Below are positions 1 to 64,000 of a stretch of 64,000 nt of DNA, in pieces. Position 1 is the first letter of the stretch. Each line of letters opens with the position of its first letter. The notes beneath the pieces are model-generated. The model did no database searches. It saw only the letters and a program-made list of their open reading frames with translations, and was not told where the DNA came from. Source of the stretch: Pseudomonadales bacterium. GTDB lineage: Bacteria > Pseudomonadota > Gammaproteobacteria > Pseudomonadales > DC-out160. The DNA is taken from positions 62,001 through 126,000 of the forward strand of contig JAHRWA010000104.1 in the NCBI GenBank assembly GCA_019090455.1. Reading direction: 5' to 3'. The translations under genes and the position numbers were made by a program.

Positions 1-918
<918 letters not shown>

Positions 919-964
919 TCATTTTACATTTTTAGTGGCCGAACTTAGAGGTCGGAGTTACCAA

Positions 965-1618
965 ATGGCGAAAATTGCATTAATTCTATCGGGGTGTGGT
1001 GTTTATGATGGGTCCGAAATCTATGAGACAACGCTCACCTTATTAGCATTGGATCGATTAGGAGCTGAGGTTCAGTGTATGGCGCCGAATGTTGAGCAAG
1101 CTAATGTGATTAATCATCTGACCGGAAATGAGATGACACACAGTCGTAATGTGTTGGTGGAGTCTGCTCGATTAGCTCGTGGGGAGATTATTGATTTGGG
1201 GGAGGCGAATCCTGAAAATTATGATGGTGTTATTGTTCCAGGTGGATTTGGGGTCGCTAAAAATTTGTCTGATTACGCCCTGGCGGGTGCGCGCATGAAA
1301 ATCAGCGAGAAAGTGGTGAATTTTGTGACGGCTATTCATCGCGCTAAAAAACCGGTTGGTTTGATTTGTATTGCGCCGACTCTTGCCCCCAAGCTCTTTG
1401 AAGGCGGTGTACGGTGTACGGTGGGGGATGATAAATTAACGGCGACGGCTATCAATACCATGGGAGGTATCCATGAGAATTGTACTGCTGATGAAATTGT
1501 TGTGGATGAAAAACGTCTGGTGGTATCGACGCCCGCCTATATGATCGGAGAGCGGATAAGTGAAGTTGCCGAGGGGATTGAAAAGCTAGTGGATGAGGTG
1601 CTGTATATGACTAAATAG
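965..1618 (+). CDS. elbB: isoprenoid biosynthesis glyoxalase ElbB (DJ-1/PfpI superfamily)
   Basis: The 217-residue length equals that of E. coli ElbB. This DJ-1/PfpI-fold protein has been linked to isoprenoid (lycopene) yield and has weak glyoxalase activity. The N-terminus reads AKIALILSGCGVYDGSEI, and the nucleophile-elbow cysteine is C135 in GLICIAP. An in-frame ATG at 854 would add 37 residues with no family counterpart. The start at 965 has GGAG just upstream and matches the family, so I prefer it. It is divergent from hemB, and its tail lies 47 bp from the convergent yheS with no clear hairpin between them. The physiological role is uncertain even in model organisms. Confidence 0.9.
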   Translation: MAKIALILSGCGVYDGSEIYETTLTLLALDRLGAEVQCMAPNVEQANVINHLTGNEMTHSRNVLVESARLARGEIIDLGEANPENYDGVIVPGGFGVAKNLSDYALAGARMKISEKVVNFVTAIHRAKKPVGLICIAPTLAPKLFEGGVRCTVGDDKLTATAINTMGGIHENCTADEIVVDEKRLVVSTPAYMIGERISEVAEGIEKLVDEVLYMTK

Positions 1619-1665
1619 TGGTTTCCATAATAATTGCTTTCAACAAATGTTGTCTTCATAGAAAG

Positions 1666-3594
1666 TTATTTATATAAGTCTTGGGTTTGCTTTAGTAGGT
1701 GCTCAAGTTCTTCCAGCTCTTCACCAACGGTTAACCACTGAGTTTCTACTTCCTCAAGTAACTGAGTATTATCCGTATTCTCTTGAATTAAGCTCGTGAG
1801 TTTTTCTTTATTTTCTTCTTGATAGAGAGAGGGTTCAGCCATCTCTTGCGCTAACTCGGTTCTACGTTGCTGTAATTTCAGCATTTTGTTTTCTGATTTT
1901 TTGAGTTGAGTCCGTAGCGGGTTTAGTTTCTTACGTTTGTCTGCCGCGAAGCGGCGGGCTTCTTTTTTATCTATAGGTTGGTTTGATGTGGCTGAGTCAG
2001 GGGATTGATCGTTGCTTTCTTGATTGCGAAAATGAGTCAACCAGCTGGCATATTCATCTAGATCGCCGTCAAATGCAGACACTTTACCGCTGGCGACAAC
2101 CAGCAGTTCATTTGTGGTGTTGCGCAGTAGATTCCTGTCATGGGTGACCACAATCAGAGCGCCTTCGAAGTCTTGCAGAGCAACGGTCAGCGCGTGGCGC
2201 ATCTCTAAATCTAAATGGTTGGTGGGCTCATCAAGAACTAATAAGTTGGGTCGCCTCCAAACAATGAGAGCCAGAGCCAGCCGGGCTTTTTCTCCACCCG
2301 AAAAAGGTGCGATGGGTTCAAAAACCATATCGCCATGAAAAGCGAACCCGCCGAGAAAATTTCGCAAGGATTGTTCTGTGGCGTCTGGCGAGATTCTTTG
2401 TAGATGAACCATGGGGCTGGCATGTTCGTCTAATTGTTCCAGCGTATGCTGACAAAAGTAACCGATCTGGCAGTGTTCTCCTTGCCACCTTTCACCTGAA
2501 ACGGGCGGCAATTCTCCTATTAGGGTTTTCAGTAAAGTAGACTTGCCTGCTCCATTGGGGCCGAGTAGACCAATTTGGCTATCAGATCGTAAATGTAAAT
2601 TAATGTCCGATACGATGATCTTTGAATCGTACCCTGCTTTTATTTTATCGAGCTTGATCAGGGGGTCGGATATCTTGTCTGCTTTTTCAAATCGAAAATG
2701 AAACGGAGAGTTGATGTGGGCGGGTGCAATTTTCTCTAGCCGATCCAATGCTTTAATACGGCTCTGTGCTTGTTTAGCTTTAGTGGCTTTTGCGCGGAAT
2801 CGTTCAATGAACTTATGCATGTGTGCGATTTCACGTTGCTGTTTATCAAATTCGGCTTGGTGCTGAGATAATCGGGCAGCGAGTTGTCCTTCGAATTGAC
2901 TGTAGTTGCCCTTGTAGTAATTTAATTGTTGCTGATCAATGTGAACGATATGTTGGACCGTTCCATCCAGAAATTCGCGATCGTGGGAGATGAGAACTAA
3001 TGTCCCTGAATACTGTTTTAACCATTGTTCCAGCCAGATGATGGCATCAATATCTAAGTGATTGGTGGGTTCATCTAATAACAATAAATCCGATCTGCAC
3101 ATTAGGGTCTTAGCGAGGTTTAATCTCATTCTCCACCCGCCTGAAAAACTATTGACGGGTAGATGGCATTGCTCAGAACTAAATCCAAGACCGTTCAATA
3201 ACTTCGCTGCACGAGAAGATGCGGTATAGCCATCTATGCTGTCTAGCTGTTCATGCAATGATGCTATTAAATTATGGTCAGAATCGTTTTCTGCTTTAGT
3301 GATACGCCCTTCGAGATGACGATATTCTTCGTCACCATCAATGGTGTAATCCAGCGCAGTTCGATCTAGCGCGGCGATCTCCTGAGCCATATGAGCGATT
3401 CGATAATGCTTAGGTAAACTAAATTCGCCTTGGTCTAAGGTGAGCTGGCCAAGAAAAAGAGAAAATAAGGATGATTTCCCAGAGCCGTTTTGGCCAATGA
3501 GACCGAGATTCCAACCGTGGTATAAGCTAAGGTTAGATTGTGAAAATAAGGGTTTTTTGCCTCTTTGTAGAGATGCATTCTTTAGTACGATCAT
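1666..3594 (-). CDS. yheS: ABC-F family ATPase YheS
   Basis: Soluble protein with two ABC domains and no membrane segments; 642 residues against about 637 for E. coli YheS. The first Walker A is GQNGSGKSS (34-42), followed by an SFSGGW signature and LLLLDEPTNHLD. The second is GPNGAGKST near residue 345, with PFSGGEKARL and a second DEPTNHLD. Between the domains is the ABC-F linker, and the C-terminus (about 530-642) is a charged coiled coil. ABC-F proteins act on ribosomes at the E site; YheS is thought to relieve stalling by particular nascent chains. It follows algP on the same strand, an order I recall from pseudomonads. Confidence 0.93.
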   Translation of the reverse strand: MIVLKNASLQRGKKPLFSQSNLSLYHGWNLGLIGQNGSGKSSLFSLFLGQLTLDQGEFSLPKHYRIAHMAQEIAALDRTALDYTIDGDEEYRHLEGRITKAENDSDHNLIASLHEQLDSIDGYTASSRAAKLLNGLGFSSEQCHLPVNSFSGGWRMRLNLAKTLMCRSDLLLLDEPTNHLDIDAIIWLEQWLKQYSGTLVLISHDREFLDGTVQHIVHIDQQQLNYYKGNYSQFEGQLAARLSQHQAEFDKQQREIAHMHKFIERFRAKATKAKQAQSRIKALDRLEKIAPAHINSPFHFRFEKADKISDPLIKLDKIKAGYDSKIIVSDINLHLRSDSQIGLLGPNGAGKSTLLKTLIGELPPVSGERWQGEHCQIGYFCQHTLEQLDEHASPMVHLQRISPDATEQSLRNFLGGFAFHGDMVFEPIAPFSGGEKARLALALIVWRRPNLLVLDEPTNHLDLEMRHALTVALQDFEGALIVVTHDRNLLRNTTNELLVVASGKVSAFDGDLDEYASWLTHFRNQESNDQSPDSATSNQPIDKKEARRFAADKRKKLNPLRTQLKKSENKMLKLQQRRTELAQEMAEPSLYQEENKEKLTSLIQENTDNTQLLEEVETQWLTVGEELEELEHLLKQTQDLYK

Positions 3595-3637
3595 TTTTGA
3601 AGTGTAGGCGGACCTGGACGATGAAGGGGAGGTAAGG

Positions 3638-3660
3638 GCGCACAGAAGGGCTCTGTGCGC
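3638..3660. other. perfect 8-bp hairpin between algP and yheS
   Basis: GCGCACAG (3638-3645) pairs with CTGTGCGC (3653-3660) across a 7-nt loop. In the direction of the flanking minus-strand genes it is not followed by a T-run, so it is not a classical terminator. On the plus strand it is followed by a short T-rich stretch. It may stabilise the algP mRNA 3' end or attenuate read-through into yheS. Confidence 0.55.
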
Positions 3661-3706
3661 TTTCGACTTTAGACTCTAGGCTTTATTAAGTTAAAGCAAA
3701 GAATAA

Positions 3707-4774
3707 TTACATGTCTGTCGCGGGATCGAAAATACTGCGCTGTGTCTCAGCATCACCATCGCTATCTGCATTGTCCGTTGATTCTGGCTCTATGCTGACA
3801 ACAGATGCGGGTGCTGAGGAGACTTCAACTAAAGGCTCTGGAGCAGACGCTACTGCAACTAAGGGCTCACTTGAAGAGACGTCCTTTGAATCAGTAGTGG
3901 GGGCGGGAGACTCTACTGACTTAAGCACAGGAGCATCCACTTTTTCTGGGGCCTTTGCTTCAACTACTGCTACCGTCTTTGCTGCTGCTTTCTTGGGCGT
4001 GGCTTTTTTCTTAGATGCGTTTTTTTTCTTCGCAGCGGGCTTTTTCTTAGCGATAGGTGCCTTCTTTCCAGCAGGCTTTTTCTTGGCAGCCGGTTTTTTC
4101 TTGTTAGCTAAGGCTTTCTTCTTTTCTGCCGTGGCTTTTTTCTTGGCGGCTTCTTTTGCTTTCTTTTCTGCTGCTTTCTTTTTTATTGCAGCGGCTTTTG
4201 CTTTTGCAGCGGCCTTCTTCTCTGCAAGTTTACGCTTTGCTGCCGCTTGCTTTTCTATGTCTGATCGTTTTTTGGCCGCTTCGCGTTCCTTTTTTGCGAT
4301 CTCTTTTGCTACTGTGCTAGCGGCTTTAGCAATGGCGGCTATATTTTTGACTTCCGTTTTGGCAGCAGAAACGACTTCTTTGGCGCTTTTTTCTGTGGCC
4401 TTCGCTTCCATTAGTGCTGCGCTGGCAACTTTGACATTGCTTGATGCTTTTGCAATTTGCTTAGTCGTTGCGGCAGTTTTCTTTGATTTCGCTTTAGCAT
4501 TGGCTTTAGCTAAAGCCTCTGTAGCAGCCTTTTGCTTTTTGGCTGCTGAAGCTGCCTTTTTAGCGGCGCTAGTCGCTGCTTTGTCGGCAACGGTTACGGC
4601 TTTCGTACGTGCAGCGTCAAGCTTTACCTGGAGAATGCCAATTTCTTTATTGAGCTTGGCTATAGGGTCAACTGCTTTCTTGGCTGCAGGCTTCTTGGCC
4701 GGTGATTTCTTTACTAATTTCTTTATTGCTTTCTTTGCTGCTTTCTTAGCAGGTGCCTTTTTCTTTCCTGGCAT
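3707..4774 (-). CDS. algP: AlgP-like Lys/Ala-rich histone H1-like protein
   Basis: 355 residues of very low complexity. The N-terminus is KKAPAKKAAKK-type. Residues about 35-80 are coiled-coil-like (LNKEIGILQVKLDAA), followed by long Ala/Lys stretches with repeated KKPAAKK/KKATAEKK units to about residue 265. The tail is acidic and Ser/Glu/Val-rich, ending SIFDPATDM. Pseudomonas AlgP (AlgR3), which has KPAA repeats and was implicated in alginate gene control, has the same make-up and neighbours (FKBP, rsd/algQ, yheS). GAGGAAA precedes the ATG. It probably binds DNA non-specifically through the basic part. The repeats are prone to slippage, so length may vary between strains. Membership is supported by composition and context rather than alignment. 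Confidence 0.75.
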   Translation of the reverse strand: MPGKKKAPAKKAAKKAIKKLVKKSPAKKPAAKKAVDPIAKLNKEIGILQVKLDAARTKAVTVADKAATSAAKKAASAAKKQKAATEALAKANAKAKSKKTAATTKQIAKASSNVKVASAALMEAKATEKSAKEVVSAAKTEVKNIAAIAKAASTVAKEIAKKEREAAKKRSDIEKQAAAKRKLAEKKAAAKAKAAAIKKKAAEKKAKEAAKKKATAEKKKALANKKKPAAKKKPAGKKAPIAKKKPAAKKKNASKKKATPKKAAAKTVAVVEAKAPEKVDAPVLKSVESPAPTTDSKDVSSSEPLVAVASAPEPLVEVSSAPASVVSIEPESTDNADSDGDAETQRSIFDPATDM

Positions 4775-5175
4775 CTTGGTTTCCTCAGCTATGGTTTTAC
4801 GGTTTGGGTTATACGGCTCGGGTTTGGTATTGGAACGATTTCGCTAGGCAATGTTATGGCTACGTAGTGGCATGGCCATATAACAATATCCTGATGTAAC
4901 TTAGCGGTAATATATTTATATCGGAATATAACTATAACTTCTTTTCACAAAATGAAAACAATCAGCGCGATATTATACGAGTTGCGGTTTTAAATGACAT
5001 ATTTTATTAGAATAATTCGACTTATTTTCAAGTTTTCATAAAATTAAAATTATAAAAGTGCAGCGAAGAGTGAGGCGTTGTTGGAGAAAGGGGATTCTTC
5101 GTGTGGCAAATGCTAGCCGTCAGGTCGTGCTAGTCTTCTATAATTAAAGGATTGAGTTTTGAAGGAGGTTTTTTA
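4775..5175. promoter_or_regulatory. AT-rich divergent intergenic region between algP and the FKBP gene
   Basis: 401 bp without a gene. It must hold the algP promoter on the minus strand and the FKBP promoter on the plus strand. A TATAAT hexamer at 5139-5144 lies 32 bp before the FKBP ATG, but its -35 match is poor. The middle (about 4900-5060) is strongly AT-rich. The algP-proximal part has loose repeats of a GGTTTGG-type unit (about 4800-4835). No RNA gene was recognised. Confidence 0.45.
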
Positions 5176-5895
5176 ATGAAAGCGTTAACGATTTTGAAAT
5201 GGGTATTTGTGTGTGTAACAGCGACTGCAACTTCAGGTGCTGTTGGCGAGAGAACCCTTTCTTATTCCACCAGCACATTCGAGTCGAGTAAAGAAAGAGT
5301 GAGTTATGCGATTGGTGTGCGTTATGGACAGGGTTTAAAGAGGCAAGTGGGTGAACTCGATCTTGAAATGTTTTTGCAAGGTTTAAAAGGTGGGCACGAG
5401 GGGGAAAAACTTCTATTGGAAGACAAGCAGATTGTTCAATTGATTACGAGATTTAAGCAAAAAAGAATCTCAAAAATGAATGCAGAGAACGATGCTAAGG
5501 CGAAAGAAAATAGAGTTGCTGGCAATCACTATCTTGAGAATAATCAGTCAAAGGATGGTGTTGTGACGATGGTGTCTGGTTTGCAATATAAGGTACTAAA
5601 AAAGGGTACGGGGTCGGTGCCAACGCTGACGGATACTGTGAGGGTGCATTATCACGGTACGTTGATTGATGGTGTGGTATTTGACAGCTCAGTAAATCGA
5701 GGAGAATCAATTACTTTTAGGGTAGATGGTGTTATTGAGGGTTGGACGGAAGCGTTGCAATTAATGAAGCCTGGAGCCAAATGGCAATTGTATATCCCAT
5801 CTGAGTTAGCGTATGGCGAGACGGGTACGTCGGGATCAATTGGGCCAAACTCGGCTCTGATATTTGAAGTTGAGCTAATTGCTATTGAATCTTAA
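5176..5895 (+). CDS. FKBP-type peptidyl-prolyl cis-trans isomerase, exported, Mip/FkpA-like
   Basis: Catalyses proline cis-trans isomerisation on exported proteins. It has an N-terminal hydrophobic signal (LTILKWVFVCVTATATSGA). Residues about 35-110 form a helical FKBP_N dimerisation region (SYAIGVRYGQGL...FLQGLKGG). The C-terminal FKBP domain spans about 134-239, with VRVHYHGTL, VFDSS, GWTEALQLMKPGAKW and IPSELAYGE. An ATG at 5152 is possible, but the one at 5176 follows AAGGAGG with correct spacing and begins the signal peptide. The neighbours algP and rsd fit the pseudomonad order in which an FKBP gene sits between algP and algQ. The last codons are partly duplicated just downstream. Confidence 0.9.
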   Translation: MKALTILKWVFVCVTATATSGAVGERTLSYSTSTFESSKERVSYAIGVRYGQGLKRQVGELDLEMFLQGLKGGHEGEKLLLEDKQIVQLITRFKQKRISKMNAENDAKAKENRVAGNHYLENNQSKDGVVTMVSGLQYKVLKKGTGSVPTLTDTVRVHYHGTLIDGVVFDSSVNRGESITFRVDGVIEGWTEALQLMKPGAKWQLYIPSELAYGETGTSGSIGPNSALIFEVELIAIES

Positions 5896-5956
5896 GCTTA
5901 TGGCTATTGAACTTTAAAATGGCTGCTTACTTTTGAATAATGCTTACTTTTGAATA
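5881..5956. repeat. duplicated 3' ends between convergent FKBP and WD40 genes
   Basis: Two separate direct repeats. GCTATTGAATCTT (5881-5893, the last FKBP codons) recurs as GCTATTGAACTT at 5903-5914. TGCTTACTTTTGAATA occurs at 5924-5939 and again at 5941-5956 (period 17), the second copy overlapping the stop and last codons of the WD40 gene. Both convergent genes therefore have a copy of their own tail in the spacer. Confidence 0.85.
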
Positions 5957-6978
5957 TAGGTAAATTCGAAGCTTGATCCATTTGAGGACGTTGCAAGTAT
6001 TCGATTATTTCTCTGGCTTTGACCTGTTTGATTTAAGTCTGTTTGATCCGATTGGGTTTGGCGGAATTCAACTGCCAGAATTCTTGCGCCGGCTGGTTTC
6101 CACATGGAGCGTTTCGGAGCGGTCCATTTGGCTAACCTAGTTTTGCTTTCAATGTCCCAAAGCGTAATTTCCCTCGCTGTGTTACCCACAAGTATGCGGC
6201 TTTCATCTGCGGAAAAGCTCACAGCAGATAGGGAAGCGCTTCGCCCACCAATTGTCATTACACGTTCATTGCTTTGTGTATTCCATACATTCCCCGCGCT
6301 ATGTTGTCCCGAAGTTATTGCCCATTGCCCATTGCTAGATAAATTAACGTAATTCACCAAATTGTCGTGGCCCCAGCTTTGCAATAAATGACCGTCGTTG
6401 AGGCGCCATAATTTTGCTGTTTTATCGTCGGAGCCGGTTAAGCCAATTGTGCCATCGGTGCTGATGGCAACAGCTCGAATACTGTCTTCGTGAGATACCG
6501 TTGCTAATATGCCGCCTCTTTGGACATCAATGTAGATTGCTTGGAAGTTTTTCATGCCAATGAAAATGAATAATCCATTTTCTGACAAGGCAATGGATAA
6601 AATATCAGAAGGTGTATTCCAAAACCCCACGGATTTTCCTGTTTTGGTGGACCAGAGTACAAGTCGACGATCGTCGGCAGTGACTGCGAATTTTCCATCT
6701 GTAGATAAAGCGACATCGACCAGGTTCGTGTAGCTACCTTTTGAAATATTCCAGTTATATATCCTTTCGCCGTCGGAAAGGCGCCAAAGGCTGCCACCGT
6801 GGTGAATAGAAGCAATTAACGAGTATCCATTTGATGAGAGGTCTGCGGCATATAATCCCTGTTGAGCTTGTTCCCATGTTTTCGTGGGGCTTTCGCTGCA
6901 GCCAACAATGCTGAAAAAAAAGCATATTGCTGACAAAGCACGTGGTAGTAGTGTCACTATATCTTCCAATATTTTCAT
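5944..6978 (-). CDS. WD40-repeat lipoprotein
   Basis: 344 residues. The N-terminus is a hydrophobic helix ending in a lipobox-like FSIVGC (C27), so it is probably a lipoprotein facing the periplasm. The rest is WD40-type beta-propeller blades, visible as repeated GxxxL/I-x-TxSxDxxxxLW units (LWRLSDGE, LVLWSTKTG, IGLTGSDDKTAKLW, ITLWDIESK); I count about six or seven. It is presumably a scaffold for protein contacts; no enzyme motif is seen. The C-terminal stretch rich in Thr/Gln/Asn (TQSDQTDLNQTGQSQ) is made of imperfect in-frame repeats. It lies between FKBP and rsd, and its partner is unknown. Confidence 0.8.
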   Translation of the reverse strand: MKILEDIVTLLPRALSAICFFFSIVGCSESPTKTWEQAQQGLYAADLSSNGYSLIASIHHGGSLWRLSDGERIYNWNISKGSYTNLVDVALSTDGKFAVTADDRRLVLWSTKTGKSVGFWNTPSDILSIALSENGLFIFIGMKNFQAIYIDVQRGGILATVSHEDSIRAVAISTDGTIGLTGSDDKTAKLWRLNDGHLLQSWGHDNLVNYVNLSSNGQWAITSGQHSAGNVWNTQSNERVMTIGGRSASLSAVSFSADESRILVGNTAREITLWDIESKTRLAKWTAPKRSMWKPAGARILAVEFRQTQSDQTDLNQTGQSQRNNRILATSSNGSSFEFTYIQK

Positions 6979-7002
6979 ACGGTTATTTAGTTTGTCTGAT
7001 CT

Positions 7003-7038
7003 TGAGGTTGATGCTGAGGTCGATGTTGAGGTGATTAT
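7003..7038. repeat. 12-bp tandem array upstream of the WD40 lipoprotein gene
   Basis: Three consecutive 12-bp units: TGAGGTTGATGC (7003-7014), TGAGGTCGATGT (7015-7026) and the more diverged TGAGGTGATTAT (7027-7038). The array ends about 25 bp before the start codon of the minus-strand lipoprotein gene, within its 5' leader or promoter. Confidence 0.75.
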
Positions 7039-7083
7039 AGCTTAGCTGAAATTGAGGGGTTCGGGAGTTTCGGTTAGAGAAAC

Positions 7084-7109
7084 ATAAGGAGCCGCAGGGG
7101 GCTCCTTAT
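7084..7109 (-). terminator. probable terminator downstream of rsd
   Basis: A perfect 10-bp stem, ATAAGGAGCC (7084-7093) with GGCTCCTTAT (7100-7109), around a 6-nt loop. It lies 73 bp beyond the rsd stop. On the minus strand it is followed by a moderately T-rich stretch (TGTTTCTC), not a clean T-run. Confidence 0.65.
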
Positions 7110-7181
7110 CTCGTGCTGTTGTTGTGAAAGAAAGTTGTAAAAGAGTGCTGTAAAAAAATGTTAAAGACTTTTTGCTGGTGA

Positions 7182-7679
7182 TTAGGCTGTTGTTGTGGGA
7201 GAGGAGACGAGTTCTTTGTGACGCAGATGTAATACTTCTATTAACTGGTCTTCAAGCTCAAACCGCTCTTCCAATTTCTCACCCAAATGAGAGAGGTCCG
7301 TGGGTAAGCTGGACATCAACTTTTCACAGTGCTCGGCGGAGTCATATCTGTCATTAAAATCGACTGCAGCATCTGTGGTGATTTGAATTTTTGGATAAAG
7401 TGACTTGGCCAAATCAGTGTTGTCGCCAAACTCTTCGGCTTCTGACATAAGTTCGTCATATATTTCAAAGTGGCCAGCGGATACGTAGTCGATAAGAACC
7501 TGGCAAAGCGCTTGAATTTTCACGCTGATAGGTGTGTTTTTGGGAGTGTATTCTTTTAGTCCATCCACAGCGCAGAGTAATAAAATAACTTCTTGACGTT
7601 CATGAAGCCATTTTTCCACTAATTTATCCACAGTGCCCCAATGATCTTTGATCGTATCTGTATCGTTGGTTTTTAACAT
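7182..7679 (-). CDS. rsd: Rsd/AlgQ family anti-sigma-70 regulator
   Basis: 165 residues, near the roughly 160 of E. coli Rsd and P. aeruginosa AlgQ. These bind region 4 of the housekeeping sigma factor and reduce its availability in stationary phase. The N-terminal signature is clear: HWGTVDKLVEKWLHERQEVILLLC. The rest is all-helical and acidic. A clean AAGGCGGG Shine-Dalgarno precedes the ATG. The position near algP and the FKBP gene supports the AlgQ assignment. Confidence 0.92.
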   Translation of the reverse strand: MLKTNDTDTIKDHWGTVDKLVEKWLHERQEVILLLCAVDGLKEYTPKNTPISVKIQALCQVLIDYVSAGHFEIYDELMSEAEEFGDNTDLAKSLYPKIQITTDAAVDFNDRYDSAEHCEKLMSSLPTDLSHLGEKLEERFELEDQLIEVLHLRHKELVSSPTTTA

Positions 7680-8046
7680 ATTCCCGCCTTACTTTTTTAT
7701 GTCGCTAATGTGTCATCAGTACGATGTCAAAACGAATGAGCTTAATATTATTAAGACAATGTCCAGAATAGGCCATGGAAAGCTTTTAGGGCAAGGGATA
7801 GATTAGATAATTAGTCATTAAATTGTTCTTACCCGATTGCGATTGTTAATTATTCCGTGATTATGTTCTTTTATATAACATATTGAATAGATTCGTAAAT
7901 CAGGGTTCAACCTGTGGCAGTCTGAATTCAATAATACTTTCTAGTTATTGATACGCAGCCTCTAATAAATAGAATTTATAACGACTCAGCAGAATCTATA
8001 AAAATGAAAATTGATAACGGAAATTGAACTCTAGTCCTAGCGCTAG
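7680..8046. promoter_or_regulatory. AT-rich rsd upstream region with a 7-1-7 palindrome
   Basis: 367 bp without a gene, between rsd and the RMF-like gene, both on the minus strand. CTTAATA-T-TATTAAG at 7741-7755 is a perfect 7-1-7 inverted repeat 62 bp before the rsd start codon, where an operator would sit. A second self-complementary stretch, CTAGCGCTAG (8037-8046), abuts the stop of the RMF-like gene. No T-tailed terminator was found. Confidence 0.45.
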
Positions 8047-8292
8047 CTAGGCAATTTGATGCCCACTTTTTTCTGCGCTTGAATCAGCGAGTTTGTCTTT
8101 TTCGCGATTAAGGCCATCTTGGTAGTGCTCATGACCATCATCGAAACCTGCTTCCCATGCAGCGGTGACAATTTCGACTTTATAGGGAGCGTGGCGTCTT
8201 TCTCCCGCTAAGCCATGCATAAATCCTTGTCGGTAGGCTTTATCAAGTGCTTCTACATTCCATTGATTGTCGGTGCTGGTCTTACTTTCCAT
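8047..8292 (-). CDS. RMF-like (ribosome modulation factor family) small protein
   Basis: 81 residues. The core AYRQGFMHGLAG...APYK...AAWEAGFDDG resembles the RMF pattern RGYQAGxxG...CPY...WLGGWREA, so I place it in or next to the family that dimerises 70S ribosomes in stationary phase. It differs from canonical RMF (about 55 residues): the Cys before PY is Ala, and a charged tail of about 25 residues follows. An in-frame ATG 75 bp upstream exists, but this start has GGAGA 5 nt before it and fits the expected N-terminus. Rsd next door is also a stationary-phase factor, which fits but does not prove the role. Confidence 0.6.
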   Translation of the reverse strand: MESKTSTDNQWNVEALDKAYRQGFMHGLAGERRHAPYKVEIVTAAWEAGFDDGHEHYQDGLNREKDKLADSSAEKSGHQIA

Positions 8293-8454
8293 GACACTCT
8301 CCAATTGAGAACGAATTCTTACAGAGATACGAGCAGGTTTCCTTTTCGAGTCAATTATATGTAGCACGGTTTTTTAGAATGTGCACGGGTATAGTTGATT
8401 TTATCAGGAGCGAGCTGTCAATTAAGCGGATTAGTCACTGCAGAAAGTCATCAT

Positions 8455-10077
8455 TCACGTTTTAAAATAATCATCTAAGAAATGCTCAAAAGTCAGTGTG
8501 TCAGTTTCTTCTATGGTTTTTTGTTTTTCTAAAGATTCGATAGAAAGCGCGACAAAATCATTTTCGTTAGGAATTAGAGGGTCGGTTTGTGCTGGTGTCC
8601 GTCTGTTTTTTTGTTTGAAGTGGTTTTCGTGTTCCAGCGCTTTTTGCATGGCAAATTCATAGAAAGAAATATTTTGATCGAACAAAGTGTTGAGGATGAT
8701 GGCGGAAGGTGTTGTATCGGGGTCGGTTATTTTAAGGCGCTGAGCTTCGAGTGCGATTGAATATTGTTGTGTGTTTTGCGCTTTGTCTAGCAGCTCGGCA
8801 GTGACACTCATTTGATCTAATAACTGATTTGCCCAGTTTTTTATGCTGTCGGTTTGGTGGCGTATCGTTAACGATTGAGAGGTGTTTCGGCCGCTAAGAA
8901 CAATTTTTCTCTGGTTATTATCCACATCTTGTCGTTCCACTTCATCTATTTGCGGGCTTTCTTCAATGAGGCAATGCAGGGCAAATAAGTCGAGGAAGCG
9001 TGCCTGTGTTTCCGATATGCCGATGGGCGAAAAGGGGTCCAAGTCAATGCAGCGCATTTCGATATATTCCACTCCACGCGATTGTAGAGCTTGGGTAGGG
9101 CTTTCACTGCTATTGGCCGTTCTTTTGGGGCGGATAGTACCGTAATATTCATTTTCGATTTGCAGAGTATTGCTATTGAGTTGTAGATATTGACCCTCTT
9201 TTTTAACACCCATAGCTTCATAAGGAGGGTAAGGGGTGCGTATGGCTTTGCCAAGGGAAGTGACGTAGGAATTTAAATTGTTATAGCAAACTTTCAAATT
9301 AGACTGGGCACTATTTTGATAGCCTAAATCGCTCATACGCAGTGAGGTGGCGTGAGGCGAATAGAGCGTGTGTCCCTTGAATGTTTGAAGTTTATGATCT
9401 CGCCCGCGTAAAAAGGAAGCGCAGACTGCGGGTGAGGCACCAAATAAATAGATGGGTAACCAGCTATAGCGCTGAAAATTTCGGATTAGAGAAAAGTAAC
9501 CTGATGAAGTGAAATCTTGCAGAGATAGCGTGTCATGTTGTTTTGTTCCGGAGTCTGAATTGAAACCTTCGGCTTGGTAAAGTTGTTGCCAAAATTCACT
9601 AGACACGGAGAAGTTATAATGAATGCCCGCAATGGATTGCATCAGGCGGCCATAGCGATGCCAAAGCCCATGACGATATACGGTTTTCATTTTACCAATA
9701 TTTGAGTTGCCGTATTGCGCTATTGGTATACTCTCATCACCGCCCATTATGCAGGGCATGCTATTGACCCAGAGCTTCTCATCGCCAATGTTTTGATACA
9801 CAAAACGGTGGATGTTGGTGAGATATTGTAGCGGTTGCTCCACCTTTGTGAACGCAGGGGTGATGAACTCAAGTAGGGCTTCAGAGTAATCTGTGGTGAT
9901 ACTTGGGTGAGTTAATGCAGCTCCAAGAGATTGAGGGTGTGGCGTTTGAGATAAATGCCCGTCTGGTAAAATTCGTAGGCTTTCTTTCTCAATACCTCTG
10001 CGAATTTTATCCAATCCCCAGTCGTGGAGCGATTCTGCAATCAGGTCAGTTCGTCGTTGAAAGGGTGTGACGGTCAC
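8455..10077 (-). CDS. gshA: glutamate-cysteine ligase, proteobacterial type
   Basis: Forms gamma-glutamylcysteine from Glu, Cys and ATP, the first step of glutathione synthesis; cytosolic. 540 residues against about 520 in E. coli GshA. Recognisable segments are GIEKESLRILPDGHLSQTPH near the N-terminus, TDYSEALLEFITP, the RHGLWHRYG segment and VEYIEMRCIDLDPF, which match the type 1 family. I use a GTG start (10075-10077) with AAGAGGT upstream; no in-frame ATG lies near. It follows tex with a 40-bp gap, as in pseudomonads where gshA and tex are close neighbours. Confidence 0.94.
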   Translation of the reverse strand: MTVTPFQRRTDLIAESLHDWGLDKIRRGIEKESLRILPDGHLSQTPHPQSLGAALTHPSITTDYSEALLEFITPAFTKVEQPLQYLTNIHRFVYQNIGDEKLWVNSMPCIMGGDESIPIAQYGNSNIGKMKTVYRHGLWHRYGRLMQSIAGIHYNFSVSSEFWQQLYQAEGFNSDSGTKQHDTLSLQDFTSSGYFSLIRNFQRYSWLPIYLFGASPAVCASFLRGRDHKLQTFKGHTLYSPHATSLRMSDLGYQNSAQSNLKVCYNNLNSYVTSLGKAIRTPYPPYEAMGVKKEGQYLQLNSNTLQIENEYYGTIRPKRTANSSESPTQALQSRGVEYIEMRCIDLDPFSPIGISETQARFLDLFALHCLIEESPQIDEVERQDVDNNQRKIVLSGRNTSQSLTIRHQTDSIKNWANQLLDQMSVTAELLDKAQNTQQYSIALEAQRLKITDPDTTPSAIILNTLFDQNISFYEFAMQKALEHENHFKQKNRRTPAQTDPLIPNENDFVALSIESLEKQKTIEETDTLTFEHFLDDYFKT

Positions 10078-10117
10078 TAGGCATTACCTCTTGTTTCTCT
10101 TGATCAGCGGTAGTTAT

Positions 10118-12505
10118 TTATTTTTTCGTTTTGAGCGTTTTCGCATTAGCGAATAGATCTGCAAATGTTCCCGTTTTACCTTCTGGTAGCGCTTCTTTAT
10201 TCCGCTTGTTACCGCTACGTGCAGGCTTTTGGTGCTGGGATTTTCCCGCTGAAGTGTTATCTTTGCGTTTCGCTGGCCTAGACTTGTTATTTGCCGCCTT
10301 TTGATTTGGTTTTTTGGTTTCAGGTGTATCTTCCAGACGCATAGTCAGACCTATACGCTTTCGGTCAATATCCACTTCTAGTACTTTAACTTTAACGATG
10401 TCGCCGGCTTTGACCACTTCGTGTGGGTCTTTGACAAAACTTTTGGATAGCATCGATATGTGGACCAGGCCATCTTGGTGAACACCGATATCGATAAAAG
10501 CACCAAAGTTGGTGACATTGGTAACCACGCCTTCGAGTATCAAGTTTGGAGAAAGGTCTTTCAGCGTATTGACTCCCTCTTTGAACTCGGCAGTCTTGAA
10601 TTCGGGGCGGGGATCTCTGCCGGGTTTTTCCAGTTCCGATAAAATGTCGGTGATGGTGGGTAGGCCGAACTTTTCATTGGTAAAGTTTGTTGGATCTACT
10701 GTCTGTAAAAAATCTTTTTCACCGACTATGTTTTGCAGTGGTCGATCATGTTTTGCAGCGATATTTTTAACAATGTCATAAGCTTCTGGATGAACACTAG
10801 AGGCATCTAAAGGGTTTTCGCCATTCATAATACGTAAAAATCCAGCTGCTTGTTCAAAGGTTTTGCTTCCCAAGCGAGGGACTTCTTTCAGTCTATCGCG
10901 ATCGGCAAATTTCCCATTTTGATCCCGAAACGTGACGATGTTGTTTGCGATAGTTTGGTTTAAACCTGAAATTCGCGCTAGTAGTGGAGCTGATGCAGTA
11001 TTCACATCCACGCCTACCGCGTTCACACAATCTTCCACCACAGCGTCTAGGCCTCTAGCCATACGGGTTTGGTTTACATCATGTTGATATTGACCGACCC
11101 CGATTGATTTGGGTTCGATTTTAACAAGCTCTGCCAAAGGATCCTGCAGACGGCGTGCAATGGAGACCGCTCCGCGAAAGGAGACATCGAGTTTTGGGAA
11201 TTCCCGCGAGGCAAATTCAGAAGCGGAGTAGATTGATGCGCCGGCCTCGCTTACCATGATTTTTTGTAAAGTTAAGTCGCTGTGTTTCTTAATGAGTTCG
11301 GCGGCGAGCTGATCTGTTTCTCGAGAGGCAGTACCGTTGCCAATGCTAATCAGTTCAACATTGTGCTTTTTGCACAGTTTTGCCAATGATTCTATGGATT
11401 CATCCCACTGATTTTTAGGAGCATGGGGGAATATGGTGGCGTGTTCTACTAATTGCCCGGTAGCGTCGACAACCACCACTTTTACGCCGGTTCGTAACCC
11501 AGGGTCGAGTCCAAGGGTGGCTCGAGGGCCTGCTGGAGCGGCCATTAATAAATCATAGAGGTTACGAGCGAAAACTTTGATGGCTTCCTCTTCCGCTATT
11601 TCACGAAGATTGGATAACAGCTCATTTTCTAGATGAGTCTGTAGTTTGACACGCCATGTCCAGCGGACCACTTCGCCTAGCCATTTGTCAGCGGCTCTGC
11701 CTAGATCCTCAATTTCATGTTGCTTAGCGATGAGCGCTTCGCAGGGATGGTTTGTTTGACTTTCATCGCGTTCTAGATCAACGGAAATCTGTAAAAAGCC
11801 TCCTTTGCGGCCACGAAAAATGGCGAGGGCTCTATGGGACGGAACTTTCATTAACGGTTCGGTGTAGTCAAAATAGTCGCGAAACTTCTCACCGTCTTTT
11901 TCTTTTCCTTCGATGACTTTTGAAAAGACTTTTGCATCCTTGAAGAGAAAGGCGCGTAGATCCCCTAGCAAGTTGGCATTTTCGCTAAACCGTTCCATCA
12001 AAATATATCGAGCACCGTCAAGAGCGGCTTTCTCGTCCGCGACTTTCTTGGAGGCATCAACAGTGGTTGATTGCAGATAAAGAGCGGCTTGTTCTTGTGG
12101 GTCTAGTGTCGGATCATTAAAGAGTGCATCGGCGAGTGGTTGTAAGCCAGCCTCAATTGCATTTTGACCCTTAGTGCGGCGCTTAGGTTTGTAGGGGAGG
12201 TAAAGATCTTCTAAGCGGTTTTTGGTGCTCGCATTCAGTATTTCGACCTTCAGCTTTTCCGTCAGCTTATCTTGGTCGCTAATGCTTTTGATAATAACCT
12301 GTCGCCTGTCTTCTAATTCTCGAAGGTAATACAGCCTTTCTTCCAGGTGCCGTAATTGTATATCGTCCAGCCCGTCGGTGGCCTCTTTACGATAGCGAGC
12401 AATAAAAGGAACAGAGGCCCCATCGTCTAGTAGTTTAATGGTTGCATTCACTTGACTGACTTTGACATCAAGTTCTTTGGCGACGAGCTGATTGATTTCT
12501 TCCAT
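10118..12505 (-). CDS. tex: Tex family RNA-binding transcription accessory protein
   Basis: 795 residues. The order is an N-terminal helical Tex_N domain ([26 protein letters not shown]), a YqgF/RNase H-like domain starting [16 protein letters not shown] near 330, then helix-hairpin-helix segments ([34 protein letters not shown]). Next is an S1 domain at about 655-725 ([27 protein letters not shown]) and a Lys-rich tail. Tex is a conserved nucleic-acid-binding protein tied to transcription of stress and toxin genes. Its flanks, gshA and ompR-envZ, match the pseudomonad order. Confidence 0.95.
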
Positions 12506-12732
12506 TGGAGACCCTGGTGTTGTGCTATATTTAATCAGTTTTGTGTGATCAAAACCGATTGTAGTCCTATTTTGGTTTGCGGATTATACCTAATAGTGAG
12601 AAAAAGAAACCCTTCTTCCTGTGAGTGAAGTGGTATTTCGAGCGGATACCAGAAATTAGGATTACCCTAAATTTTAATAGGATAATAATGATAGGGTGCT
12701 GCATTGTGAAGTGATTGGGAGTAAATGTTTAA

Positions 12733-13473
12733 GTGGACGCGAATCCAGAGGTTGAAACGGATCAATACAAAATTCTAGTGGTGGATGATGATGCTCGTTT
12801 AAGAGGGTTATTACAGCGCTACCTAGAGGAGCAGGGCTATATTGTGAAAGCGGTGGGTGATGCTGAGCAAATGGATCGAGCTTTGAGTCGGGAGATCTAT
12901 TCTCTTATGGTTTTGGATTTGATGATGCCTGGGGAAGATGGGTTGTCAGTCTGTCAACGGTTGCGCAGTGCACAGAATAGCTTGCCTATTATTATGCTAA
13001 CAGCCAAAGGCGATGAAAATGATCGTATTACCGGGCTTGAGATGGGAGCTGATGATTATTTGGCGAAGCCGTTTAATCCAAGGGAATTGGTAGCTAGGAT
13101 AAGGGCGGTTATGCGACGTCAGGTCAAAGAGCTTCCCGGAGCACCTAGTCAGGAGCAGGAGCTTGTGAGTTTTGGTCCGTATACCATTGATTTGTCGACG
13201 CGGAGTCTAACCAGAGAGGGAGATTCCGTGGCATTAACAACCGGTGAATTTGCTGTCATTAAGGCGCTGGTCCAACATCCGAGAGAACCATTGACTAGGG
13301 ATAAATTAATGAACCTAGCGCGTGGGCGCGAGTGGAGTGCGATGGAACGCAGTATCGATGTGCAGGTGTCTCGGTTACGTCGATTGTTGGAAGATGATCC
13401 GCAAAGCCCTCGGTATATTCAAACGGTCTGGGGTGTCGGTTACGTTTTCGTGCCTGACGGTAAATCGGTGTGA
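12733..13473 (+). CDS. ompR: two-component response regulator OmpR (AmgR-like)
   Basis: 246 residues: a receiver domain with acidic pocket VVDDD (18-20), phosphoacceptor D62 in LMVLDLMMPGEDG and K112 in LAKPF, then a winged-helix DNA-binding domain ending in SPRYIQTVWGVGYVFVPD. It is the partner of the histidine kinase overlapping its end. The start is GTG; GGGAG lies 11 nt upstream, and an ATG at 12725 is out of frame. The E. coli orthologue responds to osmolarity and the Pseudomonas one (AmgR) to envelope stress. The targets here cannot be read from the sequence. Confidence 0.94.
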   Translation: MDANPEVETDQYKILVVDDDARLRGLLQRYLEEQGYIVKAVGDAEQMDRALSREIYSLMVLDLMMPGEDGLSVCQRLRSAQNSLPIIMLTAKGDENDRITGLEMGADDYLAKPFNPRELVARIRAVMRRQVKELPGAPSQEQELVSFGPYTIDLSTRSLTREGDSVALTTGEFAVIKALVQHPREPLTRDKLMNLARGREWSAMERSIDVQVSRLRRLLEDDPQSPRYIQTVWGVGYVFVPDGKSV

Positions 13474-14795
13474 AATTAATACCCCAAACAACTTTTCAGC
13501 GAACCTTCTATTTGATTGCCTTGGTGATCGTGGCAAGCCAGTTGGTGACCTTAGGGTTTGGTGCTTACTACATCTATTATCCGGGCATGAGGCAGTATAG
13601 CCATATCATTGCGATAGAAATCGATACCCTCAGTGCAGCGTCCATCGGCTCTGGTCAGCGTGTCGCGAATTTGATTCGAGATCGGCATGGTTTAGAAATA
13701 ATTGAGGATAAGGGAGACATACCGGAATACCAGCAATATTCACCAACACAAGTGTTTGCCAATCATCTTGCTAGTGAGTTTGGTGATGAGTCTGAAGTGC
13801 GATTACGTTTTTTCCCCACGCCGGAGCTGTGGATATCGATGCCTGCCCTGCATGGTAATTGGATGAAAATTCCAATGCAGAATTTTGGACCCAATGATGT
13901 TTTGTTTGTGGTGATTTGGGGCATTGCCGTTCCTATACTTGCGCTCTTTGCGACTTTGTTATCTGTCCGTCAAATTAGTATTCCTTTAAGACGTTTGGAG
14001 CTTGCGGCTCGGCGGGTAGGAAGAGGTGAATTTGGTGTGTCCGTTTTGGATGATGCCCATGGTGCCGTGGAAATTCGCGCATTAAACCGGGCGTTCAATC
14101 AAATGACAATTGATATGCTGCAGGCTCAACGTGACCGTGCTTTGCTATTGGCAGGAGTGTCCCATGATTTGAGAACACCGCTCACACGCATGCGATTGAC
14201 GGCGGAATTGCTGGCGGCTGAGGATGCGGAACTCACAGAGGGGATGGTGAAAGACATTGAGGATATGGATGCGATTTTGGATCAGTTTATTTCATTTATC
14301 CGTGATGGTAGTGATGAAGCATCAGAGCTTAATGATCTGAATGAGGTGATTTCACAGGTCATTAATCAATTTGAATCAAATGGTGTGTCGATAAAAGCAA
14401 GGCAAAGTCAATTGCCTTATATCGCATTCAAGCGGCTTGCTATAAAGCGCATGTTGAGTAATTTGGTCAATAATGCGGTGCGTCATGGGAGGCAGCCAAT
14501 TGAAATAATAAGCGGAGTGGAAAATCAAGAAATCCGAATCTCCGTCTGTGATTGCGGCGATGGGGTGAATGAAAACGAGATGAATCAATTATTTCAGCCC
14601 TTTGCTCGGGGGGATGAGGCAAGGGGAACGCTGGGTTCAGGGCTGGGGTTGGCGATAGTGCGGAAAATCGCTGAAATGCATCATGGCCGAGTGGAATTGA
14701 AGAATAGAGATGACGGTGGATTGGAGGCGAGAGTTTCACTTCCTCTTGCCGGCGAGCTGGTTCCACCAGAAAACTTATCAACGAGTGTCCGATGA
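13470..14795 (+). CDS. envZ: sensor histidine kinase EnvZ (AmgS-like)
   Basis: 441-residue inner-membrane kinase. TM1 is about 12-36, a periplasmic loop spans about 37-143, TM2 about 144-166 and HAMP about 167-219. The phosphoacceptor is H232 in LLAGVSHDLRTPLTRMRL, followed by an ATPase domain with an N box (NLVNNAVRHG), DCGDGV and GLGLAIV. Its GTG start overlaps the ompR stop by 4 bp (GTGA), so the two are translationally coupled. It would autophosphorylate and phosphorylate OmpR D62. Confidence 0.94.
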   Translation: MKLIPQTTFQRTFYLIALVIVASQLVTLGFGAYYIYYPGMRQYSHIIAIEIDTLSAASIGSGQRVANLIRDRHGLEIIEDKGDIPEYQQYSPTQVFANHLASEFGDESEVRLRFFPTPELWISMPALHGNWMKIPMQNFGPNDVLFVVIWGIAVPILALFATLLSVRQISIPLRRLELAARRVGRGEFGVSVLDDAHGAVEIRALNRAFNQMTIDMLQAQRDRALLLAGVSHDLRTPLTRMRLTAELLAAEDAELTEGMVKDIEDMDAILDQFISFIRDGSDEASELNDLNEVISQVINQFESNGVSIKARQSQLPYIAFKRLAIKRMLSNLVNNAVRHGRQPIEIISGVENQEIRISVCDCGDGVNENEMNQLFQPFARGDEARGTLGSGLGLAIVRKIAEMHHGRVELKNRDDGGLEARVSLPLAGELVPPENLSTSVR

Positions 14796-14810
14796 CGAGC
14801 TATCTTAATG

Positions 14811-16019
14811 TTAGGAAAGCGCTTCTTTGATGTCCGCAGTCAATTGCTCTAGTCGTCCATCATTGCCTAAGCAATTCGGGACACAAACTAAAACGTTACA
14901 GCCATCATCATCACCCATAGCGGTTATAAAATATGGGCTTAGTTTGAATAGAGGAGGGATGGTAAATGCGGATATCGTATTAAACCCCCCACCGCTAAAT
15001 TCTTTTCTACGGATTAATCCGATGTTGGACAGTGTGCCGGAGCGTGAATATTGGCCTTTTTTGTGAACGCTTAAAATAGACTTGTCGGATAGTCCTGTCA
15101 GCTTCGTAGGTACCCAGGGTGCGAGTGATAACATCAGGGATGAAGGAAGTGCGCATTCAAGCCGATTATTTAAGCTCGACATTATCTTTTTTGTGATCGT
15201 CTCTGGTACGTCTTGATTGTCAATATCCACATCAAAAGCGCTCGATAGATTGGCCGTACTTACAACATCTTCAGTAAGGTGTCGGCGAAGGTTGACTGTA
15301 ATCCGTGAACGAGTAACAGGATCCGCAAACAGAGAGGGGTCATGATCTTTGTAGCGCATTGTGGATTTTCGGGTGGCTAAGGTGAGTCTTGCAACCAAGT
15401 CGTTTTGCTTTCCTTGGGCTCTAATGAGTTGCCATGTGCAATCGAGGTCGTCGCCTTTCGGTAATCCTGTTGCGGCCACTGCCAGTTCTTTTTTGGCGGG
15501 CCACTGAGGGCGATCATTAAGGTTCTGAATAAATTCGATATCGGTAAGCGTTGAATTTGATCCGATTACCGGCTCATCCCGTAATGCGCGGAAGACATCT
15601 TTGGCGAATATCAGGATTCCGGCGGCATCCATGGTTGCATGATGGCTACGAAAGCAAACACGATTAGGGTTACCTTCGAGTAGGATGATTTCAAAAGTGG
15701 GGCCTCTGGTGATATCCATTGGCAAGGTGAATACCGCTGCGCCTTCAGATGTCTTGCCGTTCCAGTGGGAAAAATTGACTAGACGTGCTGTGGGTGCAAT
15801 ACCTGTGTCTACCCATTGTGATAATCCGAGATGTCCTCTTTTTACGAGGCGACTGCCGGGGTGTTTTTCTGCTGCTTTAGCTATCGCCGTGTTCCAGAGT
15901 TGGAGATCAAGATTGCCTTGGCCTTCAAATACAATGGATATGGACATTCGAGTGTGTTCAGGTGTGTTGTGAAACAAGTAGGTACGTTCAATGATGGAAA
16001 TTTTTCGGTATGGTTTCAT
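14811..16019 (-). CDS. condensation-domain-like acyltransferase, orphan
   Basis: 402 residues with the signature of the CoA-dependent acyltransferase/NRPS condensation superfamily: HHATMDAAG (H126, H127, D131, G134), matching HHxxxDxxG. The N-terminus SIIERTYLFHNTP resembles the substrate-channel start of PapA/condensation-like proteins. Later segments (TVNLRRHLTE, LSNIGLI) resemble the RxNxR and floor-loop regions. A product acyl ester or amide is likely but the substrate is unknown. No carrier protein, adenylation domain or polyketide gene is nearby. The nearest genes are envZ (convergent, 15 bp away) and pckA beyond a terminator, so it is probably monocistronic. No clear Shine-Dalgarno precedes the ATG. 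Confidence 0.65.
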   Translation of the reverse strand: MKPYRKISIIERTYLFHNTPEHTRMSISIVFEGQGNLDLQLWNTAIAKAAEKHPGSRLVKRGHLGLSQWVDTGIAPTARLVNFSHWNGKTSEGAAVFTLPMDITRGPTFEIILLEGNPNRVCFRSHHATMDAAGILIFAKDVFRALRDEPVIGSNSTLTDIEFIQNLNDRPQWPAKKELAVAATGLPKGDDLDCTWQLIRAQGKQNDLVARLTLATRKSTMRYKDHDPSLFADPVTRSRITVNLRRHLTEDVVSTANLSSAFDVDIDNQDVPETITKKIMSSLNNRLECALPSSLMLSLAPWVPTKLTGLSDKSILSVHKKGQYSRSGTLSNIGLIRRKEFSGGGFNTISAFTIPPLFKLSPYFITAMGDDDGCNVLVCVPNCLGNDGRLEQLTADIKEALS

Positions 16020-16185
16020 GAAAAAAACACTGCTGTGATTCCTGTGGGCACTTTATTAGGCATTGAATATCAATACGACAGGTTAATTGTAATGGCGGGA
16101 AAGTACCTCAATTCAGGTTGGTATCGATTTAGAAATAGCTCTGATCAAAAATAAAGCTAACAAAATAAAAATCAAAAGTAAAATA

Positions 16186-16217
16186 AAAAGCCGAACGATT
16201 ATGCGTTCGGCTTTTTA
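16186..16217. terminator. bidirectional rho-independent terminator after pckA
   Basis: An 8-bp GC-rich stem, GCCGAACG (16190-16197) with CGTTCGGC (16204-16211), and a 6-nt loop. An A-run precedes it and a T-run follows, so it can stop transcription on both strands. It ends pckA and insulates the acyltransferase gene. Confidence 0.92.
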
Positions 16218-16260
16218 TTTGGGTTCTTATGTTTCCATGTTATGTAGCAGCTGGCAGGGT

Positions 16261-17823
16261 TTATTTCGACTTGGGGCCTGCTGATACGACTTCTGAAGAC
16301 ACATCGTATTTTTTGAAGTTATCAACAAATTGCTTCGCCAGATCTTTGGCTCTAGTATCGAAAGCGGCTTTGTCAGTCCAAGTATCACGTGGATTCAGTA
16401 GAGTGGAATCTACACCATCCAAGGCGATAGGTACTTCAAGGTTCATAATATCAATATGCTTCGTTTCTGTGTTCGATAGAGCGCCCGACAGTATTCCGCG
16501 GATAACTGAGCGGGTTGTGGGTATGTCGAAACGTTGGCCTATACCATGAGGACCACCAGTCCAGCCAGTGTTGACTAGGTAAACTTCAGTGCCAAATTCT
16601 TCGACCCGCTTCATCAATAATTCAGAGTACTCGCTAGCATGACGAGGGAAAAACGGCGCGCCAAAACAGGTACTGAAAGTCGATTTTATGCCGCTACCTG
16701 CACCCATTTCAGTGCTACCGACTAAGGCAGTATAACCGCTTAAAAAGTGGTAAGCCGCGGCCTCTTTGCTGAGTTTTGAAACCGGAGGGATGACGCCATT
16801 TAAATCGCAAGTAAGAAAAATGGCGAATTTGGGTTCGCCAGCTGCATTTTCTTCAGTGCGCTTTTCTACGTGCTCAAGGGGATAGGCTGTTCGACCATTT
16901 TGAGTAAGGTCTGTGTTGGTGTAGTCTGCTACACGCTTCTCTTCACTAATGACAACGTTTTCAACAACAGCGCCGAAACGAATGGCGTCCCAAATTATAG
17001 GCTCATTTTTTTGACTGAGATCGATGGTTTTTGCGTAGCAACCGCCTTCTAAATTAAAGACTTTTCCTTTTGCCCAGCCATGTTCATCATCTCCGATGAG
17101 GTATCTTTCGGGATCAGAAGATAAAGTTGTTTTGCCTGTGCCCGAAAGTCCAAAGAAAAGAGCGGTAGTCCCGTCTTCGCTCACATTGGAGGAGCAATGC
17201 ATGGGAAGTACGCCTTTCTCTGGTAAGAGAAAGTTCTGTACGGAAAACATCGCCTTTTTCATTTCGCCAGCGTATCGCATTCCCGCAATAAGCACTTTTC
17301 GCGCTGCAAAATTTAATATAACGCAGCCTTCACTGTTGGTGCCGTCTTTTTCTGGGTCACAAACATAAGTGGGTGCATGGAGTATGCGCCACTCTTCTTT
17401 GTTCTTGTGGTTAAATTGCTTTGGAGAGATAAATAGATTGCGTCCGAAAAGATTATGCCAGGCCGTTTGAGTCGTGACTTTAACGGGCAGGTAATGATCT
17501 TCGTGAGCCCCTACGTGAAGATGAGAAACAAATAGATCGCCTTGATCTGCATGGGCTTCGACTTTGTCCCATAAGGTGTCGAACGTATTGGCGTCGAAAG
17601 GTCTATTGACTGGACCCCAATGGATTTGGTCGCTGGTGCTGGGTTCATCTACGATGAAACGATCAAGAGGGGAGCGACCAGTACGTTCCCCTGTAGATAC
17701 CACTAGGGCGCCGTTATCAGCTAGTTGGCCTTCATTTCGTTGAATGGCCATTTCAATGAGTTGTGCTGAGCCGAGATCTTGATAAATAAAAGGCTTACCG
17801 CTTCCGTTATTCGTTTGTGGCAT
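16261..17823 (-). CDS. pckA: phosphoenolpyruvate carboxykinase (ATP)
   Basis: Converts oxaloacetate and ATP to phosphoenolpyruvate, CO2 and ADP in gluconeogenesis; cytosolic. 520 residues against about 540 in E. coli. The kinase-1a P-loop GLSGTGKTT is at 225-233, followed by LIGDDEHGW, and GERTGRSP lies near 46. GAGG sits 8 nt before the ATG. The terminator behind it makes it monocistronic. Its closeness to envZ-ompR and hslO-hslR is shared with E. coli. Confidence 0.97.
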
Positions 17824-18118
17824 TCCGAAATCCTCACGGCTAGTGGCCGTTCCTTAAACTAGATTGTCTGAAGTCAGGCTTTTGATTAAAAAATACCTGC
17901 CAGTACCAATTTTGGTGTCCAAAAAATTTGGGTGCGCATTATGCCAAAAAATGGCGCATATTGCTAAGATCATCTTATTGGAGCTTGTGCTCTAAATTTT
18001 TGCACCTGAATTATATTATCAGGACCCGAGTTGAGAAAACTCTTCCATAACGAGGGGTGTTTCTCGTTCTTTGTATAGTAGTGCCGATTCTAATCATATG
18101 AATACTATGCTTATTAAG

Positions 18119-19048
18119 TCACTGTTGTGTAGGATTGATACTTGCTTTGTGGACTAGTAAGCCAATGTCTACTCGGTCATACACATAGTTTTCGTTACAA
18201 AATTGACACTTAATACTGATTTCCTTTTGTTTCTCGCTGAGGGCTTTTAAGTCTTCGATTCCAATGCTGGATAATACTTGTGCAGTCCTTTCTTTAGAGC
18301 AGCTACAAGCAAAACGTATGGGTACCGATTCATGCAATTTGATGGGATCCTGATGATAAAGTCTATGTAGTATTTCTTCAAAATCAAGGTGTAACAATTC
18401 TTCGCTTTTCAAAGTATCGGTAATGTGTACAAGGTGTCCCCAATCTTGGCTGGTTTCGCGTGCTGTGGAGTCCTCTACGGGATTAGGTTTTCCCGGTAGG
18501 TGCTGAAGCAGAAATCCAGTGCTACTACTATAGCGATTAAGTTCATTAGAAAATTCTGTAGCTAGCCAGATTCGTGTTTTGATTTGTTCAGATCGAAGGA
18601 AATAGGATTCTAGGCATTGTGCTAACTTGCCGTCCTCCAGGGGTACGATGCCTTGGTATCTTTCGCCAACGGTGGGAGCGATGGTGATAGCAAGAGTGGC
18701 ATTGCCGAGTAGGTTCTTTAATTCGATTTCATGATGGTGCATATCATCTAGCTGGGTCGTCTCATCCCATTGTGCTATAGCACGAATTTCTTGAGTGTTA
18801 CTGCATTCAGCCATGAGTGTGGTGATAGGGCCGGATCCGCGAGCTTGAATTGTGAGTAAACCGTCAAATTTTATCGTCGCGCTGAGTAGGCTGGCGGCGG
18901 CAACTATTTCGGCGAGTAAGGCTTGGATCGGTAGCGGGTAGTCGTGCTTGTTCAGCACTTCTTGCAGAGAGTTTTTTACTCGGACAATCTCTCCGCGAGC
19001 ATCGCTATTTTCGAAATTAAATCTCAGAAGCTGATCGTAATTTTTCAT
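18119..19048 (-). CDS. hslO: Hsp33 redox-regulated chaperone
   Basis: 309-residue cytosolic holdase switched on by oxidative unfolding. The C-terminal zinc centre is visible as C248-x-C250 and C281-xx-C284 (CSC and CQFC), the redox switch of the family. The N-terminal domain has the expected QALLAEIVAAASLLSATIKF segment. It lies 15 bp behind hslR and is probably co-transcribed with it, as in E. coli. Confidence 0.96.
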   Translation of the reverse strand: MKNYDQLLRFNFENSDARGEIVRVKNSLQEVLNKHDYPLPIQALLAEIVAAASLLSATIKFDGLLTIQARGSGPITTLMAECSNTQEIRAIAQWDETTQLDDMHHHEIELKNLLGNATLAITIAPTVGERYQGIVPLEDGKLAQCLESYFLRSEQIKTRIWLATEFSNELNRYSSSTGFLLQHLPGKPNPVEDSTARETSQDWGHLVHITDTLKSEELLHLDFEEILHRLYHQDPIKLHESVPIRFACSCSKERTAQVLSSIGIEDLKALSEKQKEISIKCQFCNENYVYDRVDIGLLVHKASINPTQQ

Positions 19049-19063
19049 CTATTACCACAAACG

Positions 19064-19468
19064 TTATTTGTTTTGATTAAAGCGCATGATCTGGCGGCGT
19101 TCTTTTTTGTTGGGGCGAGAATCAGAGTGAGGAGCAGCGTCGTGAGCGAGTTTGCGTTGTTGTGCATTTTCGCTTCTGCTTTTTATGCTCTCAGGGGTTT
19201 CCTGATAGAGAATAGCGGCATCATCCGCTCTACCGCGTTTGTCTGACAGCCCGGTGACGGTGATGATTTTCTCGTCCCAACCTTGTTTGATCTTGAGAAT
19301 GGACCCAACAACGACCTCTTTACTGGGTTTGACACGATTTCCCTCTAAGTGAACTTTGCCGCCATCTACTGCTGTTTTAGCAATACTGCGAGTTTTATAA
19401 AAGCGAGCAGCCCAAAGCCACTTGTCGATCCTTACTTTTGTTAGAGGTTCTTTAAATTTAGAGGGCAT
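19064..19468 (-). CDS. hslR: Hsp15, S4-domain heat-shock RNA-binding protein
   Basis: 134 residues. The S4 RNA-binding domain at the N-terminus (VRIDKWLWAARFYKTRSIAKTAVDGGKVHLEGNRVKPS, read in parts) is followed by a basic tail. Hsp15 binds free 50S subunits carrying a nascent chain and helps recycle them. It is upstream of hslO on the same strand and downstream of yrfG by 81 bp. Confidence 0.95.
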   Translation of the reverse strand: MPSKFKEPLTKVRIDKWLWAARFYKTRSIAKTAVDGGKVHLEGNRVKPSKEVVVGSILKIKQGWDEKIITVTGLSDKRGRADDAAILYQETPESIKSRSENAQQRKLAHDAAPHSDSRPNKKERRQIMRFNQNK

Positions 19469-19549
19469 GATTGGGTAAATTGAGGTTTGGATTAAAATCT
19501 ATACTTAAAGCGGCTAGTAACGGCGTAATCTAGCAGCAATGCCACGGTT

Positions 19550-20206
19550 TTAGTCTAGCGGGGCAAGCTTAGAATAACATGTCACAGCTGGAAATTCCCC
19601 CAATTCTCGTGGAGAAAGATGACTGTCTGGCTGTTCTATGGAGAGTAAATGTCGAATGCCAAAGGTTTTCGCGGAGACAAGAACAGATTCGTTATCATCT
19701 ATGAGCAGCGTGTTTGTTTTCTCAAATGGCAGTTTTTTTTGAAAACGTAGCCAAAATTCTTGCGACTCTTTTGGTGCGCCAAATTCATGGGAGCAAAATA
19801 CTCCATCGAGGTATTGATCAATACCTGTTTTGTTAAGTTTTAACGAAAGGCTTTTCTCATGTGCATTAGTCACCAAGTAACAGGATCGAGATGACTCTGA
19901 TAGCCACTTTAGGAAGGGCGCGACTTGTGGCCGAAGTCCAATAAGGTGATCAATTTCCTTCTTTAACGCTGGGATATCCACTTGTAAGCAATCGGACCAA
20001 AAATCGACGCAATACCAGTTTAAGGTGCCGCTTTGTTTGGAAAATAACGTCTGGAGGTGAGTCTTTGCCTGATCTAGTGGAATCGAGTTTTGCTTGGCAT
20101 ATTGGCTGGGCAGATGTTCTTGCCAGAAATAATTGTCGTAATGAAGGTCCAGTAATGTACCGTCCATATCTAACAATACAGTTTCAATGTTGTCCCAATT
20201 TAGCAT
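19550..20206 (-). CDS. yrfG: GMP/IMP nucleotidase YrfG, HAD superfamily
   Basis: 218 residues. The HAD motif I is LLDMDGTLLDL (D13, D15), motif II is VTNAH, and a late LLIDDNESVL carries the metal Asp pair. The N-terminus and the YFW segment match E. coli YrfG, which dephosphorylates GMP and IMP. Its place directly upstream of hslR-hslO is the same as in E. coli, which strengthens the call over other HAD enzymes. Confidence 0.88.
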   Translation of the reverse strand: MLNWDNIETVLLDMDGTLLDLHYDNYFWQEHLPSQYAKQNSIPLDQAKTHLQTLFSKQSGTLNWYCVDFWSDCLQVDIPALKKEIDHLIGLRPQVAPFLKWLSESSRSCYLVTNAHEKSLSLKLNKTGIDQYLDGVFCSHEFGAPKESQEFWLRFQKKLPFEKTNTLLIDDNESVLVSAKTFGIRHLLSIEQPDSHLSPRELGEFPAVTCYSKLAPLD

Positions 20207-20290
20207 TTTCTGTACGAACTCAAATAATGTGGTCTGACGAAAGTCAGCTAATTGTACCCGTATAGATAATACTATCGATATTTCTATCCA

Positions 20291-20653
20291 CTAATTAAGC
20301 ACTTTTTTTATCACTGAAATTAACGTATCTGGATTGAAAGGTTTGACGATCCATCCTGTTACACCTGCCTCCTTGCCTTCAATTTTCTTATCTTTTTCAG
20401 ATTCTGTGGTGAGCATTAAAATGGGAACAAATTTATAATCATCATTGCCTCTAAGCTCTTTTGTCAGTTGTATGCCATCCATGTTCGGCATATTTCGATC
20501 TGTTAGTATGAGATCAAATTGTTCGGAAGAGGCTTTGTTAACAGCGTCTTTGCCGTCATCTGCTTCTACAGTATCAAAGCCACTATTTTGTAGAGTAAAT
20601 GACGCTAGTTGACGTATGGATGCGGAATCATCTACGACTAAGATTCGGCTCAT
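20291..20653 (-). CDS. CheY-like single-domain response regulator
   Basis: 120 residues, one receiver domain and nothing else: acidic pocket D8/D9, phosphoacceptor D52 (LTDRNMPNMDG), Thr at LMLTTES and K104 in IVKPF. There is no output domain, so it must act by protein contact. An in-frame start 111 bp upstream is possible, but the ATG at 20651-20653 has GGAGA before it and fits the domain start. No chemotaxis or kinase gene is adjacent, so the partner is unknown. The sequence is of the CheY type that travels with chemosensory or hybrid-kinase systems. Confidence 0.88.
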   Translation of the reverse strand: MSRILVVDDSASIRQLASFTLQNSGFDTVEADDGKDAVNKASSEQFDLILTDRNMPNMDGIQLTKELRGNDDYKFVPILMLTTESEKDKKIEGKEAGVTGWIVKPFNPDTLISVIKKVLN

Positions 20654-20879
20654 GGCAGTCTCCGTAAAATAAATTGAATGGGTTAGCTGGCCAGAAAAAT
20701 TAGCTATACAGGGTGTGTGCCTGACATTGCTCAGCTGTATAGAATTAAGTCTAGCTGAACTCACTAGGCCGCAAAGTTAATTAAGCAATTAAAATGACTG
20801 AGGCGATTAAACGAGAAATGGATTGGTACGAGTGGCGTAGAGTTACGCCTAAAATGGAGGGTAAAGAGTAAAAAAAAGA

Positions 20880-20955
<76 letters not shown>

Positions 20956-20967
20956 AAGAAGGCGCGT

Positions 20968-20996
20968 ATTAAACCGTTTGATTGTCATTGAGTCAA
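20968..20996 (-). promoter_or_regulatory. sigma-70 promoter of tRNA-Phe
   Basis: On the minus strand, TTGACT (20991-20996), a 17-bp spacer and TTTAAT (20968-20973), then a GC-rich discriminator (ACGCGCC) and the tRNA 12 nt on. A GC-rich discriminator is typical of stringently controlled stable-RNA promoters. It shows that the tRNA is transcribed independently of yggX-mutY. Confidence 0.8.
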
Positions 20997-21100
20997 GGCT
21001 GCTCAACTAAAATACCGTTATTCGAACAAATTAAATGCCAGCTGACAGGATTCATGGGGATAAAGGTAAAACCGCTAAAACTAGAGAGACAAATTGAGTT

Positions 21101-21376
21101 TTAGCTAGATTCGGGTGGCACATACCCATCTGCACGATCGAAATCTTCATTGTCCAAAAACTTTTCAAGTTGATCTTTGAGGTATTGCTGGGTCTCAGGT
21201 TCGAAAAGCTTTAAGTGCTTTTCATTAATCAGCATGGTTTGGTGTTTTAGCCAACTCTGCCAAGCGAGTTTTGAGACGGTATTAAATAAGGCCTGTCCTT
21301 TTTCGCCCGGATAGGGGGGGGAATCCATGGCTTCTAGTTCTTTTTGAAATTTACGACAGATAACTGTGCGGCTCAT
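21101..21376 (-). CDS. yggX: YggX, oxidative damage / Fe(II)-trafficking protein
   Basis: 91 residues, the family length. It begins with the conserved SRTVICRKFQKELEAMDSPPYPG region, including the single Cys, and ends in an acidic tail. YggX protects Fe-S clusters from oxidative damage. It lies 4 bp behind mutY, whose product carries a [4Fe-4S] cluster; the same pairing is found across gammaproteobacteria. Confidence 0.96.
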   Translation of the reverse strand: MSRTVICRKFQKELEAMDSPPYPGEKGQALFNTVSKLAWQSWLKHQTMLINEKHLKLFEPETQQYLKDQLEKFLDNEDFDRADGYVPPESS

Positions 21377-21380
21377 GGTA

Positions 21381-22517
21381 TTAAATTTCCTCAGTCGTTT
21401 TTTTTATCAGTTTTTGAATGGGCGATGGCAAGCCCAGTGTTGACGGTTGTTTGGGGTTATACCAAGTCAATTGCCTATCCTCCATGATTTTATTTGGTTT
21501 TTTCACTGTGTCTAGGTACCAAGCCTCAATTTCCAGATGATAGTGACTGAAAGTGTGGCGTAGCTTCGCCAGCAATTTGACCTTGTTTTGTTTCAGGATG
21601 GGGCTCTGCTGACAGTAAGCCTGCAGAGCAGAGTGGTCTTTAAATTCTGGGAAGCTCCAAAGGCCGCCCCAGATACCCATAGGGGGTCTTTGTTCGAGAA
21701 GTAATTCTTGCTGGGAATTGCGTAAAACGAGCATCGAAACCGATTTTATCGGTATCGTTTTTTTCGGTTTTGGCTGAGGGAATTGCGTTTCTTGCTGAGT
21801 TTGATGGGCCAAACATACTGCTGATAGAGGACATTGAGTACAATTTGGTTTTCCTCTTGTGCAGACTGTCGCGCCTAGGTCCATCATTGCCTGATTAAAA
21901 GCAGCGGTCCTCATTTTGGGAGTGTAACAGTGGGATAATGCCCAAAGCTGGTCGGCTGTTTTTCTGTGCCCATACCAGCCTTCAATACAATGAACGCGGG
22001 CTAGTACGCGTTTTACATTGCCATCCAAAATCGGTGCCCAGTCCCCTTTGCTCAAAGAGACAATTGCGCCTGCAGTTGATTGTCCTATGCCGGGTAGATC
22101 GATTAATTCGGTAACTGTGGTGGGAAACCGCCCTCGGAATTGAGTGTCGATTAGAACCGCTGTTTTATGCAGGTTTCGTGCTCTAGCGTAATACCCCAGC
22201 CCTGTCCAAAGATGTAGGACTTGATCAATATCCGCATGCGCCAACTTTTTTAGCGAGGGAAATGTCTTCATAAAACGCTGATAATAAGGGATAACCGTGG
22301 CGACTTGGGTTTGTTGGAGCATAATTTCTGACACCCAGACTCGATAAGGCGTGGTGTTTTTCTGCCAAGGTAAGTCCTTTCTGCCATGTTGATCGAACCA
22401 GCCAACCACTAGGGCGGAGAACATGTTTGGGTCTAACGGTTCGAATGTCGTTGGTTTTAAGGGAGCAGGACTGGTGGTGGGTAGTGAGGAGGGGAGGGTT
22501 TTGTTGGCAATTTTCAC
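21381..22517 (-). CDS. mutY: adenine DNA glycosylase MutY
   Basis: Removes A mispaired with 8-oxoG. 378 residues from the GTG at 22515-22517. Catalytic E64 (SEIMLQQTQ), the helix-hairpin-helix LPGIGQSTAGAI and catalytic D165 (LDGNVKRV) are present. The [4Fe-4S] ligands C219, C226, C229 and C235 have the family spacing C-x6-C-x2-C-x5-C. The C-terminal half is the Nudix-like 8-oxoG recognition domain (EQRPPMGIWGGLWSFPEF). The first 31 residues are Pro/Thr-rich and unlike the family. An ATG just before FSALVVGWF could be the true start, but neither start has a good Shine-Dalgarno. Confidence 0.94.
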   Translation of the reverse strand: MKIANKTLPSSLPTTSPAPLKPTTFEPLDPNMFSALVVGWFDQHGRKDLPWQKNTTPYRVWVSEIMLQQTQVATVIPYYQRFMKTFPSLKKLAHADIDQVLHLWTGLGYYARARNLHKTAVLIDTQFRGRFPTTVTELIDLPGIGQSTAGAIVSLSKGDWAPILDGNVKRVLARVHCIEGWYGHRKTADQLWALSHCYTPKMRTAAFNQAMMDLGATVCTRGKPNCTQCPLSAVCLAHQTQQETQFPQPKPKKTIPIKSVSMLVLRNSQQELLLEQRPPMGIWGGLWSFPEFKDHSALQAYCQQSPILKQNKVKLLAKLRHTFSHYHLEIEAWYLDTVKKPNKIMEDRQLTWYNPKQPSTLGLPSPIQKLIKKTTEEI

Positions 22518-22642
22518 AAGGATTCGTTCTTGGGATTGTCGGAGACGCTAAATTAACACTCCCCCTAAACTGGGTGCAATAGAAAATTGCGGCTTATGCA
22601 AGGCAGCATATTGGCGAGAGCCATCAGTTAGAATCACGATCA

Positions 22643-23530
22643 TTAGTGAGCGTAATAGTTTTCTCCACCAATACCCATTTCAATAATTTCATCGGACAAA
22701 CCAACAAAGTCAACGGGGCTTAAGCCAACGTATTCTAATAGTCCGACGCTGATTTTTTGCCACTCGAAATCCTCAGATTGTCCGCCCAGAACACGGTAGG
22801 TGCAACAAAGGTGCTCGGACATTTTTAGAATCGCAAGCAGCGTTTTTTTGTAACTGTCATAGTTTTGGAAATGAGGGGAATTAAAAATTTTTTCTGCATT
22901 GTGGTGCTCAGCAATGACTTCGCAAAGCTCCGTAGGCAGCTTCCACGATTTAGCGACGTAATAGCCAACCACCGCGTGGTTGGTATTCATATGACTATTT
23001 TCGCAATCGATAATACGCTCGCTGATGCCAGTGTAGGAGTTCTCGACGATATTTAAATAGGAAGGGTCAAGTTGCATCAACAAGGGTATCCCACTGTTGT
23101 GAAACAAGCCCAAAGTGTGAGCAATGTCCGGTGCTTGAAATCCTATATGTTTCGCAATCTTCGCGGCAACCATGGCGACATCCATCGCGGAATCCCAAAA
23201 ACGACTCATGCTAACCACTTTCTCGTCCGTCATTTCACCTTTAATGGAAAGGCCGTTGGTGATATTAACAATGCACTCTAGGCCTAGTATTTCAACGGCT
23301 TGTTTGATGCTGGTGATTTGATTGGTTAAGTCATAAAACTTTGAGTTGACGATTTTGAGAATACTGCCGGATAGCCCCACGTCTTGGGCAATGAGATCGG
23401 CCACTTGTCTAATGTCCGGATTTGGCATTGCCTGCTCCATTTGCAGGTCAACTAGTATCTGTGGCTGCGGCGGAATGGTGATTCCTGCGAGTACGTTTTT
23501 AATTTGATCCGAACTTATCTGTTTATTCAT
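22643..23530 (-). CDS. HDOD-domain signalling protein
   Basis: 295 residues. The HDOD fold is recognisable from IPPQPQILVDLQ, then DLIAQDVGLSGSILKIVNS, SIKQAVEILGLECI and a later AEHHNAEKIF. HDOD proteins lack the full HD metal site and act as non-enzymatic signalling modules in chemotaxis, biofilm and cyclic-di-GMP networks. It is single-domain and divergent from rlmI, with 125 bp to mutY. Its specific pathway cannot be told. Confidence 0.85.
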   Translation of the reverse strand: MNKQISSDQIKNVLAGITIPPQPQILVDLQMEQAMPNPDIRQVADLIAQDVGLSGSILKIVNSKFYDLTNQITSIKQAVEILGLECIVNITNGLSIKGEMTDEKVVSMSRFWDSAMDVAMVAAKIAKHIGFQAPDIAHTLGLFHNSGIPLLMQLDPSYLNIVENSYTGISERIIDCENSHMNTNHAVVGYYVAKSWKLPTELCEVIAEHHNAEKIFNSPHFQNYDSYKKTLLAILKMSEHLCCTYRVLGGQSEDFEWQKISVGLLEYVGLSPVDFVGLSDEIIEMGIGGENYYAH

Positions 23531-23717
23531 AATGTGACTTGGAGAAGGATGATCGTTGCTAAAATTGAGTTCAAAAGAGAAGAGTCATTAGTTTCAGTCT
23601 AGTTGAGTTCTGATAAACGAGATGTCATAAGAATAGCTAAGAGGAGAGTCGATTTAGGCGAATCATCTAAGCTGTTATACTTCTTTTTTTCTTCCTTTTA
23701 ATATTTGAGAAACACTT

Positions 23718-24917
23718 ATGCACGAAATCCCTTTACTGAAGCTGAAACCTCGCGAAGAACGCCGACTTAAGGCGGGCCATCATTGGATTTACAGTAACGA
23801 AATTGATACTAAGGTGTCATCCTTGAAGGGATTTTCCGCAGGTGAGTCGGTGGTTGTTGAAGATAGTAAGGGTCGGCACCTTGGTTTAGCGACTATGAGC
23901 CCGCAATCGCTGATCTGTGCAAGATTATATAGTCGAGATATCCGCGTTCAGTTAGATGCAAAGTTCATTGAGCATCGGTTATTTCAGGCGCTCGCATTAC
24001 GGCAATCCTATTTTTCTGATCCCTGTTATCGTGCTTTTTATGGCGATAGTGACGGTTTATCTGGGTTGGTAATTGATCGGTTTTACGATGTAATTGTGGT
24101 GCAAATTACCACGGCTGGTATGGAGTTGGTAAAAGAGGCTCTCATTGAGGCGCTCGAAACGGTGTTTCACCCTAAGGCCATCGTTTTCAAGAATGATAAT
24201 GCCATGAGAGAGCTGGAAGGTTTGAAGCTGGATGAGATAGAAATAATTGGGCAGCTTGATGATTGGGTGGCGTTGAGGGAGAACGGTGTAGATTTCTTTG
24301 CACCTATTTGCAAGGGGCAAAAGACCGGTTGGTTCTATGATCATCGTCAAAACCGAGCTTTGATGCAGCAGTTGGTAAAAGGAAAAACGGTGCTTGATCT
24401 GTTCAGTTACGTTGGCGGCTGGGGGGTTCAGGCTGCAGTTGCCGGTGCTGAGGCAGTGACGTGTGTGGATTCATCGGAATTGGCATTGGAAGGCGTGAGG
24501 GAAAACAGCCTATTGAATCAGGTTGAAAATAAAGTACAGACTATAAAAGGCAATGCTTTTGAGGTGTTATCTCAATTAAAGGAAGATGGCGCTAAGTTTG
24601 ATTTCATTGTGTTGGATCCACCGGCTTTTATTAAGCGTAAAAAGGATCAAAAAAATGGCTTCAATGCCTACCGTCGAATAAATGAGTTAGCACTGAGGTT
24701 AGTGAACGTGGGGGGGATTTTAGTTTCAGCGTCTTGTTCTATGCATTTAGCGGATCAGGAGTTGACTGATATTCTCAGGGGGAGTAGTCGACACATCGAT
24801 CGGCAGCTTCAAATTATCCATATTGGTGGCCAAGGTGCAGACCACCCGATACATCCTGCGATTCCTGAGACCAAGTATTTAAAATCTGTTTTTTGTCGGG
24901 TCATCAATTCGTATTGA
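23718..24917 (+). CDS. rlmI: 23S rRNA (cytosine-1962-C5)-methyltransferase RlmI
   Basis: 399 residues against 396 in E. coli. An N-terminal PUA-like domain (KAGHHWIYSNEID) is followed by an EEHEA-type middle domain with YGDSDGLSGLVIDRF. The Rossmann methyltransferase domain starts VLDLFSYVGGWGVQAAVAGA and has LDPPAFIKRKKD as the active-site loop. It methylates C1962 of 23S rRNA using SAM. Its stop is 2 bp from the stop of the convergent HAD gene, with no terminator between them. Confidence 0.92.
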   Translation: MHEIPLLKLKPREERRLKAGHHWIYSNEIDTKVSSLKGFSAGESVVVEDSKGRHLGLATMSPQSLICARLYSRDIRVQLDAKFIEHRLFQALALRQSYFSDPCYRAFYGDSDGLSGLVIDRFYDVIVVQITTAGMELVKEALIEALETVFHPKAIVFKNDNAMRELEGLKLDEIEIIGQLDDWVALRENGVDFFAPICKGQKTGWFYDHRQNRALMQQLVKGKTVLDLFSYVGGWGVQAAVAGAEAVTCVDSSELALEGVRENSLLNQVENKVQTIKGNAFEVLSQLKEDGAKFDFIVLDPPAFIKRKKDQKNGFNAYRRINELALRLVNVGGILVSASCSMHLADQELTDILRGSSRHIDRQLQIIHIGGQGADHPIHPAIPETKYLKSVFCRVINSY

Positions 24918-24918
24918 T

Positions 24919-25575
24919 TCAGGACCGTAGAGATAGGATTGGCCATTGCCGCTGCTGAGCATATGCGGTTAGTTTCTCATCCGAGTCAACGGCAATAGGG
25001 TTGTCGGCCAGTTTCAGTAGAGGCAAATCATTGTTGGAATCGCTGTAGAAAAAACTGCCTTCAAGATTGTGTGGTTTATTCTTTAGCCAAGCCCGCAGAC
25101 GAGTCACCTTACCATCTTGATAACAGGGTATGCCTGACACCTTACCGGTATAACGCCCGTCGATGATTTCAGGTTCCGTAGCAATCAGATCATCGACCCC
25201 TAAGCGTGTTGCGATAGGTTCAGTGACGAATCGGTTAGTCGCAGTAATAATGAGAAGGAAGTGCCCCAGGTCGCGGTGTTTTTGAAGTAATTCAAAGGCT
25301 TTTGACTGCAACATGGGCTCTACAGTCTGTTGCATAAATTGAGTTCTCAATGAATTAAGTGTTTTCCTGGGGAATTGAGTCAGCGGAGCCAGTGCAAATT
25401 CGAGATATTCATTGATATCCAATTTACCTTGATTGTATTGGACCAAAAAATCATCATTTTTTTGCTTGTAGTGTTCTTCGTCAACTTTACCTTGTTGAAT
25501 TAAAAACTCCCCCCAGGCGTGATCACTATCACCATTTATTAGGGTGTTATCTAGATCAAAAATAGCCAAGATCAT
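24919..25575 (-). CDS. HAD-IB phosphatase, possible histidinol-phosphate phosphatase
   Basis: 218 residues of the SerB-like HAD-IB class: motif I FDLDNTL (D7, D9), motif II LLIITAT and motif III SFFYSDSNNDLPLL. I recall that the P. aeruginosa orthologue beside rppH-ptsP (PA0335) was reported to be the histidinol-phosphate phosphatase of histidine synthesis. The hisB in this window encodes only the dehydratase, so a separate phosphatase is required. This gene is a good candidate by family and position (next to rppH). The activity is inference; other HAD-IB phosphatase activities are possible. Confidence 0.75.
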   Translation of the reverse strand: MILAIFDLDNTLINGDSDHAWGEFLIQQGKVDEEHYKQKNDDFLVQYNQGKLDINEYLEFALAPLTQFPRKTLNSLRTQFMQQTVEPMLQSKAFELLQKHRDLGHFLLIITATNRFVTEPIATRLGVDDLIATEPEIIDGRYTGKVSGIPCYQDGKVTRLRAWLKNKPHNLEGSFFYSDSNNDLPLLKLADNPIAVDSDEKLTAYAQQRQWPILSLRS

Positions 25576-25946
25576 GGTGTTTTCCTATGGTCATAGTCTG
25601 TACATTTAATGGCGTAGCAATTCAAGCTGGGAAGATCGATGTTGTGCGCAAAGGATAGATCCTGTCTCTCATTACGAGCAAGGCAGGGTACGATGATCTA
25701 TATTTCTACAGGTTTGGTTTTCTTGGGTATTCCAAATATCCGGTGCTAATAATATTTACAGAGTGGAGTCCTGGATTTTGCCATAATTTGGCTGCAAATA
25801 CAGTGAGTTTGGTATTCTTCATTGATCAATTGACTTGTGTAGGGTATTTATAAAAGTTTAGATGCGAAAATATTAAGGCCTATATAAATATAACAGAGAA
25901 CTGAGTTGCCCTTCATCTGGTAACGAGTGAGATAAGAGTAAGAGTT
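25576..25946. promoter_or_regulatory. intergenic region upstream of rppH
   Basis: 371 bp without a gene, between divergent HAD and rppH. The part nearest rppH is AT-rich, with several -10-like stretches (TATATAA near 25880), and a TTGACT lies near 25832. None forms a well-spaced pair that I would defend. No RNA gene or long repeat was seen. Confidence 0.4.
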
Positions 25947-26432
25947 TTGATAGATAGTGATGGGTTTAGACCTAACGTAGGAATTATTTTGGTTAATGAT
26001 GCGGGCGCAGTGTTATGGGCCCGCAGAGTCGGGCAAGACGCTTGGCAATTCCCTCAAGGTGGGATTAAAGAAAATGAAGAGCCAGAAGATGCGCTTTTTA
26101 GAGAGTTGCAGGAAGAAGTAGGATTGAAGGCGCATGAAGTTGAAGTGATAGCCAATACCTCTGGCTGGCTGAAATATAGACTACCTAAAAAGTATGTCCG
26201 TTCAGGTAAATTGCCGGTGTGCATCGGGCAAAAACAAAAATGGTTTTTGCTAAGACTGCTAGCGGATGACAAATGCGTGTCACTTGATCATGGCGATGTA
26301 CCTGAATTTGATGACTGGCGTTGGGTGAGCTATTGGTACCCTCTTGAGCAGGTGGTTAGCTTTAAAAGGGAGGTCTACCGGCAAGCTTTAAAGGAGTTGT
26401 CACCAAGCCTTAGCAAAATAGTGTCTAAGTAA
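25947..26432 (+). CDS. rppH: RNA pyrophosphohydrolase RppH (Nudix)
   Basis: Removes pyrophosphate from mRNA 5' ends and so starts decay. 161 residues. The N-terminus [14 protein letters not shown] and WQFPQGGI match the family, and the Nudix box runs from G38 to L60 ([20 protein letters not shown] and on to VGL). It starts with TTG at 25947, which is needed to reach the conserved IDxDG(F/Y)RPNVG N-terminus. AAGAG lies upstream, and no ATG is possible there. It precedes ptsP by 147 bp, as in E. coli. Confidence 0.94.
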
Positions 26433-26579
26433 AAGTTTATAATATAAAAATTGTTAGATATTTTATAAGAATTAAAAATAGATCCATGGCGAGCTGAGCT
26501 TTTTGCACTTTAGTTGCGTAAGTTAAGCGTATGATTATCAGGAAGGAGATTCTCTAATCTAAACCGGTTGGAGTACGGT

Positions 26580-28850
26580 ATGTTAAATACATTAAGGAGA
26601 ATTGTTCAGGAAGTGAACGCCGCACCGGATCTGGAAGTGGCTTTGGATGTCATGGTTCATCGCGTTAAAGAGGCGATGAAGACTCAGGTGACGTCGGTCT
26701 ACCTTTTGGATTATTCACAAAATCGATATATTTTGATGGCCACAAAGGGTCTGCGCCAAGAGGCGGTAGGCAAGGCCAGTCTAGGGTTTTCGGAAGGGTT
26801 AGTGGGTCAAGTTGGTTTGAGAGAAGAGCCGATCAATTCAGAAAAGGCAGCATCTCATCCCAAATTTCGATTTTTAGAAGAGACCGGTGAAGAAGAGTTC
26901 GAAGCCTTCTTGGGCGTACCTATTATTCATCATCGTAAAGTGCTTGGCGTCTTGGTGGTGCAACACCGAGAGGCCCGCGCTTTCAGTCAAAGTGACGAGG
27001 CATTCTTAGTCACAGTCTCCGCCCAATTGTCGGGAGTCATCGCCCATGCTGAAGCGACAGGGGTCATTAAGGGGCTTGGCTTTCACGAGACCTCGGCAGT
27101 GGCGAAGTTTACGGGCGTCGCGGGAGCTTCAGGCATCGGTATTGGCACTGGCCTACTCTATTATCCCGCAACTGATTTAACGTTAGTCCCCGATAAAAAG
27201 GCCAAAAATATCGCGAAAGAGCTAGAAGTTCTTAATGATGCTCTGGAAGCGGCTCGGAATGACATTAAATCAATTGCGAAAGCGGCGACCGATAGCTTGG
27301 GGCCGGAAGAATCGGCCTTGTTTGATGTTTATATTCGAATGCTGGATGACAATGCAATCGGTGGCGAAATTGTTGAAAAGGTAAAAGGAGGGCAATGGGC
27401 GCAAGGCGCCTTACGTGAGGTCATTAGTGCTCACGTCCGGGGTTTTGAAATGATGGAAGACCCCTATCTGAGAGAAAGAGCCGCAGATGTGAAAGACTTA
27501 GGTCTTCGAGTGCTCACCAAGTTGCAAGAGCATGATCATGCACCCATCGAGTATCCTGAATTTACTATATTAGTCGCAGATGAACTGACGACCTCGGTGA
27601 TATTAGAAGTGCCTCGGGAAAAATTGGTGGGTGTTGTGACCGTTCAGGGCTCCACTAATTCACACATGGCAATCGTTGCCCGAGGAATGGGCATTCCCAC
27701 GGTGGTGGGAGCCGTGGGCTTGCCCATTGCGCAACTGCAAGGGCGTGAGCTTGTGGTTGATGGTTATCGAGGGGAAGTGATTTCCAATCCTTCTGCTGAA
27801 TTGCGTGGCCATTATGAATCCATTATTGAGGAAGAAAAAGAACTCGCTGTTGATCTAGAAGGGATTGTAAACAAAGAAAGTGTTATGCCCGATGGCCATG
27901 AGGTAACGCTTTGGGTGAATACGGGGTTGATGGCCGATGTGGTGCTTTCCTTGAATCGGGGGGCTGCGGGCGTGGGTCTATATCGCACTGAAATCCCATT
28001 TATGACGCAGGACCGTTTCCCCAGTGAGGAGGAGCAGGCCAGTATTTATCGTCAACAATTGGCAGCGTTTGCCCCGAGTCCCGTAACCATGAGAACGCTG
28101 GATATTGGTGGTGATAAGTCGCTGTCTTATTTTCCCATCGTAGAGGAAAACCCGTTTTTAGGCTGGCGCGGAATTCGAGTTACATTAGACCATCCAGAAA
28201 TTTTTATGGTGCAAGTGCGAGCCATGTTAAAGGCGAGTGAAGGTCTGGATAATCTCAGGATTATGCTGCCTATGGTTTCCACCGTTTTTGAAGCTGAAGA
28301 GGCGATGCATCTCATTCACAGGGCTTACCTTGAAGTGCTGGAGGAAGGCTTTCATGTGGTGATGCCACCGGTTGGTGTGATGATTGAGGTGCCTTCAGCG
28401 GTGTATCAGGCTAGAGAGTTTGCGCAACGTGTTGATTTCCTTTCGGTGGGCAGTAATGACCTGACTCAATATCTATTGGCCGTTGATCGGAATAATCCAC
28501 GAGTGGCGGGCCTATACCATTCTTATCACCCTGCTGTATTGCAGGCATTAAAAATCGTAGTGGATCAAGCCGCATTAGAAAATACGCCGGTGAGCATTTG
28601 CGGTGAAATGGCAGGTGATCCCGGTTTGGCATTGGTGCTCATTGCGATGGGGTATAATACGTTAAGTATGAGCGCTAGTTCGTTGCTAAAAGTGAAGTGG
28701 GCAATTCGAAAGGTGCCCTTCTCACGAGCGAAAGTCCTGCTTGAAGATGTCATGTCTATGGATAATGCAGAGGTTATACGAAGTTATCTTGATTTCGCAA
28801 TGGCCAAGCAAGGCCTGGGCGGGTTTGTACGGCCTGGCAATCGAAACTAA
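26580..28850 (+). CDS. ptsP: phosphoenolpyruvate-protein phosphotransferase PtsP (EI-Ntr)
   Basis: First protein of the nitrogen PTS; passes phosphate from PEP to NPr (PtsO). 756 residues. A GAF domain covers about 1-160, then come the EI N-domain and the swivelling histidine domain with active site H362 (NSHMAIVARGMG). The C-terminal PEP-binding barrel has LYRTEIPFM, RTLDIGGDKSL and VGSNDLTQY. I start it at the ATG at 26580 (MLNTLRRIV, GGAG upstream). A TTG 12 bp earlier is in frame but adds only four residues. The partner genes ptsN and ptsO are not in the window. Confidence 0.95.
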   Translation: MLNTLRRIVQEVNAAPDLEVALDVMVHRVKEAMKTQVTSVYLLDYSQNRYILMATKGLRQEAVGKASLGFSEGLVGQVGLREEPINSEKAASHPKFRFLEETGEEEFEAFLGVPIIHHRKVLGVLVVQHREARAFSQSDEAFLVTVSAQLSGVIAHAEATGVIKGLGFHETSAVAKFTGVAGASGIGIGTGLLYYPATDLTLVPDKKAKNIAKELEVLNDALEAARNDIKSIAKAATDSLGPEESALFDVYIRMLDDNAIGGEIVEKVKGGQWAQGALREVISAHVRGFEMMEDPYLRERAADVKDLGLRVLTKLQEHDHAPIEYPEFTILVADELTTSVILEVPREKLVGVVTVQGSTNSHMAIVARGMGIPTVVGAVGLPIAQLQGRELVVDGYRGEVISNPSAELRGHYESIIEEEKELAVDLEGIVNKESVMPDGHEVTLWVNTGLMADVVLSLNRGAAGVGLYRTEIPFMTQDRFPSEEEQASIYRQQLAAFAPSPVTMRTLDIGGDKSLSYFPIVEENPFLGWRGIRVTLDHPEIFMVQVRAMLKASEGLDNLRIMLPMVSTVFEAEEAMHLIHRAYLEVLEEGFHVVMPPVGVMIEVPSAVYQAREFAQRVDFLSVGSNDLTQYLLAVDRNNPRVAGLYHSYHPAVLQALKIVVDQAALENTPVSICGEMAGDPGLALVLIAMGYNTLSMSASSLLKVKWAIRKVPFSRAKVLLEDVMSMDNAEVIRSYLDFAMAKQGLGGFVRPGNRN

Positions 28851-29033
28851 TTTCTCATTTTACCATCTACCTATTGTTGGTTTAGCAATTTTCTTCTCAG
28901 TGCTGTACAAACTTAAGACGCTACGTGACAATTACTTGTTTGGCTCTGCGAAATAAAGGGCATCCAATGCGGATGATGCTCAACACAATTTGAACTCTAA
29001 TGAATCACATATAAGCGTAAGGAAGAAACAGCT

Positions 29034-29933
29034 GTGCTTACTTTTCCCAATATAGATCCAGTCGCATTACAACTTGGTCCGATTGCCATTCATTGGTATG
29101 GCCTGATGTATTTAGGAGGCTTTACCGGTGGCTACTACCTGTCGATGAAGAGAGCGCTTAAACCCAATAGTGGGTGGACTCAAAATCAGGTCAGTGACAT
29201 GATTTTTTATGGTGCGATGGGCGTGATTCTGGGGGCGCGAATTGGATATATTTTGTTTTATAATTTCTCCGCTTTTTTGGATAACCCGATTATTTTATTC
29301 AAGGTGTGGGAGGGAGGCATGTCGTTTCATGGTGGCATGCTAGGCGTTGCCTTAGCGATGCTGCTGTATTCCTATAAAGTTAAGAAACATTTTTTCGATA
29401 TCATGGATTTTGGCGCACCCATTGTACCGATAGGTCTAGGTCTGGGCAGAATTGGAAACTTTATTGGGGGTGAGTTGTGGGGAAGAACAACGGATGTACC
29501 CTGGGGTATGATTTTCCCTGGTGGGGGTGACTTGCCTCGACATCCCTCTCAGTTATATCAGTTTGCGTTGGAGGGTGTCGTGCTATTTACGATTCTCTGG
29601 TTGTTCTCAATGAAACCCCGTCCGAGACGCGCTGTGATGGGCATGTTTTTGATTTGGTATGGTATTTTTCGCTGTGTCGTTGAGTTTGTTCGGCAGCCCG
29701 ATGCACATATCGGTTTTGTAGCGTTGGACTGGTTGACGATGGGGCAGCTGTTATCCATTCCTATGATACTGGGAGGTTTGGCTTTCGTGCTATATGGCTA
29801 TCGAAAAAATGACTTTGCTCCTACCTCCGTACCCGTTGCGGTAACCGCTGAAGGTGAATTGAAACCAGGTATTGCGGAAAAGAGTACGAAAAAAAGTACA
29901 AAAAAGAAAAAAAACAAGAAACGTAATAAGTAA
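29034..29933 (+). CDS. lgt: prolipoprotein diacylglyceryl transferase Lgt
   Basis: Inner-membrane enzyme that moves diacylglycerol from phosphatidylglycerol onto the lipobox Cys. 299 residues with several membrane helices. The signature GRIGNFIGGELWGR and RHPSQLYQ are present. The start is GTG with AAGGAAG upstream. The C-terminus is an odd Lys-rich tail (about 18 residues of KST/KKK units, partly tandem at the DNA level), longer than in E. coli. It is followed by thyA, as in E. coli and Pseudomonas. Confidence 0.95.
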   Translation: MLTFPNIDPVALQLGPIAIHWYGLMYLGGFTGGYYLSMKRALKPNSGWTQNQVSDMIFYGAMGVILGARIGYILFYNFSAFLDNPIILFKVWEGGMSFHGGMLGVALAMLLYSYKVKKHFFDIMDFGAPIVPIGLGLGRIGNFIGGELWGRTTDVPWGMIFPGGGDLPRHPSQLYQFALEGVVLFTILWLFSMKPRPRRAVMGMFLIWYGIFRCVVEFVRQPDAHIGFVALDWLTMGQLLSIPMILGGLAFVLYGYRKNDFAPTSVPVAVTAEGELKPGIAEKSTKKSTKKKKNKKRNK

Positions 29934-30041
29934 TAATGATGTTATTACGGCGCAATAGCCGCACTATTTTCCAACCTGTTTTTCAGAAAAAATATAAGGC
30001 TCGCACCGCTAGGTAGAGTCATACGAGATGAGATATAGAGT

Positions 30042-30836
30042 ATGAAACAATATCTTGATTTGATGCGCCATGTGCGTGAAAACGGTGTGTATAAAGGTGA
30101 TCGCACCGGCACAGGGACTTATAGCGTGTTTGGACATCAAATGCGTTACAACTTGCAAGAGGGTTTCCCTTTAGTTACCACAAAGAAATGCCATCTTCGC
30201 TCTATTATTCATGAGCTGTTATGGTTTATTTCAGGTGATACGAATATTCGATACTTGAAAGAGAACGGCGTGAGTATTTGGGATGACTGGGCAGATGAGG
30301 AGGGAGAATTAGGCCCTGTTTACGGCTACCAGTGGAGGTCCTGGCCAATGCCGAATGGCGAAAAAGTGGATCAGTTGGCACAGTTGATTGAGCAGATTAA
30401 GACGAATCCGGATTCCCGCCGTTTAATTATTAGTGCTTGGAATGTGGCAGATGTTGATAACATGGCTTTACCGCCGTGCCATACTTTGTTCCAGTTTTAT
30501 GTGGCTGAGGGAAAACTGTCTCTTCAGTTATACCAACGTAGTGCGGATATTTTTCTTGGTGTCCCCTTTAATATTGCTTCATATGCATTGCTTTGTATCA
30601 TGATGGCACAGGTCACAGGTTTGGAAGTGGGGGAGTTTATCCACAGTTTTGGCGATGCACACCTCTATTCAAATCATTTAGACCAAACGGATCTTCAGCT
30701 AACGCGAGACCCTTTGCCGTTACCATCTATGAAGCTTAATCCTGATATTGATAATCTATTTGATTTTAAATTTGAAGATTTTGAATTGATTGATTATCAG
30801 TGCCACTCACATATCAAAGCCCCTATTGCCGTTTAA
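30042..30836 (+). CDS. thyA: thymidylate synthase ThyA
   Basis: Methylates dUMP to dTMP with methylenetetrahydrofolate. 264 residues, the same as E. coli. The nucleophile is C146 ([11 protein letters not shown]), R21 lies in GDRTGTG, and [13 protein letters not shown] binds dUMP. It lies between lgt and folA; folA recycles the dihydrofolate that ThyA makes. Confidence 0.98.
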
Positions 30837-30903
30837 AATCGCCATTTAATTCCTGCTCTCGTTGGATATAGAGGAGAGGAAAAAATAAGAGGAGAGAATA
30901 GAT

Positions 30904-31407
30904 ATGAAAGTGGGACTTATTGTCGCGATTGCTGAAAACGGTATTATCGGTAGAGAGAATGGCTTACCGTGGCGTCTGTCCAGTGATTTGCAATATTTCA
31001 AGAAAACGACCTTAGGCAAACCCATCGTAATGGGTCGTAAGACTTACGAATCTATTGGTAAGCCTTTGCCGGGCCGGACGAATATTATAGTGACCAGAAA
31101 TCAACACTATCAACAAAATGGTTGCACCATAGCGCACTCCTTGGAAGAAGCCATTGCTTGCGCTGGCGAAACCGAAACAGTGATGATTATCGGCGGGGCG
31201 CAGCTCTATGAAGAGGCCTTGATTTTGGAGCCTCCTTTAGTGACGCATTTATATGTAACCGAAGTACACCATTTTATTGAGGGGGATGTTTCGTTTCCTT
31301 CGATCAATAAAGCTCAATGGCATGAATTACGCCGGGAGCGACATAGCGCTGACGACAAAAATGAGTATGACTACAGTTTTGTTGTTTATGAAGGAATTAA
31401 AAAATAG
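30904..31407 (+). CDS. folA: dihydrofolate reductase
   Basis: Reduces dihydrofolate to tetrahydrofolate with NADPH. 167 residues. The acidic active-site residue is D28 (LPWRLSSDLQYF), followed by KPIVMGRKTYESIG and IIGGAQLYEEAL for NADPH. AGGAGAG precedes the ATG. It lies 67 bp after thyA, with the DUF349 gene 11 bp behind it, so these are likely one transcript. Confidence 0.97.
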   Translation: MKVGLIVAIAENGIIGRENGLPWRLSSDLQYFKKTTLGKPIVMGRKTYESIGKPLPGRTNIIVTRNQHYQQNGCTIAHSLEEAIACAGETETVMIIGGAQLYEEALILEPPLVTHLYVTEVHHFIEGDVSFPSINKAQWHELRRERHSADDKNEYDYSFVVYEGIKK

Positions 31408-31418
31408 GGGTTATCAAC

Positions 31419-34331
31419 ATGTTTAAGAATTTATTTAAACCAAAATGGAAAAGTCAAAAACCTCAAGTTAGAAAGCTCGCCATTGAGCAGCTGAATTTAG
31501 ATAACGATGATGATCGCACTACGTTGCTAACATTGGCAAATGAGGACCTGGATCAAGAGGTACGAAAAGTCGCGATTGCGCGATTGGATGAGTTAGAAAT
31601 TCTCACGTCTTTATTAGACAGGAGAGAAAATGCTCCGATCAAGGAGAGTATTTATCATCGTATTGGTGAAGTCATTAGTGTTGATGTTGACTCAAGTAGT
31701 GATGTCGAGACGAAGAATCAAGTTCAAGAAAAAATAAAAGTGTTGGCAGGTCTCGGTGACGATGCCATGATTTTTAACTATGTGGTTAAAAACAGTAAGC
31801 AAGTCGAAGTTCAATTAGCGGCTATCGGTAAGATCGAAGTACAAGAGAGTCTTGAAGAGCTGGCGCTGAATGCAAGAGTAGTGCGTGTGCGACAAAAAGC
31901 GACAGAACGCCTTTTAGATATTGGTGCCTTGCAGCGGGTAGCGAGTAGCGCTAAAGGAAAAGATAAGTCGGTTTATCGAATTGCCAAAAACAAATTGAAT
32001 CTAATACAAGATGAAGTTGATCAACGGAATGAAGAAGCCGCTGAGAGTGAACGTTTATGCCTCGCGATTGAAAAACACAGTCGTGCCAGTTTTGAACCGC
32101 TGTACGAACACAAAGCAACTTTGCTCTATAAACAGTGGCAATCACTAAGCAGTGAGTATAAATCCAATTTTGAAGCGCGTGTTATTGCCGCTTGGAATGT
32201 CTGTGATGAGGCGATATCGAATTATACCGCTGAAGAAAAGCAGCGACAATTGGATGGTGAGGTCCATAATAACGCGCAAGAAGAGCAGCTTGAAGCCTGT
32301 AAAGTACTTGAGGATACGCTTGATTTAGTAAAGCAAAATCACGACATGCAAATTTCCGATTTACCTTCAATTGAAGGCTTGCTAAGTACCCAAAGGAACC
32401 GTTGGGATGAAGCCGTCAGTATTTCGTTGGCCACAGCAGAGTTGCAAGGTCGTTATGAGGTCGGCGCTAAGAAACTAACTGATTTTTTATCGGTATCGAG
32501 GAAGTTTTTTGAGAGTGAAGAGGCAATTGTCACTTTAGTGAATGAGGTGGCATCAATCAAAGCAGGAGACGCTACATCCATACGAAAGATAAAACGCCAG
32601 TTAGATGGCATGTTACGAGATTTTAGTTGGCCTTCAGGGGTGACGCCGCCGCCTGCTATGAGCTCTCTTAACGATGCATTGGACCAGCTTAAGTTACTAG
32701 ATAAAAAAGCTAAAGATAATCAGCAGAAGATAGTTGAAGATATCAAAGTCACCATTGCTAAATTGAACGATAACCTCCAAGAGGGAGCGTTAAAGCCCGC
32801 GAACAAACGCATACGAGATGTGCAAAACTTGTTGAAGAAAATACCGACAAGGGAGGCAGAATATTATAACAATCAATTGAAGAGCTTCACTGGTCGCCTC
32901 AATGAGCTTAGAGATTGGCAGGGTTATGCCACAACACCGAAAAAAGAAATGTTGTGCGAACAAATGGAAGGCTTGATCGATTTGGATATCGATCCCGGTG
33001 ACAAGGCAGATAGAATTAGGCAGATGCAGCAAAGCTGGAAAGCGTTGGGACCATCGGATATAGGAAAAGAAAAAGCACTTTGGCTGCGTTTTAAGGAGGC
33101 AGGTGATAAGGCGTATGAACCCTGTCGTGATTATTTTGCAAACCTAGCGAGCATACGAGAAGAAAATTATAAAAAACGGTTTCAGTTATGTGATCAATTG
33201 GACCTTTATATTGAAAATAATGACTGGGAAGGGGCAAACTGGAAAGCAGTGCTGGAAACATTACAAGTGGCAAAATCAGAATGGCGTACTTATGTACCGA
33301 TAGAAAGAAAGTCCAATCGAGATCTGCAAGAGCGTTTTAATCAGCTTCTAAATCTGATTCAGTCGAAGCTTGATGAAGAGCGGGTTAGAAACGTAAAGCT
33401 GAGAGAAATGGCAATTCTTGAGGCCGTTGCTTTATCCGAAGAAGATGACATGGCAAAAGCGGTGTCTGAGGCAAAACAGCTGCAAGCGAAGTGGCGTCAA
33501 ATTGGCATGGTACAGCGCAAAGATGATCAACGCTTATGGAAGGAGTTTCGTTTAGCTTGTGATGTTGTTTTTGAACGTCGACAGCAGAAGTGGGAAAACT
33601 TAAATGAGCAGCGCAACCACAATCAAAAAACAGTAGAAGAGTTATGCCAGCAAATAGAGCAAGCTTTGACGCTAGGTAGCCAAGATATTATTGATCAAAA
33701 GAATTTGGCACTCAACTTACAAAATGAATTTGAGAAGAGTCAGCCTCTACCAAAAGAGACTGCTGATAAGTTAAAGAATCGATTCGTCGATTTGACAAAA
33801 CAATTCGATAAACAGGTTGCAAATGCTCGAATTAATTTGCTTGCTCAGCGATATGAGGGGTTGTGGCAAAAAGCGAAAATATCCTCTGATTTGGAAGATA
33901 TTGTCTTAAAGCAACAATTGAATGACGAGATATTAAGAGATTTTCGTGATCAGTGGAATAAGGTGGCGGATCTGCCTGACGAACTGGTTGTTTCTATGAA
34001 TGCAAGATTTGACAATGCAGTGAATGCACACACTACGGGTGATGTAGATGGCTATGCTTCTACTTTGGATAGTCAGCATGCACTCTGCCGTCAATTGACT
34101 ATTCAGATGGAAATTTTAGCAGGTGAAGATTCCCCATCGGAGGACACAGCATTTCGTATGGAGCTGCAAGTCAATCGATTGAAGGAAGGGATGGGAACTG
34201 CCGATGCTATGAGTGCATTAGAGCAACGCAAAAGAATGGAAGCCGATTGGTGCTGCAATGGCCCTGTTAATCGAGAGTTAGTCGAGCCCTGGTTGCAACG
34301 CTTTCAGTCTGCCATGAGTAAGCTGACATAG
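31419..34331 (+). CDS. DUF349-repeat protein, very long, helical
   Basis: 970 residues. The N-terminal 130 or so (VRKLAIEQLNLDND, LDQEVRKVAIARLDEL, RVRQKATERLLDIG) look like HEAT-like helical repeats. The rest is charged helix with several DUF349-type units, seen as recurring W-K/R-x-(I/L/V)-G blocks such as MQQSWKALGPSD, LQAKWRQIGMVQRKDDQRLWKEF and WDEAVS. There is no signal peptide and no enzyme motif. DUF349 proteins are of unknown function; the architecture suggests a scaffold or nucleic-acid contact. It lies between folA and miaA. Confidence 0.85.
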   Translation: MFKNLFKPKWKSQKPQVRKLAIEQLNLDNDDDRTTLLTLANEDLDQEVRKVAIARLDELEILTSLLDRRENAPIKESIYHRIGEVISVDVDSSSDVETKNQVQEKIKVLAGLGDDAMIFNYVVKNSKQVEVQLAAIGKIEVQESLEELALNARVVRVRQKATERLLDIGALQRVASSAKGKDKSVYRIAKNKLNLIQDEVDQRNEEAAESERLCLAIEKHSRASFEPLYEHKATLLYKQWQSLSSEYKSNFEARVIAAWNVCDEAISNYTAEEKQRQLDGEVHNNAQEEQLEACKVLEDTLDLVKQNHDMQISDLPSIEGLLSTQRNRWDEAVSISLATAELQGRYEVGAKKLTDFLSVSRKFFESEEAIVTLVNEVASIKAGDATSIRKIKRQLDGMLRDFSWPSGVTPPPAMSSLNDALDQLKLLDKKAKDNQQKIVEDIKVTIAKLNDNLQEGALKPANKRIRDVQNLLKKIPTREAEYYNNQLKSFTGRLNELRDWQGYATTPKKEMLCEQMEGLIDLDIDPGDKADRIRQMQQSWKALGPSDIGKEKALWLRFKEAGDKAYEPCRDYFANLASIREENYKKRFQLCDQLDLYIENNDWEGANWKAVLETLQVAKSEWRTYVPIERKSNRDLQERFNQLLNLIQSKLDEERVRNVKLREMAILEAVALSEEDDMAKAVSEAKQLQAKWRQIGMVQRKDDQRLWKEFRLACDVVFERRQQKWENLNEQRNHNQKTVEELCQQIEQALTLGSQDIIDQKNLALNLQNEFEKSQPLPKETADKLKNRFVDLTKQFDKQVANARINLLAQRYEGLWQKAKISSDLEDIVLKQQLNDEILRDFRDQWNKVADLPDELVVSMNARFDNAVNAHTTGDVDGYASTLDSQHALCRQLTIQMEILAGEDSPSEDTAFRMELQVNRLKEGMGTADAMSALEQRKRMEADWCCNGPVNRELVEPWLQRFQSAMSKLT

Positions 34332-34380
34332 TGTCGGTGAATAAAATGGTGTCGGTGAATAGAATAGTGTCGGGTAAAAG
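34331..34380. repeat. 18-bp tandem array between the DUF349 gene and miaA
   Basis: Three units: GTGTCGGTGAATAAAATG (34331-34348), GTGTCGGTGAATAGAATA (34349-34366) and the partial GTGTCGGGTAAAAG (34367-34380). It starts on the last base of the DUF349 stop codon and fills nearly the whole 69-bp spacer, ending 20 bp before the miaA ATG. Confidence 0.9.
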
Positions 34381-34400
34381 ACTAAATACAGAGTGTTAAT

Positions 34401-35348
34401 ATGAACTCAACTCTAAAATTGAAACCGAATTTAATTGTTGTCCTAGGGGCTACTGCTTCGGGAAAAACCAAACTCGCTGTTCAATTGGCTAAACGCCTTA
34501 GCGGCGAGATTATTTCCGCCGATTCTCGACAGGTGTATCGGGGTTTGGATATTGGAAGCGGAAAAGATCTCGGTGAATATGATGACGTGCCGTATCACCT
34601 GATCGATGTTGTTGATCCTGGATATGAATTTAGTGTGTATGATTATCAGAGACGATTCATTGATGTGTTTACGTCGTTAACGGCTAACAATGTATTACCC
34701 ATTTTGGCGGGCGGTACTGGTCTATATCTCGATGCAGTATTGAAAGGGTATCAATTTGTCGCGGCACCCGAAAATGCGGAGCTGAGAGTGGAACTGGGTA
34801 ATTTAACCAGTGAAGATCTTGTGGACCGTTTGTTGGAGCTGCAACCTCAGCAACACAATACCACTGATACTGAAAATCGAGAAAGATTGGTTCGAGCGAT
34901 AGAGGTAGCGCTTGCACAAAAAGCGGCTGCTGTGGATAGCGAAGCGTACCCTACCATTAACCCTCTTATCATCGGTATTAAATGGGAGCGAAAGCGCTTA
35001 CGTGAGCGGATTACGCTGCGATTAAAACAGCGATTGGAAAATGGACTGATTGAAGAAACGCAACAGTTGCATGACTCTGGGCTTAGCTGGGAAGTGTTGG
35101 ATTTTTTTGGGCTAGAGTACCGTTTTGTCGGACAGTACTTGCAAGACAAAATAAATCGCAATGATTTGTTCCAGAAGTTGAACGCTGAAATTCACCGGTT
35201 TGCGAAAAAACAAGATACCTGGTTTCGTAGGATGGAACGTAAGGGCGCTGTGATACATTGGGTTGAAGGGGAGGGGGTTGAAGAAGCTGAAGGAGAGGGT
35301 GATGGTGTAGCGCTGAAGCAGGTGTTGCAACTGCTTGATGATTGTTAG
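34401..35348 (+). CDS. miaA: tRNA dimethylallyltransferase, divergent MiaA type
   Basis: Adds a dimethylallyl group to N6 of A37 in tRNAs reading UNN codons. 315 residues, near the usual 310. The P-loop GATASGKT is at 16-23, followed by ISADSRQVYRGLDIG and LAGGTGLYL. The next segment reads GSGKDLGEYDD where the usual gammaproteobacterial enzyme has GTAKP. I associate the GxGKDL form with enzymes from other phyla (Bacteroidetes and deltaproteobacterial types). It is also not next to mutL-hfq. The C-terminal tail (VEGEGVEEAEGEGDGV) is an imperfect in-frame tandem. It could be the only MiaA or a second paralogue. Confidence 0.85.
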   Translation: MNSTLKLKPNLIVVLGATASGKTKLAVQLAKRLSGEIISADSRQVYRGLDIGSGKDLGEYDDVPYHLIDVVDPGYEFSVYDYQRRFIDVFTSLTANNVLPILAGGTGLYLDAVLKGYQFVAAPENAELRVELGNLTSEDLVDRLLELQPQQHNTTDTENRERLVRAIEVALAQKAAAVDSEAYPTINPLIIGIKWERKRLRERITLRLKQRLENGLIEETQQLHDSGLSWEVLDFFGLEYRFVGQYLQDKINRNDLFQKLNAEIHRFAKKQDTWFRRMERKGAVIHWVEGEGVEEAEGEGDGVALKQVLQLLDDC

Positions 35349-35351
35349 TGT

Positions 35352-35399
35352 ACGACATAGTTTTGTAGCGATATGGTTTTGTAACGACATGGTTGTAGT
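35352..35399. repeat. 16-bp tandem array between miaA and cysE
   Basis: ACGACATAGTTTTGTA (35352-35367), GCGATATGGTTTTGTA (35368-35383) and ACGACATGGTTGTAG (35384-35398): period 16, starting 4 bp after the miaA stop. It occupies most of the convergent spacer, and no terminator hairpin is seen there. Confidence 0.85.
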
Positions 35400-35434
35400 G
35401 AAGATAGTTTTAGCGATTTAGATGTAAACCCCTC

Positions 35435-36229
35435 TCAGGAGATTGGCTTGCTTCCTTTGATGCTGTGATCCATGCCTAAAGCCGGATTTTCTTCATTTGG
35501 CTTACCCACTAGCTTTGCTGGTACTCCCGCAGCGGTGGTGTGAGCCGGTACATTTTCAAGTACTACGCTACCGGCACCGACCTTGGCACCGGTGCCCACT
35601 TCTACATTTCCTAATATTTTTGCTCCCGCGCTAATCAGTACACCTTTCCGGATTTTCGGATGTCGATCACCTGTTTCCTTGCCTGTGCCGCCAAGCGTAA
35701 TGGAATGCAACATAGAGACGTCATCTTCAATGACAGCTGTTTCACCGACGACCATGCCATGAGCATGATCGAGTAAGATGCCCGATCCGATAATAGCCCC
35801 GGGATGTATGTCCACGGCAAAGACTTCGGAAATACGGTTTTGAAAAAACAGGGCAAGAGATTTCCTATTTTGATCCCACAACCAATGTGCAACTCGATAA
35901 GCTTGAATGGCGTGAAAGCCCTTAAAGAAAAGAAACGGTGTTGAATAAAAATCACAAGCTGGATCTCGGTCATAGAAAGCAATATTGTCTAATTCTGCTG
36001 AGCGAATGATTTGAGGTTCGTTGTGATGTGCGTGTTCAATGACTTCCCGAATGGCCATGGCGGGAACGGTGGAACTGTTGAGTGTATTGGCTAAATGAAA
36101 ACTCAAGGCTGCTGCGAAATTTTCATGATTTAAAATCGTAGCATGAAAAAAGCTCGCCAACATGGGTTCATTCTTGGCTTCAGTGTCGACTTCAGAACGT
36201 ATTTTTTGCCATAAATCAAACTGGCTCAT
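35435..36229 (-). CDS. cysE: serine O-acetyltransferase CysE
   Basis: Makes O-acetylserine from serine and acetyl-CoA, feeding cysteine synthesis. 264 residues. An N-terminal helical domain is followed by a left-handed beta-helix of hexapeptide repeats (VDIHPGAIIGSGILLDHAHGMVVGETAVI, in parts), with catalytic His in LDHAHG and the ITLGGTGKETGDRHPKI segment. It is convergent with miaA and divergent from the DUF4124 gene. Confidence 0.96.
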   Translation of the reverse strand: MSQFDLWQKIRSEVDTEAKNEPMLASFFHATILNHENFAAALSFHLANTLNSSTVPAMAIREVIEHAHHNEPQIIRSAELDNIAFYDRDPACDFYSTPFLFFKGFHAIQAYRVAHWLWDQNRKSLALFFQNRISEVFAVDIHPGAIIGSGILLDHAHGMVVGETAVIEDDVSMLHSITLGGTGKETGDRHPKIRKGVLISAGAKILGNVEVGTGAKVGAGSVVLENVPAHTTAAGVPAKLVGKPNEENPALGMDHSIKGSKPIS

Positions 36230-36452
36230 CGGCTTTAATCCTTGGTCATTGTTTGTGGTCGAAATTTGTGGACGATGTTTGTATGCGATAGTTTATGGAC
36301 TAATAGTTTATAGAGTGTTTGTTTGTGTGGCCGTAGTCTATAGGGTGTTAGATTACATTGTGATAATTTATCAGAGTGCTAATGTGCATTGCCAACAGCT
36401 TAGTGCAATTGTAGCCTATACTGAATACTCCTCTTACCATTTCAGATGACTT

Positions 36453-36956
36453 ATGAAAAAACGGGTTTTACTGCTGCTTCTGTTCCCATTAGTGGTTCAA
36501 GCAGAAATATATAAATGCACGGATAACGAGCAAACAGTTTATTCCGATTCCCCTTGTGGAACTGGGGAGGAGATCATAGATTTACACGATTTGGTGCAGC
36601 CTACAGGAGCTCGATTTTCAACGGATGAAATGGATGCCTTAGGCCAATCGTTGGGAAAAGAACGAAAGACCAAGGAGTTGAGTCGTTCTATAAAAGAGCA
36701 ACAACGAAAAATTGACAACCTTGTTGACAACTACACGGCAAAAACAAAGCAGTTGAAAGCGGAGTTAAGAGTGCTCAATGATAAAAAAAATACTGCAAGC
36801 TGGAAGGCGCATCCGTATAAGAAAGAACAATATTACGATAAGAAACAAATATTGAATGATAAAATCAAAGAGCTGAGACAATCTTACATTGTAGTGAAAG
36901 AGAAAGCCTACAATCGACTGTATTCCTTAAGAGCGGATAAACGAAGATTACGTTAG
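36453..36956 (+). CDS. DUF4124-domain exported protein
   Basis: 167 residues. A signal peptide (KKRVLLLLLFPLVVQA) is followed directly by the DUF4124 motif EIYKCTDNEQTVYSDSPCG with its two Cys, then a charged coiled coil to the end. It is probably periplasmic. DUF4124 proteins are common, of unknown function, and often accompany envelope genes. It is convergent with the copper ATPase unit, 6 bp from the end of the tiny ORF there. The 223-bp gap to cysE holds loose repeats of a GTTTAT/GTCTATAGGGTG kind. Confidence 0.75.
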   Translation: MKKRVLLLLLFPLVVQAEIYKCTDNEQTVYSDSPCGTGEEIIDLHDLVQPTGARFSTDEMDALGQSLGKERKTKELSRSIKEQQRKIDNLVDNYTAKTKQLKAELRVLNDKKNTASWKAHPYKKEQYYDKKQILNDKIKELRQSYIVVKEKAYNRLYSLRADKRRLR

Positions 36957-36961
36957 CAGTT

Positions 36962-37039
36962 CTATCCTTTTTTATAGAGTTTGAACCACCAGATAACTGC
37001 GATAATAAGGACGATTCCCGCTAAGTTGATCAATAACAT
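36962..37039 (-). CDS. 25-codon membrane-anchor ORF, possible cupredoxin remnant
   Basis: It encodes MLLINLAGIVLIIAVIWWFKLYKKG. The ATG overlaps the stop of the copper ATPase (TAATG), so it is translationally coupled. The residues are one hydrophobic helix followed by a WWFKLYK border. That is how the membrane anchor begins in the small cupredoxin-domain proteins I recall downstream of CopA-type ATPases, but here a stop follows and the cupredoxin domain is absent. The next bases belong to the convergent DUF4124 gene. It may be a functional micropeptide or a truncated remnant. It is too short and of the wrong sequence for CcoS. Confidence 0.45.
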   Translation of the reverse strand: MLLINLAGIVLIIAVIWWFKLYKKG

Positions 37040-39354
37040 TAGTGTGCTCCCGGTTTAAAAAATCGTAATCGATTGGCGTTGCTCACCACGGTGACTGAAG
37101 AGAATGCCATGGCTGCTCCGGCTATAACGGGGTTAAGTAGTAGTCCAGAGAGAGGGTAAAAAATACCGGCAGCGATGGGGATGCCTAGCACGTTGTAAAT
37201 GAACGCGGCAAACAGGTTTTGTTTGATGTTGTGCAATGTGGCTTTTGATATGGCAAGTGCATCGGCAATTCCATGTAGTGACCCCCGAATTAAAGTGATG
37301 TCTGCGCTTTCTATTGCGACGTCAGTGCCTGTCCCCATAGCAAAACCCACATCAGCCAAAGCAAGAGCGGGCGCATCGTTGATACCGTCGCCGGTCATGC
37401 CTACGATTTTCCCCTTGGACTGAAGAGCGGCTACTTTTTTTGCCTTGTCTTCCGGTAACACCTCAGCCACAAAATCGCTAATCCCTACTTTTTCGGCTAC
37501 GACTTTAGCTGTGTCACGATTGTCGCCGGTTAACATGATAGGGTGGATACCAATTGCTTTGAGTCTATTGATGGCAGTAATGGAGTCGGCTTTTATAGGG
37601 TCTGCCACTGCAATGATACCCAATGCGATGCCATCGGCCGCTAAGTAGATTGGTGTTTGCGCCTTTGCTGCCATCAATTGAGCTTTGGGAATGAGTAGTT
37701 CAATCTTAATGTTATTCTCACGCATTAATTTCTCATTGCCGAAAAAGCAGTGTTTGCCCTCTACGATGCCTGAAATGCCCAAGCCGGTTATTGATTGGAA
37801 GCGGTCAACTTTGGGTAAACTTATTGGATTCTGACTTGGCTTTAACTTTAATGCTGACTTCAGTCCTGACTCCAGCTCTGGTTTTGAAGTTGAGTCCCGA
37901 GACGCCGATTCGACTATCGCCTGTGCTAGCGGGTGTTCAGATCCCTGCTCCAGCGCGGCGGCGATTAACAAAAGAGATTTTCTTTCATCTTCGAAATTGA
38001 GTGCCGAGGGGTCTGTGGTATGCGTGAGTGTTTCAACAGCTGTGACTCTGGGTTTGCCTTCGGTAATCGTCCCCGTTTTATCCAAAATTAGAGTCGTTAT
38101 TTGGCTTGCGGTTTGTATGGCTTCGCCGTTGCGAATAAGGATGCCCGCTTCTGCTGCCTTGCCTATGCCGACAATGATTGACATGGGGGTGGCTAAACCT
38201 AAGGCGCAAGGGCAAGCGATGATAAGGACTGTGGTAGCGGAGACTAAAGCGAAAGCGATAGAGGGGCTAGGTCCGAAGTTGAGCCAAACTAACGCACTAA
38301 TGATTGCAAAAATGATGACGCAGGGTACGAATATTCCGGCGATAGTATCGGCTAACCTACCGATGGAGGGTTTGGAGTTTTGCGCATGCCGAACCAATTC
38401 AATAATCTGTGCTAATCGAGTCCCGTCACCGATTCGTGTTGCTTTAAAGAGGATGGAGCCGGTTTTATTGATGGTGCCAGCTATCACTTCATCGCCGATG
38501 CTTTTCTTTACGGGCATGGGCTCACCGCTAATCATGGCTTCGTCTATATTTGTTTGGCCATTAGTTACCACGCCGTCAACGGGGATTTTTTCTCCGGGCC
38601 GTACTCGAATGACATTATCGAGATTTACTTGATCAACGGGGATATCGGTTTCAATTTCGTTGAGAACCACGCGTGCAGTCTTCGGCTGTAAACCAATAAG
38701 TCTCTTAATAGCGGAGGATGTTTTACTGCGGGCGCGAGTCTCTAATGCTAGTCCCAGATTAATGAGTCCAATTATCATCGCCGTGGCTTCAAAATAAAGG
38801 TGCTGAGCAGCTTCTGGGAGGAGCCTCGGGAGACAGACAACGATCATAGAATAGATCCACGCGCTTCCCGTTCCCAAAGCGATTAAGGTGTCCATGTTTG
38901 CGTTACGATTGCAAAAGGATCGCCAGGCATTGATATAAAAATGGCGTCCAGCTAAGCGCATTACCAGCGCGGTTAATATTCCGATAATTAACCAAGCCAA
39001 ACGTTCATCGTTCGTGGTTATTTCCATCTTGCCGCCGAGCATACCGTAGAGCATTAGCGGAGCTCCCACCGATAGAGCAATAATCGATCGCCTGATGGAG
39101 TCCTTATAGTGAGTGAGGTCTACCATCTCACTTTCTTCCATGGCCTTTTTTTGATCGATAATTACGCGTCCGTTATAGCCCACAGCCTTAATAGCAAGAA
39201 TGACGTTTTCGGCGCTGGCAGACCCTTCTACTATCGCGGTCCGTTGAGCAAAATTGACGGTAGCATGGCTGACCCCTGGAACCTGGTTCATCGCAGCTTC
39301 AATTCTTTTGACGCAGCCAGCGCATGATATGCCTTCAAGGGCTAGATTGATCAT
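37039..39354 (-). CDS. copA: P1B-type copper-translocating ATPase (CopA/CcoI-like)
   Basis: 771 residues from ATG 39352-39354 (an in-frame ATG 18 bp upstream is possible). One N-terminal metal domain with GISCAGCVKRIE is followed by membrane helices and the TM copper motif ACPCALGLA. Phosphorylation motif DKTGT, TGDNRDTA and GDGINDAPAL are present. It would pump Cu(I) out of the cytosol or supply cuproenzymes; the sequence does not decide which. A low-complexity linker (about residues 500-525, ESGLKSALKLKPSQNP) within the nucleotide-binding domain looks like a tandem expansion. No CueR-type operator was found upstream. Confidence 0.9.
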   Translation of the reverse strand: MINLALEGISCAGCVKRIEAAMNQVPGVSHATVNFAQRTAIVEGSASAENVILAIKAVGYNGRVIIDQKKAMEESEMVDLTHYKDSIRRSIIALSVGAPLMLYGMLGGKMEITTNDERLAWLIIGILTALVMRLAGRHFYINAWRSFCNRNANMDTLIALGTGSAWIYSMIVVCLPRLLPEAAQHLYFEATAMIIGLINLGLALETRARSKTSSAIKRLIGLQPKTARVVLNEIETDIPVDQVNLDNVIRVRPGEKIPVDGVVTNGQTNIDEAMISGEPMPVKKSIGDEVIAGTINKTGSILFKATRIGDGTRLAQIIELVRHAQNSKPSIGRLADTIAGIFVPCVIIFAIISALVWLNFGPSPSIAFALVSATTVLIIACPCALGLATPMSIIVGIGKAAEAGILIRNGEAIQTASQITTLILDKTGTITEGKPRVTAVETLTHTTDPSALNFEDERKSLLLIAAALEQGSEHPLAQAIVESASRDSTSKPELESGLKSALKLKPSQNPISLPKVDRFQSITGLGISGIVEGKHCFFGNEKLMRENNIKIELLIPKAQLMAAKAQTPIYLAADGIALGIIAVADPIKADSITAINRLKAIGIHPIMLTGDNRDTAKVVAEKVGISDFVAEVLPEDKAKKVAALQSKGKIVGMTGDGINDAPALALADVGFAMGTGTDVAIESADITLIRGSLHGIADALAISKATLHNIKQNLFAAFIYNVLGIPIAAGIFYPLSGLLLNPVIAGAAMAFSSVTVVSNANRLRFFKPGAH

Positions 39355-39385
39355 GGTCCAGGATTCCCTCATGTGGAGATTTTTA

Positions 39386-39405
39386 ACTCACTGAGACGAG
39401 TGAGT
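39386..39405. other. 7-bp inverted repeat in the copper ATPase leader
   Basis: ACTCACT (39386-39392), spacer GAGACG, AGTGAGT (39399-39405): a perfect inverted repeat 31 bp upstream of the ATPase start. It could be an operator or an mRNA hairpin. The rest of the 240-bp gap to the GNAT gene holds degenerate repeats around TAGATT-N6-AATCTA. Confidence 0.5.
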
Positions 39406-39585
39406 GGTGAAAAGTGGGGTTGTTATAAGGTTGTTATTTAGGGGGCTATTGAAGACCCTGGAGGACGTTCAGGGTCAATAAGGTCAGGATCTAGGTTGAT
39501 AGAATTTAGATTTACTAGAATCTAGATCAAGGTTCTCGAAGTTTATAGGCGTTTAGGGTTGATAAGTTCTATGCAGTCAATAAGT

Positions 39586-40044
39586 TCAGCTTGATGCAAA
39601 GCTGGCTGAGAGTAGGGAATAGTACAGTTCGTTTTCAGCGGATTTGTCTGGATTCATTTGGATGTCGAGAGATTTAAGAAACGCTTGGGCGGCAGGGTTG
39701 CCGTTTTCTATTCGAATAAAAAGGGCATCGCATCCTTGAGAAAGTTCTAATCGCTTGATTTCATTTAGCAGCTTGCGTCCTATGCCTTGCTGGCGACTCA
39801 TATTTCGTACGCAAATCAAACGAATTTCTCTTTGCTTCTCTCCCGTTACGATGCTGGCAGCCAACCAGCGACCGTTAAATTGGGCGGCGTACAAAAACGT
39901 ATTGGGTAGGTCAAAATCATTACGGATAGTTGTGAGGGCTTGGTCGCCTAGACCTTTAAAGAGAGGCGCGTCGGCATAGATTCGTGTTAAATCGTCTTCT
40001 AGCTCGGCTGGGTAGGCATCAAAGCGATGCACTATTAAAGGCAT
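39586..40044 (-). CDS. GNAT-fold protein, PanZ/PanM-like
   Basis: 152 residues from ATG 40042-40044, chosen because AAGGAAG precedes it; the longer frame has no such site. The GNAT core is visible: FLYAAQFNGRWLAASIV, IRLICVRNMSRQQGIGRKLLNEI (acetyl-CoA loop RQQGIG) and ALFIRIENGNPAAQAFLKSL. The segment order resembles E. coli PanZ, the acetyl-CoA sensor that promotes PanD maturation and inhibits it. The similarity is by eye, so a generic N-acetyltransferase is equally possible. It precedes the ATPase on the minus strand. Confidence 0.65.
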   Translation of the reverse strand: MPLIVHRFDAYPAELEDDLTRIYADAPLFKGLGDQALTTIRNDFDLPNTFLYAAQFNGRWLAASIVTGEKQREIRLICVRNMSRQQGIGRKLLNEIKRLELSQGCDALFIRIENGNPAAQAFLKSLDIQMNPDKSAENELYYSLLSASFASS

Positions 40045-40265
40045 ATTCGGGACTTCCTTGCCGATTGTTTTATTATTGATTTCGCAAGATTGTGACGTTA
40101 TCACAGCTCATGGTTTCTTGGTATAAGTTTCTGAGAAGTCAGCGTTTTATTGGGTGATGGGCTACGCTCTAGTGGTAACGTGAGCATGCCCTAATCTTAC
40201 ACACAACAGTGAAGATAATAGCGATTTCATTTTTCAATCGGGTGGTTTGTCGGGAGGTCTGCGCT

Positions 40266-40271
40266 TATAAT
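40266..40271 (+). promoter_or_regulatory. probable -10 element of the hisBHAF operon
   Basis: TATAAT, 62 bp before the hisB ATG, at the edge of a G-rich segment. The -35 region at the right distance matches poorly, so only the -10 is proposed. No His-leader peptide or attenuator hairpin is seen in the leader. Confidence 0.4.
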
Positions 40272-40332
40272 GCACGGCTTTGTAGCGGGTTGATAATTCT
40301 TTTTGAGTTTAAAGCCCCCAGAGGAGAGAGAT

Positions 40333-40926
40333 ATGGCCAATCGGCAGGCGAAAGTGGAACGTAATACCTTAGAGACGCAAATTACGGTATCTGTCAATTT
40401 GGATGGCAGTGGCCAGGTGAGATTGAATACCGGTGTCCCTTTTTTAGAACATATGCTTGATCAGATTGCTAGGCATGGTTTAGTGGATCTGGATATTGTT
40501 GCCAAGGGCGATTTGCACATCGATGCGCATCATACTGTTGAAGATATAGGTATCACTATCGGGCAGGCATTAGCGAAAGCCTGGGGAGATAAGAAGGGGC
40601 TGCGACGTTATGGTCATTCGTATGTTCCTTTGGATGAGGCCTTGTCGCGGGTTGTCTTGGATTTGTCGGGTCGCCCTGGTTTGACGATGAATTGCCAATT
40701 TTGCAGTGGCTCTATCGGCGGGTTTGATACACAATTATTTTTTGAATTTTTCCAAGGCTTGGTAAACCACAGCTTGATGACGCTTCATATCGACAATCTA
40801 TCCGGCAAGAATTCTCACCATCAAGCAGAAACTATTTTTAAAGCCTTCGGTCGCGCGTTGCGTATGGCTGTTGAAGTGGACGATCGTATGGGTGATGCAA
40901 TGCCCTCCACCAAAGGTTGCTTATAG
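40333..40926 (+). CDS. hisB: imidazoleglycerol-phosphate dehydratase HisB (monofunctional)
   Basis: 197 residues, the pseudomonad length. It is the dehydratase domain only, without the N-terminal phosphatase fused in E. coli HisB. Metal-binding motifs HHTVEDIGI and [12 protein letters not shown] are present, along with [16 protein letters not shown]. The ATG at 40333 follows AGGAGAGA, and the TTG at 40303 is not needed. First of hisB-hisH-hisA-hisF on the plus strand. The phosphatase step must be done elsewhere. Confidence 0.96.
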
Positions 40927-40956
40927 GTACTTTTAGATAGGGTTGAGAGTAGCTTT

Positions 40957-41025
40957 TAGTTAAAAATTTGTAGTAAAAAATTCTAGTTAAGGATTTGTAG
41001 TTAAGGATTTTCAGTAAAGACTTAA
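40957..41025. repeat. 14-bp tandem array between hisB and hisH
   Basis: Five degenerate units: TAGTTAAAAATTTG (40957-40970), TAGTAAAAAATTC (40971-40983), TAGTTAAGGATTTG (40984-40997), TAGTTAAGGATTTT (40998-41011) and CAGTAAAGACTTAA (41012-41025). It fills about half of the 149-bp gap inside the his operon and carries a stop codon in most units. Confidence 0.9.
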
Positions 41026-41075
41026 CTTGCAGTTCGGTGTATTTAAATTAATTTTCTAGCGAATAAAATCAAGTG

Positions 41076-41720
41076 ATGAAATCAGTAGCGGTAATCGATT
41101 ACGGAATGGGGAATTTGCATTCTGCTTCGAAAGCGTTGGCCTTTGCCGACAACAATATTAAAGTGAATGTAACGGCTAAAGCAGAAGAGATCCTGGCTGC
41201 TGATCATGTGGTGTTTCCCGGTGTTGGAGCGATACGAGATTGTGTCGGTGAGATTCGACGTTTGGGCTTGGGTGAGGTAGTAAAGGAGGCGGCTCAAACC
41301 AAACCATTTTTGGCGATCTGTGTGGGTATGCAATGCTTGATGACTCATAGTGAAGAGAATAATGGCGTCGATTGTCTTGATGTGTATCCGGGCGAAGTGA
41401 AATATTTTGGTGATGACCTGAAAAGTAGTGATGGGAGTAAATTGAAGGTTCCTCATATGGGGTGGAATCAAGTTTCTCAAACACTCTCGCACCCTTTATG
41501 GAAGGGTATCGAAGAAGGCGCACGTTTTTATTTTGTGCACAGCTATTATGTTGAGCCAAAGGATGCCTCACTGGTTGCGGGAGAAAGTGAATACCCTTTA
41601 CCTTTTGCCTCAGCTTTGGCAAAAGACAATCAATTTTCCGTTCAATTTCATCCAGAAAAGAGTCAAAAATCAGGTTTAGCTTTGCTAAAGAATTTTGTCA
41701 ATTGGGATGGACAGTCCTAG
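41076..41720 (+). CDS. hisH: imidazole glycerol phosphate synthase subunit HisH
   Basis: Glutaminase subunit that feeds ammonia to HisF. 214 residues. Catalytic C82 (FLAICVGMQ), the FHPEKSQ segment with His and Glu of the triad and the N-terminal VAVIDYGMGNLHS are present. The start is the ATG at 41076; a GTG one codon upstream is also in frame. There is little Shine-Dalgarno, and the gap to hisB is long for a his operon because of the tandem array. Confidence 0.96.
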   Translation: MKSVAVIDYGMGNLHSASKALAFADNNIKVNVTAKAEEILAADHVVFPGVGAIRDCVGEIRRLGLGEVVKEAAQTKPFLAICVGMQCLMTHSEENNGVDCLDVYPGEVKYFGDDLKSSDGSKLKVPHMGWNQVSQTLSHPLWKGIEEGARFYFVHSYYVEPKDASLVAGESEYPLPFASALAKDNQFSVQFHPEKSQKSGLALLKNFVNWDGQS

Positions 41721-41795
41721 TGTGTGAATATGTCGTTAACGCTTCGTATTTGATAATCCCCTGTATTCTCTTTAATTAAATAAAAAGGTTCTAAC

Positions 41796-42530
41796 ATGCT
41801 AATCATTCCCGCTATCGATTTAAAGGATGGAAAGTGCGTTCGTTTACGTCAAGGTCGCATGGAAGATTCAACTGTGTTTTCTGATGATCCGGTTGCCATG
41901 GCGGCACACTGGGTAGCAGAAGGGGCTAGACGATTACACTTAGTTGATTTGAATGGTGCCTTTGAAGGTAAGCCGATGAATGGCGCGATTGTTAAATCTA
42001 TTGCAGAGGCGCATCCGGATTTACCTATTCAAATTGGTGGTGGCATTCGTGATTTAGACACTATTGCTGCCTATATCGATGCGGGTGTGTCGTATGTCAT
42101 CATTGGTACCAAAGCCGTGAAAGATCCGCGATTTGTTAAGCAAGCGAGTGATGCTTTTCCTGGGCATATTATTGTGGGCTTGGATGCAAAAGACGGTTGG
42201 GTCGCTACGGATGGCTGGGCTGAAGTGTCAAATGTGCAGGTGATAGATATGGCAAAGCAGTTTGAAGCAGCCGGAGTAGAGTCCATTGTTTATACCGATA
42301 TTAGTAGGGACGGTATGATGCAAGGCGTCAACGTGGAAGCCACTGTTGCATTGGCTGAGTCGGTGAATATTCCTATTATTGCGTCAGGTGGCATTACGAA
42401 TATTGACGATGTGAAGGCATTGTGTGAAAGCGGTTGCAAGAGTATTTCCGGTGCGATCACGGGTCGAGCTATTTATGAAGGAACGTTGGAAGTTAAAGCA
42501 GCGCAAGTGTTATCTGATAGTTATCGGTAG
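41796..42530 (+). CDS. hisA: ProFAR isomerase HisA
   Basis: 244-residue TIM barrel, 5'-ProFAR isomerase of histidine synthesis. [15 protein letters not shown] contains the catalytic Asp; [17 protein letters not shown] and the C-terminal [12 protein letters not shown] (second Asp) and ASGGI phosphate loops are present. It lies between hisH and hisF with short gaps. Confidence 0.97.
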
Positions 42531-42570
42531 GTAACGACCCTAATGGTGTAGAAAAAAGGTTTCAAGAGTC

Positions 42571-43344
42571 ATGGGTTTAGCAAAAAGAATTATTCCTTGT
42601 TTAGATGTCGATAAAGGCCGAGTTGTAAAAGGTGTACAGTTTGTCGATATTCGCGATGCGGGTGATCCAGTAGAAGTGGCAAAGCGTTATGATGAGCAAG
42701 GGGCTGATGAAATCACCTTCCTTGATATTACCGCCAGTCATGAAGGGCGCGATACCACAGTCAAGACAGTTGAAAGGATTGCGAGCCAAGTGTTTATCCC
42801 TTTGACGGTGGGTGGGGGTATTCGCAAGGTTGAAGACATTAGGGCTATGTTGAATGCAGGTGCCGATAAGGTGGGTATTAATACAGCCGCCGTATTTGAG
42901 CCTGAATTTGTAAAAGAGGCCGCAGAACGGTTTGGGTCTCAATGTATTGTTGTGGCGATCGATGCAAAGAAAGTGAGCCAGCCAGGAGAGGCGAATCGTT
43001 GGGAAATTTTTACTCATGGCGGCAGAAAACCCACAGGAATTGATGCCGTCGAATGGGCAATAAAAATGGCCGCTTACGGTGCGGGCGAATTGCTACTAAC
43101 GAGTATGGATCAGGACGGCATGAAAAATGGTTTTGATTTAGGCGTCACTCGGGCGATTAGTGATGCGGTAAACATCCCGATAATTGCCTCAGGCGGTGTC
43201 GGTAATTTGCAGCATTTGGCTGACGGTGTTACCAAAGGAAAGGCAGATGCTGTGTTAGCGGCGAGTATTTTTCACTTTGGAGAGTATTCAGTACAAGAAG
43301 CGAAGGAGTTTATGTCAGATCAAGGTATTGAAATGCGGCTATAG
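42571..43344 (+). CDS. hisF: imidazole glycerol phosphate synthase subunit HisF
   Basis: 257-residue TIM barrel, the cyclase half of the HisH-HisF complex. It yields imidazole glycerol phosphate and AICAR. D11 in [27 protein letters not shown] and [12 protein letters not shown] are the family motifs. It is the last gene of the operon, with a strong terminator 31 bp beyond the stop. Confidence 0.97.
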
Positions 43345-43374
43345 GGTATAACGATTTAGATTGAACGCGAGAAT

Positions 43375-43407
43375 AAAAAAAGCCAGATTTTATATCTGGC
43401 TTTTTTT
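43375..43407. terminator. bidirectional rho-independent terminator after hisF
   Basis: AGCCAGA (43381-43387) pairs with TCTGGCT (43395-43401) around a 7-nt loop, with an A-run before and a T-run after. It serves both hisF and the convergent PuuD-like gene. Confidence 0.93.
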
Positions 43408-43436
43408 ATGACTCAATATTATCGCTACGATTTAGA

Positions 43437-44072
43437 TTAAATCAGCGAAAGGACATACATAACGGCTGTTAATCCCAAGCTAGCATGAATAACACCTTTG
43501 ACTGTGGCGATAGGACCAAGCTTTCCAAAAAGCCCATTGGCTTCCACAGCAATAATTAAGGCGATAATCGCAATAAATCCCATGCCTACATTACCGGCTA
43601 ATGGTGCAGCGGAGGTTCCACCTAAGTGTGTTGACGCTCCCATGAAGAATAACATCGGGCCAGATAATAGTGTGTTAGTTCTGGATGCTAGCAATGCCTT
43701 AGGTCCTGCTACGCCGGCATCGCCTTCTACTATTCCACATACAATTTTCTGAGCAGGCCAAATAATAATCCAAACGTTAAGGAACATGAATGTTCCCATT
43801 AACATGCCGCCATATATATAGGGGTTGGCTCGGTCTAGCATGTGGCCAAATAGTGCTATACCCGTAATGAAAGTACCTGCTGCACCCCAACGGAACCACC
43901 ATAATGCACGTGGCGCTAGCTTCTTAACAGCATCGCTCTTGGCGCTGGGCTCAGCTTCTTTGAAATATTCACCTTGAACAAAGTTAAAGTAATAAAGCAT
44001 GCCTATCCAAGTGATACCGAATAGAAAGTGCCCCCAACGAAATAAGAATTCAATAAGTGATGATATTTCCAT
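43437..44072 (-). CDS. PuuD-like (urate hydroxylase family) membrane protein, membrane domain only
   Basis: 211 residues with about six hydrophobic helices. RWGHFLFGITWIGMLYYFNF at the N-terminus, RALWWFRWGAAGTFITGIALFGHML and the TMP-rich LLSGPMLFFMGA segment match the membrane domain (DUF989) of PuuD-type urate hydroxylases. The C-terminal cytochrome c domain of full PuuD is missing, and no purine-catabolism gene is nearby, so I do not call it a urate enzyme. Conserved His in the helices suggest a redox or haem role. AAGGG precedes the ATG. It is the last gene of a minus-strand run starting with rubrerythrin. Confidence 0.7.
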   Translation of the reverse strand: MEISSLIEFLFRWGHFLFGITWIGMLYYFNFVQGEYFKEAEPSAKSDAVKKLAPRALWWFRWGAAGTFITGIALFGHMLDRANPYIYGGMLMGTFMFLNVWIIIWPAQKIVCGIVEGDAGVAGPKALLASRTNTLLSGPMLFFMGASTHLGGTSAAPLAGNVGMGFIAIIALIIAVEANGLFGKLGPIATVKGVIHASLGLTAVMYVLSLI

Positions 44073-44289
44073 AGTGCTTTGCCCTTGTTATGTGCCTGAG
44101 TGGTTGAAATGGTAAAACGGTTAATTGGTGTCGTCGCCGAAATAGTAAAGTTGTTGCGTAATTTTGTGCGCATACAATATCATTTAATTGACTGAAATCA
44201 AAATGTGACGATACCGAAAGTGCTGTTCGTCAGAGTGAATCCAGCGTTTACAAATATACCCGCAGCTAATTGAAGGATATAAGCGCGAA

Positions 44290-44877
44290 TTAAGACTTCA
44301 AATCCTTAGCCAAAGTGTCCCTCACTTGTTGGTTTAGGGCATAGGGCGTCACTTGATAATGAGGATGATCGAGTCCAATTTTAATATCACTTCCGTTTAA
44401 GATGGCGGATTTTACAGCGTCAGGAAATTCAAACCTAAGGAAATGCACCGCAGAGGTTTTGTGGTCATTTTCTCTTTCTAGGTCCTCGTCTGCAAAGGGG
44501 TAGACGGGGTCGAAATCCTCAACGTTAATCGCTATTTTTGTTTCAATTCCGATGAGCTGTTCTAGCGCTCTTTGGCGTTCTTCCGGGTCATCATATTCGA
44601 TCATAAAAGTGGCTTTTAGATTGGAGCCGGTTGGAATTAAAGGATTGTAGGCATCTAGTTCCTCTTGGATTCCTTTTGCTTCAAATATTTTTTCAATTCT
44701 TAGCATTTCTTGAATTTGGTATTGAATGGTGAGCTGATCTTCGAAATACAAGCGACAATGTTCACCAATCGAAACGCGCCTATTCTTCTTGTGTGCCATG
44801 ACTTTCCGGCGGAAATCATTTCTTTTATCGGAATAACTTTCTAAGGACCATAAATCTTGGCGAGTTAATTGTGGCAT
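44290..44877 (-). CDS. DUF3501 family protein
   Basis: 195 residues, acidic and helical, no signal peptide. The N-terminus LTRQDLWSLESYSDKRNDFRRKVMAHKKNRRVSIG (in parts) and the middle LRIEKIFEAKGIQEEL are what I associate with DUF3501. These occur with a CCG-domain Fe-S protein and rubrerythrin in other proteobacteria. I start at the internal ATG 44875-44877 with AGGTG before it; the longer frame would overlap the Fe-S gene. Function unknown. It lies 49 bp behind the Fe-S gene. Confidence 0.75.
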   Translation of the reverse strand: MPQLTRQDLWSLESYSDKRNDFRRKVMAHKKNRRVSIGEHCRLYFEDQLTIQYQIQEMLRIEKIFEAKGIQEELDAYNPLIPTGSNLKATFMIEYDDPEERQRALEQLIGIETKIAINVEDFDPVYPFADEDLERENDHKTSAVHFLRFEFPDAVKSAILNGSDIKIGLDHPHYQVTPYALNQQVRDTLAKDLKS

Positions 44878-44926
44878 GGTTGCACCTGTACTGGATTCGA
44901 GTGTGTTGTGTAATAGGGTGTTAAAT

Positions 44927-46291
44927 TTATAGGCCGTAAGCAATTCGCAATAGCGTCATAGGATGCTCTGGTTTGTTCGTATTGTCGGCTAAGCTTGCCA
45001 AGTGATTTGCAGCCATGGGGCAATCACTGGCAAAGTAATCTGAACTTATCTTATTCATTTTCTTAACGACGGGTTTGGCGATTTTAACGGCCAAGTCGTA
45101 AGTTTCTTTCTTTACCGCATAGGTCCCGTCATGTCCGGAGCAGCGCTCATGCGCATGAATGGTCGTGTCAGGTATGAGGCTAAGAACATCTCTTGTTTTT
45201 AAGCCGATTTTTTGGACTCGTAAATGACAGGCCACGTGATAACTGACATCGCCTAGCGGTTGTTTAAAGGTAGTGTTGAACGCTTCTTTTTTATGGCGAA
45301 GAAATAAATATTCAAACGGGTCAAAGAAAGCTCTTTTTACCTTTTGTACTTGCTCATCATCCGGAAAAAGAAGTGGCAACTCTTGTTTGTACATAAGTAC
45401 GCAAGAGGGGATGGGGGCGGTTAGGTCGTAACCTTGATCAACCAACGCGGCGAGCACAGGAATGTTAGCATTCTTGAGTTTTTCTACGGCTTCCAAATCA
45501 CCCAGCTCTAGTTTCGGCATGCCGCAACATTGTTCTTTGGGTACGAGGTCTATTTGAATATTGTTATGCGCAAACACCTTAAAAAAATCTTCGCCAATCT
45601 CTGGGCTATTATAATTTCCGTAACAGGTGGCATAGAGAGCTAGCTTGCCCGTGGTGCCATTGATCGCTGTGGTGTTTTTATTTTGTTGGTTCGTTGTCGC
45701 GTCTTGTGTTTTAACAAACTTGGCCACTTGTTTGCGGAGAGTTTGATTGTGGTATTTGGGTACTGGGGCTTTATGATGAATTCCGGCTACTTTTTCCAAA
45801 GATTCTCGAAAAGCTTTATTTTGATTTAACGTGTTAACCGTTACATCGACCATGGGGATACTGACCAACTTGGATACTGCAGTAGTGCTAGATAACACCT
45901 TATCCCTTAATGAGGCGCCTTCTTTTTTAAACTTGCTAGCTTTAGCGCGTAGCATTAGGTGTGGAAAATCAATATTCCATTCATGGGGTGGTACATACGG
46001 GCATTTGCTCATGTAGCACATGTCGCACAAATAACATTGATCAACGACTTTGGAATAATCGTTTTTATCAATACCGTCCACTTCCAGGGTTTCTGATTCG
46101 TCTACTAGATCGAAGAGTGTAGGGAACGATTGGCATAAGCTCACACAGCGGCGGCAACCATGACAAATATCAAAGACGCGTTCCAGTTCTTGATTCAGGG
46201 CATCTTGGTCATAGAATTCTTCAGACTTCCAATCTACGGGGTGTCGGGTGGGAGCCTCTAAACTGCCTTCCCTAGTCGTGTCTTTGCCCAT
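44927..46291 (-). CDS. Fe-S oxidoreductase, heterodisulfide-reductase/GlpC-like
   Basis: 454 residues. Two [4Fe-4S]-type clusters near the N-terminus: C43, C46, C49 and C53 (CHGCRRCVSLC), then C86, C89, C92 and C97 (CYLCDMCYMSKCP). Two C-terminal CCG-like domains follow, one with intact CCG (KEQCCGMP) and one with CSG in place of CCG (HERCSGHDG). This is the layout of HdrD/GlpC/LldE-type electron-transfer subunits. No flavin domain is present, so it must work with a partner. The adjacent rubrerythrin and DUF3501 form the conserved trio I recall; the physiological partner is unknown. Confidence 0.82.
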   Translation of the reverse strand: MGKDTTREGSLEAPTRHPVDWKSEEFYDQDALNQELERVFDICHGCRRCVSLCQSFPTLFDLVDESETLEVDGIDKNDYSKVVDQCYLCDMCYMSKCPYVPPHEWNIDFPHLMLRAKASKFKKEGASLRDKVLSSTTAVSKLVSIPMVDVTVNTLNQNKAFRESLEKVAGIHHKAPVPKYHNQTLRKQVAKFVKTQDATTNQQNKNTTAINGTTGKLALYATCYGNYNSPEIGEDFFKVFAHNNIQIDLVPKEQCCGMPKLELGDLEAVEKLKNANIPVLAALVDQGYDLTAPIPSCVLMYKQELPLLFPDDEQVQKVKRAFFDPFEYLFLRHKKEAFNTTFKQPLGDVSYHVACHLRVQKIGLKTRDVLSLIPDTTIHAHERCSGHDGTYAVKKETYDLAVKIAKPVVKKMNKISSDYFASDCPMAANHLASLADNTNKPEHPMTLLRIAYGL

Positions 46292-46431
46292 AGGAGAATA
46301 GTCCTTGTTGAGTTGGTGTTGTTGACGTAGGTTTTTGCCTAAGTTGTTAGCTAGATTACTAACTAGGTTATTGGTCGTATTATTATGCTAGTGAAAATAC
46401 TTCTGCCTAGATTTCATCGATGGGTGAGAAC

Positions 46432-46465
46432 AAGAAAGCCTCCGAATACAACAGGAGGCTTTCTT
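46432..46465. terminator. terminator-like hairpin after rubrerythrin
   Basis: AAGAAAGCCTCC (46432-46443) pairs perfectly with GGAGGCTTTCTT (46454-46465) around a 10-nt loop. It lies just beyond the rubrerythrin stop and ahead of the Fe-S gene, so it may partly separate rubrerythrin from the genes behind it. Confidence 0.85.
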
Positions 46466-46488
46466 ATATCTTGACTGTGTTTGTCGTT

Positions 46489-46908
46489 CTATCCGTCAAG
46501 ATTGTCTAGTGCTTTTTGGAATCGGTTGGCGTGGCTGCGTTCTGCTTTTGCCAAAGTTTCAAACCAATCAGCGATTTCATCTAAATCTTCTTCTCGTGCT
46601 GTTTTCGCCATACCAGGATACATGTCAGTGTATTCATGTGTTTCACCGGCAATGGCTGCTTTCAGGTTGTCACCTGTTGGGCCAATGGGTAGGCCGGTTG
46701 CCGGATCACCGGTTTCTTCTAAATATTCAAGATGGCCGTGTGCATGTCCTGTTTCGCCTTCAGCTGTGGAGCGGAATACAACAGCAACATCGTTATAACC
46801 TTCAACATCGGCTTTGGCAGCGAAATAAAGGTAACGACGATTTGCTTGCGATTCACCGGCAAAAGCCGCTTTTAAATTGTCTTCAGTTTTGGTGTTTTTA
46901 AGTGACAT
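46489..46908 (-). CDS. rubrerythrin family protein (diiron domain only)
   Basis: 139 residues. The ferritin-like four-helix domain has the diiron residues in [38 protein letters not shown] and [11 protein letters not shown]. The C-terminal rubredoxin domain of classical rubrerythrin is absent (a sulerythrin-like form), so electrons must come from another protein; the adjacent Fe-S protein is a candidate. Rubrerythrins reduce peroxide. The ATG at 46906-46908 has AGGAGA upstream; an upstream frame exists but lacks a site. A Fur-box-like palindrome overlaps the region just before the Shine-Dalgarno. Confidence 0.92.
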
Positions 46909-46919
46909 CAATATTCTCC

Positions 46920-46934
46920 TGAGAATAATTCTCA
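46920..46934 (-). promoter_or_regulatory. Fur/PerR-box-like 7-1-7 palindrome before rubrerythrin
   Basis: The sequence is TGAGAAT-T-ATTCTCA on the minus strand, a perfect 7-1-7 inverted repeat. It matches the Fur core TGATAATnATTATCA at 13 of 15 positions; the flanks do not extend it. It lies 12 bp upstream of the ATG, adjacent to and partly overlapping the AGGAGA site. A regulator bound there would block promoter clearance or ribosome binding. The match is visual. Confidence 0.65.
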
Positions 46935-47065
46935 TTCGTAAAAATGACTAAAAATGAGTGCCTAGTGGTAAGACCCAAGCTCCGTGGGCGCTGGAAACAG
47001 TGTATAGATTCCTAATTAACTATCAATAATTTTACTCATAAAATTCGGGTCTTCTAGACCTTTAA

Positions 47066-47092
47066 TGAATGCCATGTGTGGAGGGGCATTCA
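47066..47092 (-). terminator. hairpin downstream of the monooxygenase gene
   Basis: TGAATGCC (47066-47073) pairs with GGCATTCA (47085-47092) around an 11-nt loop, 31 bp beyond the monooxygenase stop. A smaller GGTCT/AGACC hairpin lies at 47048-47060. The following bases on the minus strand are not a long T-run, so the termination call is moderate. Confidence 0.5.
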
Positions 47093-47122
47093 ATTAGCCA
47101 CAAACTATACAAATAATGCTGA

Positions 47123-48757
47123 CTAAGACAGATCAAATCCTTCGTAGTCATTTTCCGCTATTTGCGCAATGCGTTCCCGGTACTTAGGGGCACCGCCAAA
47201 GTAAACCATGTGCCTAAGTATGTCGTGACCTTCAACGTTTGAATTGTATCCGGTGAACCAGGATTTAGCCGTACTTACTAATGTATGGCCATACATCTCT
47301 TTTACATGATCCACCCATGCCTCTTCTGCCTCAGGCGTTGCTTCGACTTGCTTGTAGTCATGCTTACCCATGTATTGAATAAGGTCGGCGGTCCAGTCAA
47401 CGGCGCTTTCAATTCCGGGAGGGAAGTTAGTTGATACTGAGGCACCTTGAGGTCCTGCTAACGTGATGAGGTTTGGAAAGCCTGATACTTGCATTCCGTA
47501 CAATGTAATAGGGCCCTTATCCCATTTACTCCGTAATTTCTGACCGTCTTTACCAGTGATATCGATGCGATCGAATGCCCCAGTGATGGCATCAAATCCC
47601 GTGGCATAAATGATGAGATCAAATTCGTATTCCGCATCCGAGGTCTTAATTCCTTTTGGGGTGATTTTATCAATGGGCGTATCACTGACATTCACAAGAT
47701 GTACGTTAGGGCGATTGTAGGCTTCATAGTAGTGTGTCTCCATGGGGACTCTACGCGATCCAAACCCGTGGTCCGTTGGAATTAACATTTCAGCGACAGC
47801 GGGATCGTTAACTCGCCCTCGAATTTTGTTGGCGATGAACTCGGAGAATTCAGCATTTGCTTCTACGTCAGTCAAAACGTCGCGGAAGTTTCCAAGCCAG
47901 ACGCCAAACCCAGGAGAGGCATACAGATCCTCCCAAAAAGCTAACCGGTCTTCAGCTGAAACCGATGCGAAATCACGCCGATCTGGACCGTGAATAAATC
48001 CCCCTGGTGTTTTTTGGCAGCGGGCAAAGATCTCATCATAAGAGGCTTTGATTTTAACTTGTTCGTTGTCATCTATTGGACTGTTGTTCAGAGGTGCGCA
48101 CCAATTAGGCCGTCTTTGAAAGACGGTTAGTTCTCCTACCTTATCGGCAATGGATTGTATGACTTGCACGCCTGTAGCCCCGGTCCCAATAATGGCAACC
48201 TTTTTCCCTTTTAAGTCCACAGGTGTTCTAGGCCAATTATAAGTATGAAAAGATTCGCCTTTAAAAGAATCCAGTCCCTCTAGTCTGGGTTCGGTAGCAG
48301 CGGAAAGCATGCCTATTGCTGTTAACAAATATCGACAAGTTAAATTGCGACCATCAGCTGTTTCTAATCGCCATAAGCCTACTTCCTCGTCGAAGGTCGC
48401 TGCTTTGACTTGAGAATCAAATTGCATGTGGCCCTGCAAATCAAATTTATTAATAACATGCTTAAGATAACTTAGCGTTTCAGGCTGGGCTGCAAAATGT
48501 TCGCTCCAGCTCCATTCTTGTAATAGCTCTTTGGAAAAGCTGTAACCGTAGGTATAACTTTCTGAATCGAATCGGGCGCCGGGGTATCGGTTCCAGTGCC
48601 ATGTACCGCCAGGTCCATCGCCTGCCTCAAGAAGAGTGACATCAAGGCCCAATTTTAGTATGCGGTGTAGCATGTAAATTCCGCACACGCCCGCTCCGAT
48701 GATGATGACTTCACTGTCTGGTTTTGGGCTGCTGGTTTCTGCTGATGTAGAGCTCAT
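47123..48757 (-). CDS. flavoprotein monooxygenase, Baeyer-Villiger type
   Basis: 544 residues, soluble. An N-terminal FAD-binding GAGVCG (21-26) is followed by a second Rossmann motif GTGATG (191-196) for NADPH. Between them is the type I Baeyer-Villiger fingerprint FKGESFHTYNWP (165-176). The enzyme would insert oxygen next to a ketone to make an ester or lactone, or oxidise heteroatoms; the substrate is not predictable. GAGGA precedes the ATG. It stands alone: no dehydrogenase or esterase is adjacent. Confidence 0.88.
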   Translation of the reverse strand: MSSTSAETSSPKPDSEVIIIGAGVCGIYMLHRILKLGLDVTLLEAGDGPGGTWHWNRYPGARFDSESYTYGYSFSKELLQEWSWSEHFAAQPETLSYLKHVINKFDLQGHMQFDSQVKAATFDEEVGLWRLETADGRNLTCRYLLTAIGMLSAATEPRLEGLDSFKGESFHTYNWPRTPVDLKGKKVAIIGTGATGVQVIQSIADKVGELTVFQRRPNWCAPLNNSPIDDNEQVKIKASYDEIFARCQKTPGGFIHGPDRRDFASVSAEDRLAFWEDLYASPGFGVWLGNFRDVLTDVEANAEFSEFIANKIRGRVNDPAVAEMLIPTDHGFGSRRVPMETHYYEAYNRPNVHLVNVSDTPIDKITPKGIKTSDAEYEFDLIIYATGFDAITGAFDRIDITGKDGQKLRSKWDKGPITLYGMQVSGFPNLITLAGPQGASVSTNFPPGIESAVDWTADLIQYMGKHDYKQVEATPEAEEAWVDHVKEMYGHTLVSTAKSWFTGYNSNVEGHDILRHMVYFGGAPKYRERIAQIAENDYEGFDLS

Positions 48758-48953
48758 TTCCTATCCTCTATATTGATGTATTGCAGGTTCGAATTTCATA
48801 TTGTTGAAAGTGGAATGTGATTTAAATTAGGTGGTCCTATCAAATAAACTTAACTTCACTCAAGGGCTAAGACTGTATCACAGAGAGATTTATAAACCAT
48901 CAGGTAGACCCTGTCCCATGTCAAACGTGATGCGATTTCGTTATTTTTCAGAA

Positions 48954-48969
48954 ATCTCAACTTTGAGAT
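48954..48969. promoter_or_regulatory. 16-bp palindrome overlapping a possible -35
   Basis: ATCTCAA-CT-TTGAGAT is a perfect 7-2-7 inverted repeat in the 374-bp gap between the monooxygenase and the PstS-like gene. On the plus strand its right half contains TTGAGA (48963-48968), and TATATAA-type -10 candidates follow at 48982-48994 ahead of the small ORF at 49023. It lies about 200 bp upstream of the monooxygenase start, so it could also serve that promoter. Confidence 0.45.
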
Positions 48970-49022
48970 GAGTGTCGGTTATATAAATATATAAGGATGT
49001 AGGCACAAGGAGGTATCAGGTA

Positions 49023-49091
49023 ATGATGCAGAAACAAGTAGCAAGTTCGGTACAAGTACAAGGTAGGTATAAGTATCAAGGTAGAAAATAA
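49023..49091 (+). CDS. candidate 22-codon small ORF with a perfect Shine-Dalgarno
   Basis: AAGGAGG (49007-49013) lies 9 nt before ATG, and 22 codons run to a TAA. The product is basic and Gln/Val/Tyr-rich (MMQKQVASSVQVQGRYKYQG and two more residues). The coding part is a short degenerate repeat (GTACAAGTACAAGGTAGGTATAAG-like), so an accidental frame is possible. A promoter-like -10 and a palindrome lie upstream. The rest of the 48758-49131 gap has no other gene. Confidence 0.3.
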   Translation: MMQKQVASSVQVQGRYKYQGRK

Positions 49092-49131
49092 GAAACTGTT
49101 GGTTCGAAAGTAAGAGAGGAGTCGTTCAGAA

Positions 49132-49599
49132 TCATAGTGGGATAGAGGGTTCTGTTTTCGATTGATTCTCCGTTGTAAATTGGATAGTCGCTATTTTCTT
49201 AACGCTGTTAGTTAAATTGGATTCGTCTATATATCCAATGCCATTTATATTTTGAGAAACCCACTGGATAACTAGCGCATCTTCTGTGAATTGTATAGGG
49301 CGTTCCATTCTGCCAGAGAATATCTTGGTTGCCCAAAAACGGTTAAGTTGAGTTAACGATTTATTCACAATATGACTAAAAAAGTGTTGTGATATTTCTT
49401 TTTCTGCGGGTTGATAGGAGATGATGATAGGAGTGCGATTGATAAAATGAGATACGCGAACTCGGTATATGTTTTTTAGCTCTGCCTTTGAGATTGAGTT
49501 AGTCGTATTGCTGTTGTGCACAATAATAGCGATGTCAGCCTGCGCGATGCTAGGCAACAATAAGGCGACTAATAAAATCCATTTTATTATTTGCGTCAT
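49132..49599 (-). CDS. short PstS-like periplasmic phosphate-binding-family protein
   Basis: 155 residues. A signal peptide (IIKWILLVALLLPSIAQA) is followed by a single lobe resembling the PBP-like domain of PstS (IAIIVHNSNTTNSISKAELKNIYRV, in parts; VIQWVSQNINGIGYI). At half the length of true PstS it is probably not a transporter subunit. Such short forms accompany porins or GGDEF sensors in marine gammaproteobacteria, as I recall. It lies 10 bp behind the porin gene, with GAAGG before the ATG; no pstCAB is present. Confidence 0.7.
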   Translation of the reverse strand: MTQIIKWILLVALLLPSIAQADIAIIVHNSNTTNSISKAELKNIYRVRVSHFINRTPIIISYQPAEKEISQHFFSHIVNKSLTQLNRFWATKIFSGRMERPIQFTEDALVIQWVSQNINGIGYIDESNLTNSVKKIATIQFTTENQSKTEPSIPL

Positions 49600-49609
49600 T
49601 GAAAAACCT

Positions 49610-50689
49610 TCAAAAAATAAGATTTAGTGTCATGCTGTACAGTGTTACTTTTTCATCGAAGTTTGGTGGCGGATCTGTAAATGTGTAGGCAGGGCCATCG
49701 AGTAACCTGCCTCTCAGTATTTCCAATTTCATTGAGCTTCGATCTGTTAAGTTATAACGGAAACCGGCGGATACGGAATCACCTTGAACCGTCGTTATGG
49801 TAAAGAGCGTATTGGTTCGGCTTCTGCTAAAAGTGATATTCGGAGTGACTTTAGCAAAGTTATAAGTCAGCGTGACGTAGTAGGCGTTGATCTTGCCTTT
49901 ATCGAGAACTTTAACATCTCCGTATTCCACTAGCCCCCCCCAGTTATTTCGAGTGTAGTGTAAGCCGGCGACGCTGATGTCTACCTCGCCTAAATCTAAT
50001 GGAGCGCTGTTGCCGCTGAATGTGGCGGTGATATCTAGATGAACCCTGGATATTCTCGCTGCGATGTGATCCGCAGTATAGGTGAGTTGGCCACCATAAA
50101 ACTGGTGAGTATCTATGAACAGTGGGCTATTTAAAATGATTGTTATATCTTTAGCTTGTCCTTTGTATAGTTCAGCCTCAATAGAGGATGCGTTAAAGTG
50201 GTGTTTAAATAGTGCGCTTACACCATTGTAATTTGTTAGGCCCCCTGTCAACGCATAAACTTCCATGGGAGGGCGTAACCAGTCATAGGATTGATCGACA
50301 TTAATTGTTTCTGATATGAAATATAACGGCAAGCGCAGGCGGCCAGCTCTAAGCTCAATGTTCGGTGAAAGTTCATGTGAAATAAACAGCCATTCTGCTT
50401 CTAAATCAAAGGTATTATTTCTGTCTTCCGCTTGTAGCTGAGCCGAAAACCGTGATCTTTGCGATAGCCGCGTATCGAGCTGTAAACCGAATACTGTATC
50501 GGATAGATAATTAGTTTTATCTTCAATGAGATTGTTGGTTAGTAAGGCGTTTTGTCGACTAGCGTGCGCCACGCCAGTCGAAAAAAAGCCGCCAATTTGA
50601 ATAGGATTCGCTAAAGTGAGCTGGCAAGAAAGCGCCATGCAGAGGGAAAGAAAAAAAGGAATTTTTGACAAGTGAATTTGCAGTAGCAT
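49610..50689 (-). CDS. outer-membrane porin-like beta-barrel protein
   Basis: 359 residues from ATG 50687-50689. The signal peptide is IPFFLSLCMALSCQLTLA, and the mature start is NPIQIGGFFSTGVAHA. The body alternates polar and aromatic residues in beta-strand patterns (FRYNLTDRSSMKLEILRGRL), and the last strand ends LYSMTLNLIF with a C-terminal Phe, the outer-membrane insertion signal. A longer TTG-started frame exists but would precede the signal peptide by 22 residues. Substrate unknown; its pairing with the PstS-like gene suggests phosphate or another anion. Confidence 0.78.
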   Translation of the reverse strand: MLLQIHLSKIPFFLSLCMALSCQLTLANPIQIGGFFSTGVAHASRQNALLTNNLIEDKTNYLSDTVFGLQLDTRLSQRSRFSAQLQAEDRNNTFDLEAEWLFISHELSPNIELRAGRLRLPLYFISETINVDQSYDWLRPPMEVYALTGGLTNYNGVSALFKHHFNASSIEAELYKGQAKDITIILNSPLFIDTHQFYGGQLTYTADHIAARISRVHLDITATFSGNSAPLDLGEVDISVAGLHYTRNNWGGLVEYGDVKVLDKGKINAYYVTLTYNFAKVTPNITFSRSRTNTLFTITTVQGDSVSAGFRYNLTDRSSMKLEILRGRLLDGPAYTFTDPPPNFDEKVTLYSMTLNLIF

Positions 50690-50847
50690 AGCCAAATCAA
50701 TCCGAGTCACAGGGTGCAGCGTTAATCTATGACGTAACAAGGTATGTGGCAACAAGAACGTAAAGTGAAGCTAAAAAGGTAGTTTAGTGGGAGCCGATCT
50801 GTCAAGTTGAGGTCGAGCCTTGGATGGGTGTACTCTGGTTGGGGTTT

Positions 50848-50862
50848 TAATAATAATTATTA
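50848..50862 (+). promoter_or_regulatory. AT-rich Fur-box-like palindrome before the PEBP gene
   Basis: TAATAAT-A-ATTATTA is a perfect 7-1-7 inverted repeat, 10 bp before the ATG and touching AGGAG. It matches the Fur core at 13 of 15 positions, but it is composed only of A and T, so chance is not excluded. Confidence 0.3.
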
Positions 50863-50872
50863 GGAGTTTCTT

Positions 50873-51352
50873 ATGGGGTTTGCACTTTCCAAAATGGAGT
50901 TGACTAGCTCAGCTTTCGAGCAAGGAGGATCGATACCGACTCAATACACGGGCGAAGGGGAAGATATCTCGCCACCACTTGCATGGAAGGATGTACCAGA
51001 AGGTACGCAATCTTTTGCTGTTATCTGCCATGACCCTGATGCGCCCTTAGTCTCTAGTTTAGGCACTTACGGTTTTGGGCATTGGGCTGTCTATAATATC
51101 CCTGCTGACATTCGTAGTCTCAGTGAAGGGTGTGGCGATTTTACGTGTGGGAAAAGTGATTTTGGCAAAGAAGTTTATGGTGGACCCATGCCTCCCAATG
51201 GTCATGGTAAGCATCAATACTATTTTTGGGTTTTGGCTTTGGATGAGGTGCTAAATCTGGAAGCAGGTTTGTCTATTATGGAATTACTAAAACGTATTGA
51301 GCCGAATTTAATAGGTATGAATCGACTAGTGGGTACTTATTTGCGGGATTAG
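50873..51352 (+). CDS. YbhB/YbcL family PEBP-like protein
   Basis: 159 residues, cytosolic. The PEBP anion-binding motifs are present: DISPPLAWKDVPEGTQSFAVICHDPDAP (in parts) and GGPMPPNGHGKHQYYFWVLALD. These are bacterial relatives of eukaryotic RKIP with no agreed function. AGGAG precedes the ATG. It is convergent with the sulfotransferase, with 78 bp between. Confidence 0.9.
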   Translation: MGFALSKMELTSSAFEQGGSIPTQYTGEGEDISPPLAWKDVPEGTQSFAVICHDPDAPLVSSLGTYGFGHWAVYNIPADIRSLSEGCGDFTCGKSDFGKEVYGGPMPPNGHGKHQYYFWVLALDEVLNLEAGLSIMELLKRIEPNLIGMNRLVGTYLRD

Positions 51353-51430
51353 TCTTATATTGAATTGGTTCTCTGATCGGGAAAAGCCTAATCGTGTTTG
51401 TTTATTGGTTAGGCCTCTCGAAGGATGGTT

Positions 51431-52360
51431 CTATTTCAAACGTAAGCGTCCGTTTTCCAGCCAGTGTGCTAGCCCAGGTTCGAGGTTTTTATTCTTTGCT
51501 TGCTGATAAAGTTCGAGTTCTTTTTCACCCAGAATGTCCCGCCATTGTCCGTTCGTACCTTTGTTGAAAAAACTGTCGGCATCTTTCCATAAGTTGTCCG
51601 TGACTTGTGGAGCGAGTTGTTTAGCATTGAGTTTCATGTTTTTGAAAGAGGCCGCTTCAACTAGTTCAGGCCAGATAGCGGTTGGTACGTTAATTTCTAG
51701 AAACTGTGCAATACGTTTCATCTCTCCTTCAAGATCTGCCTTTAGGTCGTTGAAGTGGAGCATCAGTATATTGGGTAGATCTCGATAGGGCCAAAACGAT
51801 CTGATGTAATACATCACATCGGCATGAGCCGAGTTTTCTTCACTGTCAGTGCAGCTGGAGGTCACCCATTGGGTAAACCATTCGCGTGGATCTTCAGGCG
51901 AAGGTTCGGGTAATTTTACTTGATGAGTTGCGTTTGCCATGCTTTGTGCCATAGCTTCCATATTCATATTGGCCATGTGGTGTTTGAGGGATATAAAAGC
52001 ATCGCGGGGGTCCCGTCCCACGCAAATATACTTTGCTTTTTCGAAGTAGGGTAAACCGTCTAAGGGAGTGTGGGTTTTAATAAAGCGTCGATGGCTTTGT
52101 GCTTCCAATTGTGCGAGCACTTTTTGGGTAGGGGTTAAGAGTACATCGAGCCAAGGAGAGTATTCGGTTAGCGGTTTGTCCCATTCTGTTTTTTGAAAAA
52201 TAAGTAGAGCGCAAATCATCTGGGTCCATGTGGTGCCGCACTTGGCCGGGGAGCAAATGAGGATATCGTTGTCTCGGCTGGTGAAGTCATCCCAGCGGCT
52301 GCTTTCCATGGCGAAATCATTATACTCGCGATTTTTTATAGGTAGGGCTAATTTTTCCAT
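51431..52360 (-). CDS. PAPS-dependent sulfotransferase
   Basis: 309 residues, cytosolic sulfotransferase fold. The 5'-phosphosulfate loop is CSPAKCGTTW (36-45) and the 3'-phosphate loop is YICVGRDPRDAFISLKHH. HTPLDGLPYF and a late LMLHFNDLKADLEGEMKRIAQFL also fit. It transfers sulfate from PAPS to a hydroxyl acceptor (aryl, steroid or carbohydrate), which cannot be inferred. It stands alone, with no PAPS synthesis gene in the window. Confidence 0.88.
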   Translation of the reverse strand: MEKLALPIKNREYNDFAMESSRWDDFTSRDNDILICSPAKCGTTWTQMICALLIFQKTEWDKPLTEYSPWLDVLLTPTQKVLAQLEAQSHRRFIKTHTPLDGLPYFEKAKYICVGRDPRDAFISLKHHMANMNMEAMAQSMANATHQVKLPEPSPEDPREWFTQWVTSSCTDSEENSAHADVMYYIRSFWPYRDLPNILMLHFNDLKADLEGEMKRIAQFLEINVPTAIWPELVEAASFKNMKLNAKQLAPQVTDNLWKDADSFFNKGTNGQWRDILGEKELELYQQAKNKNLEPGLAHWLENGRLRLK

Positions 52361-52431
52361 GACTGATTCTGTCCGTTAGCTCGTTTCTTAGGATCGAATA
52401 CCATAAAGGTTGTCCCCTAGATTTTCAACAG

Positions 52432-52452
52432 CAGTAACAGTAACAGTAACAG
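52432..52452. repeat. CAGTAA microsatellite upstream of sulfotransferase and uspA
   Basis: Three perfect copies of CAGTAA (52432-52449) plus CAG, flanked by further CAG units. It lies in the divergent gap between the sulfotransferase and uspA-type gene, about 70 bp from the sulfotransferase start. Confidence 0.8.
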
Positions 52453-52623
52453 CAGCGATCAGCGTTACCGCCTATGATTTGGTTATATGTCCGGTTGTTT
52501 TATCGTGCATTTTGCAAAGGTAGTGACCTATTTAGCTTTTAATTGCGTTGGATCACTTGCAGAGGTTGGCGCTAAAGTTAATGATAAGTAGATACCAGTA
52601 GGGTCAATAAAGGAGTTTATGAT

Positions 52624-53067
52624 ATGTCAGCTTATGATCATGTGATGGTAGCTGTGGATTTATCCGCGGAAGCGAAACAAGTGGCAGACAAAGCCGCTCG
52701 ATTGGTGAGGTCCGGTGGTCGGCTTAGTTTAGTGCATGTATTACAGCCTTTAGATTCGATTTATTTGGGTGAATCCTATGGCGCAACGGCGGCGCAATTT
52801 CAAAAAATTCAAGATGAGATGATGATCCAAGCGAAGGAGACATTAAAGGAGTTAGCGGTTGAATATGGCTGCGCGGAGGAACACCAATATCTGTTAGTCG
52901 GTAATCCCGCTAAGGAGATTCACAAACTTGCGGATAGCCATAATGCCGATGTGGTGGTCATAGGCAGTCACGGCCGTCATGGGTTGGGTCTTCTTCTGGG
53001 TTCTACGGCAAATGCCGTATTGCACGGTGCGGGCTGTGACGTATTGGCTGTCCGTATTAAAGAGTGA
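52624..53067 (+). CDS. universal stress protein, UspA family
   Basis: 147 residues, one Usp domain: DHVMVAVDLSAEAKQVADKA at the start, then LSLVHVLQPLD, and the ATP loop VVIGSHGRHGLGLLLGSTANAVLHGAGCDVLAVR (GxxGxxxxxxGS). This is the ATP-binding type. AAGGAG lies 10 nt before the ATG. The stop is 5 bp from the end of convergent hisC. Confidence 0.93.
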   Translation: MSAYDHVMVAVDLSAEAKQVADKAARLVRSGGRLSLVHVLQPLDSIYLGESYGATAAQFQKIQDEMMIQAKETLKELAVEYGCAEEHQYLLVGNPAKEIHKLADSHNADVVVIGSHGRHGLGLLLGSTANAVLHGAGCDVLAVRIKE

Positions 53068-53071
53068 TGCG

Positions 53072-54133
53072 TTACGAGTTAATAATATCTTTGAGACGTT
53101 GCAGAAATGTTTTCATTTCATCTTCAGTGCCAATTGTTATTCTTAAATAATTGTCCACTCGAGGCCGCTTGAAATATCGAACCAATACGCCTTGTGATTT
53201 GAGTTTGAGATATAAGGTCTCTGCTGCAACACTTTGGTGTTTTACAAAGAGGAAGTTGGTAGAAGAGGGGATAACGCTAAAATTAAGCGCTTGTAATTGT
53301 CTGCTGGTTTCTTCACGCGTTGCGATGATGGTATTAACGGTATGCTGAAAATAGTCGATATCTTTGATGGAAGTAGAGCCTGCGATGAGCGCCAATTTAT
53401 CGAGAGTGTAAGAATTGTATGAGTTCTTCACTCTCTCCAAGGCTTCTATTAATTCTCTATTTCCAATTGCGAAGCCGATGCGAGATCCCGCGAGTGAGCG
53501 AGATTTAGAAAAAGTTTGGATGGAAAGCAAGTTGGGATAGTGCTTAGTCAAAGGGATAACGCTCTCAGCACCGAAATCAACATAGGCCTCATCAACGATA
53601 ACAACCGTTTCGGTATTCTTCTCGATATAATTTCGTATGGAAGATAAAGGCAAAGCCTTACCGGTAGGGGCGTTAGGATTAGGGAAAATAACGCCACCGT
53701 TCTCACCGGTATAATCGCTCAGATTGATTGACAGATTCTGATCCAGGGGGATTTTTTTGGGCTCAATTTCATAAAGCTTGCAATACACTTCGTAAAAACT
53801 ATAAGAGATGTCAGGGAAATATAAAGGTTGGTCTTTTTTGAAAAAGGCTTGGAAGGCGACTGCCAAGACTTCGTCTGATCCATTAGCGACGAATACCTCA
53901 TCGATACTCACATTATTATAGTCGGCGATGGCTTGTTTTAGCTGCAAACTATTAGGGTCGGGGTAGAGCTTTAAAGACCCATCTATTGAATCTTTGAGTG
54001 CTGCCAGTACGCGCGGTGATGGAGGATAGGGATTCTCGTTTGTGTTGAGTTTTATGTATTGCTGATCTTGTGGTTGCTCGCCGGGGACATAGGGTTCCAG
54101 CTGAGAAACGAGTTTGCTCCAGTATTTATTCAT
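53072..54133 (-). CDS. hisC: histidinol-phosphate aminotransferase HisC
   Basis: 353 residues. A PLP-dependent class II aminotransferase that makes histidinol phosphate. The PLP lysine is K210 (TFSKSRSLAGSRIG); KLNTNENPYPPSP, ANGSDEV and VDEAYVDF match the family. It is placed away from hisBHAF and directly after the yibQ-like gene (44 bp). HisC-like enzymes can also act in aromatic synthesis, so the his assignment is by sequence pattern. Confidence 0.9.
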   Translation of the reverse strand: MNKYWSKLVSQLEPYVPGEQPQDQQYIKLNTNENPYPPSPRVLAALKDSIDGSLKLYPDPNSLQLKQAIADYNNVSIDEVFVANGSDEVLAVAFQAFFKKDQPLYFPDISYSFYEVYCKLYEIEPKKIPLDQNLSINLSDYTGENGGVIFPNPNAPTGKALPLSSIRNYIEKNTETVVIVDEAYVDFGAESVIPLTKHYPNLLSIQTFSKSRSLAGSRIGFAIGNRELIEALERVKNSYNSYTLDKLALIAGSTSIKDIDYFQHTVNTIIATREETSRQLQALNFSVIPSSTNFLFVKHQSVAAETLYLKLKSQGVLVRYFKRPRVDNYLRITIGTEDEMKTFLQRLKDIINS

Positions 54134-54177
54134 GATGATGTATTAAGTGGCCGTTTGTGGGAGTTTAGTTCAGTACG

Positions 54178-54984
54178 CTAACGTCGATTGGCGGCGTATT
54201 TTTTCCAATTGTTAGGGTTGGGCCCTGCAATCATGGATGATGCGTTGATTAAGTTAATGCCTTGTTTTTCAAGTTTGGGAATAGCTTGTTTCAAGTAGCT
54301 TAACGTGTTCGGGTAGGGATGACCAATGGCGATGGCATAACCTTGACGCCGAGCGACTCGAAGAAACTTGCTATATTCTTTATCGATGGCTTCGATGGAT
54401 TGATCGTTATCTAAGAATACATCTCTGGTCAAGCTAGGAAGTCCTAACCTCAAAGCAGTTTGTCTCGCCACTGAACGGGCGCTGGTGAAACTGTCGATAA
54501 AATATAAATTGCGTTTTTTTAACTCGCTCATTAACCAGGTCATAGGTCGTCGATGCTCTGTGAGTAGGCTGCCCATGTGATTGTTGAGCCCTGAGATATG
54601 GGGGATGGACTCCAGGGCTGTCATTAAGGTGTGTCGATAGTGCTGTTCTTCCATGGAAAGGAGCAGGGCACCTTCACCCAATTTGATGAGGGCATCATGA
54701 CTTTGCATCGGCACGTGTAAAATGATTTTCTTGCCATTGCGGTGAGCCTGTTCAGCAAGACGCACGCCATTCGGTGTGTGTGGCATGATGGCGAAGGTAA
54801 CGTCCCCCGGTAATTGAACGGCGAGAGTACCCAATGCTAAATTATTGCCTATGTCGTCGATGATGATCGTCACTCTGGGGTTGGGGGAGGAATATTCCCC
54901 CGCTGCTGCATAGGTTCCGCAAGTTATGTTGACAATTATCGACGTTATTAAAAAATAGCCTGCCAGCTGTATCGTTCGAATCAT
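54178..54984 (-). CDS. divergent polysaccharide deacetylase family protein (YibQ-like)
   Basis: 268 residues. A signal peptide (residues about 5-27) is followed by a NodB-like fold: VTIIIDDIGNNLALG, HVPMQSHD, MGSLLTEHRRPMTWLMSEL and a late AIGHPYPNTL. It belongs to the divergent deacetylase group (DUF610) that follows envC/ctpA in many gammaproteobacteria; envelope polysaccharide remodelling is presumed. The ATG has no Shine-Dalgarno because a tandem array runs up to it. It is the fourth gene of the gpmI-envC-ctpA unit. Confidence 0.85.
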   Translation of the reverse strand: MIRTIQLAGYFLITSIIVNITCGTYAAAGEYSSPNPRVTIIIDDIGNNLALGTLAVQLPGDVTFAIMPHTPNGVRLAEQAHRNGKKIILHVPMQSHDALIKLGEGALLLSMEEQHYRHTLMTALESIPHISGLNNHMGSLLTEHRRPMTWLMSELKKRNLYFIDSFTSARSVARQTALRLGLPSLTRDVFLDNDQSIEAIDKEYSKFLRVARRQGYAIAIGHPYPNTLSYLKQAIPKLEKQGINLINASSMIAGPNPNNWKKYAANRR

Positions 54985-54987
54985 ATA

Positions 54988-55080
54988 AAACGGTCTAACT
55001 AAATTAAAGCGGTCTATCTAAATTTTAAAGGGCTAACTATTTTAAAAGAGCTAACTATTTTAAATGGAGCTAATTATATT
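54988..55080. repeat. 17-21-bp tandem array between ctpA and the deacetylase gene
   Basis: Five degenerate units built on (C/G)GGTCTAACTAAATT or GGGCTAACTATTTT (54988 to 55080), each with a shared CTAACTA/CTATCTA core. The array fills nearly all of the 114-bp gap and begins 4 bp from the deacetylase start codon, replacing any normal Shine-Dalgarno. Confidence 0.9.
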
Positions 55081-55098
55081 TTGGATTATGCTTTCAGG

Positions 55099-56553
55099 TT
55101 ATTTACTGTCATCTACATTCGTAGGTTCAGTTTTAATGACGGTTGGCTCTGCTGCTTTCATGCCGCCGGTGATCCCTTCGTTAATAGATGGAGTGCTGAT
55201 AGTAATGGAGGCTGTTGCGTGTTTCGCGATATTCAGGCCTTTTAATAAATTGAGTGCTTCGTAAAGTTGGTAATCTCGTTCTGCTAGTGATTTTGGTTCA
55301 CTGGTCTCTTTCCCTTTTTTCTTTTTCTTGTCTCCTCGTTTTTCCGATTTGCCATTACTGTTGACTAAATGCCCACGAAGATCGGCTTCGCGAAAATGGT
55401 CGTTACGATTATCTAACCGAGTAATTTTGGCCGCATCAACGATAATGTCGGGAATGATACCTTGGGCCTGAATAGAGGAACCTTTGGGAGTGTAATAGCG
55501 AGCTGTAGTTAATTTCAGTGCGCGTTCATTATGTAGAGGGAGAACAGTTTGGACGGAGCCTTTGCCAAAGGTATTCGTTCCCATGATGATGGCGCGCTTA
55601 TGATCCTGAAGTGCTCCGGCAACAATTTCGGATGCGGATGCAGAGCCGCCATTGACGAGAACCACCAATGGTAGTCCATTTAATTTATCTCCTGGTGCGG
55701 CATTAAATCGCATTTCAGAATTAGGTAAACGGCCGTTGGTATACACCACTAGCCCTTCATCCATAAAGGTATCGGAAACGTCAACAGCTGCCTGTAATAC
55801 GCCGCCGGGATTGTTGCGTAAATCCAATACGAGTCCGCTAAGGGGTTTGTCTTTTGTGTTGAGATTCTTGATCGCGTTATTTAAATCCTTTCCCGTGTGG
55901 ACTTGAAACTGAGTAATGCGGACATAGCCGTAGCCATCTTCTATAGAGTTGCTGCGAACGCTTTTTACTTGAATAATATCGCGAATGACTTCGATTTCGA
56001 TGGGTTGGGAATGGCCATCTCGAATGACGGTCAGTAATATGGGAGCACCGGCTTTACCACGCATCAATGCGACCGCTTCACTCAAGGTGAGGCCTTTGAC
56101 CAATTGATCGTCTAGCTTGATGATCAAGTCCCCTGCCATGACTCCCGCCTTCTGTGCCGGTGTATCGTCGATGGGGGTGATGACTTTGACGAACCCATCT
56201 TCCATGCCCACCTCAATACCTAAGCCGCCGAATTCGCCGGTAGTGCTGATTTGTAAGTCTTTAAACGCTTCGGGTTCGAGGTAAGCTGAGTGTGGGTCTA
56301 ATTCTGACAACATTCCTTTTATCGCATTTTCCAGAAGAGTGCGGTCATCGACCTCTTCAACGTAAGCCTTTTTAATTCGATCAAAAATATCGACAAACAC
56401 ACGAATCTCATTCAATGGCAGTTCGGATTTCGGTTCTTCTGTTTTGGCAGCACTATTGACACTACTGTCGGCACTGCTGAAGGAGGACATGCCGATGAGT
56501 AATATAATGGCTAGCCATTGGCTAGCAGTGAAGGTAGAGGAAGTGCGTATCAT
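55099..56553 (-). CDS. ctpA: C-terminal processing peptidase CtpA (S41)
   Basis: 484 residues from ATG 56551-56553 (CGGAG upstream; a longer frame exists). A signal or anchor segment is followed by PDZ at about 105-190 (ISTTGEFGGLGIEVG) and the S41 core: the GGSASASEIVAGALQD serine segment (302-317) and catalytic Lys K331 in GTNTFGK. It is a periplasmic carboxyl-terminal processing protease linked to envelope homeostasis. The C-terminal 90 or so residues are Lys/Glu/Ser-rich and variable. It follows envC, as in P. aeruginosa. Confidence 0.93.
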   Translation of the reverse strand: MIRTSSTFTASQWLAIILLIGMSSFSSADSSVNSAAKTEEPKSELPLNEIRVFVDIFDRIKKAYVEEVDDRTLLENAIKGMLSELDPHSAYLEPEAFKDLQISTTGEFGGLGIEVGMEDGFVKVITPIDDTPAQKAGVMAGDLIIKLDDQLVKGLTLSEAVALMRGKAGAPILLTVIRDGHSQPIEIEVIRDIIQVKSVRSNSIEDGYGYVRITQFQVHTGKDLNNAIKNLNTKDKPLSGLVLDLRNNPGGVLQAAVDVSDTFMDEGLVVYTNGRLPNSEMRFNAAPGDKLNGLPLVVLVNGGSASASEIVAGALQDHKRAIIMGTNTFGKGSVQTVLPLHNERALKLTTARYYTPKGSSIQAQGIIPDIIVDAAKITRLDNRNDHFREADLRGHLVNSNGKSEKRGDKKKKKGKETSEPKSLAERDYQLYEALNLLKGLNIAKHATASITISTPSINEGITGGMKAAEPTVIKTEPTNVDDSK

Positions 56554-56723
56554 CAATGTCTCCGGGTGCGAGTCTGTTGTTAGCACCATTTGTATCAAGA
56601 TAGGATATAGAATCTATAAGTTACACTCTAGCACCGAAACGGATGCTAGCGAAGTCAGGCCAATATGTAATTAAGTTGAATTGTCTAAATAATTTGGATA
56701 GCGCGAACAAGCCAGTGTTGGTC

Positions 56724-57890
56724 TTATTTCTTGCTCATCCAGCGTATCGGATTGGTGGGCTTGCCCTTACGTCTTATTTCAAAATATAAACCGTATTCTT
56801 CCCGGCCACCGCTGTTACCTACCGTGGCTAATGTCTCCCCTCCCTCAACCCATTCGCCAGGCTCTTTGAGCAGTGATGCATTGTGGCCATATAGACTCAA
56901 GTATCCGCCGCCATGGTCTACGATAATGAGGAGACCAAAGCCGATTAACCAATCTGAAAATACCACTCTTCCACCGTGCACCGCCTGGACTGAATTACCT
57001 GCAGCCGCTCTTATGATGACACCTTGCCACTTTAGCTTACCTTGGGCGCGTCGGCTGCCAAATCGGTGAGTGAGTCGACCTTTGGTAGGCCAATTGAGTT
57101 TCCCTTTTCTCGTGTGAAAGGCGCTCTTGTTGAGCTGGGTGGGAATATCGTCTAATGCTTTTTGAATTTTTATTAAGAGATCTTCAACCTGAGATTGGTT
57201 TCCTTTTAATTGCTTGAGTTTGGCATCTTTACTTTTGAGGCTGAGCTTGACGGCTTTGAGTGCTTTCTTGCGCTTTTTTAGTTTACCTGCCAGCTGTAGT
57301 TTTTGTTTTTTTAGGGAGGCATTTAAACGTTCTAGCTCTAATGATTCGGCTTCCATCTTAACCGCAATGTCTTCTATTTCTTTTAGTGTGTTTTTGTATC
57401 CGATAATGCGGTCTGCTCGTGCATTGTGAAAATAATCATAGTAACGCAGCATTCTGGCGAATTTTTCAGGGTTTTGTTGGTTTAACAGTAGTTTGATGTA
57501 CTCTTGCCGCTTCTGAGTAAAGGAGGCTTTAATGTCCTTGGCTAGCACCGTTTGTTGATTCGCTTTGGCAAGCTGTAGCACTTTGTTTTGAGCTTCTAGT
57601 TCACGAATTTTAGTTTCGCTTTGTTTTCGACTGACCTTCACCTTGTGAAGCTTTGTATTGATTTTACCAATAGACACTTCTGTTTTCTTAAGTGCTTTTT
57701 GAGCCTTTGATAGTTTTGCCTGTTGTTTGCGCATCGCTTTTTTGACGGTATTGATGCGCTTTTTAACTTGCTGTAATTCTTTCTGAGCTTCCTGCTTAGA
57801 CGGCAGTTCCCCGTAACTCACGGTGGAATAGAGTGTTGATGCACAAAGGCATGCTAGCAAAACGACCGTTAATGCTGACTTAGAGGCCAT
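56724..57890 (-). CDS. envC: EnvC-like murein hydrolase activator
   Basis: 388 residues from the ATG at 57888-57890; a longer TTG frame would overlap gpmI and lacks a site. A signal peptide is followed by a long coiled coil (about 30-240) and a C-terminal LytM/M23 fold (about 290-385). The M23 catalytic residues are degraded: WQGVII has no metal His and the late motif reads YGLYFEIR instead of GLHFE. It therefore activates amidases rather than cutting peptidoglycan. It lies between gpmI and ctpA, the conserved order. Confidence 0.9.
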   Translation of the reverse strand: MASKSALTVVLLACLCASTLYSTVSYGELPSKQEAQKELQQVKKRINTVKKAMRKQQAKLSKAQKALKKTEVSIGKINTKLHKVKVSRKQSETKIRELEAQNKVLQLAKANQQTVLAKDIKASFTQKRQEYIKLLLNQQNPEKFARMLRYYDYFHNARADRIIGYKNTLKEIEDIAVKMEAESLELERLNASLKKQKLQLAGKLKKRKKALKAVKLSLKSKDAKLKQLKGNQSQVEDLLIKIQKALDDIPTQLNKSAFHTRKGKLNWPTKGRLTHRFGSRRAQGKLKWQGVIIRAAAGNSVQAVHGGRVVFSDWLIGFGLLIIVDHGGGYLSLYGHNASLLKEPGEWVEGGETLATVGNSGGREEYGLYFEIRRKGKPTNPIRWMSKK

Positions 57891-57964
57891 TAGGGATAAC
57901 CTTACTTGCGCCAATGCACTGATTGATAGTGCATAGATGAGTTGGAGTGTCGGCTTATATCGAC

Positions 57965-59509
57965 TCAAAGAATGTCTCGTATTAATGAGTGCCCCGTCAT
58001 TTCTGAAGGCTGTTCTATATCCATGAGATCGAGCAAGGTAGGAATGATGTCAGATAAGGCGCCGCCCGAAGTCTGTAAAGAGCGATTGCGGTTTGCGCCC
58101 ACATACACCAGCGGCACGGGTTCACAAGTGTGTGCAGTATGAGGCTGGCCGGAAGTGGGGTCTTCCATTTGCTCGGCATTGCCGTGATCTGCTGTGATAA
58201 GGCACTCGCCATTCACTTCTTCTACGGCGAGCACGACTTCAGATAAACACTGATCGATGGCTTCCGCTGCTTTCACTGCGGCATCGAATACGCCGGTGTG
58301 ACCTACCATATCGCCATTGGCGTAATTGCAAATAATCGTATCGTACTGTCCGCTTCTAATGGCTGCAGTTAATTTTTGGGTGAGTTCTGGGGCTGACATT
58401 TCTGGCTTAAGGTCATAAGTTGCCACATCTGGGGATTGGATGAGAATTCTATCTTCGCCTTCGAACTCTGATTCTCGGCCGCCACTGAAAAAGAAAGTGA
58501 CATGTGCGTATTTCTCTGTTTCGGCAATACGCAGCTGCGTTTTCCCCAGGCTCGCCATGTATTCCCCAAACACATTGCTGAGTTTGTTGGGAAGGTAGGC
58601 GCAGCTGGTTTTGATGTCTTCTGCATACTGGGTCAACATGACAAAATCTGTGAGTGCAGGCAGCGTTTTGCGCTCAAAACCGGAGAAGTTAGGTTCGACA
58701 AAAGCACGGGTTATTTCACGAGCCCTGTCAGCGCGAAAATTCATGAAGATGACCGAGTCACCGGATTCAATAGTCGCGAACTGCCCATCAGCATCGGGAA
58801 TGGCGGTTGGGCTAACAAACTCGTCGGTTTCATCACGATCATAGGCCGCATGCAAGCCAGCGATACAATCGGTGGCACTGTGGTCCGCGGTGGCTTGGGT
58901 GAGCAGAGCATAGGCTTTTTCCACTCTTTCCCAGCGCTGATCTCTGTCCATCGCATAATATCGCCCTATGATGCTGGCAACTCGCCCGATACCTTTTTGT
59001 CGTAACAGTTTATCGGTTACCGCGAGTGAGGCTTCCGCACTTTTGGGCGCGGTATCGCGACCGTCTAGAAAGGCATGGACATACACTTTCTTGGCGCCGT
59101 TCTTAGCCGCCATCTCAATCATGGCATTTATGTGGTCTACGTGGCTGTGAACGCCGCCGGGAGATAACAGTCCCATGATATGAACTGCGCCCTCTGTCTT
59201 ACTTGCCGCAGTCAGTGTTGGTTTTTCGAAGAATTCTCCGTCCTCTATCGATTTAGTGATACGAGTGAATTCTTGGTACACCACTCTGCCTGCGCCAAGA
59301 TTCATATGTCCGACTTCTGAGTTCCCCATTTGGCCTTCAGGAAGCCCGACATCATTGCCTGACGTGGAGATTAGGGTGTGTGGGCGCTCACTCCATAGCT
59401 TGTCCCAGAACGGTGTTTTAGCCGCCTTAATCGCATTCGATTGGGAGGTTTCGCTGTGACCCCATCCATCGAGAATAATGAGAATGTGGGGCTTCTTGGC
59501 AATGGACAT
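57965..59509 (-). CDS. gpmI: 2,3-bisphosphoglycerate-independent phosphoglycerate mutase
   Basis: 514 residues, Mn-dependent glycolytic mutase. Catalytic S64 ([15 protein letters not shown]), D14 (LIILDGWGH), VHSHVDH, the [12 protein letters not shown] region and late [10 protein letters not shown] metal ligands are present. The ATG at 59507-59509 matches the family start; 38 upstream in-frame residues are not conserved. It heads the gpmI-envC-ctpA-yibQ run and is divergent from the yibN-like gene, as in E. coli. Confidence 0.96.
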
Positions 59510-59798
59510 AGGTTTACTCGATTGAGGTCGTGTTAACAAATAGGTCTGTTTTGTGGGGCATAGTGTACCGTTCTCTAAAGGGTTATTCCAATTTGCGGTG
59601 AGCGGCGGCTTAATTGAGTACAAGCCCGCACTGTAGACGTGTATACTTCGTGACGCCTAAATTTTGGCACCTGTCCTAGTGGCCGGTTCCAGGTTTTAAG
59701 GTTCAGGATCGAGGTTTTTATCATTGGGTTTATATTCTCGGTGTCGGGATGCATGGCCTTGAAAATATCTATTGAAACGTACATGAAGTGTTTAGCTT

Positions 59799-60215
59799 AT
59801 GGATAAAATACTGGAATTTGCCGTTAACCATTGGGAACTGACCTTGTTGCTTGCGGGGTTGATTACGGCTTTGGTTGTGACGGAAAGCCGCCGTGGTGGT
59901 GTCGGGGTATCCTCTACGCAATTGACTACGTTAATTAACCGAGAAGATGCGGTGGTGTTGGATGTCAGAGATGCGAAAGAGTTTAGGCTTGGCCATATTA
60001 CGGGGGCTGTGAACATACCATTTGCCAGCGTAGAGAATCGATTGGGCGAGTTGGATCCACATAAAGAGAAGCCAGTGGTTATCGTCTGCAAGATGGGACA
60101 GCATTCCAGTACGGTAGGCAAGACGTTGAGGGAGGGTGGATTCACTGATGTCCGTCGATTGACTGGAGGGGTAGGCGCGTGGCAAGCCGACGGTCTTCCT
60201 CTGGTGAAAAAGTAA
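59799..60215 (+). CDS. yibN: membrane-anchored rhodanese-like protein (YibN)
   Basis: 138 residues. One N-terminal helix (about 10-28, LTLLLAGLITALVV) is followed by a single rhodanese domain with the active-site loop IVCKMGQHSS, where Cys is the sulfur carrier. VLDVRDAKEFRLGHITGAVNIPF also fits. E. coli YibN is linked to membrane protein biogenesis. It is in the conserved run yibN-grxC-secB, and its stop overlaps the grxC start (TAATG). Confidence 0.9.
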   Translation: MDKILEFAVNHWELTLLLAGLITALVVTESRRGGVGVSSTQLTTLINREDAVVLDVRDAKEFRLGHITGAVNIPFASVENRLGELDPHKEKPVVIVCKMGQHSSTVGKTLREGGFTDVRRLTGGVGAWQADGLPLVKK

Positions 60216-60469
60216 TGGCGACAGTGACGTTATATACAACCCGTTTTTGCCCTTATTGCGTACAAGCTAAACGTTTGTTGGATAGCAAGGGCATACAGTT
60301 CACTGATATCCCGGTCGATAATGATCACCAAAAGCGAATTGAAATGCAGGAAAAGGGCGGTGGTTCCACCGTTCCTCAGATCTGGATTGATGATGAGCAT
60401 GTGGGTGGCTGCGATGAGCTTTATCTGTTGGAGCGGCAAAATAAATTGGATGGCTTGCTAGGTTTATAG
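60215..60469 (+). CDS. grxC: glutaredoxin 3
   Basis: 84 residues. The CPYC active site is at C12-C15 (RFCPYC), followed by GSTVPQIWID with cis-Pro and GGCDEL. It uses glutathione (gshA is in this window) to reduce disulfides and mixed disulfides. The ATG at 60215 overlaps the yibN stop; the longer frame from 60179 is not needed. Confidence 0.95.
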   Translation: MATVTLYTTRFCPYCVQAKRLLDSKGIQFTDIPVDNDHQKRIEMQEKGGGSTVPQIWIDDEHVGGCDELYLLERQNKLDGLLGL

Positions 60470-60549
60470 TGACTTGGCGACTATCGTACAACTATCTCTA
60501 TCGCCCATACATCTAGGGCTGTTAGATCACTTTTTATAGGGAGAACTTC

Positions 60550-61032
60550 ATGACCGAGAAAGCGGCGGAAAAGCCTAGTCAGCAATTTGGATTACAACGT
60601 ATTTACGTAAAAGATATTTCATTTGAAGCGCCCAATGCACCTGAAATATTTAAATCTGAGTGGAAGCCAGAAATCAATCTTGAGATCAATAACAAGAGCG
60701 CGAAAATTGAAGGTGATATATTTGAGATTGTATTGTCTATGACAGTCACCGCGAAGAATCAAGAGAAGGTCGCCTTTATTGTTGAAATTCAGCAAGCGGG
60801 TTTATTCCTGATAGCGGGTGTGCCGGCTGAACAGATGCAACAAATTTTGGGCGCGTATTGCCCCAATATCCTTTTTCCTTATGCTCGTGAAGCCGTATCG
60901 GATATCGTCGGTAAAGGTAGCTTTCCTCAGCTATTGTTAGCGCCTGTTAATTTTGATGCGCTCTACGCAGAAGCGGTAAAACGCAAAGCTGAGCAAGCGA
61001 ATAAAGAAGCTGAAACGGCTTCCAAGCATTAA
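60550..61032 (+). CDS. secB: SecB export chaperone
   Basis: 160 residues, a tetrameric cytosolic chaperone that hands precursors to SecA. FGLQRIYVKDISFEAPNAPEIF, VFEIVL-type strands and the C-terminal AYCPNILFPYAREAVSDIV region match the family. GGGAGA lies 5-6 nt before the ATG. It follows grxC and is convergent with trmL. Confidence 0.97.
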   Translation: MTEKAAEKPSQQFGLQRIYVKDISFEAPNAPEIFKSEWKPEINLEINNKSAKIEGDIFEIVLSMTVTAKNQEKVAFIVEIQQAGLFLIAGVPAEQMQQILGAYCPNILFPYAREAVSDIVGKGSFPQLLLAPVNFDALYAEAVKRKAEQANKEAETASKH

Positions 61033-61047
61033 TTTTTTTCTTATTCG

Positions 61048-61512
61048 TTATTTCCCGCCAGCAAAATCTTGTTGGCGCCAAGCCTCGTAAACAAAGACTG
61101 CCACCGCATTCGATAAATTTAAACTACGACTGTTGTCCACCATGGGTAGTCTAAGCCAATGCTCTTTGGGAAGTTGGTTTAAGATCTCAGCGGGTAATCC
61201 CCTAGTCTCTGGACCAAAAATTAGAGCATCACCTTCTTCGAACGAAACTGAGCTATGAGCATTGCTGGCTTTTGTCGTGCAAGCAAATAGCCGTTTGGGC
61301 TTTAGCTCCTCTAAAAATGCATCGTAGTTGTCGTGAATCTCCATCGAAGACCACTCACCATAATCTAAGCCTGCTCGTCTTAATCTTTTGTCGTCTAACT
61401 CAAATCCTAATGGTCGGATGAGATGCAGCTTGCATCCCGTGTTGGCACACAGGCGAATAATATTGCCTGTATTAGGCGGTATTTCAGGTTGGAAAAGAAC
61501 GATATGTATCAT
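61048..61512 (-). CDS. trmL: tRNA (cytidine/uridine-34-2'-O)-methyltransferase TrmL
   Basis: 154 residues from ATG 61510-61512 (E. coli TrmL has 157). The SPOUT fold is seen in [33 protein letters not shown] and [15 protein letters not shown]. It methylates the wobble ribose of leucine tRNAs. An upstream in-frame extension of 59 residues is rejected: it is not conserved and is composed of repeat sequence. Confidence 0.95.
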
Positions 61513-61519
61513 AACTAAT

Positions 61520-61567
61520 GTGAAATAGGGTTTGTGAATTAAGGTGTGTGAAATAGGTTTGTGAATA
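61520..61567. repeat. 28-bp direct repeat in the trmL leader
   Basis: GTGAAATAGGGTTTGTGAATT (61520-61540) recurs as GTGAAATAGGTTTGTGAATA (61548-61567), with one base dropped and one changed. It lies directly upstream of the trmL start codon, on the leader side. Confidence 0.85.
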
Positions 61568-61732
61568 GGGGAGCGGCCTATCGCACGATCTAAGCGCAGT
61601 CTCTTAATTCGGCTACGCTTTATTGAGAGTGTAGGGTGGCAGAGGGCGGAACAATAGCATTTTGCATAATGAGAAGATACGACAGTCAAAAAGGATTGAG
61701 GCTATCTTAGAAACTCGATGTAGGGAAGGTTT

Positions 61733-63268
61733 GTGACTAACAGGGCGAGTGGAGGTTTGGTTTCAGTTGAGATGGGACCCAGGGGTGCTGCCCTGGTGAA
61801 AGTCGATGGACATAATAGCCATAGCGCTCGTCTTTCGATTTGTGAGTATCACGAAGGCGCTAGTGCTTTAAAACAGAAAAACGCATTGAGTGATGCGGTG
61901 GTTAAATACGGATTGACGGGCTGTGATTGTAATCTGGTGTTACATCCCTCTGAATATCAGTTGTTGTTAGTCGAGGCACCAAAGGTCGCACCGCAGGAAC
62001 TTAAGCAAGCCATGAAGTGGCGAGTGAAGGATCTGGTGACGGAACCGCTGGATAGCATGATTATCGATATTTTCCCTTTGCCCGGTGATGCCTTTCATGG
62101 GAGAGCCGCGATGGTCTATGTGGTTGCAGCCGTGGAAGAGGTGGTTAAGCGTCATGCGCTTACTGTTAAAGACTGCGGTTTGAATGTGGTGAGTATCGAT
62201 ATTCCTGAACTTTGCCTGCGTAATCTAACGGCTTTAGTAGAACCGAATGGGCAAGAGAGCGTTGGTCTGTTGATGCTGAGAGAAAGCGGAGGACTCATTA
62301 ATTTAACGGAGGGTCCGCATCTCTATTTGAGTAGAGAAATCGAAATGGATGTCGGCCTTGTGGCAGAGGTTTCTGATTCTGTAGGTCTGACATTAGAGAA
62401 TAAACCTGATCAATCACAGGATTCTCTCTTGGAGCCGCTGGCTTTGGAGGTGCAGCGTTCGTTGGATTTTTACGAGAGTCAGTTAGGCAAAGGCGTGATC
62501 TTAAAGATGATGGTGGCTCCGACGACTAAGGATATTGGTCGTGTTGTGACGTTATTAGATGAGATGTTGCACGCAAAAGTTGATCGAATCGATTTGAATA
62601 GTCGGCTGGATATGGGCGACTTCTCTCCGGCATTATTAGCACAGTGTTTTACCACGATTGGAGGTGCTTTGAGGTGTGAGGCGAAACAACAAGTTAATCT
62701 TCTATCCGCCAGTTTGAAACCTCAAAACGATTGGCTGTCACCCTTAAAAATGTTTGCGTATCTGACTTTGCTTTTGGTCACTTTGATGTTGGCCTCTGGG
62801 GTTCTCTCTTGGAATGTAAATTCGATCAAGGCGGACTTAGAAACTGCTCATTCGAGGTTACAGCTGATGGAATCAGAATTGAGAGAGCTTCAATCGTTAC
62901 AGGATGAGATGACGCCAAAAGCCATTCAAAATTTAGCTGATCAGATAGCAGCAGCAGAACAGACCTTGGCGCGGCGGACTCGCGTGGCCACTGACACAGG
63001 GTATACCTTGGGCTACTCCCGAATTCTTGAGAGTTTAAAACAGGCCGAGATTCAAGGAGTTCGATTGAAAAAAATCACCATTACACAGGGAGCGAGCAAA
63101 TTCGTTTTGAGTGGTGAAATGAATAAGCCGAAGCAATTGCCAGACTATATAACGCAGTTAAGCCAGGAAGAAGTATTCTCGGGTATCAGTTTTGAAATGT
63201 TAGAGCTGTATCGTGATAATGAGAACAATCGTTCCATCGGTTTTACCTTAGCGACGAAATCGGAATGA
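61733..63268 (+). CDS. mshI: MSHA biogenesis protein MshI, PilM/PilN-like fusion
   Basis: 511 residues. Residues 1-330 have the actin-like PilM pattern (VSVEMGPRGAALVKV, VVSIDIPELCLRNL, EVQRSLDFYESQLGK). There is one membrane helix near 345-362 (MFAYLTLLLVTLMLASGVL), then a coiled coil and a PilN-like periplasmic domain. It would link cytosolic and inner-membrane parts of the MSHA pilus assembly complex. The start is GTG with GGAAGG upstream. It is the first gene of the MSHA run continuing past the window. Confidence 0.85.
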   Translation: MTNRASGGLVSVEMGPRGAALVKVDGHNSHSARLSICEYHEGASALKQKNALSDAVVKYGLTGCDCNLVLHPSEYQLLLVEAPKVAPQELKQAMKWRVKDLVTEPLDSMIIDIFPLPGDAFHGRAAMVYVVAAVEEVVKRHALTVKDCGLNVVSIDIPELCLRNLTALVEPNGQESVGLLMLRESGGLINLTEGPHLYLSREIEMDVGLVAEVSDSVGLTLENKPDQSQDSLLEPLALEVQRSLDFYESQLGKGVILKMMVAPTTKDIGRVVTLLDEMLHAKVDRIDLNSRLDMGDFSPALLAQCFTTIGGALRCEAKQQVNLLSASLKPQNDWLSPLKMFAYLTLLLVTLMLASGVLSWNVNSIKADLETAHSRLQLMESELRELQSLQDEMTPKAIQNLADQIAAAEQTLARRTRVATDTGYTLGYSRILESLKQAEIQGVRLKKITITQGASKFVLSGEMNKPKQLPDYITQLSQEEVFSGISFEMLELYRDNENNRSIGFTLATKSE

Positions 63269-63296
63269 TCGGGGGCTACTATGCTGTATAGAACTT

Positions 63297-63332
63297 ACTG
63301 TGTCGTATAAAACTACTGTGTCGTATCAACCC
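63297..63332. repeat. 18-bp direct repeat duplicating the mshJ start
   Basis: ACTGTGTCGTATAAAACT (63297-63314) and ACTGTGTCGTATCAACCC (63315-63332). Each copy carries an in-frame GTG (63300 and 63318), so mshJ has two equivalent start codons. A third, weaker copy lies just before (from 63284). Confidence 0.85.
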
Positions 63333-63950
63333 ACTAAACGAGAAAAATGGATTGTTTTAATTACGTGTGTCGTCGTGATGCTTAGCGTTTGGATTTCTCA
63401 GATTCTAGATCCTCTGCAAGTGCAGCGAGATGAGATGCTGAAACAAATCAAAAGACAAAATGAATTAGTCGTTAATGCGGAGACGGATTTAGAAAAGCGC
63501 AAGCAACTTAAGGCTGAAGGTGTAACGAATAGAGGTGCCGTCTCTAAAGAAAAGTTAGCGGAAGTGCTCAATAAAATTAAACAAGTCGATGACAATTTGG
63601 ATTTGATGTCACCGGAAGTCATTAGCCCGAAAAAAATGGGTTCCGTTATTAGGGGTCTGTTTGAGCAACAAAATAAATTAACTCTCTTACGGTTTAAAAC
63701 TTCCAATCCTATCGCGATTACAGAGAGAATCGAAGGGGGAGAAGTGAATACTGGTCTATATCGCCATAAGATAAATTTGCAATTCGAAGGTGACCATCGA
63801 AGTGTCGTTGCTTATTTGAAATCAATAGAGAAAACCCCATGGCCGATCTATTGGAATGGGTTTGATTACCAGGTGAGGCACGATCCCAAAGCGATAGTGA
63901 ATTTGCAAATTGAAACCTTGAGTGATGGTAGGGGTTGGTTAGCTTTATAG
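63300..63950 (+). CDS. mshJ: MSHA biogenesis protein MshJ
   Basis: 216 residues. One membrane helix near 18-35 (WIVLITCVVVMLSVWI) is followed by a coiled coil and a PilO-like periplasmic domain ending PIYWNGFDYQVRHDPKA and IETLSDGRGWL. It follows mshI, as in MSHA loci. The start is uncertain: GTG at 63300 or 63318. A nine-codon ORF at 63281-63310 with a GGGGGC site overlaps it and may couple translation. The remaining 50 bp of the window show no start of mshK. Confidence 0.82.
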   Translation: MSYKTTVSYQPTKREKWIVLITCVVVMLSVWISQILDPLQVQRDEMLKQIKRQNELVVNAETDLEKRKQLKAEGVTNRGAVSKEKLAEVLNKIKQVDDNLDLMSPEVISPKKMGSVIRGLFEQQNKLTLLRFKTSNPIAITERIEGGEVNTGLYRHKINLQFEGDHRSVVAYLKSIEKTPWPIYWNGFDYQVRHDPKAIVNLQIETLSDGRGWLAL

Positions 63951-64000
63951 TGACTTGTTAAATAGAATTTGTGACGTGTTAACTAGACATTAGTGGCTTG

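What the first reader, a model, noticed from the sequence alone, without database searches (positions are those of the whole stretch)
43437..46934. Rubrerythrin / CCG Fe-S protein / DUF3501 / PuuD-like cluster under a Fur-like box
Four minus-strand genes of unknown joint function run in order from a palindrome matching the Fur core at 13 of 15 positions. The rubrerythrin lacks its rubredoxin domain, so the clustered Fe-S protein with two [4Fe-4S] motifs (and one CSG-for-CCG site) is a plausible electron donor. The membrane protein with conserved His could be the quinone or haem end. Together this could be a peroxide-reducing or iron-protecting electron chain that has not been described as a unit.
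Basis: partly seen in the sequence, partly recalled or inferred. Interest (0 to 1): 0.55.

Follow-up and report, generated by a model that had tools for sequence, protein, structure and literature searches.

The report
Aerobic rubrerythrin peroxide-defence gene set
A marine bacterium carries a known three-gene set built around rubrerythrin, an iron enzyme thought to remove hydrogen peroxide, with an iron-regulator-type switch in front of it; the fourth gene named in the finding does not belong, and the new part is that many relatives carry a matching iron-regulator switch at the same place.

Summary
The genes and the palindrome are real. The first three genes (rubrerythrin without rubredoxin, GlpC-like CCG protein, DUF3501) are the "aerobic-type rubrerythrin" unit published in 2016, whose authors already proposed the Fe-S protein (RFO) as stand-in for the missing rubredoxin domain. 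So "not described as a unit" is wrong. All three stood together in 121 of 127 loci examined. "CSG for CCG" is not a defect: 86 of 86 RFOs have CSGH. One plain operon is doubtful: a terminator-like hairpin follows rubrerythrin here and in 49 of 83 gaps tested. The Fur-like box is well supported (one of five exact sites in 5.55 Mb; arms kept in two relatives). Found here: 45 of 122 rubrerythrin upstream regions carry TTAGA-N5-TCTAA, which goes with an Irr-like regulator (43 of 45 box genomes; 8 of 35 searched without it). An Irr-like gene adjoins the cluster in 11 of 121 loci, an OxyR gene in 14 (OxyR adjacency in print for one organism). Electron transfer to rubrerythrin and DUF3501's role remain untested.

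The parts
46920..46934 (-). Fur-type operator palindrome TGAGAATTATTCTCA, 11 bases upstream of the rubrerythrin start codon and abutting the ribosome-binding site
   Evidence: Exact match to TGANAATNATTNTCA, 5 such sites in the genome; arms TGAGA-N5-TCTCA kept in G001 and G012 at the same place; G000 has two Fur-family proteins, a Fur and a weaker one I read as Zur-like, and no Irr-type one. Binding not tested.
46489..46908 (-). rbr: aerobic-type rubrerythrin, 139 aa, no rubredoxin domain
   Evidence: PF02915 99 bits; E19, E52, H55, E89, E92, E123, H126 (ligand roles recalled) invariant in 85 of 85 homologues; closest solved relatives 9onm, 4di0, 8fuh at about 241 bits, sulerythrin 172 bits
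46426..46463 (-). terminator-like hairpin (10-bp stem, 10-nt loop, T-rich tail) between rbr and RFO
   Evidence: such hairpins in 49 of 83 rbr-RFO gaps tested, 3.15 on average in dinucleotide shuffles, 25 of 83 on the opposite strand. The scan did not list it (its loop limit is 8).
44927..46291 (-). RFO: GlpC-like protein with two [4Fe-4S] motifs (C43/46/49/53; C86/89/92/97), a CCG domain (C223, C255-C256-G, C297) and a CSGH domain (C355-H356, C384-S385-G386-H387, C424)
   Evidence: Pfam/NCBIfam; 26% identity to E. coli GlpC; named residues invariant in 86 of 86; model pLDDT 91.7 matches LutA, EtfD and HdrB
44290..44877 (-). DUF3501 protein, 195 aa
   Evidence: PF12007 241 bits; model pLDDT 95.5; same fold as 3fjv, Z 28, no other clear match
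43437..44072 (-). short Urate_ox_N/DUF989-type membrane protein; next to the trio here but judged not part of it
   Evidence: PF06181, best stretch 172-248 of 295; no CxxCH; adjoins the trio in 3 of 127 loci; frequent neighbours elsewhere are groEL, a coiled-coil membrane protein and fumarate hydratase

Best explanation
The trio rbr-RFO-DUF3501 is a member of the published aerobic-type rubrerythrin system. Most likely mechanism: rubrerythrin's di-metal site reduces hydrogen peroxide (family knowledge; not shown here); RFO, which keeps two cubane-cluster motifs and the CCG modules of the GlpC/EtfD/HdrB family, re-reduces it in place of the missing rubredoxin domain (published proposal, inferred); DUF3501, which can accompany this rubrerythrin without RFO, may be a docking or maturation partner (inferred). 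A Fur-type operator directly before the rubrerythrin ribosome-binding site should repress it when iron is plentiful and release it on iron starvation or when peroxide disables Fur (inferred). The hairpin after rbr suggests more rubrerythrin than RFO/DUF3501 (inferred). The short DUF989-type gene is a neighbour, not a component.
For: Trio complete, same strand and order, in 44 of 50 order loci, 40 of 40 and 22 of 22 further class loci and 15 of 15 loci outside the class. Unit and RFO donor role proposed in PMC5114695; trio also in eukaryotes with predicted mitochondrial targeting (PMC7050145, passages). Candidate ligand residues invariant 85 of 85. OxyR gene beside the cluster in 14 of 121 loci, 11 of them with both redox-cysteine positions; PMC7852563 (passages) reports the same clustering in Sideroxydans lithotrophicus. 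Fur site. Hairpin. RFO fold. B. pseudomallei rubrerythrin is stated to be expressed under oxidative stress (PMC12585693, whole record, an abstract; that 9onm or 8fuh is this protein is my assumption). Pelagibacter rubrerythrin transcript was 1.57-fold higher on iron limitation (PMC2864753, passages; its membership in this family not checked).
Against: No activity, binding or expression was tested. G012 breaks the inner AAT/ATT of the Fur core (TGAGAAGTGTTCTCA), so Fur may not be the protein there. L106 has rbr and DUF3501 without RFO in its 10 kb, and the 2016 paper reports the same pairing in Thermoproteales, so RFO cannot be the donor throughout the family; L088 and L091 have RFO and DUF3501 without a nearby rubrerythrin. 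RFO's own electron source is unknown: no flavin, NAD(P) or haem domain was found. The opposite-strand control for the hairpin is well above shuffles (25 of 83), so only part of that signal is strand-specific. 119 of 122 rubrerythrin upstream regions lack the window's TGAGA-N5-TCTCA arms.
Confidence: 0.6

Rival explanations
1. The rubrerythrin mainly handles iron (ferroxidase or storage-like sink that limits Fenton chemistry), and RFO plus DUF3501 load or repair its metal site rather than feed catalytic turnover.
For: Iron regulators (Fur, Irr-like) recur at the cluster; DUF3501 can occur with rbr without RFO (L106); the B. pseudomallei relative binds Mn, Co and Fe with partial occupancy; PMC2864753 labels the Pelagibacter protein a hypothetical ferroxidase.
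Against: OxyR adjacency in 14 of 121 loci points to peroxide; RFO keeps the ligand sets of an electron-carrier family.
Confidence: 0.2
2. All four genes form one electron chain with the membrane protein as quinone or haem end.
For: The short DUF989-type gene directly follows DUF3501 on the same strand here, in G001 (same genus) and in G052; 26 of 50 DUF3501 genomes of the order have a match against 71 of 243 without DUF3501.
Against: It adjoins the trio in 3 of 127 loci and lies on another contig in 23 of the 26 genomes with both; frequent neighbours elsewhere are groEL and fumarate hydratase; G011, of G052's genus, has the trio without it.
Confidence: 0.06
3. The palindrome acts as an RNA stem-loop at the ribosome-binding site rather than as a DNA operator.
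For: Six-base arms and a three-base loop abut the Shine-Dalgarno sequence in all three genomes; arms kept, loop varies.
Against: The arms are invariant in the three, so there is no covariation to show pairing; elsewhere the related palindrome begins 32-141 bases upstream of the start codon, where a DNA operator is the natural reading, and it goes with a DNA-binding regulator.
Confidence: 0.1

Closest known systems
Aerobic-type rubrerythrin system, rbr-RFO-DUF3501 (Cardenas, Quatrini and Holmes 2016, PMC5114695)
   Same: Same three families in the same cluster; rubrerythrin without rubredoxin; RFO related to GlpC; DUF3501 of unknown function
   Different: Fur-type operator, terminator-like hairpin and neighbouring short DUF989-type gene; the words urate, Irr, OxyR, regulator, operator and promoter do not occur in that paper
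GlpC of anaerobic glycerol-3-phosphate dehydrogenase (E. coli)
   Same: Two cubane motifs and two CCG modules, 26% identity over 417 columns
   Different: GlpC keeps CCG and DCETC in the second module; RFO has CSGH and DCPMA there. No GlpA/GlpB-like partner was seen among the recurrent neighbours listed
EtfD of Mycobacterium smegmatis (9ojn; PMC13083937, passages)
   Same: Fold match over nearly the whole length: Z 21.3, 362 residues, rmsd 3.6
   Different: EtfD is membrane-bound, with a b haem; its altered CCG module is the first (Thr539), RFO's is the second (Ser385)
Irr regulators of alphaproteobacteria with ICE operators (PMC3413700, passages)
   Same: Fur superfamily, invariant HxH in the Irr-like set, palindrome of the TTAGAA type (operator letters recalled)
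   Different: Here Irr-like genes and operators are tied to rbr-RFO-DUF3501, also inside the window's class; the window's own genome has no Irr-type match
PuuD urate oxidase (PMC4562309, passages)
   Same: Shares part of the membrane domain
   Different: Short form, no cytochrome c; that paper already set short DUF989 proteins apart by their different gene context

Membership tests
Aerobic-type rubrerythrin (trio) | rubrerythrin ferritin-like domain without rubredoxin | tested here: met
   PF02915 and Ferritin only; 139 aa; no Cys
Aerobic-type rubrerythrin (trio) | co-localised DUF3501 | tested here: met
   PF12007 241 bits two genes downstream
Aerobic-type rubrerythrin (trio) | co-localised COG0247-type Fe-S oxidoreductase (RFO) | tested here: met
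   CCG domain, GlpC models below their cut-offs; homologues in the same place in 88 of 90 loci. The COG itself was not scanned.
Aerobic-type rubrerythrin (trio) | peroxide reductase activity with RFO as donor | not testable with these tools
   no bench data; proposed in PMC5114695
GlpC equivalog (NF008369, TIGR03379) | score over curated cut-off | tested here: not met
   227.6 of 278 and 142.9 of 279.9 bits
GlpC equivalog (NF008369, TIGR03379) | two intact CCG motifs | tested here: not met
   second is CSGH in 86 of 86 RFOs; E. coli GlpC has CCG
PuuD urate oxidase | full 8-helix DUF989 domain | tested here: not met
   211 aa, best stretch 172-248 of 295
PuuD urate oxidase | C-terminal cytochrome c (CxxCH) | tested here: not met
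   no CxxCH
Fur-regulated gene | Fur-type operator near the gene start | tested here: met
   exact core site at 46920-46934; 3 of 122 loci share the arms
Fur-regulated gene | Fur binding and iron response | not testable with these tools
   needs footprint and expression data
EtfD-like carrier of a linear [3Fe-4S] cluster | ligand set C, C, CxxC with the second Cys of CCG replaced | tested here: inconclusive
   second RFO module has C355, C384-S385, C424 but lacks the last Cys of CxxC; H356 and H387 are invariant. No coordinates were available for geometry.

The most novel reading that the evidence does not exclude
Rubrerythrin-RFO-DUF3501 is a peroxide-reducing chain wired to iron and peroxide sensing across proteobacteria: an Irr-like repressor on TTAGA-N5-TCTAA in many lineages that have Irr, replaced by Fur on TGAGA-N5-TCTCA in the window's lineage, which has no Irr, with OxyR beside the genes elsewhere. 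RFO is an oxygen-adapted mirror of EtfD whose second CCG module (CSGH) holds an unusual, possibly linear [3Fe-4S] or His-ligated, cluster that passes electrons to rubrerythrin.
Probability: 0.2. Interest if true: 0.65.

Novelty: new member of a known kind. Interest (0 to 1): 0.42.

Why it matters
The trio is widespread (DUF3501 in 160 of 369 class genomes sampled) and has been proposed for the mitochondrion of the last common ancestor of eukaryotes (PMC7050145, passages), yet its donor and the role of DUF3501 have not been tested in the papers seen here, and I found no report of its operator. A conserved operator with a matching regulator, plus OxyR adjacency, gives direct tests of when the system works. 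The invariant CSGH site and the EtfD fold match give a defined spectroscopic question for RFO.

Tried and rejected
Four-gene operon: rejected on hairpin, gap and co-occurrence. PuuD assignment: rejected. CSG as a degenerate site: rejected, invariant. RFO-DUF3501 fusions: the long open frames at DUF3501 in G352, G549 and G592 proved to be other frames than RFO (my arithmetic), so no natural fusion was at hand to model an interface; PMC5114695 reports one in Nitrosomonas. DUF3501 function from fold: nothing beyond 3fjv; other rows Z 6.7 or lower. Genome-wide regulon of TNAGAANNNTTCTNA in G000, G001, G012, G004 and G047: no excess over the reversed control. Genes behind the five exact Fur-core sites: one bacterioferritin-like ORF and the rubrerythrin; the other three were not resolved. 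RFO sequence profile in solved structures: no hit at 0.001, HdrB at E 0.1.

Absence from print: searched the open-licence PMC library. Five papers hold the word DUF3501; I searched words in all five: no Irr in PMC5114695, PMC7852563 and PMC7050145; Irr was not among the words searched in PMC7465337 and PMC3597751. PMC7852563 does report OxyR beside the trio in Sideroxydans, so OxyR adjacency is not new. Most other listed papers were not opened; subscription papers and regulon databases were out of reach, and a predicted Irr or PerR regulon for this cluster may exist there. One search returned mostly unrelated papers.

Caveats on counts: loci were best-scoring or chosen matches, not a random draw, and genomes are related, so the Fisher value (4.5e-12) ignores phylogeny. 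The operator pattern was refined on the same loci; the spacing control (45 at spacing 5, one at 6, none at 0-4 and 7-12) and mononucleotide shuffles (0.06) are the safeguard. The Irr profile was built from 7 cluster-adjacent proteins, 6 from box-bearing loci; without those 7 genomes the table is 37 of 39 against 7 of 34. One search covered 80 genomes of those behind 122 upstream regions; the 42 left out (32 order, 10 outside the class; cap 80) all lack the exact box, and two of them (L275, L283) have an Irr-like gene beside the cluster, so the row without box is incomplete. Of the 11 loci with an adjacent Irr-like gene 6 have the exact arms; the 5 outside the class do not, though L274 and L277 have near variants. 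G001 (87% complete) and G012 (81%) could hide an Irr. Hairpin counts cover 83 gaps; the 37 loci were not tested. RFO counts cover 86 of 88 (L080 and L108 dropped: no full frame taken). G286 (partial match at a contig end) was not fetched.
Full report
WHAT IS THERE. The window is G000:C104:62001-126000 of a 5.55 Mb draft genome. On the minus strand lie rubrerythrin (46489-46908), a GlpC-like Fe-S protein (44927-46291), DUF3501 (44290-44877) and a short membrane protein (43437-44072). The finding's end, 46934, is the end of the palindrome.

THE TRIO IS KNOWN. Cardenas, Quatrini and Holmes (PMC5114695; outline and passages) named the "aerobic-type" rubrerythrin and RFO, reported triple co-occurrence in 185 genomes of a set of 4461, and suggested that RFO compensates for the lost rubredoxin-like domain. 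PMC7050145 (passages) found the three proteins in eukaryotes with predicted mitochondrial targeting. My survey agrees: DUF3501 in 50 of 293 order genomes, 160 of 369 class genomes and 25 of 398 phylum genomes, 15 of these 25 outside the class. The full trio, same strand and order, stands in 44 of 50 order loci. Of the six exceptions L074 and L108 reach a contig end, L088 and L091 lack rbr, L106 lacks RFO and L111 has DUF3501 only. It also stands in 40 of 40 and 22 of 22 further class loci and in 15 of 15 loci outside the class: 121 of 127.

THE FOURTH GENE IS A NEIGHBOUR. A match to the window's protein (E up to 1e-5) is in 97 of 293 order genomes; some are weak matches inside longer frames of over 400 codons, probably full-length urate oxidases. 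26 of the 50 DUF3501 genomes have a match, so co-occurrence is enriched (71 of 243 otherwise), but it adjoins the trio only here, in G001 and in G052: 3 of 127 loci. Of 34 loci centred on this gene (these three included), 21 have a coiled-coil membrane protein, 18 a fumarate hydratase and 16 groEL nearby (names by my reading of the sequences). PMC4562309 (passages) had already separated short DUF989 proteins without cytochrome from PuuD by their different gene context; equating PF06181 with DUF989 is my inference.

RFO. Across 86 homologues all eight cubane-cluster cysteines, C223, C255, C256, C297 of the first CCG module and C355, H356, C384, S385, G386, H387, C424 of the second are invariant. 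E. coli GlpC has intact CCG and CxxC in the second module. The model (pLDDT 91.7) matches a LutA model (Z 24.4, 227 residues), M. smegmatis EtfD over 362 residues (Z 21.3, rmsd 3.6) and HdrB (Z 20.1-20.6). In EtfD the two CCG modules carry a linear [3Fe-4S] cluster, where Thr replaces the second Cys, and a noncubane [4Fe-4S] cluster with a His ligand; its authors say this may indicate adaptation to aerobic conditions (PMC13083937, passages). RFO has the altered module in second place and two invariant histidines. That its CSGH site binds an unusual cluster is an inference; no coordinates were available for geometry.

DUF3501 is solved as 3fjv (Z 28, 54% identity) with no other clear fold relative. 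Invariant in 66 aligned sequences are Y15, R19, R33, F45, E46, Q54, E57, E73, Y77, G84, T90, D132, F146 and D192. Its function stays open; docking or maturation is a guess.

TRANSCRIPTION. A 10-bp hairpin with a T-rich tail (46426-46463) follows rbr. With a strict perfect-stem criterion 49 of 83 rbr-RFO gaps have one; 20 rounds of dinucleotide shuffles gave 3.15 on average and 6 at most; the opposite strand gives 25 of 83. So rubrerythrin is probably made in excess over RFO-DUF3501; this is inferred.

OPERATORS. The window's palindrome is an exact Fur-core site. G000 has a Fur (155 bits) and a second, weak Fur-family protein (46 bits) that I read as Zur-like. Another exact site lies upstream of a bacterioferritin-like ORF (identified by eye); three were not resolved. 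TGAGA-N5-TCTCA occurs in 3 of 122 rubrerythrin upstream regions: the window, G001 and G012, each abutting the ribosome-binding site. A scan of the species-genome collection for the palindrome plus ribosome-binding site found only those two relatives. Unexpectedly, 45 of 122 upstream regions carry TTAGA-N5-TCTAA within 200 bases of the start; mononucleotide shuffles give 0.06, and other spacings from 0 to 12 give one hit in all. An Irr-like gene adjoins the cluster in 11 of 121 loci, 6 of them with the exact arms. Scored with a profile of seven of these, 80 genomes split cleanly: best hit at least 123 bits in 51, at most 70.2 in the rest. Of 45 box genomes 43 have the Irr-like protein, of 35 searched without the box 8; the 42 loci left out all lack the box and two of them have Irr alongside, so the link is firm within the class and loose outside it. 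G000, G001 and G012 have no Irr-type match, which fits a change of regulator from Irr to Fur; this is inference. G012's site departs from the Fur core, which weakens it.

OXYR. A gene 37-50% identical to E. coli OxyR adjoins the cluster in 14 of 121 loci, divergent from or upstream of rbr or downstream of DUF3501; 11 keep both redox-cysteine positions. G012, which shares the window's operator, is one of them. One such case, Sideroxydans lithotrophicus, is already in print (PMC7852563, passages). This is the best independent support for a peroxide role.

JUDGEMENT. Observation largely right; unit already described; fourth gene rejected; the Irr/Fur operator finding new as far as the searches named under Tried and rejected show; mechanism still inferred.

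Noticed in passing
L109 2211-2621, L110 1984-2505, L272, L274, L275, L277, L283 (upstream of rbr); L259 3851-4249, L261 4993-5427, L287 4997-5389, L296 3050-3484 (3' side of DUF3501): Irr-like Fur-family regulator genes adjoin the rubrerythrin cluster in 11 of 121 loci, inside and outside the window's class.
   Followed up: yes
45 of 122 rubrerythrin upstream regions, e.g. L250 -66, L296 -73, L259 -36: Conserved palindrome TTAGA-N5-TCTAA that goes with the Irr-like protein. The five loci outside the class with an adjacent Irr-like gene lack the exact arms; L242 and L252 have the box but their genomes gave no Irr-type match.
   Followed up: yes
L071, L079, L086, L092, L093, L101, L102, L104, L107, L225, L228, L257, L066, L310: OxyR-like genes beside the cluster; L257 lacks the second redox cysteine and L066 and L310 lack the GHC motif.
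   Followed up: partly
L106 (G182): Rubrerythrin and DUF3501 directly adjacent without RFO in the 10-kb locus, a possible natural test of whether RFO is needed; the rest of that genome was not searched for RFO.
   Followed up: no
L070, about 30-110 bases upstream of rbr: Direct repeats of about 20 bases (TTAGTC.TATCTAAAA type) just before the operator in G001.
   Followed up: no
L070 3844-4481: The short DUF989-type gene of G001 reads as two overlapping frames (draft contig error or decay).
   Followed up: no
L112-L142: The short DUF989-type gene often lies near groEL, a coiled-coil membrane protein and a fumarate hydratase; its function is unknown and the context may be a lead.
   Followed up: partly
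window 47123-48757 and 49132-50755: Upstream of rbr on the same strand: a flavin monooxygenase-like protein, a small protein without Pfam match, and a porin.
   Followed up: no
L177 (G000:C2:38817-38831): Another exact Fur-core site, upstream of a bacterioferritin-like ORF.
   Followed up: no
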